This document shows positions 1 through 35,406 of a DNA stretch of 35,406 nt, one piece after another. The number at the start of each line of letters is the position of its first letter. The stretch's first letter is position 1. The stretch is from Prevotella sp. (GTDB lineage: Bacteria; Bacteroidota; Bacteroidia; Bacteroidales; Bacteroidaceae). The DNA is taken from contig JAFZUS010000138.1 of assembly GCA_017618275.1 (NCBI GenBank), positions 1 to 35,406 on the forward strand. The letters are read 5' to 3'. Below the pieces are notes generated by a model that saw only the letters and a program-made list of their open reading frames with translations, did not search any database and was not told the DNA's origin. The translations under genes and the position numbers were made by a program.

Positions 1-423
1 ACCGACGAGTTCGCACAGAAGGAAGGTCGTCGTCCGCGTATCTTCGTTGCCAAGATGGGTCAGGACGGTCACGACCGTGGTGCAAAGGTAGTGGCAACAG
101 GTTATGCCGACTGTGGCTTTGACGTGGATATGGGACCGTTGTTCCAGACCCCGGAGGAGGCTGCCCGTCAGGCTGTGGAGAACGATGTGCATATCGTGGG
201 TGCCTCGTCATTGGCTGCCGGTCATAAGACACTCATTCCGCAGTTGATTGAGGAGTTGAAGAAACTGGGTCGTGAGGACATCATGGTGACTGCCGGTGGT
301 GTGATTCCCGCCCAGGACTACGACTTCCTCTATAAGGCTGGTGTCGCCTGTATCTTCGGACCTGGTACGCCGATTCCTTATTCTGCCATCCAGATGATGA
401 AGATTCTTTTGGATAAGGAGTAA
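1..423 (+). CDS. mutB: Methylmalonyl-CoA mutase large subunit, C-terminal fragment (5' end outside window)
   Basis: The reading frame is open from base 1 and ends with TAA at 421-423, so only the last 140 residues are seen. They form the adenosylcobalamin-binding domain. The motif DGHDRG (DxHxxG; its His is the lower axial cobalt ligand) lies about 20 residues in. It is followed by the Rossmann-like elements [10 protein letters not shown] and the glycine-rich [15 protein letters not shown] and FGPGTPIP segments typical of this family. The enzyme interconverts succinyl-CoA and (R)-methylmalonyl-CoA in the succinate-propionate pathway, which suits a propionate-forming Bacteroidales. A large subunit with a complete B12 site fits better than the small subunit, which lacks the His. 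A strong hairpin follows the stop codon. Confidence 0.93.
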
Positions 424-426
424 TTT

Positions 427-460
427 CTATAGGAAGATTCCCGCGGGAATCTTCCTATAG
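427..460. terminator. 34-nt perfect palindrome, probable terminator hairpin
   Basis: Starting three bases after the mutase stop codon, the sequence is its own reverse complement over 34 nt (arms CTATAGGAAGATTCCCG and its complement). This allows a 15-bp stem with a 4-nt loop. Only TTT follows on the plus strand, so the U-tract is short. It most likely ends the mutase transcript, and it separates that gene from the AT-rich methyltransferase. Confidence 0.75.
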
Positions 461-497
461 TTTGATATGATTATTATTAATATAATTTAGAAGATAT

Positions 498-1412
498 ATG
501 GATATACAAATGGTGGAACTCTCCGAGCGTCTTAAGATCATAGGAAAGTATTATGATCTGGATGCTTTGTTGGAAGGAAAACCTGACAATGAAGTCACGG
601 AAAAATATTATCGTTATACGGAATTCTTTTATAATCGGGTTCTTTCCCATGGTTTAGGATCCATGCATTTGGGACTGTCGGATGATGGATTTTATAAAAA
701 AGAAGATTATTATAAGCAGGCTCAATATGTTTCGGGTTTCATCGACAATCCTTCCATACGTGTACTTGAGGTTGGAGGCGGGCAACTGATAAACACGAAA
801 TACCTTGCTAAAATGTTCCCTCAAAACCAATTTACGGCATTGGATCTTCCTAATAGGGGGTTCCTTAAGAAACGTGCTCCAAAGAATGTCACGCTTGTGG
901 AAGGTGATTATAATGATTTGTCCATCTTCCCCGAGAACTCATTTGATATTGTCTTTGGGGTTGAAACGATATGTTACGCGGAAGATAAGAAACATGTCTA
1001 TGGAGAAATCTATAGGGTGCTGAAGCCTGGTGGAAAGTTAATCGTCTTCGACGGATATAATATGAAACCCCTGAATGAAATGACCGATTTTGAAAAACGT
1101 GTTGCTTTCCTTATCTGGACATCGACACGTGTTAATTCCAAAGACATGTGTATTGGTGATATAGTCAGGTACATCGAAGAACTTCATTATAAGAATGTCG
1201 AAGTCACCGACTTGTCGAAGCAAATCAGGCCAACCTTAAGAAGGCTTGACCGCATATGTACATATTATTACATGCATCCTCGTTTTATGAAATTCCTTCG
1301 CAAATTTATTGCCGACGAGGTTACCATGAATAGTATTTTTGGGTGGTTAACGTTTTTTTCTACCGATGGGGAAAAGTTTGGTTGTTATGCCCGTATCGTA
1401 GCAACCAAATAA
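498..1412 (+). CDS. Class I SAM-dependent methyltransferase
   Basis: The 304-residue protein has a central Rossmann-fold methyltransferase domain. Motif I is VLEVGGGQ (residues 89-96), the acidic ribose-binding position is in FTALDLPN, and post-motif segments are FDIVFGVETICYAED and the YRVLKPGGKLIVFDGY hairpin. This resembles the Methyltransf_11 / UbiE-sterol methyltransferase group. The extra alpha-helical N and C termini do not reveal a substrate. The start is the first ATG after a possible weak promoter (TAATTTAG, 483-490, one mismatch to TAnnTTTG). The gene stands alone between hairpins at 427-460 and 1411-1443. By eye its codon use is clearly more AT-rich than its neighbours, which suggests horizontal acquisition. 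Substrate unknown; a small metabolite or lipid is only a guess. Confidence 0.85.
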   Translation: MDIQMVELSERLKIIGKYYDLDALLEGKPDNEVTEKYYRYTEFFYNRVLSHGLGSMHLGLSDDGFYKKEDYYKQAQYVSGFIDNPSIRVLEVGGGQLINTKYLAKMFPQNQFTALDLPNRGFLKKRAPKNVTLVEGDYNDLSIFPENSFDIVFGVETICYAEDKKHVYGEIYRVLKPGGKLIVFDGYNMKPLNEMTDFEKRVAFLIWTSTRVNSKDMCIGDIVRYIEELHYKNVEVTDLSKQIRPTLRRLDRICTYYYMHPRFMKFLRKFIADEVTMNSIFGWLTFFSTDGEKFGCYARIVATK

Positions 1413-1443
1413 AGAAATGCTGCATTTTGTGCAGCATTTCTTT
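1411..1443. terminator. Intrinsic terminator hairpin between convergent genes
   Basis: A perfect 14-bp stem (AAAGAAATGCTGCA paired with TGCAGCATTTCTTT) encloses the 5-nt loop TTTTG. It begins inside the methyltransferase stop codon. The A-rich and T-rich stem flanks make it usable in both directions between this gene and the convergent SDR gene ending at 1487. Confidence 0.8.
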
Positions 1444-1486
1444 GATGATAACACTAAGAGTTTGCAATCTAATACCGATTATTCTA

Positions 1487-2242
1487 TCACTTTCTGACAA
1501 TGACGCTGCCGCTAGCCTGATGGGTAGCGAGGATGAGCACCTCGGCAATCTGCACGTGGGCAGGGGCGTTGGCAGCGTAGACGGCCACATCGGCGATGTC
1601 GTCACCCGTTAGCGGCGCAATGCCCTGATAGAGTTTCGCAGCACGCTCTGTGTCGCCGTGGAAACGCACGTTGCTGAAATTGGTTTCCACAAGACCTGGT
1701 TTCAGATTGGTTACCCTGATAGCGGTGTTTGCCACGTCGATGCGCAGTCCGTCGCTGAGAGTCTTAACGGCAGCCTTTGTAGCGCAGTAGACATTGCCGC
1801 CGGCGTAGGCGGCATCGCCAGCCACAGAACCAATGTTGATGATATGTCCGCTGTTGCGGGCGACCATCTGTGGGACTACCAGGCGCGTCATCGTCAGTAG
1901 TCCCTTGATGTTCGTGTCTACCATCGTTTCCCATTCGTCGAGGTTGCCCTCGTACTCTGGTTCCAAACCGAGTGCCAAGCCGGCATTATTTACTAGTACG
2001 TCAATCTGACTCCATTCGGCAGGCAGCCCCTCAATGGCAACCATAGCCGTCTGACGGTCTCTGACGTCGAAGGCAAGTATCAGCACTTCTGTGCCCTTCG
2101 CCTCCAATTCTTGTCGGATGTTCTCCAGTTTGGACTGGTTTCTACCAGTCAGAATCAGTCTGTCGCCGTTGTCGGCAAACTTCCTCGCGCATCCGAGGCC
2201 TATGCCACTCGTGGCGCCGGTTATCAGAACGGTCTTTTTCAT
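1487..2242 (-). CDS. ydfG: SDR-family NAD(P)-dependent dehydrogenase, YdfG-like
   Basis: This is a classical short-chain dehydrogenase of 251 residues, the usual family length. The nucleotide-binding motif TGATSGIG is at residues 8-15, the NNAG motif is present, a Ser lies in IINIGSVAG, and the catalytic Tyr-Lys pair is in YCATK. The stretch from HIINIGS through YAGGNVY to the C-terminal NLKPGLVETNFSNVRFHGD follows the YdfG group, which oxidises L-allo-threonine, serine and 3-hydroxy acids with NADP+. The Arg in the NRxxR-like region after beta-2 favours NADP(H). It starts 19 bp downstream of pgk on the same strand, so both are probably one transcript. The exact substrate is uncertain. Confidence 0.87.
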   Translation of the reverse strand: MKKTVLITGATSGIGLGCARKFADNGDRLILTGRNQSKLENIRQELEAKGTEVLILAFDVRDRQTAMVAIEGLPAEWSQIDVLVNNAGLALGLEPEYEGNLDEWETMVDTNIKGLLTMTRLVVPQMVARNSGHIINIGSVAGDAAYAGGNVYCATKAAVKTLSDGLRIDVANTAIRVTNLKPGLVETNFSNVRFHGDTERAAKLYQGIAPLTGDDIADVAVYAANAPAHVQIAEVLILATHQASGSVIVRK

Positions 2243-2261
2243 TTGTCAGGATGATAGGGGA

Positions 2262-3533
2262 TTACTCGCCCTTAATGGCTGCTACGCCTGGGAGCACCTT
2301 ACCCTCGATGGCCTCGAGCAGAGCACCACCACCAGTAGAGATGTAAGATACCTTGTCGGCCAGACCGAACTTGTTGACACAAGCCACAGAGTCGCCACCG
2401 CCAATCAGTGAGAAAGCACCCTCGGCAGTTGCCTCAGCGATAGCCTCGCCAATGGCACGTGAACCAGCAGTGAAGTTGTCGCACTCGAAGACACCGGCAG
2501 GACCATTCCACAGGATGGTCTTAGCACCAGCAATGGCCTTACGGAAGTCCTCCTGAGAGGCGGGTCCAGCGTCAACACCCTCGAAACCAGCAGGAACCTT
2601 GTTAGCAGGACAGGTGATGATTTCGGCACCCTCCTTAACAGTCATCGTACCAAAGTCGAGGCCGTTGGTAGCAGTGCAGTCAGAGCCGAGCACGAGTTCC
2701 ACGCCATTCTTCTTGGCCAGTTCCTCAACGCCCAGAGCGACATCCAGTTTGTCAAGTTCCACGATAGAATCACCAATCTCGCCGTCGTGAGCCTTGGCGA
2801 AGGTGTAGGTCATACCACCGCAGAGGATGAGTTTGTCAACCTTACCGAGCAGGTTCTCAATGATACCGATCTTAGAAGAAACCTTAGAACCACCCATGAT
2901 GGCCACGAACGGACGCTTGATGTTGCTGAGCACATTGTCAACAGCCTGAACCTCCTTCTCCATGAGCAGACCCAGCATCTTGTTGTCAGCGTCGAAGTAG
3001 TCGGCAATAACAGCGGTAGAAGCGTGCTTGCGGTGAGCGGTACCGAAGGCGTCCATCACATAGCAGTCAGCGTAAGATGCCAGTGTCTTGGCGAATTCCT
3101 TCTGAGAAGCCTTCATAGCCTTCTTAGCCTCGTCGTAAGCGGGATCTGTCTTTTCGATGCCTACGGGCTTACCTTCTTCCTCAGGATAGTAGCGCAGGTT
3201 CTCGAGCAACAGAGCCTCACCCATCTTCAAAGCCTTGGCAGCATCAGCAGCCTTGGCGCAGTCGGGAGCGAAAGCCACGGGCACACCCAGTGCCTTCTCC
3301 ACAGCCTCGCGGATCTGTCCGAGAGACAGTTTGGGGTTCACCTTACCTTTGGGCTTACCCATGTGCGACATGATGATCGTAGCGCCGCCGTCGGCCAGAA
3401 TCTTCTTCAGCGTGGGCAGAGCACCGCGGATACGGGTGTCGTCAGTGATTTTACCATTCTCATCCAGGGGTACGTTGAAGTCTACACGTACGATTGCCTT
3501 CTTACCGGCAAAGTTGAATTCGTTGATTGTCAT
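2262..3533 (-). CDS. pgk: Phosphoglycerate kinase
   Basis: The 423-residue product catalyses ATP formation from 1,3-bisphosphoglycerate in glycolysis and the reverse in gluconeogenesis. Landmarks are [18 protein letters not shown] near the N terminus, the [13 protein letters not shown] segment, SHMGKPKG, the [14 protein letters not shown] substrate-binding region, [23 protein letters not shown] and the C-terminal GGGDSVACV nucleotide loop. The ATG at 3531-3533 is chosen because the next 17 in-frame codons upstream are not pgk-like and run into the promoter. The small insertion carrying [23 protein letters not shown] is typical of Bacteroidales enzymes. It is followed by the SDR gene in a likely two-gene operon. 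Confidence 0.97.
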
Positions 3534-3581
3534 AATTGTACTATTATTAATAATGTGAAAAACATCTTTTGAAAGCGCTTG

Positions 3582-3589
3582 CAAAGGTA
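3582..3589 (-). promoter_or_regulatory. -7 promoter element of pgk (TACCTTTG)
   Basis: On the minus strand TACCTTTG lies 48 bp upstream of the pgk ATG and matches the Bacteroidota -7 consensus TAnnTTTG. It sits in ATTCGTACCTTTGCA, a 15-nt string that also occurs in the divergent GH30 promoter at 3681-3695. No clear -33 TTTG is seen. Confidence 0.7.
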
Positions 3590-3685
3590 CGAATTAAATA
3601 TGAAACATCGTGGCACTGCGACACATAGATTTGCCTTTTTTTACTTTTTTAATATTTTCTTCTGTGTTATTCGCACACTTATTCG

Positions 3686-3693
3686 TACCTTTG
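3686..3693 (+). promoter_or_regulatory. -7 promoter element of the GH30 gene (TACCTTTG)
   Basis: TACCTTTG lies 29 bp upstream of the chosen ATG at 3723 and matches TAnnTTTG. Its presence inside the longer open frame that begins at 3579 is a reason to reject that longer start. A -33 element is not obvious. Confidence 0.7.
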
Positions 3694-3722
3694 CACCGCG
3701 AATTGTATATTTACTAACATCA

Positions 3723-5297
3723 ATGAGAAAGGTTATTATCGCTTTTTTAGCGTTGGCAGCCGTGACGGCTGTCCATGCAGCAAGGAGGGCAACAGTTTCC
3801 ATCACCGTTAAGAACAAGCCCCTTCAGACGATTACGGGTTTTGGCGCTGCCTGTTGCGATGGTGCTATGTGTCCGTTTGGTACTGACACCAAACCCGTGA
3901 AACTGCTCTATGGTGACGAGTCGGAGATAGGTCTTAACATCATGCGTATGGAGATTTCGCCTAATTTCGAAGGAGACATCAGGGTGCCCGAGTGGGGCAA
4001 CTGGGACTCTCCTTACGACTGGAACGGTTCGTTGCCGTCGGCAAAGATTGTGAAGCAGCGCGGTGGTATCGTCTTTGGAACGCCTTGGTCGCCCCCAGGA
4101 GAATACAAGACGAACGGTACTGCACAGGGCGGCAATGCAGACGACCAAGGCAACAAGAAAGGCAAACTGCGCGAGGACTGCTACGATAAATTCTTTCCTT
4201 GGTTGAACATGTTCTTAGAGTGGATGCACAAAAAAGGTGTTGACGTGGATGCCGTGTCCATCCAGAACGAACCAGACTGGTGGGTCAGTTACTCTGGCTG
4301 TCTCTATGACCCGCAGGATTTGGTAAAACTTGTCAAGAACCATGCCTATCAACTCGATCGTGAGACGTACAATGGCGTGCGCCTGATCAGTGGCGAGAGT
4401 TTAGGTTTTACGCAGAATTATACCGACCCGCTGATGAGGGACGAAACCTGTCGCGGGCAAATCGATATCGTTGCGGGCCACCTTTATGGGCACGCTCCCC
4501 TTGACTATATGAAGAAATCAGCCGTACTGGCTAGGAAATACGACAAGGAAGTCTGGATGACGGAGCACTCCGTGTCGGACAATATCGGTGAACGCCTGCC
4601 CAACTGGAAGGAGCAATTGGAGTTCGCTGAGGAACTGAACGAGTGTATTCAGGCGGGCGGTACCGGTTATATCTATTGGTATATGCGTGCTCACTGGGCA
4701 TTCGTCAGTACCGGTGAAGCAAAGTATGGCGATAAAAACAAGACGAAGAACAAGTTGCTGCCCCGTGCCTACGTGATGTCGCATTTTTCCAAGAATGTCA
4801 CTGGCTCAACCCTTTTGGAGTCATCGTGCAGTGTTAGTCTCAAGACAAATGCCGCTATCGAGACATCTGCCTTCATCAAGGGTGACTCACTCATTATCAT
4901 GGCCATCAATACCCAATCCTCTGATAGAAACTTTAACATCAAACTGAAAGATACTCCTTTCAAAGTTACAAGCGGTGAAATGCTGATATCATATGGCAAC
5001 GAGGCAGACGAACTCTGTCAGAAGGTGGCACTCACCATCGGTGAGACGCTCGATGAAGACGATGAACTCGTCATCGATGAGACAGAAAATCAATTGAGCG
5101 TTGTACTGCCGGCGCAAAGCCTGTGTACTTATATCTTCAAACTAGATTCTGGCAATGCGGCTATCAAGGAACTGACGCAGGCAGACTATACCGGACCTAA
5201 GACCTATTACGACTTGCAGGGACGCCGACTTGACAAGCCTCAGGGCCTTTGCATTGAAAGGCATGCAGACGGTACTTCCAGAAAAGTAATTTTCTAG
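3723..5297 (+). CDS. Secreted GH30-family endo-xylanase-like glycoside hydrolase
   Basis: The 524-residue protein starts with a signal peptide (MRKVIIAFLALAAVTAVHA). The GH30 barrel begins ITGFGAACCDGAM and continues through RMEISP and the acid/base Glu183 in SIQNEPDWW to the nucleophile Glu281 in VWMTEHSV. These motifs and the C-terminal side beta-domain (about 345-480) follow subfamily 8, the glucuronoxylan endo-xylanases such as Bacillus XynC. In that group a second Arg after WYIR contacts the glucuronate side chain. Here the sequence is WYMRA (Arg322-Ala323) with a longer following loop, so glucuronate dependence is doubtful. The end carries a YYDLQGRRLDKPQGL tail common on Prevotella secreted proteins. 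The stop codon overlaps that of radA within CTAG. Confidence 0.85.
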   Translation: MRKVIIAFLALAAVTAVHAARRATVSITVKNKPLQTITGFGAACCDGAMCPFGTDTKPVKLLYGDESEIGLNIMRMEISPNFEGDIRVPEWGNWDSPYDWNGSLPSAKIVKQRGGIVFGTPWSPPGEYKTNGTAQGGNADDQGNKKGKLREDCYDKFFPWLNMFLEWMHKKGVDVDAVSIQNEPDWWVSYSGCLYDPQDLVKLVKNHAYQLDRETYNGVRLISGESLGFTQNYTDPLMRDETCRGQIDIVAGHLYGHAPLDYMKKSAVLARKYDKEVWMTEHSVSDNIGERLPNWKEQLEFAEELNECIQAGGTGYIYWYMRAHWAFVSTGEAKYGDKNKTKNKLLPRAYVMSHFSKNVTGSTLLESSCSVSLKTNAAIETSAFIKGDSLIIMAINTQSSDRNFNIKLKDTPFKVTSGEMLISYGNEADELCQKVALTIGETLDEDDELVIDETENQLSVVLPAQSLCTYIFKLDSGNAAIKELTQADYTGPKTYYDLQGRRLDKPQGLCIERHADGTSRKVIF

Positions 5298-6688
5298 CCG
5301 AAGAGTTCGCGGAGGGCTTCCTCAACTTTACGGACGGGGTGGAGGGTGATGCGGTATTTCTTGGCGTCGAAGCCCTGAAGGTTGTACTTGGGGATGATTA
5401 TGTCGGTAAAGCCTAATTTCTCGGCTTCGGCAATGCGCTGTTCGATACGATTGACGGGGCGCACCTCGCCTGAGAGTCCAACCTCGCCGCACATGCACCA
5501 ACCGCTCTCGATGGGCGTATCGACGTTAGAGGACAGGACAGCGGCGATGACGCTGAGGTCCATGGCCAGGTCGGTGACGCGCAGGCCGCCGGCGATATTG
5601 ATAAAGACATCCTTCTGCATCAGTTTGAAACCGACGCGCTTCTCAAGCACGGCGAGCAGCATGTTGAGGCGGCGCTGGTCGAAGCCTGTGGCTGAGCGCT
5701 GGGGGGTGCCGTAGGCGGCTGACGAGACGAGCGCCTGCGTCTCGACGAGGAAAGGTCGCACGCCCTCGATGGCTGAGGAGATGGCGATGCCGGAGAGTCC
5801 GTCGTGATCCTGAGTGAGCAGGAGTTCTGAGGGGTTTGAGACCTGTCGGAGTCCATTTTGTTGCATCTCGTAGATGCCGAGTTCGGAGGTGGATCCAAAG
5901 CGGTTCTTCATGCTTCGTAGGATACGGTACATATAATGTTGGTCGCCCTCGAACTGGATGACGGTATCGACGATGTGCTCTAGAATCTTCGGGCCAGCCA
6001 GCGTGCCCTCCTTGGTGATATGGCCAATGAGGATGACGGGAACACCTGAGGACTTGGCGAAGCGGAGTAGGGCAGAGGCGCACTCGCGCACTTGGGCAAT
6101 GGAGCCAGCGGAGGATTCAACATCTTCGGTCATGATGGTTTGGATGGAGTCAATGACCACGAGTTCAGGCTGTTCCTCCTTGATATGGTCGAAGATGGCT
6201 TCCAGAGAATTTTCACACAAGATGAGAAAATCCTCGTTCTCCCCTCCGAGACGGTTGGCACGCATCTTCAGTTGGTGGGCTGATTCCTCGCCGCTGACGT
6301 AAAGGATGCGCTTCTCTGGTAGGTGGAGCATGGTCTGAAGGGAGAGGGTAGATTTGCCGATGCCCGGCTCGCCGCCTAAGAGAACGATGGAGCCCGGTAC
6401 GAGGCCGCCGCCGAGGACGCGGTTGAACTCGGCATCATGCATGTCGATGCGCGGGTCATCGTGATTTGAGATGTCGCGGAGTCGCAGTACTTTATTGCCT
6501 TTGGTGCCTACGGTCTGTCCGTTACGTACGGAAGCAGCGGCAGAACGGGCAGCCTGAGTGCCAGTGTCGCCTGCCACGCGAATTTCCTTAAATGTGTTCC
6601 ATTGTCCGCAAGCGGGACATTTGCCAACCCACTTCGGCGACTCTTGGCCGCAGTTGGAGCATACGTATGCGATCTTGTCTTTTGCCAT
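5294..6688 (-). CDS. radA: DNA repair protein RadA (branch-migration ATPase)
   Basis: The 464-residue protein has the full RadA layout. A four-cysteine zinc finger is at residues 10-27 (CSNCG and CPACG). Walker A GEPGIGKS is at 106-113, Walker B is ELVVIDSIQT, the family-specific KNRFG motif is at 261-265, and a Lon-protease-like domain lies in the last 150 residues. RadA loads at D-loops and drives branch migration during recombination. It is convergent with the GH30 gene with a 4-bp overlap and no spacer for a terminator. Its -7 promoter element ends only 8 nt before the ATG, so its mRNA must be nearly leaderless. Confidence 0.97.
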   Translation of the reverse strand: MAKDKIAYVCSNCGQESPKWVGKCPACGQWNTFKEIRVAGDTGTQAARSAAASVRNGQTVGTKGNKVLRLRDISNHDDPRIDMHDAEFNRVLGGGLVPGSIVLLGGEPGIGKSTLSLQTMLHLPEKRILYVSGEESAHQLKMRANRLGGENEDFLILCENSLEAIFDHIKEEQPELVVIDSIQTIMTEDVESSAGSIAQVRECASALLRFAKSSGVPVILIGHITKEGTLAGPKILEHIVDTVIQFEGDQHYMYRILRSMKNRFGSTSELGIYEMQQNGLRQVSNPSELLLTQDHDGLSGIAISSAIEGVRPFLVETQALVSSAAYGTPQRSATGFDQRRLNMLLAVLEKRVGFKLMQKDVFINIAGGLRVTDLAMDLSVIAAVLSSNVDTPIESGWCMCGEVGLSGEVRPVNRIEQRIAEAEKLGFTDIIIPKYNLQGFDAKKYRITLHPVRKVEEALRELFG

Positions 6689-6696
6689 ATCGGCAA

Positions 6697-6704
6697 CAAA
6701 GGTA
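6697..6704 (-). promoter_or_regulatory. -7 promoter element of radA (TACCTTTG)
   Basis: TACCTTTG on the minus strand matches TAnnTTTG and lies 8 nt from the radA start codon, which predicts a 5' leader of only a few bases. The region where a -33 box would lie is occupied by the ATAATTC repeat array. Confidence 0.7.
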
Positions 6705-6708
6705 CTAA

Positions 6709-6743
6709 ATAATTCATAATTTATAATGCATAATTCATAATAT
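6709..6743. repeat. Five tandem 7-bp units (ATAATTC type) between divergent promoters
   Basis: Consecutive heptamers are ATAATTC, ATAATTT, ATAATGC, ATAATTC and ATAATAT. The array fills the gap between the radA and lipoprotein -7 elements and covers where both -33 regions would fall. Confidence 0.85.
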
Positions 6744-6748
6744 TTTTG

Positions 6749-6756
6749 TAATTTTG
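6749..6756 (+). promoter_or_regulatory. -7 promoter element of the lipoprotein gene (TAATTTTG)
   Basis: TAATTTTG, followed by CAGC, matches TAnnTTTG and ends 8 nt before the ATG at 6765. Like radA on the other side, this predicts a near-leaderless transcript. Confidence 0.7.
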
Positions 6757-6764
6757 CAGCGATT

Positions 6765-7685
6765 ATGAAGAAATTTGTTTTTGGGATTATTACGTTGTTG
6801 ATACTGTTGGTTGGCTGCGGACAGAGTTATGAAGAGACCAAACGTATCAGCAGGGAGCAGCGCCAGAAGCAGTTACGCGAGGACTCTGCAGCGATGAAAG
6901 TGGCCGTGCTACCGACGCTCGACTGCCTGCCCATCTATTTGGCGAAGGATCATCAGTTGTTTGATACCGTCGTGGATATCCGTCTGAAGCAATTTACGGC
7001 ACAGATGGATATCGATACTGCTCTGATGAACAATCGCGTGGAACTCGGCGTAACCGACCTTGTGCGCGCTGAGCGGATGATGCAGCAGGGCGTCAAGATA
7101 GAATACTTGACGGCAACGAATACCTACTGGCAACTCGTATCCAACCGCGTGGCCCGTATCACAGACCTGAAGCATCTTGACGATAAGATGTTGGCGATGA
7201 CCCGCTATTCCGTGACGGATCTGTTGGGGGATCTTGCCGTCGATAGTGCGAAATTGAAGCCGGAACGTGTGTTCCGCATACAGGTTAATGATGTAAACGT
7301 GCGTCTGAAGATGCTGGAGAACAATGAGATGGATGCGTTGATACTGACGGAGCCACAGGCCGCTCAGGCGCGTCTTCTGAAGCATAAAGTACTGCTTGAC
7401 ACCCGTAAGTTGGATATGCAGATGGGATCTATCGTGATGCAGTCCAACGTCCTACACGATAAATGGAGAAAGGTTCAGTTGAAAGTATTTATCAAAGGCT
7501 ACAATGCGGCTTGCGACTCAATCAACAAATATGGCATCAGCCACTACCGCGACCTCGTGATGAAATACTGTAAGGTGAAGCGCGAGGCTGTAGACACCAT
7601 CCCGCAAAGCCTGAAATTCAGTCATATCGCCAAGCCCCGTACCCAGGACATCGAACGGGCGCAAAAGTGGCTCTCCAAAAAGTAA
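6765..7685 (+). CDS. Orphan ABC-type substrate-binding lipoprotein, NMT1/SsuA-like
   Basis: The 306-residue protein begins with a lipoprotein signal ending in LLVGC, so the mature protein is lipid-anchored at Cys18. The rest resembles periplasmic binding proteins of the NitT/TauT (NMT1/THI5-like) class: VAVLPTLDCLPIYLAKDHQLF for the first strand and helix, then MDIDTALMNNRVELGVTDLVRAE, then the second lobe with LKMLENNEMDALILTEPQAAQARL. Such proteins normally feed an ABC importer of sulfonates, nitrate or thiamine precursors, but no permease or ATPase gene is nearby. The next gene, a TPR protein, follows 6 bp later and is probably co-transcribed. The ligand is unknown. Confidence 0.75.
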   Translation: MKKFVFGIITLLILLVGCGQSYEETKRISREQRQKQLREDSAAMKVAVLPTLDCLPIYLAKDHQLFDTVVDIRLKQFTAQMDIDTALMNNRVELGVTDLVRAERMMQQGVKIEYLTATNTYWQLVSNRVARITDLKHLDDKMLAMTRYSVTDLLGDLAVDSAKLKPERVFRIQVNDVNVRLKMLENNEMDALILTEPQAAQARLLKHKVLLDTRKLDMQMGSIVMQSNVLHDKWRKVQLKVFIKGYNAACDSINKYGISHYRDLVMKYCKVKREAVDTIPQSLKFSHIAKPRTQDIERAQKWLSKK

Positions 7686-7691
7686 TATGCG

Positions 7692-9821
7692 ATGGAACAC
7701 ACCGACAACTTGCAAGATGTCTACGGCTATTTGTTGAGCCGAAATCTCTCCGGCGCTCTTGATGCTATGGAGATATACCTCTCCATACATCCGCTCGATA
7801 TCAACAGGGACAGATTGTATGCCATCAGGTCGGATTTTCAATTGATGACCGACTACTGGAAACGGGGCTTCAAGGACCAGCAAGCAATATCGCTGTACGA
7901 GAATCTGCTCAGGCGGATGTATGCACTCTATGTGCAAGTGAGACTGGGGCGCGCTGGCTTCATCGGTATGTCCCTACAGCCGTCGGATGACTTGAAGGGG
8001 CAGTTGGAAGGCTTTGTGTCTGATGTGGCGATGCTGGAATTGGAGCCTCTGTATACGCGAAAGGAGAAGGGAAAGGCTGTACATTTGAAGCACCATAATC
8101 TCATGAAAGACTGGTTCGACTATCTACTTCAGTCGCCTTTGTGGAGTACTGAACAGACAGAGGATATGGAGCAGTTGCTGCTGACGCCGACTATCGACAC
8201 TCGCGACCAACAATTGTTGGTTAGTGGTATTACTTTGGGAGTCGTAAATTGCTTCGACCCGTTGAAATTGAAGGTGTTGGTGAATGTTTATAGGCAGACT
8301 GGGGATGAGGGCGTCCGCCAGCGGGCACTTGTAGGATGGGTGTTGGCTCTTGGTGATCAGATTCTGCCCGTACTTTATCAGGAAGCGTTCCAGGAAGTTG
8401 AAGAACTGCTAGAGGACGAGGATGTCTGTCAAGAACTGGTGGAACTGGAGCAGCAGATATATTTCTGTATGAATGCCGAGAAAGACAACCAGACACTCCA
8501 GCAGGAGATTATCCCGGAGTTGTTGAACAACAGTAATTTTCGTGTGACACGCAATGGTATCGAGGAGATTGAGGAAGACCCGATGGAGGACATCCTGCAT
8601 CCTGATGCTGAGGAACGGCGGATGGAGAAGGTAGAGGAGAGTTACCGTAGGATGCAGGATATGCAGAAGCAAGGTTCTGACATTTATTTTGGCGGATTTT
8701 CGCAGATGAAACGGTTCCCTTTCTTTCGTGATGCCATCAACTGGTTCGTGCCTTTCTATATGGAGCACCCGGGAATATCAGAGGTAACCGATAGGCTGAC
8801 CTCAAACCGTTTCTTGAAATTGATGATGAACTCAGGGCCTTTCTGCAACAGTGATAAATACTCTTTCCTATTGGCTTTCTCTCAAGTGATGGAACGGATG
8901 CCCAAGAATGTGTTGGATATGTTGGAAAAGGGCGAGGCCACTATCGAGGACGTCATGTCGAAGGAGTCAATGACGCCAGCATTCATCAGGAGGTCTTATC
9001 TACAGGATCTGTACCGCTTCTATCGTCTGTACAGTAACAGAGGCCAGTTCCGCAATCCCTTCTTAATACGTTTCAGCCTATTCTTCGCCAATGCTTTATT
9101 CTCGCGTACACATCTTGCACCGTATTTTGGCGAGATCGTTTCATCGCTGATGAAGTTGAAGCGCATCGACGAGGCGAGGGCTGTACTGAATAATACTGAT
9201 GCGTCACAATGGGACCTTCGTTTTTATCTGATCTGTGGTTATATTGCACAGAACTACGGTGGTACTTTCGTCTGCGGGGAAACTGGTGACTGTTTCTTGA
9301 AGGCACTCGAACTGGATGCCAAAAATGAAAGGGCGCTTTATGGTATTGCAAAGCAGCGGTTCATCGAGGAAAATTATCAGGGGGCTCTTGGGTATTACGA
9401 ACAATTGCTTGTGTTACAGCCTGAGAAACGCAGTTGTCTTCTGAATCATGCCGTGTGCCTCACCAAACTACTGAGGTATCAGGATGCGCTGAAAGAACTG
9501 TATCAGTTGAACTTTGAGCGTCCCGATGACATCCGGGTGAACAAGGTGCTGGCGTGGACCCTCACATGTGACGGGAAATATGAACAGGCTATCAAGATTT
9601 ATCAGCAGTTGCTTAATGGCGATGTACAGATGGAAGACTTGCTGAACTACGGCTATTGTCTTTGGTTCAGTGGGAATATATCAGATGCCGTCGACTGTTT
9701 CCACCGATATCTGAAAGAAACAGGTGAGGGAAAGAATGTTGTTCTTGATAGTGAAAGAGCACTGATTAAGGAAAAAGGCATCACTGAGGCTGAGCAACAG
9801 ATGATGCTCTATATGCTTTGA
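7692..9821 (+). CDS. Large tetratricopeptide-repeat protein of unknown function
   Basis: The 709-residue protein has no signal peptide and no predicted membrane segment, so it is probably cytoplasmic. The C-terminal third (about 534-680) contains four recognisable TPR units, for example ALYGIAKQRFIEENYQGALGYYEQLLVLQP and KVLAWTLTCDGKYEQAIKIYQQLL. The N-terminal two thirds are helical with acidic stretches (for example around residues 235-255 and 290-320) and match no domain I recognise. It begins 6 bp after the lipoprotein gene, which suggests a shared transcript, and its 3' end overlaps the convergent acyltransferase gene by 41 bp. A scaffold role is inferred from the repeats only. Confidence 0.75.
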   Translation: MEHTDNLQDVYGYLLSRNLSGALDAMEIYLSIHPLDINRDRLYAIRSDFQLMTDYWKRGFKDQQAISLYENLLRRMYALYVQVRLGRAGFIGMSLQPSDDLKGQLEGFVSDVAMLELEPLYTRKEKGKAVHLKHHNLMKDWFDYLLQSPLWSTEQTEDMEQLLLTPTIDTRDQQLLVSGITLGVVNCFDPLKLKVLVNVYRQTGDEGVRQRALVGWVLALGDQILPVLYQEAFQEVEELLEDEDVCQELVELEQQIYFCMNAEKDNQTLQQEIIPELLNNSNFRVTRNGIEEIEEDPMEDILHPDAEERRMEKVEESYRRMQDMQKQGSDIYFGGFSQMKRFPFFRDAINWFVPFYMEHPGISEVTDRLTSNRFLKLMMNSGPFCNSDKYSFLLAFSQVMERMPKNVLDMLEKGEATIEDVMSKESMTPAFIRRSYLQDLYRFYRLYSNRGQFRNPFLIRFSLFFANALFSRTHLAPYFGEIVSSLMKLKRIDEARAVLNNTDASQWDLRFYLICGYIAQNYGGTFVCGETGDCFLKALELDAKNERALYGIAKQRFIEENYQGALGYYEQLLVLQPEKRSCLLNHAVCLTKLLRYQDALKELYQLNFERPDDIRVNKVLAWTLTCDGKYEQAIKIYQQLLNGDVQMEDLLNYGYCLWFSGNISDAVDCFHRYLKETGEGKNVVLDSERALIKEKGITEAEQQMMLYML

Positions 9822-10941
9822 TCTTTTCTTTGGATTTCTCCCACAGCCAGGTTCCTAAAAGAGGAATGCCAACTCCTGCGATAGTGTAAAGAATCCAGAA
9901 AAAGTCCTCTTGGGAATGGTCGTGTATCACCATGTGGCAGCCAATCTGTCGGATGTCCATTCCGTAGTACCATATCTTAATCAGACTCACCACCTTGTAG
10001 GAGATGATGTGGAAGATGAAAATGTTCAGCGTATGGTCGCCAGTATAGACGAGGAACCGCTTGAACCATCCCTTGCTGGCATCTAACCATCGGCTGATGT
10101 TATAGGTCATCAAGAACCCAAGGATGGCAGGAACGGGGAGCGACAGGAACTGTTGGAAGGTGGATCGCCAGTTCATGTTGGCAGTCAGATATTTCGAGAA
10201 GAACCAGACAATGATGCCAAAGAGAATGGTGGCGGGAATGGCCATATACTTGTGTGACATGATTTGGCGGTACCCGTTGACATGCTGGCGGAAGATAAAT
10301 CCGACACCGAAGAAGAAGCATCCCATCATGTCGCGATAGCCCCCCTGAACGAGATTGATGACCTTCAGTCCCTCCCATGTCTTCCAACCGCAGAGCAGTA
10401 GCATGATGATGCAGATGAGACAGGGGGTGGCTTTTGGGGATATCCTGGATAATCCGGAAAATCCGGAAATCCCAGAATCCACCACCTTATATATAATAAG
10501 GTATAGGATGCTGGCCACGAAGAGTCCCCTAAAGAACCAGAACGCCCCGCAGAGGAATGCATCATAACCGCCCATTGCCGTGAATATGTTCCAGAGGTTC
10601 TGCTGTATCTGGTGAGCCGAATAGGGATGCAGCACACCGCCTTGTTCGTTGCCATAGACTTCGTTGAGGACGCCTATGTCGTACATCCAGTTATGGATGA
10701 TCAGAAAGAATACCGCCCATTTGACAAACGGAATATAGAGTCCCTTGACGCGCTTCTTGACGAAGGTGGCCTCATCGTGGAGATATTTCGTAGAGAAGAA
10801 AAAGCCTGCCGTGATAAAAAACAGGGGCATGTGGAACTCGAAGATATATTTGCACAGCCAGCCTGGGGCTTCAGCGTGGGCGATGACCATCAGGATAATG
10901 GCAATGCCCTTGGCTATGGATATAATGGTATCGCGCTTCAT
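9781..10941 (-). CDS. Membrane acyltransferase, acyltransferase-3 family
   Basis: The 386-residue protein has the acyltransferase-3 (OatA/WecH/NodX type) signature. The N terminus RDTIISIAKGIAIILMVIAHA carries the catalytic His of helix 1, and FEFHMPLFFITAGFFF is the second conserved segment. About ten hydrophobic helices follow. Such enzymes move acyl groups across the membrane onto surface sugars or peptidoglycan. The ATG at 10939-10941 overlaps the TGA of the upstream phospholipase D gene (ATGA), showing translational coupling; the 23 extra codons upstream lie inside that gene. A loop near the middle is encoded by tandem 9-mers (10443-10479). The acceptor substrate is not known; the operon context points to the cell envelope. 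Confidence 0.83.
   Translation of the reverse strand: MKRDTIISIAKGIAIILMVIAHAEAPGWLCKYIFEFHMPLFFITAGFFFSTKYLHDEATFVKKRVKGLYIPFVKWAVFFLIIHNWMYDIGVLNEVYGNEQGGVLHPYSAHQIQQNLWNIFTAMGGYDAFLCGAFWFFRGLFVASILYLIIYKVVDSGISGFSGLSRISPKATPCLICIIMLLLCGWKTWEGLKVINLVQGGYRDMMGCFFFGVGFIFRQHVNGYRQIMSHKYMAIPATILFGIIVWFFSKYLTANMNWRSTFQQFLSLPVPAILGFLMTYNISRWLDASKGWFKRFLVYTGDHTLNIFIFHIISYKVVSLIKIWYYGMDIRQIGCHMVIHDHSQEDFFWILYTIAGVGIPLLGTWLWEKSKEKIKAYRASSVAQPQ
10443..10479. repeat. Tandem 9-bp units (TCCGGAAAA type) inside the acyltransferase gene
   Basis: Plus-strand units are TCCTGGATAA, TCCGGAAAA, TCCGGAAAT and CCCAGAATC. In the coded strand they give a Ser-Gly-rich loop DSGISGFSGLSRIS between hydrophobic helices. 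The same 9-mer is repeated at the 3' end of nuoB (30533-30577). Confidence 0.8.
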
Positions 10942-12164
10942 AGCCAGGGGGTGAGCAGACTGCCGAACCAGCCTCTGAACTTCTGCCAGCCCGTACGGAA
11001 ACGATCCCATTCCTCTTCGGTAAGAATCACGCTCTTTTGCTTATCACGATCAAACATATCGTCGAGTTCCTTAGTGGTCTCACGGTTGACGATGAGTGCG
11101 TTCTCCTCGTAATCAAAGCGTAGACTGCGGGCATCGAGGTTCGTGCTGCCAACGGTGCAGAAACGACCGTCGACCATCATGATCTTAGAGTGATGGAAGC
11201 CTGGCTGGTATAGCCACACATTGGCGCCGAGTTTCATCATCTTGTGGGCATTGCGGAACACAACATCTGGAGTCAGGGGAATGTCGCTTTTCGCAGAGAC
11301 CATGATCTCTACTTTGATACCTCGTTTGATGGCCCGTTTCAAGGCTTTCTTGATACAGGGTATCAGGGTGAAGTAGGGGTTGATGAGTTTGATAGAGTCC
11401 TGGGCATCGTCGATGGCATGGACGTAAAACTGTCGCATGATCTTATTGGTGGTGTGCGGCTCACGATTGACGATACCTACCATTTTATTGCCAGCCGGCT
11501 CTCCACTGTAGTATTTTGGAGCAGTCACCTTTTCCTTGGTGGCTTTCTTCCAGATGCGGGCGAAAATCTCCTGCAGGTCGTTCACGGCAGAGCCTTCTAT
11601 CCGACAGTGCATATCACGCCATTCGCCTACCTGTTCCGTACCAACGATATAGTAGTCGGCCACATTCATACCACCTGTGTAGGCCGTCTTGCCGTCGATG
11701 ACGACAATCTTACGGTGGTCACGAGGCCAGATATGGTTCACCCATGGGAATCGGATGGGGTCGAACTCCACGATATTGATGCTGTCTTCACGGAGTTTCT
11801 TGAGGTGATGCTTCTTGAGGGGCTGGTTGTTAGAGTCGTTGCCAAAGCCGTCGAACATGGCACGTATCTCCACGCCTTCCTGGCGTTTCTCTTTCAGCAG
11901 GTCGAAAAGCAGTGATGCGATGGAGTCGTTGCGGAAATTGAAATACTCTAAGTGGACACTGCTCTTGGCTTGACGGATTGTCTCGAACATATCCGCAAAT
12001 TTCGCCTTTCCCGACATGAGCAGTTTCACATCGTTGTCGTTGGTGAAGTGAACGCCATACTCTCTCATCTGCCTGACAATCAAGGAATCACTGGTTTCCG
12101 CCTGAGCAGAAACCGTGATAACTGATAAGAGATAAATGATAAGAAAGAAGACGCCCCTAATCAC
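10938..12164 (-). CDS. Exported phospholipase D / cardiolipin synthase-like protein
   Basis: The 408-residue protein has two complete PLD (HxKxxxxD) motifs: His150-Lys152-Asp157 in DHRKIVVID and His325-Lys327-Asp332 in HHSKIMMVD, each followed by a Gly-Ser/Gly-Met-Asn element as in bacterial cardiolipin synthases. Cardiolipin synthases usually carry two N-terminal membrane helices. This one instead has a signal-peptide-like start ending VSAQA, so it may act in the periplasm on phospholipids. The start is GTG at 12164, the only in-frame choice that keeps the signal sequence. It lies 2 bp after the regulator stop codon, and its own stop overlaps the acyltransferase start. Phosphatidyl transfer is the likely reaction; the exact substrate is inferred. 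Confidence 0.82.
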   Translation of the reverse strand: MIRGVFFLIIYLLSVITVSAQAETSDSLIVRQMREYGVHFTNDNDVKLLMSGKAKFADMFETIRQAKSSVHLEYFNFRNDSIASLLFDLLKEKRQEGVEIRAMFDGFGNDSNNQPLKKHHLKKLREDSINIVEFDPIRFPWVNHIWPRDHRKIVVIDGKTAYTGGMNVADYYIVGTEQVGEWRDMHCRIEGSAVNDLQEIFARIWKKATKEKVTAPKYYSGEPAGNKMVGIVNREPHTTNKIMRQFYVHAIDDAQDSIKLINPYFTLIPCIKKALKRAIKRGIKVEIMVSAKSDIPLTPDVVFRNAHKMMKLGANVWLYQPGFHHSKIMMVDGRFCTVGSTNLDARSLRFDYEENALIVNRETTKELDDMFDRDKQKSVILTEEEWDRFRTGWQKFRGWFGSLLTPWL

Positions 12165-12166
12165 TG

Positions 12167-15100
12167 CTATTTCCTGTGCTTGAGTCTGTATTCAAGCGGT
12201 GTCATACCAAACTTCTCACGGAAGATGTTGATGAAATTCTCGGCAGTCATGAAACCGATATTGGTAGACAACTCACTCATATTTATATTGGTACGCTTCA
12301 GCAGGATGCATGCATGTTTCAGTCGCAGGTCGCGGATAAGTTCAGTCGGTGTCTTGCCCGTCAGGTTGCGCACACGGTGGAAGAACGGAACGCGTCCCAT
12401 GCCCATGGCCGTCGACATCTCCTCCAGACTGATCTGGCCACGGCTCATGTTCTGCATGACATATTGCTCAATGTTCTTCAGGAGTTGCTGATCCATCATG
12501 TCAAGCATAGAGAAGTCTGCCATATCCTGCTGTATTTCCTCCTCCTTGAGTTTTTCCAACTGGCGGGCAAGTTCTGTGTCCTCCTGAACCACTGGTCCCT
12601 TCTTGATGTTTGTCTCCACCTTATGGATGGGATCGTTTTCGTCCACGCTGTCGTTATTAGGATCATATGTCCCGATGTCTTCGTAACTCTCTGTAGCCGT
12701 CGTCATACTGGCGTTGCGGTCTTCGAGCATACGGGTCTCTGCACCTTCAATAAGGTTGCTGTCCATCTCAATTGGACCGAGTCCGAGAATCTTGTTGAAC
12801 CGCATCACGGCCTCTTGCAGGTTAAATGGTTTGGCCAGATAATCATCTGCAGACAGCGTGATGTTCTGCTTGCGCATATCCTGTGGTGTGAGTACACCAT
12901 CGGTCAGCAGCACGAACTTTGTCTTCTGGGTAATCGTGTTGGTCTTGATCTGGTTGCATAGTTCACTACCGGTCATACCTGGCATGTCTTGTTTACAGAT
13001 CACGAGGTCCGGACGCATCTCAAGGATATCGTCAGCGGCCTTCTCGATGTCGTTATAGGCATGGAAGGCATATACGTATTTCAGTCTGGCTGAGACAAAT
13101 TTCAAGAAGTCGGTATTGTCATCAATCATTACGATAGAGAACTTCATCGTTGGTGCATCAAGGGCGGCTCTCGACCTAGTGAAGTCTGATGTCAGTGTCT
13201 CACTCGCAACTTCGGGCAATTCTATCTCACCACGTCCATTTAGTTCAAGACGGTCGTGAACCACATTCTTGGCCTTCTCTTCTGGATTCTCCAGATTGGT
13301 CTGCATATCACTGACGCGGGTGATGATCTGTAGCATCTGTGAGTGCAGGGCATTCAGTTGTTCGCGTTCCTCCAGCGACTTCTCTTTCTCCGACAGGTTA
13401 CCGATAATAGAGGTCATACGGGCCATCGGCTGACGTAGGTCGTCACTGGCTGCCTTGATTTCCTCACGTTGGCGTACCAGTTGGTTGATAATGGCGTGCT
13501 TGCGTGTCTTGATAGCCTTGATTTGCTGCATACCAATACGCCAGAAATAGATGATGACGGCGGCAAGCAACAAGTAGGCGAGGATCATCCACCAGGAAAG
13601 CAGCCAGTGACTCTCGACGTGGATGTCGAGGGTACGCTCCTGATTGCTGACGGCACCCTCTGCACTGATGGCCTTTACATGTAAGGTGTAGTTACCGCTG
13701 CTAAGGTTTTGGAAGGTGACGCCATGTGTCAGGGCATTACCGTTTTTCCAGTCATCATCGAGTCCTTCCATCCAGTACATGAACTGAAGACGTTCGCTTT
13801 GGTTGTAGTTTCCTGCACCGAACTTAATGGTGATTGTGTTCTGGTCGTGTCCCAAAATCAGTTTGCTGCTCTCGTTCAGGGCCTGTCCCAAAAGCACCTT
13901 ACCACCATAGGAGTGACCTACCTGTACCTCCTCTTCGCCGAGGAACAACTGTGTCAACATGACTCTTGGCAAGGCATCATTGTCGTCCTTTCCTTTCTGA
14001 ACCACCCAGTTGATGCCAAAGACACCGCCAAGCAGCACGTTACCGTCTTTTTGGGTGATAATGGCACCATGATTGAACTCGTTGCTCTGCAGACCGTCGT
14101 TTGTGTCGTAGTTGTAGAGTCCGAAGTTATAAGTACCATCCTCATGATTGCGCTGTACCACTACACGACTCACACCACTACTGGTTGTTACCCAGATGTT
14201 GTGGCTCTTGTCTTCTGCAATACCGCAAACGTTGTTGTTGCAGAGCCCCTGTTTTTCCGTTAGGTATTGCAGGTTGTCGGTTTCCATATCCAGGATGTTC
14301 AGACCTTCACGAGTGCCGATCCAGATCAGTCCCCGAGAGTCTTGCAGCACCTGCGTGATGTAGTTGTTGGTAAACGGCTTCACATTGTTGGAATTACCTG
14401 TCAGGACCTTCTTCTCCGTATTGGAGAGATTCATAATCACCAGACCTTCGGCAGTACCGATAAAGAGGTCGTTGGCCTTTCCATCCTTATTATAATAGAG
14501 GCAAGACACATTGTTGGTATTCAGTTTTCCACTTTCCCTGGTGTAGGAAGAGAAGGAATTCATCCTGGGGTTGTAGACCTGTAGACCACCGTTGGTCGCA
14601 ATCCACAGGTTTCCGATCTTATCAGTACACAGGGCGTTTATATGGTCGTCGATCAGCGTTCTAGTACTGTCTTTTGTCAACGAGTAGATGGTAGAGTTAC
14701 CACCTTTGATGCGGGTCAGTCCATTGCGCATTGAACCAACCCACAAACTCCCGTCGGGAGTAATAGCCATACAGGAAACCTTCAGACTAGCCAGTGGTCC
14801 TTGATAGCCTAGCACGCCATTGTTACTCGTTCCATACCATATTTTCCCACTGTCAGCCTGTGCAATGGCAGTAATGTCTCCGTTATGTGTTGTACCAAAC
14901 CGATAGATATAGTTGCCGGAGAAAGCGATGCCTCTTTTCTCTGTTCCCACCCAGAGTAGGTCTGTGTCGTCTACATAGAGACTCTGGATACTGATTCTAT
15001 CGCGTGAGATACGACGGACGTTGATATTCACAGGAGTGATGCTGTCAATCTGGTGGGTGTTGATGTCGTAGCGTAGCAGACCCAACTGGTCGGAACCGAT

Positions 15101-15952
15101 CCAGATGTTCCCTTTCCTGTCGCCAGCCATGCCATTGATATTACGGTCTACACCTACACCTGTCAACCCCAGACTGTTGCCGATGGAGGTATCCCATGTG
15201 TTGGCGTTCTTGTTGTATTTGAAGAGGGTACCCTGACCGTAGAGCCAGATATTATCCATGTCGTCGGCAAATACTTTCAGCGATTTGCTTTTCCTGATCT
15301 TCTGTGCGGCAATGTCACTGGTACCCCAGACGGTGTGCTGTTGGTGCATCACGTCACAGCATACAAGACGTCCGTCATCATAGACGATGATGGCACCGTC
15401 CTTACACTCACCGATGGAGCATACCAGACCTTGTGGTACACCGTGGGCATCGTCGGTGTATCCGAACTCATAAGATGTCTGTTGCTGCATGTTGAAGCAG
15501 ACCACGCCCTTGTTGGGGATGGCACCCCAGAGGTTCTTGTGGCGGTCCACATAGACGATGCTCGGAATTGTCTCGATACCCATTCGGGCGAAATACTGTT
15601 TCATATCGCGCTCGAAACTCTCTGTCTGCGGATGATAGACGCAATAACCGGAGGCCGTTTCAATCAGCAGGTTGCCGTCGAGCGTTTCCTGAATGGTATT
15701 AATGTAACTGTTGGGCAGTGAGTTGCCGTCCTGCGAGTCGCTCTGGAAATTCTTGAACACATAACCGTCATACCGGTAGAGTCCGGCAGGTGTGCCAAAC
15801 CACATGTATCCGCGTGAGTCTTTCAGGATACAGTTAATCTGACTACTGGTAAGTCCGTCTTTGGCATCCAGTGTCTTAAACAGGTATTCTGCCACCACAA
15901 CCATTGGAAGTATGAGCAGCAGTACAAGCATCAGTTTTCTTATAGTTTTCAT
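12167..15952 (-). CDS. Degenerate HTCS-type membrane regulator (sensor propeller, pseudo-receiver, AraC domain)
   Basis: The 1261-residue protein starts with a signal peptide. A long series of two-component-propeller repeats follows (WFGTPAGLYRYDG, IWIGSDQLGLLRYD, LWIATNGGLQVYN, IWIGTREGLNILD and others), then a Y_Y_Y domain, one membrane helix (about 783-803), a coiled segment, a receiver-like domain (937-1055), an acidic linker and a C-terminal AraC-type helix-turn-helix (about 1155-1261). In normal HTCS proteins a HisKA and HATPase lie after the helix. Here the His box reads SDDLRQP with Asp837 in place of His, and only about 95 residues separate it from the receiver, with no ATPase motifs. 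The receiver phosphoacceptor position is Lys987 (VICKQDMPG), although Asp944/945, Thr1017 and Lys1041 remain. The frame is intact. It is the third gene of the kdsA unit. Confidence 0.9.
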   Translation of the reverse strand: MKTIRKLMLVLLLILPMVVVAEYLFKTLDAKDGLTSSQINCILKDSRGYMWFGTPAGLYRYDGYVFKNFQSDSQDGNSLPNSYINTIQETLDGNLLIETASGYCVYHPQTESFERDMKQYFARMGIETIPSIVYVDRHKNLWGAIPNKGVVCFNMQQQTSYEFGYTDDAHGVPQGLVCSIGECKDGAIIVYDDGRLVCCDVMHQQHTVWGTSDIAAQKIRKSKSLKVFADDMDNIWLYGQGTLFKYNKNANTWDTSIGNSLGLTGVGVDRNINGMAGDRKGNIWIGSDQLGLLRYDINTHQIDSITPVNINVRRISRDRISIQSLYVDDTDLLWVGTEKRGIAFSGNYIYRFGTTHNGDITAIAQADSGKIWYGTSNNGVLGYQGPLASLKVSCMAITPDGSLWVGSMRNGLTRIKGGNSTIYSLTKDSTRTLIDDHINALCTDKIGNLWIATNGGLQVYNPRMNSFSSYTRESGKLNTNNVSCLYYNKDGKANDLFIGTAEGLVIMNLSNTEKKVLTGNSNNVKPFTNNYITQVLQDSRGLIWIGTREGLNILDMETDNLQYLTEKQGLCNNNVCGIAEDKSHNIWVTTSSGVSRVVVQRNHEDGTYNFGLYNYDTNDGLQSNEFNHGAIITQKDGNVLLGGVFGINWVVQKGKDDNDALPRVMLTQLFLGEEEVQVGHSYGGKVLLGQALNESSKLILGHDQNTITIKFGAGNYNQSERLQFMYWMEGLDDDWKNGNALTHGVTFQNLSSGNYTLHVKAISAEGAVSNQERTLDIHVESHWLLSWWMILAYLLLAAVIIYFWRIGMQQIKAIKTRKHAIINQLVRQREEIKAASDDLRQPMARMTSIIGNLSEKEKSLEEREQLNALHSQMLQIITRVSDMQTNLENPEEKAKNVVHDRLELNGRGEIELPEVASETLTSDFTRSRAALDAPTMKFSIVMIDDNTDFLKFVSARLKYVYAFHAYNDIEKAADDILEMRPDLVICKQDMPGMTGSELCNQIKTNTITQKTKFVLLTDGVLTPQDMRKQNITLSADDYLAKPFNLQEAVMRFNKILGLGPIEMDSNLIEGAETRMLEDRNASMTTATESYEDIGTYDPNNDSVDENDPIHKVETNIKKGPVVQEDTELARQLEKLKEEEIQQDMADFSMLDMMDQQLLKNIEQYVMQNMSRGQISLEEMSTAMGMGRVPFFHRVRNLTGKTPTELIRDLRLKHACILLKRTNINMSELSTNIGFMTAENFINIFREKFGMTPLEYRLKHRK

Positions 15953-15967
15953 AAGGCTGTATTTCTT

Positions 15968-16915
15968 TTATATCATACATGAATAGTGGTCAACCACGCC
16001 GAGCAGATGTTTCTCGTCGTCAGTCACCAGTACCGAATGTATCTTATATTTGTTCATAATCTGTTGTATTTCTGAAATCTTTGTGTTAGGCCTGACCGTC
16101 TTTGGTGTGCGCGTCATGATGTCGCTCACGGTGTGGTCGAAGAATTCGGCCTGCCATTTCTCTGTGGCCCGACGGATGTCGCCATCAGTAATGAGACCCA
16201 CGATCTGGCCGTTTGTCTCTGCTACGCCAAGTCCCAGTTTGCCTTTGCTCACAAGGATAATGGCTTCCCCGAGTCGCATGTCAGGCGGCAACACGGGCAT
16301 GTCTTCTGTCCGCATCACGTCCTGTGCCGTTGTCAACAACCGTTTGCCAAGTTCTCCACCCGGATGGAACTGGGCGAAATCGCGCGGCTGGAAGTTGCGC
16401 TTCTCTATCAGGGCTACTGCCAGAGCGTCGCCCATCGCCAACTGCGCCATCGTCGAACTGGTGGGAGCCAGGTTCAATGGGCAGGCCTCTTTCTCCACAC
16501 TCACATTCAGGTGACAGGTAGAGTATTTGGCCAACAGCGACTGCGGATTACCGCTCATACCGATAATGGGAATCTGCATATGCAGTACCATGGGGATGAA
16601 ACGCAGTAGTTCATCTGTCTGTCCGGAGTTGCTGATTGCTAATACCACATCCTCCTGCGCCATTACCCCCAAGTCGCCATGGAAGACGTCCAGTGGGTTG
16701 ATGAAAAACGAAGGAGTGCCCGTTGATGAGAGGGTAGCGGCAATCTTGGCACCGATGTGTCCACTCTTGCCGACACCTGTCACGATGACCTTTCCCTTGC
16801 AATGATAGATCAGTTCAACGGCTTCGTCGAAACTGTCGTCAATCTGGGGAATCAGTCCCATCACGGCCTGAGCCTCATCCTTGATGCATTGTATGGCGTA
16901 TTCTCTTGCAGTCAT
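15968..16915 (-). CDS. kdsD: D-arabinose 5-phosphate isomerase (KpsF/GutQ family)
   Basis: The 315-residue protein has an N-terminal SIS sugar-isomerase domain (VIVTGVGKSGHIGAKIAATLSSTGTPSFF, HGDLG and ISNSGQTDELL). A pair of CBS domains follows (about 205-315; VMRTEDMPVL and SDIMTRTPKTVRPNTKI), the standard KdsD layout and length. It converts ribulose 5-phosphate to arabinose 5-phosphate, the first step of Kdo synthesis for lipopolysaccharide. Its ATG overlaps the TGA of kdsA by 4 bp (ATGA). The product of this gene is the substrate of that gene's enzyme, so the pairing strongly supports both calls. The HTCS-like gene begins 15 bp after its stop codon. Confidence 0.95.
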   Translation of the reverse strand: MTAREYAIQCIKDEAQAVMGLIPQIDDSFDEAVELIYHCKGKVIVTGVGKSGHIGAKIAATLSSTGTPSFFINPLDVFHGDLGVMAQEDVVLAISNSGQTDELLRFIPMVLHMQIPIIGMSGNPQSLLAKYSTCHLNVSVEKEACPLNLAPTSSTMAQLAMGDALAVALIEKRNFQPRDFAQFHPGGELGKRLLTTAQDVMRTEDMPVLPPDMRLGEAIILVSKGKLGLGVAETNGQIVGLITDGDIRRATEKWQAEFFDHTVSDIMTRTPKTVRPNTKISEIQQIMNKYKIHSVLVTDDEKHLLGVVDHYSCMI

Positions 16916-17673
16916 TTGATGATTTTTGAAATAAGCGGTTCGAGTTTATCGAGTTCCAGCATATTGGCAGCGTCGCTCAGTCCCTTGTCTGGATCGGGGT
17001 GGACCTCGAAAAACCAGCCTGTGGCACCGAAGGCTTTTGCTGCCAGAGCCATCTGCGGCACAAATCGCCTGTCGCCGCCGGTCTTGCCGTCGCTACCGCC
17101 TGGTCGCTGTACACTGTGCGTACAGTCCATGATGACTGTCGGCACAATCTCCAGCATGTCGGGGATGTTGCGGAAATCCACCACAAGGTTGTTATAGCCC
17201 ATCATGTTACCTCGCTCTGTCAGCCATACTTCTTTAGCACCAGCCTCACGGGCTTTTTCAGCAGGGTACCACATGTCTTTCCCACTAAGGAATTGTGCCT
17301 TCTTAATGTTCACGATGCGTCCTGTCTGGGCGGCAGCCACAAGTAAGTCGGTCTGCCGACAGAGGAAGGCTGGTATCTGCAGCACATCGCACACCTCGCC
17401 TGTCGGTTTAGCCTGCCAGGCTTCATGGATGTCAGTCAGAATGCGGAGCCCATATTTCGCTTTGATGTCAGATAGCATCTGTAATCCGTGCTCCAGACCA
17501 GGACCACGGAATGAGCGTATCGACGTGCGGTTAGCCTTGTCGAACGATGCCTTAAAGATGATGTCTGTCCCGTACTTTTCGTTGATTTCCACCAACTTAC
17601 GTGCAACTGTGTCGAGCAGTTCCGCAGACTCAATCACACAGGGACCGGCAATGATAGTTGCTTCTTTCATCAT
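16912..17673 (-). CDS. kdsA: 3-deoxy-8-phosphooctulonate synthase (Kdo-8-phosphate synthase)
   Basis: The 253-residue protein carries the family hallmarks: IIAGPCVIES near the N terminus, FKASFDKANRTSIRSFRGPGLEHGLQ, the ILTDIHE strand, DVLQIPAFLCRQTDLL, NIKKAQFLS, and MDCTHSVQRPGG near the C terminus. It condenses phosphoenolpyruvate with arabinose 5-phosphate to give Kdo 8-phosphate in the cytoplasm. The Cys in IIAGPC is conserved in all KdsA enzymes. Two ATG codons stand in tandem at the start; the first is used here. It is the promoter-proximal gene of the unit kdsA-kdsD-regulator-PLD-acyltransferase, with a good promoter just upstream. Confidence 0.96.
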   Translation of the reverse strand: MMKEATIIAGPCVIESAELLDTVARKLVEINEKYGTDIIFKASFDKANRTSIRSFRGPGLEHGLQMLSDIKAKYGLRILTDIHEAWQAKPTGEVCDVLQIPAFLCRQTDLLVAAAQTGRIVNIKKAQFLSGKDMWYPAEKAREAGAKEVWLTERGNMMGYNNLVVDFRNIPDMLEIVPTVIMDCTHSVQRPGGSDGKTGGDRRFVPQMALAAKAFGATGWFFEVHPDPDKGLSDAANMLELDKLEPLISKIIK

Positions 17674-17683
17674 ATTTGCTTTG

Positions 17684-17715
17684 CAAAAATAAGCATTTTA
17701 TCTTTAACTACCAAA
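17684..17715 (-). promoter_or_regulatory. Promoter of the kdsA unit (TTTG, 20 bp, TATTTTTG)
   Basis: On the minus strand TTTG (17712-17715) is followed after 20 bp by TATTTTTG (17684-17691), matching both the -33 and -7 elements of the Bacteroidota housekeeping sigma factor. The start codon follows 10 nt later. This is the only promoter in the window with both elements at textbook spacing. Confidence 0.75.
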
Positions 17716-17725
17716 GAATTTGGTA
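17709..17725. terminator. Small hairpin downstream of the mechanosensitive channel gene
   Basis: TACCAAA and TTTGGTA form a perfect 7-bp stem with a GAA loop. It lies just after the channel gene stop codon on the minus strand, but the T-run flanks it on the plus strand only. It overlaps the -33 element of kdsA, so it could end the channel transcript weakly or act at the kdsA promoter. Confidence 0.4.
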
Positions 17726-17731
17726 ATTTTT

Positions 17732-20071
17732 TTACTTTGTTTCTTTTATATGAATGTCGCGCTGCGGGAACGGAATCTCGATGCCGTTGGCATTCAGCGT
17801 GTCGTAGATGCAGTTTAGGATATCGCTCACCACGTAGATCTTCTTCACGGCATCCACCCAGACCACGAGTTGGAAATTGATGCTCGAGTCGGCCATCTCC
17901 GTCATCACCACCCGTATACGCTTCGAGTTGTCTATCATGTGGTGCTTCAGGTTCTGTATGGCGTCCTCAATGAGGCCTTTCACCTGGCCGGCCTTCGAGC
18001 CGTAGGCCACGCTGAACGGTACCAGGGCGAGAATATACCCGTGGTTGCGGGTCAGGTTCTTGTAGTTCTTCGTAAACAACTGCGAGTTCTGGAAGGTGAT
18101 GACCTCGCCATAGAGCGATTCTACAATCGTGGAGGTGTAACTGATGCTGGCCACCTTACCCATGGTGCCGTCCACCTGGATCCAGTCGCCTGCCTTGATA
18201 CGTCCTGTCATGAGCATCGTGCCGTAGTAGATGTTCTCAATGATGTCCTTCATGGCAAAACCGATACCTGTGGAGAGTCCGGCAGAGATAGCCAACAGCC
18301 ATTCTACGCTGATGTGCAGGTAGGCGAGTGTCAGTAGCAGCCAGGTACCCCAGATGATCAGTTGTATCACGTTCTTACCCATCACCACGCGACTCTCTGC
18401 TGTCGAGGGGTCTTTGATCTCGAAGTGCAGGCGCATCAGACTGAGGATGGTCTTCGACATCCACCTGAAGAGGAACCAGAGGCTCACGACAATGGCCAGT
18501 TTGACAATGCTCACCTGCAGGTTCTTCTGGTTGATGATCTTATGGTTGAACACATCCCAGCACATGTCGCTCAGGTTGAACACGTCGGTAGCCCAGTAGA
18601 CGCTGAGCATCAGCGACCATACGATGAGCACAGGCATCACCACCTGGTGGACGAGTGTATAGAACCACGTCTGTGTGATAGGTTTCTTAGAGAAGTCGCG
18701 TTTCTCCTCATACATCTTCAGGTAGTCGGAGATACAGGTGATGGTCAGGATACAGGTCAACTGCATGATCCACCAGATCAGCAACTGCACAGAGAGCAGC
18801 GTGTATCCAGCCCATGAGCAGCAAACCGAAGCGATGAACACCGTTAGAGAAACATACGTATAGAACATATCCGAGCGGGGGATGTTCCGGTTGTGCTTTT
18901 TTACACCCCACCACTGCCATACCATGCAAGTCAGTAAGATCGGTGGGAAGATAAGACTTACCAGTTCACTGGGTATCAGGATAATCCGGAAGGTGATGAC
19001 CACGAAGCCAATCACCAGTAGCGGCGCGTAGATATGGAAAGCGCTCCGTATCTGTTCGCTGTTCACACGCAGCAGCAGCGATATCAGGATAACGGCCAGT
19101 AGCCACAGGTATTCCACAAAGAGTCCGCTCGCCATGATGAAGAAATTCTGTTCGCTGTAGTGGCGGATGATTCCCATGAGAAGGGCCAGTGTGATAGCAG
19201 TGGTAGTCCACATGATTGACGAGCGTTTCTTCAGAAACTCCTCAGTGTGGAACCGCTTGGGCATAAAACGGAAAACCAGCCGGTTCAGTCCGATGGCGAT
19301 GAGGGCATAGAAGGCGATGGCCACGAACAGACCGAATATCCAGTAGACGTTCCAGTCGGAGCGCTGGCTCTCCTTGTCAGTGGTGTATTTCTTCTGCACC
19401 ACCTCCTTCATCGTCTGCCATTTCTCCATGAGGTGGCGGATAATGTCCACGTAGGTGTCGCCACCATTCACGAAGATACTTGTCTGTATGTCGTAGTACC
19501 GCTTCTGCGCGTAGTCGTTCATGTTTTTCAGGCGTTGCTCCGTGTTGTCGTAGTAGCGGATGTAGTCTTCCATCTGCTGGGTGTCCTCCTGTAGACTGCG
19601 CATGATACATGTGGCCAGTGTCAGACACACGTTACGGTCGTTCTTCGCCTCCTCGCTCAGCATATTCGTCGGCATCAGTTTCAGACTGTTCACCAAACTG
19701 TCGTAGCGGGCAATCTCCACGTCGGTTTTCTTCAGATAGTCGCGGAAGGGCATCTGCTGTCGCTGAAACCGCTGATACTGCTCAGTGGCCTGGTGACAGG
19801 CATACGTCAGGTCGAACAGGTACTCCTGTTTTTGTGAATAAAGCATCAGGGCGTTCTGGTTCGACTGCTTCATGGTCAGCGTCAGGTTGCGGAACACTTC
19901 TTGGGTCTGTTCCTCCCTTTCTTCGCGCTGTGAGGTCAGTTCGTGATAGTGCTTGGTCAGTTCCGACCGCAGGATGGTCAACGTCTCTTCAAGATTTTTT
20001 TCCTTGAGCACGGCACCGGCCTCTATCGTGATGCCCACCAGAAGGGCCATGATGATGAGATATCTTTTCAT
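17732..20071 (-). CDS. Large MscS-family mechanosensitive ion channel
   Basis: The 779-residue protein starts with a signal peptide (MKRYLIIMALLVGITIEAGA). A periplasmic coiled-coil-rich region follows (about 20-240, many Gln and Glu). Then come about ten hydrophobic helices and a C-terminal MscS core: the pore-helix segment LLAISAGLSTGIGFAMKDIIENIYYG, the beta-domain DWIQVDGTMGKVASISYTSTIV, and NSQLFTKNYKNLTRNHG. This resembles the large MscK/YbdG-like channels rather than the small MscS. It would release solutes under osmotic downshock. The ATG at 20069-20071 is preferred because 34 upstream in-frame codons overlap the promoter. It is transcribed towards the kdsA unit but has its own promoter. 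Confidence 0.9.
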   Translation of the reverse strand: MKRYLIIMALLVGITIEAGAVLKEKNLEETLTILRSELTKHYHELTSQREEREEQTQEVFRNLTLTMKQSNQNALMLYSQKQEYLFDLTYACHQATEQYQRFQRQQMPFRDYLKKTDVEIARYDSLVNSLKLMPTNMLSEEAKNDRNVCLTLATCIMRSLQEDTQQMEDYIRYYDNTEQRLKNMNDYAQKRYYDIQTSIFVNGGDTYVDIIRHLMEKWQTMKEVVQKKYTTDKESQRSDWNVYWIFGLFVAIAFYALIAIGLNRLVFRFMPKRFHTEEFLKKRSSIMWTTTAITLALLMGIIRHYSEQNFFIMASGLFVEYLWLLAVILISLLLRVNSEQIRSAFHIYAPLLVIGFVVITFRIILIPSELVSLIFPPILLTCMVWQWWGVKKHNRNIPRSDMFYTYVSLTVFIASVCCSWAGYTLLSVQLLIWWIMQLTCILTITCISDYLKMYEEKRDFSKKPITQTWFYTLVHQVVMPVLIVWSLMLSVYWATDVFNLSDMCWDVFNHKIINQKNLQVSIVKLAIVVSLWFLFRWMSKTILSLMRLHFEIKDPSTAESRVVMGKNVIQLIIWGTWLLLTLAYLHISVEWLLAISAGLSTGIGFAMKDIIENIYYGTMLMTGRIKAGDWIQVDGTMGKVASISYTSTIVESLYGEVITFQNSQLFTKNYKNLTRNHGYILALVPFSVAYGSKAGQVKGLIEDAIQNLKHHMIDNSKRIRVVMTEMADSSINFQLVVWVDAVKKIYVVSDILNCIYDTLNANGIEIPFPQRDIHIKETK

Positions 20072-20098
20072 CTTTGAGAATTTCTTGTCTTTAGCGTG

Positions 20099-20106
20099 CA
20101 AAATTA
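20099..20106 (-). promoter_or_regulatory. -7 promoter element of the MscS-family gene (TAATTTTG)
   Basis: TAATTTTG, followed by CA, on the minus strand matches TAnnTTTG and lies 27 nt from the chosen start. TTTC 20 bp further upstream (20127-20130) is a one-mismatch -33 element. Confidence 0.65.
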
Positions 20107-20256
20107 CAACTATTTCCGTAAAATACGAAAGATTCTTCCAAAAACATGTCGAAATGATTGAAAAACATGTCATCAGATAACCGTCCCTCTGTTTTGAGTG
20201 AGAGAAATGATCTGAGTTTTTTTTTGCAAAAGCATTGTCGATTCAGAAAAAATTCG

Positions 20257-20264
20257 TAACTTTG
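20257..20264 (+). promoter_or_regulatory. -7 promoter element of the PIN-domain cassette (TAACTTTG)
   Basis: TAACTTTG, followed by CAGCC, matches TAnnTTTG and lies 28 nt from the ATG at 20293. ATTG at 20234-20237 is a possible -33 element with a 19-bp spacer. Confidence 0.65.
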
Positions 20265-20292
20265 CAGCCGCAATCAATAAAACATCAGCATT

Positions 20293-20472
20293 ATGAGCGA
20301 GAAACAGAAACAAGTGGAAAAGGAGCGCAAGGCTGTGCTGCAGTTGCTCCTCGAAAAGACGGGACTGAAATACAAGGAACTCGTGGACGCACAGGTAGGC
20401 ATGTGGATGGCGGGCAACCTCGACTTGCTCACCGCCGAGGAGAAGGCACAATTCCCTCACCTGGTTTTCTGA
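20293..20472 (+). CDS. Small 59-residue protein upstream of the PIN-domain gene, putative antitoxin
   Basis: This short frame begins MSEKQKQVEKERKAV and ends EKAQFPHLVF before TGA. It is highly charged at the N terminus with a predicted helix, followed by LLEKTGLKYKELVDAQ, MWMAGNLDLLTAEEKAQF. I recognise no family; no ribbon-helix-helix or AbrB pattern is obvious. It is supported as a real gene by a promoter element 28 nt upstream, codon use like its neighbours, and its placement 9 bp before the PIN-domain gene. That layout of a small gene first and a PIN nuclease second is typical of VapBC-type toxin-antitoxin operons. Function is inferred from context only. Confidence 0.65.
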   Translation: MSEKQKQVEKERKAVLQLLLEKTGLKYKELVDAQVGMWMAGNLDLLTAEEKAQFPHLVF

Positions 20473-20481
20473 ACAACGGCT

Positions 20482-20925
20482 ATGACACGACAGGTAAAGA
20501 CCTACAATCCCAACCACGTATTCGTGGATACCAACGTGCTCATTGGTGCCTATAGCGGCGATGCTCAGTTTCAGACTGACAGCGACTGCCTGCACTACCT
20601 CTATTCCATCGTCGGCAAACGGCTCTACATCTCGACGCTCAGCGTGGCGCAACTCATTTCCGTCTATCAGAAACGCAAGACCAACGATGAGATACGCGCC
20701 ATCGTCCGCGAGTTGCAGCACCGCTTTACCATCATCAATTTCACGGTGAAAGACATAGACTCCGCGCTCAACCAAACGGGTGCCGACATCGAGGACAATG
20801 TGCAGTTTGTGCTGGCCCGCAAGCAGAAGTGTCGTGTCATCATCACCAACAACTACAAGGACTATCGCCTCCTGCTGGGCGCACAGATTATCAAGCCATC
20901 AAAAGTGAGGATGATTGCCCGATAG
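20482..20925 (+). CDS. PIN-domain protein, putative VapC-like RNase toxin
   Basis: The 147-residue protein has the PIN fold order. The first strand VFVDTNVLIGAY carries Asp16, the later acidic patch DIEDNVQFVLA carries Asp105, and VIITNNYKDYRLL carries Asp127. The second acidic residue of the usual quartet is normally a Glu in the SxxxxxEL helix; here the matching segment STLSVAQLIS has Gln57, so metal binding may be altered. Length and gene order suit a VapC-like tRNA or mRNA nuclease. It shares a promoter with the 59-residue gene before it and is followed by a good terminator, so the two genes form a closed cassette. A housekeeping role in RNA processing is possible. Confidence 0.75.
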   Translation: MTRQVKTYNPNHVFVDTNVLIGAYSGDAQFQTDSDCLHYLYSIVGKRLYISTLSVAQLISVYQKRKTNDEIRAIVRELQHRFTIINFTVKDIDSALNQTGADIEDNVQFVLARKQKCRVIITNNYKDYRLLLGAQIIKPSKVRMIAR

Positions 20926-20953
20926 ACGGATTCTGACTTGTCAGAGGAATTAT

Positions 20954-20998
20954 AACAGAGAGGATGTGCCTATTTTGACACACCCTCTTTGTTTTTTT
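20954..20998 (+). terminator. Intrinsic terminator after the PIN-domain gene
   Basis: Arms AACAGAGAGGATGTG and CACACCCTCTTTGTT pair over 15 positions with one mismatch and one G-U pair, around a 10-nt loop. The stem is followed by a run of T residues ending at 20998. It closes the two-gene cassette. Confidence 0.85.
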
Positions 20999-21149
20999 AA
21001 CGCTCGTATTTGGTAGGTGTCCTAAATTAGTGCATGTCCTTTGGGGGGAAAATTTGATTTTTATCTGTATCTTACTCGATTTGGATATATTTCTCACGCT
21101 CAAGAAAGCAAAAAATTCGCTTTCTCTTCGCTAAATCGAAATTTTGCAG

Positions 21150-21157
21150 TATCTTTG
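21150..21157 (+). promoter_or_regulatory. -7 promoter element of the M23 peptidase-GH5 operon (TATCTTTG)
   Basis: TATCTTTG, followed by CAGG, matches TAnnTTTG and lies 20 nt from the ATG at 21178. No convincing -33 element is seen. The rest of the gap from 20999 to 21149 is AT-rich and holds nothing else that I recognise. Confidence 0.65.
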
Positions 21158-21177
21158 CAGGCAAAACGTGTTTGGTT

Positions 21178-21654
21178 ATGAGACGAATAATTCTATGGTT
21201 ACTGGCAGCAATGATCATGACAGGGGGCTCGTATGCCTTTTGTCCGTCGGGTAAAACGACAGCATCAAAGCATTCGTTTTTTCCCTTGCCTGGTGCAAAG
21301 GTCATTAGTCACTATGGTAAGCGTGGCGGTCGGATGCATACGGGCGTCGACCTCAAGACGAAGGCCAACGACACCATCTATGCTGCATTTGATGGTGAGG
21401 TGGTTTTTTCCGGCAAGTACTATGCTTATGGAAACCTGATACGCATCATGCATGCCAATGCACTGGAGACCTACTATGGCCATAACTCGAAGAACCTGGT
21501 GGAGAAGGGACAGCAGGTCAAGGCAGGGCAGGCCATCGCGATTGTCGGTCAGACAGGTAGAGCCACCACACCCCATCTGCATTTTGAAACGCGCGTCAAC
21601 GGCAAGCATAAGAATCCTTCGAAATACATCAAACTAACAAACCAGACCAAATGA
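21178..21654 (+). CDS. Exported M23-family (LytM-like) peptidoglycan endopeptidase
   Basis: The 158-residue protein has a signal peptide (MRRIILWLLAAMIMTGGSYA) and a single M23 domain. The zinc ligands are visible as HTGVD (HxxxD) and HLHFE (HxH), with the linking strands YAAFDGEVVFSGKYYAYGNLIRIMH and VKAGQAIAIVGQTGRATTPHLHF. All catalytic positions are present, so it should cut peptide cross-links in the periplasm rather than act only as an activator. ATG 21178 is preferred to an in-frame TTG two codons earlier. Its TGA overlaps the ATG of the GH5 gene (ATGA), so a cell-wall enzyme and a mannanase are translationally coupled. Confidence 0.92.
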   Translation: MRRIILWLLAAMIMTGGSYAFCPSGKTTASKHSFFPLPGAKVISHYGKRGGRMHTGVDLKTKANDTIYAAFDGEVVFSGKYYAYGNLIRIMHANALETYYGHNSKNLVEKGQQVKAGQAIAIVGQTGRATTPHLHFETRVNGKHKNPSKYIKLTNQTK

Positions 21655-22940
21655 AACAACTAAAACGACTCTTACTAAGCCTGATGGTTGCTGTCAGCCT
21701 GCCGATGGCGGGACAGACGGCGTTTGTGACCGTCAAGGACGGACATTTCCTGAAAGACGGGAAACCCTATTATTATGTGGGTACGAACTTCTGGTATGGG
21801 GCCATTCTCGGCTCGGAAGGGCAGGGGGGCGACCGCCAGCGACTATGTCGCGAACTGGACCTGATGAAGCGGATGGGCATCGACAACCTGCGCATCCTTG
21901 TGGGCAGCGACGGTGAACGGGGCGTGACCACGAAGGTGGAACCAACACTGCAGGTGCAGCCGGGCGTCTACAACGATACCATCCTGGCCGGACTCGACTA
22001 CCTGTTGATGGAGATGGGCAAGCGTAAGATGGTGGCTGTGCTCTACCTGAACAACTCGTGGGAGTGGAGTGGGGGCTACGGGTTCTATCTCGAGCATGCA
22101 GGCGCAGGCAAGCAACCGCGACCCAATGAGGACGGCTATCCGGCCTACATGCAGGCCATGAGCCAATATGCTACCAACCAGAAGGCGCACGAACTGTTCT
22201 ACGACTATGTGCGCTTCATCCTTACCCGTACCAACCGCTATACGGGACTGGCCTATAAGGACGATCCCGCCATCATGTCGTGGCAGATCGGCAACGAGCC
22301 CAGGGCCTTTTCCACAGAAGCGCTGCCAGCCTTTGAGCGGTGGCTCAGTGAGGCATCGGCCCTCATCCGCAGCCTTGACAGTAACCACCTGATATCCATC
22401 GGCAGCGAGGGCTCGTGGGGCTGTGAGAACGACTGGGGCTGCTATGAACGTATCTGTGCCGACAAGAATATCGACTACTGTAACATCCACCTCTGGCCGT
22501 ACAACTGGAGTTGGGCGAGGAAGGATCATCTGATTGAGGATCTGCCGCAGGCCAAGGCCAATACGAAGGACTATATAGACCGTCATCTGGCCATCTGTGC
22601 CCGTCTGAAGAAACCGTTGGTGATGGAGGAGTTCGGCTACCCCCGCGACGACTTCAAATTTGCCCTCGGCACACCGACGAAAGGGCGCGACGGCTTTTAT
22701 CAGTACGTCTTCTCACTGGTGGGCGACAATGCGGAGCAGGGCGGCTATTTTGCCGGCTGTAACTTCTGGGGCTGGGGCGGCTATGCCAAGCCCAGACACG
22801 AGGAACAGTGGCAGGTGGGCGATGACTATACGGGCGATCCGGCACAGGAACAGCAGGGTCTGAACTCCGTCTTTTCAGGTGACAAATCGACCCTGAAAGT
22901 CATCCTGTCACAGGTGAAAAGAATGAATAAATTACGTTAA
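21651..22940 (+). CDS. Secreted GH5-family endo-beta-1,4-mannanase
   Basis: The 429-residue protein has a signal peptide ending SLPMAGQT and then a single GH5 barrel. Recognisable positions are YYYVGTNFWYGA at the start, DNLRILVG, LYLNNSWEWSGGYGFYLEHAG, the acid/base Glu216 in SWQIGNEPR, NIHLWPYNW, and the nucleophile Glu327 in VMEEFGYPRD. The barrel ends in a Trp-rich segment GCNFWGWGGYAKP. This set, especially NSWEWSGG and EFGYPRD, follows subfamily 7 mannanases. It would cleave mannan or glucomannan in the periplasm or outside the cell, feeding the locus that follows 107 bp downstream. It is coupled to the M23 peptidase gene by a 4-bp overlap. Confidence 0.9.
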   Translation: MKQLKRLLLSLMVAVSLPMAGQTAFVTVKDGHFLKDGKPYYYVGTNFWYGAILGSEGQGGDRQRLCRELDLMKRMGIDNLRILVGSDGERGVTTKVEPTLQVQPGVYNDTILAGLDYLLMEMGKRKMVAVLYLNNSWEWSGGYGFYLEHAGAGKQPRPNEDGYPAYMQAMSQYATNQKAHELFYDYVRFILTRTNRYTGLAYKDDPAIMSWQIGNEPRAFSTEALPAFERWLSEASALIRSLDSNHLISIGSEGSWGCENDWGCYERICADKNIDYCNIHLWPYNWSWARKDHLIEDLPQAKANTKDYIDRHLAICARLKKPLVMEEFGYPRDDFKFALGTPTKGRDGFYQYVFSLVGDNAEQGGYFAGCNFWGWGGYAKPRHEEQWQVGDDYTGDPAQEQQGLNSVFSGDKSTLKVILSQVKRMNKLR

Positions 22941-23009
22941 ATAGCAGGGCACAGCAATATAATGCCGTCATTTGTCAAGATAGTGCCATCTGCTTTGCAG
23001 GATTATTTA

Positions 23010-23017
23010 TAATTTTG
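23010..23017 (+). promoter_or_regulatory. -7 promoter element of the mannan-utilisation operon (TAATTTTG)
   Basis: TAATTTTG, followed by CAGCC, matches TAnnTTTG and lies 30 nt from the ATG at 23048. No well-placed -33 element is seen. The five genes after it have short gaps, so this is the likely promoter for all of them. Confidence 0.65.
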
Positions 23018-23047
23018 CAGCCGATAACTTAAACAATTCAACAAGAG

Positions 23048-24370
23048 ATGAAGACAAAAAAACTACTGACACTTCTGCTTGTGGTCATGGTATCGTTCCA
23101 GTTATCGGCACAGATACGCGGGTACAATATCATGGTGACGGTACAGCCCGACCATCAGGACTGGACCTACAAGACAGGTGAGAAGGCTACGTTTACGGTG
23201 AACGTGTTGAAGTCGGGCACCCTGCTCGACAACGTCACCATCGACCTGGCCGCTGGTCCTGAGATGTATCAGGACGTGAAGAAAAGCATGGTGCTGAAAG
23301 ACGGCACGCTGAAACTGACGGGAACGATGAAGCAGCCGGGTTTCTACCGTGTGGATGTGACGGCACATGTAGATGGTAAGGACTATAAGGGGGCCTGTGG
23401 GGCCGCCTTCTCGCCCGAGCAGTTACAACCCTCTACCGTGATGCCTGCTGACTTCGAGTCGTTCTGGCAAAATGCCATTGCAGAAGCCCGAAAGACTGAC
23501 CTTGATCCCACGAAACGGCTGTTGCCAGAGCGTTGCACGAAGGATGTGAATGTCTATGAGGTGAGTTTCCAGAATATGAACTGGGGCAACCGCACCTATG
23601 GCATCCTCTGTGTACCGGTGAAGGAAGGGAAATATCCCGCCCTGCTCAGGGTGCCGGGTGCTGGTGTGCGTCCCTACGGCGGTGACATCTATACAGCCTC
23701 GCAGGGCGCCATCACTTTGGAGATAGGCATTCACGGAATCCCCGTGACGATGGAGCAGAAGGTGTATGACGACCTGCACAACGGGGCTCTCAGCGGTTAC
23801 TGGGAGTTCGGGATGGATCATCGCGACAAGAGTTATTACAAACACGTGATACTCGGTTGTATCCGTGCCCTCGACTATATCGAGCAGTACACCCCTTGGA
23901 ATGGGAAGGAGTGTGGTGTGACGGGTTCCTCGCAAGGGGGATTTCTCACGCTGGCAACAGCCGGTCTGGACAAGCGTATTACCTACTATGCCCCTGTGCA
24001 TGCTGCCCTTTGCGACCATACGAACTCTTTAAGGGGTATTGCCTGCGGGTGGCCACACTATTTCTATGAAAGTGAGAAGGTGAGAAAGGGAGAAGGTGAG
24101 AAGGTGAGAAAGGGAGAAAGTGAGAAGATTGAGACTTCGAGGTATTATGACGGGGTGAACTTCGCACGTTTGATTACGGACAAACAGAAGGGATGGTTCT
24201 CGTTTGGCTACAACGACGACGTGGTGCCGCCGACAACGGCTTGGGCCACCTATAATATCGTGAAGGGCCCGAAGGAGATCTCGCCTTATCAGGCCACTTG
24301 GCACTTCTGGTATCAGGAGCAGTGGGACGAGTGGGAAGACTGGCTGTTGAGAGAAATGCATCTGAGGTAA
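23048..24370 (+). CDS. Secreted CE7-family acetyl xylan/mannan esterase
   Basis: The 440-residue protein starts with a signal peptide (MKTKKLLTLLLVVMVSFQLSAQ). An N-terminal beta-sandwich (about 25-130) comes next, then an alpha/beta-hydrolase domain of the AXE1/cephalosporin-C deacetylase family. The nucleophile is Ser295 in GSSQGG, the acid Asp390 in GYNDDVVPP and the base probably His419 in ATWHFW. Preceding a mannanase, it probably removes acetyl groups from mannan. Odd feature: about 19 residues after the YYAPVHAAL segment, a Lys-Glu-rich insertion (EKVRKGEGEKVRKGESEK) is encoded by seven tandem 8-bp repeats (24072-24127) and is not part of the family fold. The GH26 start follows 14 bp after the stop codon. 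Confidence 0.88.
   Translation: MKTKKLLTLLLVVMVSFQLSAQIRGYNIMVTVQPDHQDWTYKTGEKATFTVNVLKSGTLLDNVTIDLAAGPEMYQDVKKSMVLKDGTLKLTGTMKQPGFYRVDVTAHVDGKDYKGACGAAFSPEQLQPSTVMPADFESFWQNAIAEARKTDLDPTKRLLPERCTKDVNVYEVSFQNMNWGNRTYGILCVPVKEGKYPALLRVPGAGVRPYGGDIYTASQGAITLEIGIHGIPVTMEQKVYDDLHNGALSGYWEFGMDHRDKSYYKHVILGCIRALDYIEQYTPWNGKECGVTGSSQGGFLTLATAGLDKRITYYAPVHAALCDHTNSLRGIACGWPHYFYESEKVRKGEGEKVRKGESEKIETSRYYDGVNFARLITDKQKGWFSFGYNDDVVPPTTAWATYNIVKGPKEISPYQATWHFWYQEQWDEWEDWLLREMHLR
24072..24127 (+). repeat. Seven tandem 8-bp units (GTGAGAAR type) inside the CE7 esterase gene
   Basis: Consecutive octamers are GTGAGAAG, GTGAGAAA, GGGAGAAG, GTGAGAAG, GTGAGAAA, GGGAGAAA and GTGAGAAG. The first three units repeat as a 24-bp block, which is why the reading frame survives. 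They encode a charged insertion in the esterase. Confidence 0.92.
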
Positions 24371-24383
24371 AGGTAAAAAAGTA
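24365..24383 (+). repeat. Short GGTAAAAA-type repeat tract before the GH26 start codon
   Basis: The stretch reads AGGTAAAGGTAAAAAAGTA and overlaps the CE7 stop codon. It is the same necklace as the octamer in the nuoH leader and is complementary to the CTTTTTAC array at 24437-24472. The two tracts could pair and enclose the GH26 start codon. Confidence 0.6.
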
Positions 24384-24384
24384 T

Positions 24385-25542
24385 ATGAATATGAATAAAA
24401 AAGGATTTTGCAGTTCAAAGGTGTTGGGTATAAAGGTTTTACCTTTTTACCTTTTTACCTTTTTACTTTTTCTTGGCTGCTCGACAACCAAGAAGGCGGA
24501 GCCGGAGAAGACACAGGCCCAGCAGTTGATGGAGCGACTGGACACTCTCCGCAATAAGGGCTATATGTTCGGCCATCAGGACGATCCGTTCTATGGCCTG
24601 ACTTGGGAGTATCAGGCCGACTCCAGCGACGTGAAGAATGTCTGTGGCGACAGGCCTGCCGTGATGGGCTTCGAACTTGGCGGTATTGAGATGAATGATG
24701 CCAAGAACCTTGACAGCGTGCCTTTCACCCGTATGACAGAGGAAATCATCAGACATTATCAGCGAGGGGGAATTATCACCATCAGTTGGCATCCCCGTAA
24801 CCCTGCCACAACGGCTCCTGATGGCGGTAGAGGTGCGCAGAAATTCCCCGAGGGTTCTGCCTGGGATGTCAGTGACTCTACTGTCGTGAACAGTATACTG
24901 CCTGGTGGACGTAACGCTGAGTTGTTCAAGGTTTGGATGGATCGGGTGAGCGACTTCCTGGCTACTCTGAAGACCGACGACGGACAGAAAATCCCCATCA
25001 TCTTCCGGCCTTGGCACGAGAACACGGGTTCGTGGTTCTGGTGGGGTGAGAGCCTCTGTACGGCAGAGGACTACAAGGCCTTGTGGAACCTGTTGCAGGA
25101 CAAACTCACGGCCGACGGCTTTGACAACCTGCTTTGGGCCTATTCGCCTGGTATGGCTGCCAATCTGACAGAAGAGAAATACCTGGAACGTTATCCTGGC
25201 GACGACAGGATCTCGTTGGTGGGTATTGACGGTTATCAGTGGGGTACGAAGGAGGCCTTTGTATCCGAGTTGGATGCCAACCTCGATATGCTGACCAAGT
25301 TTGCCGAGAAACGTGGTAAGGTGGCTGCGCTGACGGAGTGCGGTCTGAAGAACCTGACCGACCCGACGTGGTGGACATCGACGCTGACACCCGTGCTCGA
25401 CAAGTATCCCATCAGTTATTTCCTCGTGTGGCGTAACTACAAGGAGGAGTGGTTCGGTCCCTCGCCTGCAAAGCCTGATGCTGAGTACTTCAAGCAGTTG
25501 TACGATAAGGATAATACTTTGTTTCTGAACGAAATCAAATAA
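24385..25542 (+). CDS. GH26-family beta-1,4-mannanase lipoprotein
   Basis: The 385-residue protein has a lipoprotein signal ending FLLFLGC, so the mature enzyme is anchored at Cys32. The GH26 barrel follows: [31 protein letters not shown], the acid/base Glu212 in [15 protein letters not shown], the nucleophile Glu318 in AALTECGL, and [14 protein letters not shown]. It would release mannobiose from mannan, as the Bacteroides fragilis enzyme of this family does. The ATG at 24385 is chosen; a second ATG two codons later is also possible, while the longer frame from 24298 lies inside the esterase gene. The hydrophobic core of the signal peptide is encoded by a tandem 8-bp repeat. GH130 begins 4 bp after the stop. 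Confidence 0.92.
24437..24472 (+). repeat. Tandem CTTTTTAC octamers encoding the GH26 signal-peptide core
   Basis: Three exact CTTTTTAC copies (24443-24466) are flanked by partial units (TTTTAC before, TTTTTC after). Translated across the repeat they give [11 protein letters not shown], which is the hydrophobic region of the lipoprotein signal. Eight is not a multiple of three, so gain or loss of one unit would shift the frame. Confidence 0.92.
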
Positions 25543-25546
25543 CAAT

Positions 25547-26710
25547 ATGACCGAATTTGAACAGAAAGTGGCAGCCATGCGTGCGGAGCATGAGGCGCTG
25601 CTGAACAGGAAGAACGAACCTTTAGAGGGTGGGAACGGAATCTACGAGAAATATAAGTATCCTGTGGTGACTGCCGCCCATGTCCCCTTGGAGTGGAAGT
25701 ACGACTTCAATGAACAGGATAATCCCTACCTGATGCAGCGCATCATGTGCAATGGCGCTTTCAATGCGGGGGCCATCAAGTGGAATGGTAAGTATCTGCT
25801 GATTGTCCGTGTGGAGGGTGCTGATCGTAAGAGTTATTTCGCAGTGGCTGAGTCGCCCAACGGCATTGACAACTTCCGTTTTTGGGAAGAGCCTATCACG
25901 ATGCCCGATGATGTGGTGCCTGCCACCAATATCTATGATATGCGTGTCACACAGCATGAGGATGGCTGGATCTACGGCGTGTTCTGCGCCGAGCGTCACG
26001 ATGACTCACAGCCAGGTAATCTCTCTGCTGCGACGGCTACGGCAGGCATCGCCCGTACGAAAGACCTGAAGACGTGGGAGCGGTTGCCCGACCTGAAGAC
26101 GAAAAGTCAGCAGCGCAACGTGGTGCTCCATCCGGAGTTCGTGGATGGGAAATACGCTTTCTATACCCGTCCCCAGGACGGTTTCATTGATACAGGATCA
26201 GGCGGTGGTATCGGTTGGGCGCTCGTGGATGACATCACCCATGCAGAGATCAAGGAAGAGAAGATCATCAACGCCCGTCACTATCACACCATCACGGAGG
26301 TGAAGAATGGCGAGGGACCGCATCCCATCAAGACGCCGAAGGGGTGGCTGCACCTGGCGCACGGTGTCAGGGCAACGGCCGACGGTCTGCGCTATGTGCT
26401 CTATATGTATATGACGGCACTCGACGACCCCACGACGGTGATTGCCAAGCCAGGCGGTTATTTCCTTGTGCCGGAGGGCAACGAGTATGTGGGTGACGTG
26501 ATGAACGTGGCCTTTGCCAATGGTTGGATTGCCGACGAGGATGGTAAGGTCTTTATCTATTACGCCTCTGCCGACACCCGTATGCACGTGGCGACCTCGA
26601 CTATCGACAGACTTCTCGACTATTGCATGCACACGCCGGAGGACGGTCTGACGACGGCTGCCAGCGTGGAGACGATCAAGAAACTAATCAACAAGAATAA
26701 AATGAAATAA
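25547..26710 (+). CDS. 4-O-beta-D-mannosyl-D-glucose phosphorylase (GH130)
   Basis: The 387-residue protein is a five-bladed beta-propeller GH130 enzyme of subfamily 1. Signature segments are [43 protein letters not shown] with the general acid Asp131, [38 protein letters not shown] and [10 protein letters not shown]. Asp131 falls at the same number as in the characterised Bacteroides fragilis enzyme. It splits mannosyl-glucose with phosphate into mannose 1-phosphate and glucose in the cytoplasm. The substrate is made by the epimerase two genes downstream from mannobiose released by the upstream GH26. There is no signal peptide. The symporter begins 2 bp after its stop. Confidence 0.95.
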
Positions 26711-26712
26711 CT

Positions 26713-28056
26713 ATGGCAAGTTTAAAAGAAAAAATCGGTTATGCACTTGGTGATGCAGCCGCAGGTGGTATTACCTGGAAAATCATGTCTATCGCTTTTC
26801 CGCTCTTCTTCACGAATGTCTTCGGACTGACTGTTGCTGATACGGCTACACTGATGCTGATAGCCCGAATGTTCGATGTGGTCACAGACCCGTTGATGGG
26901 TAGTCTGGCCGACCGCACACAGTCGCGCTGGGGCACCTATCGTCCGTGGCTCATCTTCGGTGCCGTCCCCCTCGGACTCATCTTCGCCCTGTTGCTCTAC
27001 ACACCGGACTTCGGACCTGTGGGCAAGCGTATCTATGCCTATACGCTCTATCTCCTGATGATGGCTGTGTATACGGCGGTCAACGTGCCTTACGGTTCTC
27101 TGTTGGGTGTGATGACAGACAATGACAATGAGAAGAACCAGTTCTCGTCTTTCCGTATGGTAGGTGCCTATGCGATGGGCTTTATTACCTTGCTGTCGTT
27201 CCCGTACCTGCAGAAGATGGTGGGTGGCTCTGAGGCCCATCAGTATGCTGTCTTAGGTGCCGGTTTCGGTATTCTGGCAGCCGTGATGACACTGGCCTGC
27301 GGCTTCCTGACAAAGGAGCGTCTGAAGCCCGTACGCGCTGAGAAGTTCTCGTTCCGTCCCTTTGCCGACCTCTTCAAGAACAAACCTTGGATCTATCTGA
27401 CGCTGATAGGAATCTGTACGAATTTCTTCAATGGCTTCCGCTATGCAGTGGCAGGTTATTTGCTGGAGTATTGTCTGCATGGCGACGTGACGGTGAGCGG
27501 ACTGATCATCAACTATACGGTGTTCATGACCTTTGGTGAGGTGACCTGTATGATTTTCGGTGGCGTGTCACCAAAATTCACAGAGTGGATTGGCTCCAAG
27601 AAAAAGGCATTTATGGCGGCTGCCGTCATCTGTATCGTCTTCTCTGTGGTGTTCTTCTTCGTACCGATGGATCCTGACTATATCTGGGTACTGGTGGCTA
27701 TTGTTATCCTGACCTCTATCGGTGTGGGTCTCTATTCACCGCTGTTGTGGTCGATGTATGCCGACGTGGCAGACTATGCTACCGAGAAAAATGGTACTTC
27801 GTCGACGGGTCTGATCTTCTCGTCTGGTACGATGGCTCAGAAGTTTGGTACAGCCATCTCGGGCTCTCTGGTGGCATTGTTCTTGGGTCTGGCTGGTTTC
27901 GTATCGGGTACAGACCCCGCTACAGGTGAAACGGTTGTGACCATCAGCGACATGGAGGCTGTCAGGAATATGGTGTGGGCACTCTTCTCCCTGTTCCCCG
28001 CAGCCATCGTACTGATCATGATGTTCCTGATCTACAAGTATCCCATCAAGAAATAG
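26713..28056 (+). CDS. GPH-family sugar:cation symporter, probable mannobiose importer
   Basis: The 447-residue membrane protein has about twelve hydrophobic helices and belongs to the glycoside-pentoside-hexuronide (MelB-like) group of the major facilitator superfamily. Landmarks are EKIGYALGDAAAGGITWKIMSIAFPLFFTNVFGL, the motif-A-like ARMFDVVTDPLMGSLADRTQSRWGTYRPWLIFGAVP, and WSMYADVADYATEKNGTSSTGLIFS. It uses a sodium or proton gradient to import sugars across the inner membrane. Its place between the GH130 phosphorylase and the epimerase, the same order known for the B. fragilis mannan operon, indicates mannobiose as cargo. Start ATG lies 2 bp after the GH130 stop, and the epimerase follows after 1 bp. 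Confidence 0.92.
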   Translation: MASLKEKIGYALGDAAAGGITWKIMSIAFPLFFTNVFGLTVADTATLMLIARMFDVVTDPLMGSLADRTQSRWGTYRPWLIFGAVPLGLIFALLLYTPDFGPVGKRIYAYTLYLLMMAVYTAVNVPYGSLLGVMTDNDNEKNQFSSFRMVGAYAMGFITLLSFPYLQKMVGGSEAHQYAVLGAGFGILAAVMTLACGFLTKERLKPVRAEKFSFRPFADLFKNKPWIYLTLIGICTNFFNGFRYAVAGYLLEYCLHGDVTVSGLIINYTVFMTFGEVTCMIFGGVSPKFTEWIGSKKKAFMAAAVICIVFSVVFFFVPMDPDYIWVLVAIVILTSIGVGLYSPLLWSMYADVADYATEKNGTSSTGLIFSSGTMAQKFGTAISGSLVALFLGLAGFVSGTDPATGETVVTISDMEAVRNMVWALFSLFPAAIVLIMMFLIYKYPIKK

Positions 28057-28057
28057 T

Positions 28058-29341
28058 ATGACGGTTGTTTCGTTGATGAAACAGGAAATGCAGGATGTCT
28101 TGGAAAACAACATCCTGCGTTTCTGGCTTGACAAGATGCAAGACCGTGAGAACGGTGGGTTTTACGGACGTATCGACGGTAGTGGGGTGTTGCACCCCGA
28201 GGCCGAGAAAGGCGCCATCCTCAATGCCCGTATTTTATGGGCGTTCTCGGCTGCCTACAGAGTCTTAGGCAACCTTGAATACCTAGGAGCATCTAGGATA
28301 GCCTATGAATATCTGATAGAGCACTTTATCGACCCCGAATATGGGGGGGTATATTGGAGTCTCGATTGTCATGGCAATCCGTTGGATACCAAGAAGCAGT
28401 TCTATGCCATCGGCTTTGCCATCTATGGGTTGACGGAATATGTTCGTGCAACGGGCGACAGGGAGGCGTTGGAATATGCACTTGACCTGTACGACTGTAT
28501 AGAGGAACACGCCCTGGACCGTGCGCACAACGGCTATATCGAGGCTTGTACCCGCGAGTGGGGCGAAATAGCGGATATGCGACTGTCGGCGCTCGATGCG
28601 AACTATCCCAAGTCGCAGAATACTCATCTGCATATCATCGAGCCCTACACCAATCTATTGCGCTGTCTGAAAGAACTGCAGGCTCAAGAGTCGTGTGACT
28701 ATGTGCCAGTTGTCGGGTCTGTATTGCCTGTGGGCATCACCGTACCAGTGGAAACCATTGTTGCTGTGGAGGCTTCGCTACGAAATCTTATCGATATCTT
28801 TACCGACCGGATCCTGAACCCCGACACCCATCATCTCGACCTTTTCTTCGAGATGGACTGGACACGTGGGGCGGGACATTTGGAGAGTTATGGCCACGAC
28901 ATCGAGTGTTCGTGGCTTATGCATGAGGCTGCGCTGGTGCTGGGCGACAAAACCGTGCTGGCTAAGGTGGAACCGATTGTCCGTGAAGTGGCGAAGGCCT
29001 CGGAGAAAGGGCTTCGCCCGGACGGTTCGATGATTCATGAGGCTAACCTCGATACCGGGCATGTGGATGATGACCTCCACTGGTGGGTACAGGCAGAGAA
29101 TGTCGTGGGGTGGTTCAACCTCTATCAGCACTTCGGTGATGAGGACGCATTGGTGAAGGCCAGCAAGTGCTGGGACTATATCAAGTCGCAACTGATTGAC
29201 TACGAACAGGGCGAGTGGTTCTGGAGCCGTCATCCTGACGGTACTCTGAATACGGTCGATGACAAGGCTGGCTTCTGGAAGTGTCCTTACCATAATAGTC
29301 GTATGTGTCTTGAAATCATTGAAAGAAACACTGCCTTGTAA
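28058..29341 (+). CDS. Cellobiose/mannobiose 2-epimerase (AGE family)
   Basis: The 427-residue protein is an (alpha/alpha)6-barrel of the N-acylglucosamine 2-epimerase family. It has the features of cellobiose 2-epimerases: ENGGFYGRIDGSG, NARILWAFSAAYR, LDCHGNPLDTKKQFYAIGFAIYGL, the His-Glu segment GHDIECSWLMHEA and the C-terminal WKCPYHNSRMC with the second catalytic His. It converts mannobiose to mannosyl-glucose for the GH130 phosphorylase. Oddity: between RCLKELQAQES and RNLIDIFTDRI a hydrophobic stretch YVPVVGSVLPVGITVPV and a few more residues appear inserted compared with relatives. ATG 28058 is 1 bp after the symporter stop; a second ATG at 28076 could also serve. A probable terminator follows. 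Confidence 0.92.
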   Translation: MTVVSLMKQEMQDVLENNILRFWLDKMQDRENGGFYGRIDGSGVLHPEAEKGAILNARILWAFSAAYRVLGNLEYLGASRIAYEYLIEHFIDPEYGGVYWSLDCHGNPLDTKKQFYAIGFAIYGLTEYVRATGDREALEYALDLYDCIEEHALDRAHNGYIEACTREWGEIADMRLSALDANYPKSQNTHLHIIEPYTNLLRCLKELQAQESCDYVPVVGSVLPVGITVPVETIVAVEASLRNLIDIFTDRILNPDTHHLDLFFEMDWTRGAGHLESYGHDIECSWLMHEAALVLGDKTVLAKVEPIVREVAKASEKGLRPDGSMIHEANLDTGHVDDDLHWWVQAENVVGWFNLYQHFGDEDALVKASKCWDYIKSQLIDYEQGEWFWSRHPDGTLNTVDDKAGFWKCPYHNSRMCLEIIERNTAL

Positions 29342-29377
29342 TTCGCTCTTTTTTTAGCGACATATCGAATTTTTTTA
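29341..29377 (+). terminator. Probable terminator of the mannan operon
   Basis: AATTCG and CGAATT, or alternatively TCGCT and AGCGA, form short stems just after the epimerase stop codon and are followed by a run of seven T residues. The stems are weak and overlap, so this is a moderate call. Confidence 0.5.
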
Positions 29378-29395
29378 TAAATATTCGATGAATTT

Positions 29396-29417
29396 ACAAA
29401 TATTATTTGTACCTTTG
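29396..29417 (+). promoter_or_regulatory. nuo operon promoter (TACCTTTG) with an adjacent inverted repeat
   Basis: TACCTTTG (29410-29417), followed by CAGCG, matches TAnnTTTG and lies 84 nt before nuoA. Directly upstream and overlapping its first base, ACAAAT and ATTTGT form an inverted repeat with a 3-nt centre (29396-29410), a possible operator inside the core promoter. The leader also holds a 12-nt palindrome AACAATATTGTT (29472-29483). Confidence 0.6.
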
Positions 29418-29501
29418 CAGCGTAAAAGCTGTGAAGGTACTTTTTCTTACTGGTAACTGCTTGGTAACGAGAACAATATTGTTATAACATTATAAAAACT
29501 T

Positions 29502-29852
29502 ATGAACTTTACTTTGTTAATTACCGTCTTGGTGACGGCTATTACATTGGTGGTGGCGGCTTACGTGGTAGCCAAGTTGATAGGACCGCGGTCCTACGCG
29601 AAGGTGAAGGGTGAGCCGTATGAGAGTGGTATACCCACGCGAGGCAGTTCGTGGTTGCCGATATCGGTGGGATTCTATCTCTTTGCCATCTTGTTCCTCA
29701 TGTTTGATGTGGAAACGGTGTTTCTGTATCCATGGGCAGTAGTAGTGAAGGAGTTCGGTGCAGCAGCCCTGCTGAGTATCGGCTTCTTCTTGGTAGTTCT
29801 GGTATTAGGCTTGGCATATGCCTGGCGGAAAGGAGACTTGGAATGGAAGTAA
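29502..29852 (+). CDS. nuoA: NADH-quinone oxidoreductase subunit A
   Basis: The 116-residue protein has three hydrophobic helices and the conserved loop KVKGEPYESGIPTRGSSWLPISVGFYLFAILFLMFDVETVFLYPWAVV, where the acidic FDVE motif is the NuoA signature. It is a membrane-arm subunit of respiratory complex I at the junction with the peripheral arm. It is first in a run of nuo genes with a promoter 84 nt upstream. Its stop codon overlaps the nuoB start region by 10 bp, a normal arrangement for tightly coupled subunits. Confidence 0.95.
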   Translation: MNFTLLITVLVTAITLVVAAYVVAKLIGPRSYAKVKGEPYESGIPTRGSSWLPISVGFYLFAILFLMFDVETVFLYPWAVVVKEFGAAALLSIGFFLVVLVLGLAYAWRKGDLEWK

Positions 29853-30598
29853 AGAAACCGCACATCAAAAGTATTCCCTACGAGGAGTGGAATGACAACG
29901 CCTCGTTGGAGAAGATTGTTGACGAACTCCATGAGGGCGGCGTCAATGTGATTACGGGTTCGCTGGACCAGTTGATTAACTGGGGACGCAGTAATTCCCT
30001 CTGGTCGTTGACCTTCGCCACCAGTTGCTGTGGTATCGAGTTCATGGCCTGTGGCTGTGCCCGTTACGATTTCGCACGCTTTGGTTTCGAGGTGACGCGT
30101 AACTCTCCCCGTCAGGCTGACCTGATCATGTGTGCAGGTACCATTACTCATAAGATGGCACCCGCCCTGAAGCGTCTGTACGACGAGATGGCTGAGCCTA
30201 AATATGTGATTGCTGTCGGTGGTTGTGCCATCAGCGGTGGTCCTTTCAAGTCGAGTTACCATGTAGTAAAAGGTATCGAGGAAATTCTTCCCGTCGATGT
30301 GTTCATTCCTGGCTGTCCCCCACGTCCGGAGGCTATCATGTATGGTATGATGCAACTGCAGCGTAAGGTGAAGATCGAGAAATTCTTCGGTGGTGCTAAC
30401 CACAAGCAGACCGCTGAGGAGGCTGCTCTGGGTGTATCGAACGAGGAACTGACCTTCCGCTCGAAGCACAACGACCATCGTCGTGAGCCGATTGTGGTAA
30501 CAGATGTGCCCAAGGAGTTTGTTGAGGAGTTTTCCGGAAAATATGGAGAATCCGGAAATACCGGAGAACCCGTTAAAGTAGAGGAGGCTGCCGTATGA
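29843..30598 (+). CDS. nuoB: NADH-quinone oxidoreductase subunit B
   Basis: The 251-residue protein carries the N2 iron-sulfur cluster of complex I. The adjacent cysteines are in ATSCCGIEFMACG, with the others in VGGCAISGG and IPGCPPRPE. The ATG at 29843 is chosen by homology; a longer frame from 29732 lies within nuoA. NuoB proteins often end around residue 180-200. Here the end continues through a variable region into a tail with four Gly-centred triplets (SGK, YGE, SGN, TGE), encoded by tandem 9-mers (30533-30577). Its last bases overlap the nuoCD start by 4 bp. Confidence 0.95.
   Translation: MEVKKPHIKSIPYEEWNDNASLEKIVDELHEGGVNVITGSLDQLINWGRSNSLWSLTFATSCCGIEFMACGCARYDFARFGFEVTRNSPRQADLIMCAGTITHKMAPALKRLYDEMAEPKYVIAVGGCAISGGPFKSSYHVVKGIEEILPVDVFIPGCPPRPEAIMYGMMQLQRKVKIEKFFGGANHKQTAEEAALGVSNEELTFRSKHNDHRREPIVVTDVPKEFVEEFSGKYGESGNTGEPVKVEEAAV
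30533..30577 (+). repeat. Tandem 9-bp units (TCCGGAAAA type) at the 3' end of nuoB
   Basis: In-frame units are TCCGGAAAA, TATGGAGAA, TCCGGAAAT, ACCGGAGAA and a degenerate CCCGTTAAA. They encode a collagen-like (S/Y/T)-G-(K/E/N) tail. The exact units TCCGGAAAA and TCCGGAAAT also occur consecutively at 10453-10470 in the acyltransferase gene. Confidence 0.88.
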
Positions 30599-32208
30599 AG
30601 TTAGAATTCCTTTCATTTGAATTTGACAAGTTTGCACAGGAGATGCAGAACTTGAAGGACAAGAAGGGCTTTGACTATCTTGTCACTATCGTTGGCGAGG
30701 ACTTCGGTAAAGAGGAGGGCCTCGGTTGCGTTTATATCCTTGAGAATACCAAGACTCATGAGCGTTGCTCGGTGAAGATGATTGCCAAGAGTCAGGTTTG
30801 TGGCGATGGCATGACATCAAATGGTGTCAGCGATCTGGAAGGCGAGATGATTGCTTATCTGCCTACCGTTTCAAACATCTGGCGCGTAGCCGATCTGCTG
30901 GAGCGTGAGGTGTACGACTTCTATGGCATCGTGTTCTTGGGTCATCCCGATATGCGCCGTTTGTTCCTACGCTCAGACTTCAAGGGTTATCCCTTCCGTA
31001 AGGACTGGGCGTTCAACGACAAGTACACCCTCGAGGATGATGTAGAGCCTGACTACGGCCTGGAGTTCTATCTCGACAAGGATGGCGTGCTGCAGTCGAA
31101 ACAGAACCGCCTCTTTGGTTCTGACGACTATGTGATTAACATCGGTCCTCAGCACCCTGCTACCCACGGTGTATTGCGTTTGCAGACCGTGCTGGACGGT
31201 GAGACCGTGAAGCGCATCTATCCTCACCTGGGATATATCCATCGTGCAATAGAAAAGATGTGGGAGGGTATGACTTATCCTCAGACACTTGCTTTAACCG
31301 ATCGTCTTAACTATTTGGGAGCCATGCAACATCGCCATGCTTTGGTAGGTGTGATTGAGGAGGCTTTGGAAGTTGAATTGACTGACCGTATCAAGTACAT
31401 TCGTACTATCATGGACGAACTTCAGCGTCTGGATTCCCACCTGCTTTATACCTCTTGTGTGGCTCAGGACCTCGGTGCTCTGACCGGTATGCTTTACGGT
31501 ATGCGTGATCGTGAGCACGTGCTGAACTGCATGGAGGAAACTACTGGTGGACGTCTGATTCAGAATTACTACCGTATCGGTGGTCTGCAGGACGATATCG
31601 ATCCGAACTTTGTCAAGAACTGTAAGGACCTGGTGAACTATCTGCGTCCGACAATCCAGGAGTATATGGATATCTTCGGTGATAACATCATTACCCACAA
31701 CCGTCTGGAGAACTGTGGTCCGATGAGTCTCGAGGATTGTATCAACTACGCTGTGACTGGTCCTGCAGGTCGTGCTTCGGGTTGGAAGAACGATGTTCGT
31801 AAGAACCATCCGTACGACATGTACGACAAGGTGGAGTGGGAGCAGTGCACACTTAACGGCTGTGACTCTATGGACCGTTATCTGGTTCACATCAACGAGA
31901 TGTACCAGAGCCTGAACATCATCGAGCAGTTGATAGACAACATTCCTGAGGGCGACTTCTATGTGAAGCAGAAGCCTATCATTAAGTGCCCAGAGGGACA
32001 ATGGTACTACTCTGTTGAGGGTGTGGCTGGTGAGTTTGGTGTTTATCTCGACTCTCGTGGCGACAAGAGCCCGTACCGCATGAAGATGCGTCCAATGGGT
32101 CTCTCATTGGTTGGAGCCTTCGACCCGATGCTGCGTGGTCAGAAGATTGCCGACCTCATCGCTACTTGTGCTGCTATTGATGTAGTAATTCCTGATATTG
32201 ACAGATAG
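30595..32208 (+). CDS. nuoCD: NADH-quinone oxidoreductase fused subunits C and D
   Basis: The 537-residue protein joins two peripheral-arm subunits of complex I. Residues 1 to about 140 are the 30-kDa subunit C (ending in the signature EREVYDFYGIVFLGHPDMRRLFLRSDFKGYPFRKDW). From about 175 to the end is the 49-kDa subunit D (NIGPQHPATHGVLRLQTVLDGE, HLGYIHRAIEKM, LNYLGAM, and the C-terminal FDPMLRGQKIADLIATCAAIDVVIPDIDR). Subunit D forms part of the quinone site with nuoB. The fusion is known in several bacterial groups. The ATG overlaps the nuoB stop (ATGA). The next gene, nuoH, follows directly; nuoE, nuoF and nuoG are absent. Confidence 0.95.
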   Translation: MKLEFLSFEFDKFAQEMQNLKDKKGFDYLVTIVGEDFGKEEGLGCVYILENTKTHERCSVKMIAKSQVCGDGMTSNGVSDLEGEMIAYLPTVSNIWRVADLLEREVYDFYGIVFLGHPDMRRLFLRSDFKGYPFRKDWAFNDKYTLEDDVEPDYGLEFYLDKDGVLQSKQNRLFGSDDYVINIGPQHPATHGVLRLQTVLDGETVKRIYPHLGYIHRAIEKMWEGMTYPQTLALTDRLNYLGAMQHRHALVGVIEEALEVELTDRIKYIRTIMDELQRLDSHLLYTSCVAQDLGALTGMLYGMRDREHVLNCMEETTGGRLIQNYYRIGGLQDDIDPNFVKNCKDLVNYLRPTIQEYMDIFGDNIITHNRLENCGPMSLEDCINYAVTGPAGRASGWKNDVRKNHPYDMYDKVEWEQCTLNGCDSMDRYLVHINEMYQSLNIIEQLIDNIPEGDFYVKQKPIIKCPEGQWYYSVEGVAGEFGVYLDSRGDKSPYRMKMRPMGLSLVGAFDPMLRGQKIADLIATCAAIDVVIPDIDR

Positions 32209-32211
32209 TCG

Positions 32212-32243
32212 AAAGGTAAAAAGGTAAAAAAGTAAAAAAGTAA
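32212..32243 (+). repeat. Four tandem 8-bp units (AAARGTAA) in the nuoH leader
   Basis: Units are AAAGGTAA, AAAGGTAA, AAAAGTAA and AAAAGTAA. They fill the spacer between nuoCD and nuoH and end 3 nt before the start codon. The same octamer necklace occurs in reverse inside the GH26 signal sequence. Confidence 0.95.
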
Positions 32244-32246
32244 GAT

Positions 32247-33335
32247 ATGTTCGACTTTTCTATAGTAACACAATGGTTCGACCAACTGCTTCGAGTGACG
32301 GTAGGATGTCCCGATTGGTTGGCGATATTGATTGAGTGCGTGCTGGTGGGTACGGCTATCCTCGTGGGATATGCCCTCATCGCCTGCGTACTGATATTTA
32401 TGGAGCGTAAGGTTTGTGCCTACTTCCAGTGCCGTCTGGGTCCGATGCGAGTAGGCTACTGGGGCTTGCTGCAGGTGTTTGCCGACGTGCTGAAGATGCT
32501 TATCAAGGAGATCTTCATTGTCGACAAGGCCGATAAGTTGCTCTATCTTGTGGCTCCGCTCTTGGTGATTATCGGCTCCGTGGGTGCCTTCTCGTTCCTG
32601 CCTTGGAACAATGGTGCGACGATCCTCGACTTCAACGTCGGTGTGTTCCTGCTTACAGCCGTTTCTTCGATTGGCGTGGTAGGTGTCTTCCTCGCCGGTT
32701 GGGGTTCTAATAACAAGTATTCTGTGGTTTCGGCCATGCGTGGTGCTGTGCAGATGATTTCTTACGAGATGTCGCTCTGCCTCTGTCTGATTACCGCTGT
32801 CATCCTGACAGGTACGATGCAGATGAGTGGTATCGTTGAGGCACAGACGGGACCATGGAAGTGGCTCATCTTCCAGGGGCATATCCCTGCTATCATCGCC
32901 TTCTTCGTATTCCTCATCGCAGGTAACGCAGAGGCTAACCGTGGCCCGTTCGATATGGCAGAGGCTGAGAGTGAGTTGACTGCCGGTCATCATACCGAGT
33001 ATTCAGGTATGGGATTCGGTTTCTTCTACCTCGCTGAGTTCCTGAACCTCTTTATCATCGCAGGTATCGCTGCTACTGTATTCCTTGGTGGTTGGGCACC
33101 TGTCAACATTGGTATCGAGGCTTTCGACGCTGTGATGAATTACATCCCCGGCATCGTCTGGTTCATGGGCAAGGCCTTCTTCCTGGTATGGATTCTGATG
33201 TGGATTAAGTGGACGTTCCCCCGTCTGCGTATCGACCAGATCCTGAAGTTGGAGTGGAAGTACTTGATGCCGCTGGCGCTGCTCAATCTGGTGATTATGA
33301 CAATCGTAGTGGCCCTGGGTATATATATAAAATAG
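32247..33335 (+). CDS. nuoH: NADH-quinone oxidoreductase subunit H
   Basis: The 362-residue membrane protein has about eight helices and the conserved quinone-chamber loops: FMERKVCAYFQCRLGPMRVGYWGLLQVFADVLKMLIKE, the MISYEMSL segment, and NAEANRGPFDMAEAESELTAGHHTEYSGMGF. The loop residues Arg, Glu and Asp form the entry to the quinone site. It follows nuoCD after a 38-bp spacer made almost wholly of AAARGTAA repeats, with no Shine-Dalgarno sequence. A second repeat spacer separates it from nuoI. Confidence 0.96.
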   Translation: MFDFSIVTQWFDQLLRVTVGCPDWLAILIECVLVGTAILVGYALIACVLIFMERKVCAYFQCRLGPMRVGYWGLLQVFADVLKMLIKEIFIVDKADKLLYLVAPLLVIIGSVGAFSFLPWNNGATILDFNVGVFLLTAVSSIGVVGVFLAGWGSNNKYSVVSAMRGAVQMISYEMSLCLCLITAVILTGTMQMSGIVEAQTGPWKWLIFQGHIPAIIAFFVFLIAGNAEANRGPFDMAEAESELTAGHHTEYSGMGFGFFYLAEFLNLFIIAGIAATVFLGGWAPVNIGIEAFDAVMNYIPGIVWFMGKAFFLVWILMWIKWTFPRLRIDQILKLEWKYLMPLALLNLVIMTIVVALGIYIK

Positions 33336-33340
33336 GTGTA

Positions 33341-33380
33341 CCTAGGCAATCCTAGGTAATCCTAGAAAAAACTAGAAAGA
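33341..33380 (+). repeat. Four tandem 10-bp units (CCTAGGYAAT type) in the nuoI leader
   Basis: Units are CCTAGGCAAT, CCTAGGTAAT, CCTAGAAAAA and ACTAGAAAGA. They fill the nuoH-nuoI spacer and stop 1 nt before the nuoI ATG. Confidence 0.93.
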
Positions 33381-33381
33381 T

Positions 33382-33927
33382 ATGGAAGATAACAAAACAT
33401 ATTTCGGAGAAATCGGGCACGGCTTGAAGACTCTGGCTGTGGGTATGAAGACCTCTTGGAAGGAATACTTCAAGGACTTCTTCACCAACAAGTCAACGGA
33501 GCAGTATCCCGAGAACCGCAAGACTACACTCCACGTGGCAAAGCGTCACCGTGGTCGCTTGGTGTTCAAGCGCAACGAGGATGGCAGTTACAAGTGTACG
33601 GCTTGCACATTATGTGAAAAGTCTTGCCCCAACGGTACCATCAAGATTGTAAGTCACATGGCTGAGGATCCCGAAACGGGCAAAAAGAAGAAGGTGCTCG
33701 ACGATTATTTGTACGACCTGGGCGACTGCATGTTCTGCCAACTCTGTACCAACGCCTGCAACTTCGACGCCATCGAGTTTACGAATGATTTCGAGAACGC
33801 CGTGTTCGACCGCTCGAAGTTGGTGCTTCACCTCGACAAGGAAGAGTACAAGGGTGGCTCGCTACCCAACCTGCTTGAAGGCGGTGCTGAGTGGGAAATC
33901 GGTAAGTTTAACACTAAAACGAAGTAA
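33382..33927 (+). CDS. nuoI: NADH-quinone oxidoreductase subunit I (2x[4Fe-4S])
   Basis: The 181-residue protein has two complete ferredoxin motifs, CTACTLCEKSCP and CMFCQLCTNACN, for clusters N6a and N6b, which pass electrons toward NuoB. Upstream is the usual RGRLVFKRNEDGSYK segment before the first motif. The spacing between the motifs includes a Lys-rich loop (PETGKKKKV) common in Bacteroidota. It starts 1 nt after the decamer repeat tract and is followed after 6 bp by nuoJ. Confidence 0.95.
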   Translation: MEDNKTYFGEIGHGLKTLAVGMKTSWKEYFKDFFTNKSTEQYPENRKTTLHVAKRHRGRLVFKRNEDGSYKCTACTLCEKSCPNGTIKIVSHMAEDPETGKKKKVLDDYLYDLGDCMFCQLCTNACNFDAIEFTNDFENAVFDRSKLVLHLDKEEYKGGSLPNLLEGGAEWEIGKFNTKTK

Positions 33928-33933
33928 CGCATT

Positions 33934-34455
33934 ATGGCAAATACAGTAATGTTTATCATTCTCGCGGTGTTCATCATCGGTTCCGCGCTGATGTGTGTGA
34001 CCACCACGCGAATTATGCGAGCCGCAACATTCATGTTGTTCGTGCTCTTTGGTGTGGCAGGCATCTATTTCCTGCTCGACTACACCTACTTGGGCGCCGC
34101 TCAGATCTCAGTATATGCCGGAGGCGTTACGATGATCTATGTGTTCGCCATTCAATTGGTGAGCAAGCGCACCCTTCAGGGTCTGGAGGAACGCGTGAAG
34201 TCCAGTAAGATGATTGGTGGCGGTCTGGCTGCTTTGGCGGGTCTGGTCGTCGTCGGTCTGATTCTGCTGAAGACTGGCTTCGTCACTCAGGAAATCGCCA
34301 ACGTAGAGGTGCCGATGAAGGAAATCGGTATGGCGCTCGTCGGCTCAGAGAAGTATCAATATGTATTGCCCTTCGAGTTTATCTCAGTATTCCTGCTGGC
34401 ATGTATCATCGGAGGGTTGGTTGTTGCACGTAAAGAAAAGGAGGATAAGGTATGA
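33934..34455 (+). CDS. nuoJ: NADH-quinone oxidoreductase subunit J
   Basis: The 173-residue membrane protein has about five helices. The conserved core is RAATFMLFVLFGVAGIYFLLDYTYLGAAQISVYAGGVTMIYVFAIQLV, which contains the pi-bulge helix of NuoJ. It belongs to the membrane arm of complex I. Its stop codon overlaps the nuoK start by 4 bp (ATGA). Confidence 0.94.
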   Translation: MANTVMFIILAVFIIGSALMCVTTTRIMRAATFMLFVLFGVAGIYFLLDYTYLGAAQISVYAGGVTMIYVFAIQLVSKRTLQGLEERVKSSKMIGGGLAALAGLVVVGLILLKTGFVTQEIANVEVPMKEIGMALVGSEKYQYVLPFEFISVFLLACIIGGLVVARKEKEDKV

Positions 34456-34760
34456 TACCCATTGAATGTTATTTCGCGCTGAGTGCGCTCCTGTTCTTTA
34501 TCGGTGTCTATGGCTTCGTGACCCGTCGCAACCTGATTGCCATGCTCATCTCTGTGGAGTTGGTGCTCAATGCTGTCGACATAAACTTTGCCGCCATCAA
34601 CCGTCTGCTCTATCCCAACGGGATGGAAGGTATGTTTATGACGCTCTTCGTGATCGGTGTTGCTGCTGCTGAAAGTGCAGTAGCCATCGCTATTATCATC
34701 AATGTCTATCGCAAGTTCAAGAGCGACAGCGTTGATGCCATCCAGAATATGAAAAGATAG
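34452..34760 (+). CDS. nuoK: NADH-quinone oxidoreductase subunit K
   Basis: The 102-residue protein has three helices with the two conserved membrane glutamates in LISVELVLNAVDINFAA and GVAAAESAVAIAIIINVYR, which take part in proton transfer. It is of normal length for NuoK. Its start overlaps nuoJ. Its stop is followed at once by the TAGTTAAG repeat tract leading to nuoL. Confidence 0.96.
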   Translation: MIPIECYFALSALLFFIGVYGFVTRRNLIAMLISVELVLNAVDINFAAINRLLYPNGMEGMFMTLFVIGVAAAESAVAIAIIINVYRKFKSDSVDAIQNMKR

Positions 34761-34791
34761 TAGTTAAGAAGTAAGTAGTTAAGTAGTTAAG
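34761..34791 (+). repeat. Tandem 8-bp units (TAGTTAAG) in the nuoL leader
   Basis: Units are TAGTTAAG, a 7-nt variant AAGTAAG, TAGTTAAG and TAGTTAAG. They start directly after the nuoK stop codon and end 3 nt before the nuoL ATG. Confidence 0.93.
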
Positions 34792-34794
34792 ATT

Positions 34795-35406
34795 ATGTTT
34801 AGTTACACTATATTTATCATGCTTCTGCCGCTGCTGTCGTTCATCATTCTTGGACTGGCTGGCATGAAGATGCAGCACAAGGTGGCCGGACTCATCGGCA
34901 CCTGCTCGCTCGCCATCGTGACGGTACTCTCTTATCTCTGCGCTTTCCAGTATTTCAGTCTGGACCGTGTGGAGGGAGTCTATCAGACGTTTGTTCCGTA
35001 TAACTTCACATGGCTGCCCCTGGGCAACCTGCATTTTGACCTCGGTATCCTGTTGGATCCTATCAGCGTGATGATGCTGATTGTTATCTCAACGGTATCA
35101 CTGATGGTTCATATCTACTCATTCGGCTATATGCACGGTGAGAAGGGCTTCCAGCGTTACTACGCTTTCCTTTCTCTCTTCACCATGTCAATGTTGGGCC
35201 TGGTACTGGCTACCAACATCTTCCAGATGTACATGTTCTGGGAGTTGGTAGGTGTTAGCTCTTACCTGCTCATCGGCTTCTACTATCCTTTGAAGCCTGC
35301 CATTGCAGCCTCTAAGAAGGCATTCATCGTGACGCGCTTTGCCGATATGTTCTTCCTCATCGGTATCCTGACCTTCGGTTACTTCACCGATTCGTTCAGC
35401 TTCTCA
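34795..35406 (+). CDS. nuoL: NADH-quinone oxidoreductase subunit L, N-terminal part (runs off the window)
   Basis: From the ATG at 34795 the frame stays open for 204 codons to the window end, about a third of a usual NuoL. The visible part starts MFSYTIFIMLLPLLSFIILG. It includes the proton-pump signature LLDPISVMMLIVISTVSLMVHIYSFGYM, then the conserved Glu in FQMYMFWELVGVSSYLLIGFYY and the KKAFIVTRFADMFFLIGI helix. It is an antiporter-like membrane subunit of complex I. It starts 34 bp after nuoK, and that spacer is a tandem octamer repeat. nuoM and nuoN are expected beyond the window. Confidence 0.95.
   Translation, partial: MFSYTIFIMLLPLLSFIILGLAGMKMQHKVAGLIGTCSLAIVTVLSYLCAFQYFSLDRVEGVYQTFVPYNFTWLPLGNLHFDLGILLDPISVMMLIVISTVSLMVHIYSFGYMHGEKGFQRYYAFLSLFTMSMLGLVLATNIFQMYMFWELVGVSSYLLIGFYYPLKPAIAASKKAFIVTRFADMFFLIGILTFGYFTDSFSFS

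Follow-up and report, generated by a model that had tools for sequence, protein, structure and literature searches.

HTCS-type sensors normally work by phosphate transfer from a kinase to an arm that binds DNA, and the DHp element is the dimerisation element of kinases. BT4236 is an HTCS in which Gln occupies the phospho-His position, and a phosphorylation-independent mechanism was suggested for it from this residue change (PMC11253607, in excerpt). Gao, Wu and Stock report there that substitutions in the S/CHIP-DK motif lead to phosphorylation-independent DNA binding (PMC11253607). In the accessible part of a transmembrane regulator (TTR) survey, hybrid TTRs are suggested to be recent and not conserved at the genus level, and an origin from two-component systems is left open (PMC10269533). 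Arg, Lys and His together account for 4% of the Asp-site substitutions in aspartate-less receivers, according to the available section of a survey of these proteins (PMC4395418), and the on/off switching of pseudo-receivers is called a mystery in the available text of a 2025 perspective (PMC12632262). A literature search of titles and abstract openings, with subscription papers mostly uncovered, returned no HTCS family without a kinase. Here, we analyzed a window of 35,406 nucleotides (the whole stretch of Prevotella sp. DNA under study) that encodes a member of one such family. On balance, we think this protein is probably an HTCS-derived, membrane-tethered, phosphorylation-independent transcription regulator that signals by conformation; we infer both its mechanism and its target genes.

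The gene is an uninterrupted minus-strand frame with its ATG at 15952 and a stop that ends at 12167 (Table 1). Together, the ORF and Pfam bear out a preliminary description of this DNA, which had read a propeller, a Y_Y_Y domain, a receiver fold and an AraC domain, along with a putative membrane helix, in a single frame of 1261 codons. Pfam matches include Reg_prop (E 2.1e-34), Response_reg (residues 940-1049, E 2e-13) and HTH_18 (residues 1180-1256, E 1.5e-15), the last of these present in 32/32 members. Among solved structures, the sensor best matches 4a2l and 3v9f, which are titled hybrid two-component proteins, as is the chain best matching the AraC domain, 12aw. The linker at residues 1054-1090 carries no family name, and 12 of its 37 positions are at least 98% identical; the linker at residues 1091-1143 is probably disordered.

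Table 1. Coordinates of the regulator gene, its parts and its neighbors in the window
Feature	Positions	Strand	Basis
Whole gene, HTCS-derived kinase-less regulator (P0001), 1261 aa	12167..15952	-	ORF, Pfam, relatives
Signal-peptide-like N terminus, residues 1-22	15887..15952	-	read from sequence
Periplasmic Reg_prop beta-propeller sensor, residues 26-700	13853..15877	-	Pfam, 6 stretches
Y_Y_Y domain, residues 715-779	13616..13810	-	Pfam E 3.3e-13
Putative membrane helix, residues 784-806	13535..13603	-	hydrophobic stretch and model helix
Coil and DHp-like helical hairpin without phospho-His, residues 807-893	13274..13534	-	hhalign, conservation, model
Asp837 codon at phospho-His position	13442..13444	-	alignment
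Short linker replacing missing HATPase domain, residues 894-937	13142..13273	-	110-row alignment
Pseudo-receiver, residues 938-1053	12794..13141	-	
Lys987 codon at phospho-Asp position	12992..12994	-	alignment
Lys1012 codon replacing Pro of S/CHIP inhibitory motif	12917..12919	-	alignment
Conserved linker, residues 1054-1090 (IEG.ETR.LE..N.SMTTATE)	12683..12793	-	dN/dS 0.17
Variable linker, residues 1091-1143	12524..12682	-	dN/dS 0.61, low pLDDT
AraC-type DNA-binding domain, residues 1144-1261	12170..12523	-	HTH_18, lowest dN/dS of parts
kdsD, upstream neighbor	15968..16915	-	TIGR00393 E 1.6e-96
kdsA	16912..17673	-	TIGR01362 and NF003543 above cut-off
Cardiolipin-synthase-like PLD gene, downstream neighbor	10938..12164	-	TIGR04265 273 bits (cut-off 290); PLDc_2

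Relatives of the window protein are open, full-length and 58-94% identical to it. Those below 1300 bits were excluded, a cut-off that was chosen after the scores had been seen and that leaves out two sister-genus proteins with Glu at position 987. The resulting 123 family ORFs count the window's own copy twice and some other genes twice; dropping rows more than 97% alike left 110 non-redundant full-length rows. Two proteins with long linkers (L070 and L071) were omitted from alignment A1. Members come from MAGs and from eight records that carry no MAG label. Culturable carriers include records titled Xylanibacter ruminicola Ga6B6, Prevotella sp. MA2016 and P6B1.

The family as a whole lacks the kinase ATPase domain and both phosphotransfer residues. 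The motifs read earlier in the window protein, SDDLRQP at the His box with Asp837 for His and VICKQDMPG in the receiver with Lys987 for Asp, were confirmed, and a motif check finds both substitutions in 123/123 family ORFs. Position 837 is Asp in 91 and Glu in 19 of the 110 rows (His in 24/24 canonical rows), and position 987 is Lys in all 110, encoded by AAA in 41 and AAG in 69. Among 23 canonical rows with a letter at the phospho-Asp position, 21 have Asp and two have Ser despite bearing an ATPase domain, so that loss of the Asp by itself is not special. The reported absence of an HATPase held up against both Pfam, which detects none in the window protein, and an HMM trained on the ATPase segments of 16 canonical HTCSs. 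This HMM matches 24/24 canonical rows, its 16 source rows included, and finds nothing at E <= 10 in 34 kinase-less rows or in the 123 family ORFs, and nothing at E <= 1e-3 in a six-frame translation of the window. HATPase is likewise absent among 25 of 40 Pfam families listed for 32 members.

The 95 residues before the receiver do lack an HATPase, as described, but they contain a well-conserved DHp-like hairpin (residues 833-893; mean conservation 0.82 over 110 rows). Compared by hhalign with 23 canonical DHp segments, this hairpin gives E 4.6e-5 and a probability of 68.5. Pfam HisKA matches the window protein at E 0.01 (16.3-18.3 bits, below the cut-off of 26.9) and 20/32 members at E <= 0.1, with a best E of 0.0022. 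These matches point modestly to a DHp identity. From the hairpin end to the receiver start there are 42-46 residues in 110/110 rows. Measured in 23 canonical rows (the motif search missed one of 24), the distance from a membrane-helix column to the His position is 60 residues; it is 53 in 21/21 family rows and 49 in 2/2 sister-genus rows, and these steps of 7 and 11 residues would suit a coiled coil. A structure model of the monomer (mean pLDDT 71.3, pTM 0.33) has one unbroken helix at residues 787-855 and a second at residues 860-888; the VIA-align fold matches listed cover the receiver only, with one row extending further. A 7-residue step in spacing can also arise by chance.

Selection has preserved the sensor, the hairpin, the receiver fold and the AraC domain. 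Median dN/dS is 0.224 overall, and the most constrained parts are the AraC domain (0.086) and the dead hairpin (0.107), compared with 0.14 for Y_Y_Y, 0.20 for the propeller and 0.24 for the receiver, the fastest-evolving of the domains. The receiver half of the S/CHIP motif is lost: Pro1012 is replaced by Lys in 107/110 rows, and His stands at the second place in 1/110. Since canonical rows with a letter there have the Pro in 21/21 cases and the His in just 9/21, only the Pro-to-Lys change is telling. The DNA-binding half is kept, with Asp1154 in 110/110 rows and Lys (66) or Arg (44) at position 1193, which was placed by alignment and its 39-residue spacing. The Lys at the phospho site and the lost receiver half of the motif would free the DNA-binding domain, as in a constitutive DNA-binding protein whose AraC domain is always on (or is a constant repressor), which is controlled by expression level and whose sensor is an anchor; constitutively active pseudo-receivers are discussed in the available text of PMC12632262. 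We regard this as unlikely, because an unused sensor should erode, whereas the propeller and Y_Y_Y are under selection and the constraint on the hairpin comes close to that on the DNA-binding domain.

The regulator gene forms a cassette flanked by kdsD and the cardiolipin-synthase-like gene. These genes lie before and after the regulator, respectively, in 80/80 named loci (the best 80 of 177), and they are adjacent in 42 of the 43 scorable genomes without a detected copy. No match at E <= 1e-150 was found in 62/100 genus genomes, so the gene is dispensable. The loci in a kds-cls tree were picked by hand: the window, 23 further loci containing the regulator and 20 lacking it. Further along, between 23 and 29 kb of the window and on the opposite strand, AXE1, GH26, GH130, MFS and epimerase genes form a mannan cluster; no susC/susD pair is named among the window genes scanned, which are part of the window's total. 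GH130 occurs in 30/38 genomes with the regulator versus 27/62 without it (Fisher p 8e-4, ignoring kinship) and shares a contig with the regulator in seven genomes. We rejected the cluster as a fixed partner since GH130 also lies near kdsD in some genomes without the regulator (5.9 kb away in G042, 23 kb in G044); it is a candidate target.

Signaling might instead involve a partner kinase, as the preliminary description had proposed. In one form of this reading, the protein would heterodimerize with a canonical HTCS or some other kinase and act as an allosteric subunit of the pseudokinase type. The preserved DHp-like hairpin fits this idea, and in at least one genome (G104) a family member (L036) coexists with an HATPase-bearing canonical HTCS (L229). 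We nevertheless consider it quite improbable: the phosphate-receiving Asp is missing in 110/110 rows, the membrane-to-hairpin spacing is 7 residues off that of canonical HTCSs, and, as far as linked genes go, no kinase is a constant neighbor. Flanks of up to 8 kb in the best 80 of 177 loci yielded five HATPase matches at E <= 1e-3, one of them (L076) a spurious antisense frame without HATPase motifs, and a linked partner kinase was rejected on this count. Two of the others (L139 and L150) occupy a similar place ~4-6 kb upstream of the regulator and two (L134 and L142) a similar place ~5 kb downstream, and the remaining 75 named loci have no HATPase gene within the flanks.

The claim that the receiver conserves an Asp pair, a Thr and a Lys stands for Asp944, Thr1017 and Lys1041 (each 110/110) but not for the second Asp, since position 945 varies (Asp 74, Ser 20, Asn 11 and Thr 5 in 110 rows). 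Tyr1038 is kept in 106/110 rows. These T/Y coupling residues, and a Lys987 that is invariant though its neighbors vary, would fit a receiver that is switched at the Lys987 pocket, by another modification such as lysine acylation or by a ligand such as a small molecule, and not through the transmembrane helix alone. Other modifications at the phospho-Asp site are discussed in the accessible part of the aspartate-less receiver survey (PMC4395418), and ligand-binding pseudo-receivers are described in that of PMC12632262. We give such switching very little weight, however, because conservation is lower in the receiver than in the hairpin and the AraC domain. Finally, although decay seen in one genome would look like a loss of catalytic residues and the assembly behind the window is a draft in 213 contigs, a decaying or misassembled HTCS copy is hardly credible given Lys987 and an acidic residue (Asp or Glu) at 837 in 110/110 open rows, Lys987 in 8/8 records not labelled as MAGs, dN/dS of ~0.22 (0.11 in the hairpin) and a fixed operon place, all of which match the earlier view of a settled state rather than fresh decay. 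A search for orthologues with an intact HATPase and the His and Asp, named beforehand as the finding that would point to decay, returned none; intact HTCSs among the matches listed are ~29-35% identical and fall outside the kinase-less clade.

In a tree of sensors, 31 kinase-less proteins from three genera form one clade (97/94). This clade shows graded loss of the relay, and two further losses occurred elsewhere; a second sensor tree was built without L002, L003 and L073. A tree of AraC domains (56 rows, without the incomplete L226 and one further row below the length limit) neither shows nor rejects the kinase-less clade (p-AU 0.53) and places L039 elsewhere. The extent of the loss differs among relatives in other genera, so the Prevotella form would be one stage of a longer conversion. 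We tentatively suggest, at slightly less than an even chance, that an HTCS lineage was converted stepwise into mechanically coupled one-component regulators, losing the ATPase first and then having its phospho-residues replaced (by Lys in Prevotella, Glu in a sister genus and Ser in another) or its hairpin dropped. In Prevotella, the hairpin would have become a transmembrane lever one heptad shorter, and the receiver a Lys-locked spacer.

Signaling by conformation alone, raised as a possibility in the preliminary description, appears to be the best remaining mechanism, and the protein probably switches genes via a shape change carried across the membrane. On binding a ligand in the periplasm, probably a glycan or a fragment of the envelope, the sensor dimer would change, and a continuous helix would transmit the movement across the membrane into the DHp-like hairpin, which may serve as a dimer hinge and no longer as a phospho-donor. 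The Lys987 pseudo-receiver may be fixed in one state, in which Lys987 might pair with Asp944 and neither metal nor phosphate would be involved, and it would serve as a spacer or form a dimer interface. The AraC domains, released from the usual receiver clamp, would then bind DNA when the dimer geometry fits. If the stepwise conversion is true, parts of a phosphorelay would switch transcription across a membrane without phosphate. The family is a natural series in which the same sensor and AraC end are retained, phosphotransfer is removed to varying degrees and selection is maintained. It permits a clean test of the idea that HTCS sensors reposition their DNA-binding domains geometrically and that phosphate is an additional lock. 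For annotation, a Prevotella protein with a propeller, a receiver and an AraC domain is not necessarily a kinase.

Among known systems, Bacteroides HTCSs such as BT4663 and BT4124 share with this family a propeller, Y_Y_Y, a DHp-like hairpin, a receiver fold, an HTH_18 AraC domain and probably one membrane helix in one chain, whereas the family lacks the HATPase, the phospho-His, the phospho-Asp and the receiver half of S/CHIP-DK and sits in a kds-cls operon. SusR-like regulators are similarly membrane proteins with a periplasmic sensor and a cytoplasmic DNA-binding end; compared by description, the SusR DNA-binding end is reported, in the portion of PMC3878776 available, to have no significant similarity to others, whereas the family has an AraC/HTH_18 domain. 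Aspartate-less receivers, as presented in the excerpts of PMC4395418 and PMC12632262, also have a receiver fold without the Asp and keep the first acidic residue, the Thr/Tyr and the pocket Lys, but the Lys that is rare at the Asp site there is invariant here, in a pseudo-receiver tethered to a transmembrane sensor. Like hybrid TTRs, as described in the accessible part of PMC10269533, the family combines a DNA-binding domain, a putative membrane helix and a remaining two-component domain in one chain; it has the DNA-binding domain and no kinase, while its membrane helix is assigned solely on hydrophobicity and a helix in the model. In contrast to hybrid TTRs, the kinase-less family is found in many species of one genus and has sister forms in two others. 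Finally, BT4236, as far as the excerpt of PMC11253607 describes it, has one phosphotransfer residue changed, whereas in this family the ATPase, the His and the Asp are all gone, a state conserved across many species.

The HTCS-derived regulator (HTCS, hybrid two-component system) is encoded in a single open frame, and its product matches Pfam models for the propeller repeats, Y_Y_Y, the receiver, and the AraC-type HTH_18 domain. HisKA is matched only at an E value of 0.01, and no HATPase was found by Pfam. Both motifs reported in the preliminary description are present, SDDLRQP with Asp837 at the phospho-His place and VICKQDMPG with Lys987 at the phospho-Asp place. After the receiver lies a linker with the pattern IEG.ETR.LE..N.SMTTATE, which has no named domain in Pfam, is strongly conserved in the Prevotella family, and may serve for contact or docking.

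The kinase is gone, and this state is inherited. Matches at E <= 1e-150 occur in 38 of 100 genus genomes (own genome counted); the open frames are 1251-1345 aa long, and identity is 58-90% for the 37 others. A scan of named genomes gave 177 relatives in 181 candidate stretches; the best 80 of the 177 are 60-94% identical and carry the titles Prevotella, Prevotellaceae, Xylanibacter ruminicola, or uncultured Bacteroidales or bacterium, with ruminant hosts in many. Open frames above 1300 bits from a pool of 153 loci plus the window numbered 123 (own gene included twice), reduced to 110 rows after removal of those more than 97% alike. Position 987 is Lys in all 110 rows, through both AAA (41) and AAG (69) codons, and position 837 is always acidic (Asp in 91, Glu in 19), with Leu839, Arg840, Pro842, and Met843 invariant. 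By motif, both substitutions are found in 123/123 open frames, among them 8/8 records not labelled as MAGs. The hairpin and receiver lie 42-46 residues apart in every row, leaving no room for an ATPase domain. An HMM built from 16 canonical ATPase segments matches 24/24 canonical HTCSs, which include those 16, and gives no match in 34 kinase-less rows. Orthologues with an intact kinase, which the preliminary description had named as evidence against its reading, are absent among the matches listed in two overlapping family draws (201 genomes at E <= 1e-100 and 399 at 1e-140) and an order draw (295 genomes at E <= 1e-130); among these listed matches, those below the Prevotella family are only 29-37% identical.

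The kinase-less state is also under selection. Nei-Gojobori counts over 291 pairs with dS of 0.2-1.2, which are not independent of one another, give a median dN/dS of 0.224 for the whole protein. By part, the AraC domain is lowest at 0.086, followed by the DHp-like hairpin (0.107), Y_Y_Y (0.139), the propeller (0.203), the receiver (0.243), and the variable linker (0.61). Plain identity over the 110 rows is 0.84 for AraC and Y_Y_Y, 0.82 for the hairpin, 0.78 for the propeller, and 0.73 for the receiver. Constraint on the hairpin of the lost kinase therefore comes close to that on the DNA-binding end. Fresh decay is rejected by the open full-length relatives, the fixed substitutions at 837 (Asp or Glu) and 987, and the whole-protein dN/dS, and the earlier view of a settled state stands.

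In a maximum-likelihood phylogeny built on the sensor part of 58 rows, 31 kinase-less proteins from three genera form a single clade with support of 97/94; a first tree of 44 rows placed 24 rows in it (96/96). Erosion of the relay within the clade differs in degree: the Prevotella family keeps the hairpin and has Lys in the receiver; the hairpin is also kept in two sister-genus proteins, where the His is replaced by Glu or Gln and the receiver has Glu; and third-genus proteins have no hairpin, with the receiver Asp intact in one and Ser at its position in seven. Two further losses outside the clade, one in L041/L042 and one in L232 from another family of the order, took the kinase and receiver together. 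The AraC tree neither contradicts nor shows the clade (p-AU 0.53); the stem of its Prevotella branch is very long (1.73), as though the DNA-binding end had first changed strongly and later frozen.

The place of the gene between kdsD and the cardiolipin-synthase-like (cls-like) PLD gene is fixed. The order kdsD, regulator, cls-like PLD gene holds in 80/80 named loci (the best 80 of 177), and kdsA precedes kdsD in 78. With start codons chosen naively, the gaps in these loci have medians of 15 bp (maximum, 98) upstream and -1 bp (maximum, 50) downstream of the regulator. Because of this constant order and these tiny gaps, the regulator is probably cotranscribed with the Kdo genes and the cls-like gene. 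Of the 100 genus genomes, with the own genome set aside, 35 carriers of the regulator have kdsD and cls on the same contig and strand at a spacing that fits it (3.8-4.0 kb; 9.6 kb in one). In 42 of 43 scorable genomes that lack a regulator match, kdsD lies immediately next to cls on the same strand with 19-263 bp between them, and the remaining one is rearranged. Fourteen others have only one of the two genes or have them on two contigs, and in seven neither gene is among the matches listed. A kdsA/kdsD/cls tree (44 loci) requires 4 presence changes versus a mean of 14.8 with shuffled labels. We read the distribution as one old gain and several clean losses, the root of this tree not being fixed. 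A third-genus copy (L039) is also followed by a PLD gene, 456 bp away, and both sister-genus loci have a cls match farther downstream on the same strand, a hint of an old partnership with cls.

Other arrangements were seen alongside this family (see the table). The relative in L184 has a PLD/cls gene after it, with no kdsD or kdsA match within the fetched stretch. The L185 and L186 architecture is an independent loss; the L185 gene adjoins serine dehydratase, AlbA_2-domain, and sodium:alanine symporter genes. The L232 protein (1009 aa) has a propeller, a Y_Y_Y-type domain, a membrane helix, and an AraC-type domain. The L195 pair, another degenerate HTCS-like arrangement, adjoins a GH31 gene and a sugar transporter; no output domain was found in its first protein and no HisKA match in its second. 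In the window, a mannan-type catabolic cluster, divergent from the kds operon, is a possible target of the regulator; GH130 occurs in 30/38 genus genomes with the regulator versus 27/62 without.

Positions of the features discussed, in the window or in fetched loci of relatives (L-numbers)
Feature	Sequence	Position	Strand	Content
Regulator gene	window	15952 down to 12167	-	1261 codons
Post-receiver linker	window	12683-12793	-	
Mannan-type cluster	window	23048-29341	+	AXE1 esterase, GH26, GH130, MFS_2 transporter, GlcNAc 2-epimerase family
Kinase-less, hairpin-less relative	L184	9539-14698		receiver Asp kept
Protein without kinase or receiver	L185	7136-10405		propeller, Y_Y_Y, membrane helix, long acidic linker, AraC; 1089 aa
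Protein without kinase or receiver	L186	8881-12150		as L185; 1089 aa
Two propeller proteins side by side	L195 (genome of the window, contig C180)	3972-9851	-	863 aa with acidic tail at end; 1073 aa with HATPase

Our best reading is that the regulator is membrane tethered and signals by geometry. The signal would pass from a sensor dimer through the membrane helix, the hairpin hinge, and the pseudo-receiver spacer to the AraC domain. We infer the ligand, DNA targets, dimer state, and mechanical step: by analogy with the HTCS family, the sensor would bind a glycan, and the neighboring genes suggest a link to the envelope.

Since the His, ATPase, and Asp of an HTCS were each looked for and are each missing, we file the regulator as an HTCS-derived relative rather than an HTCS. 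No HTCS family without a kinase was found described in the literature searched. Transmembrane regulators (PMC10269533), pseudo-receivers (PMC12632262, PMC4395418), and SusR (PMC3878776) each cover part of its features, and HTCSs too share part of them. For BT4236, an HTCS with Gln in place of His, action independent of phosphorylation has been suggested (PMC11253607). As the one-component kind also occurs outside the clade (L041, L042, L232), this class of architecture is not unique. What seems new is a retained hairpin combined with an invariant Lys and with conservation across many species.
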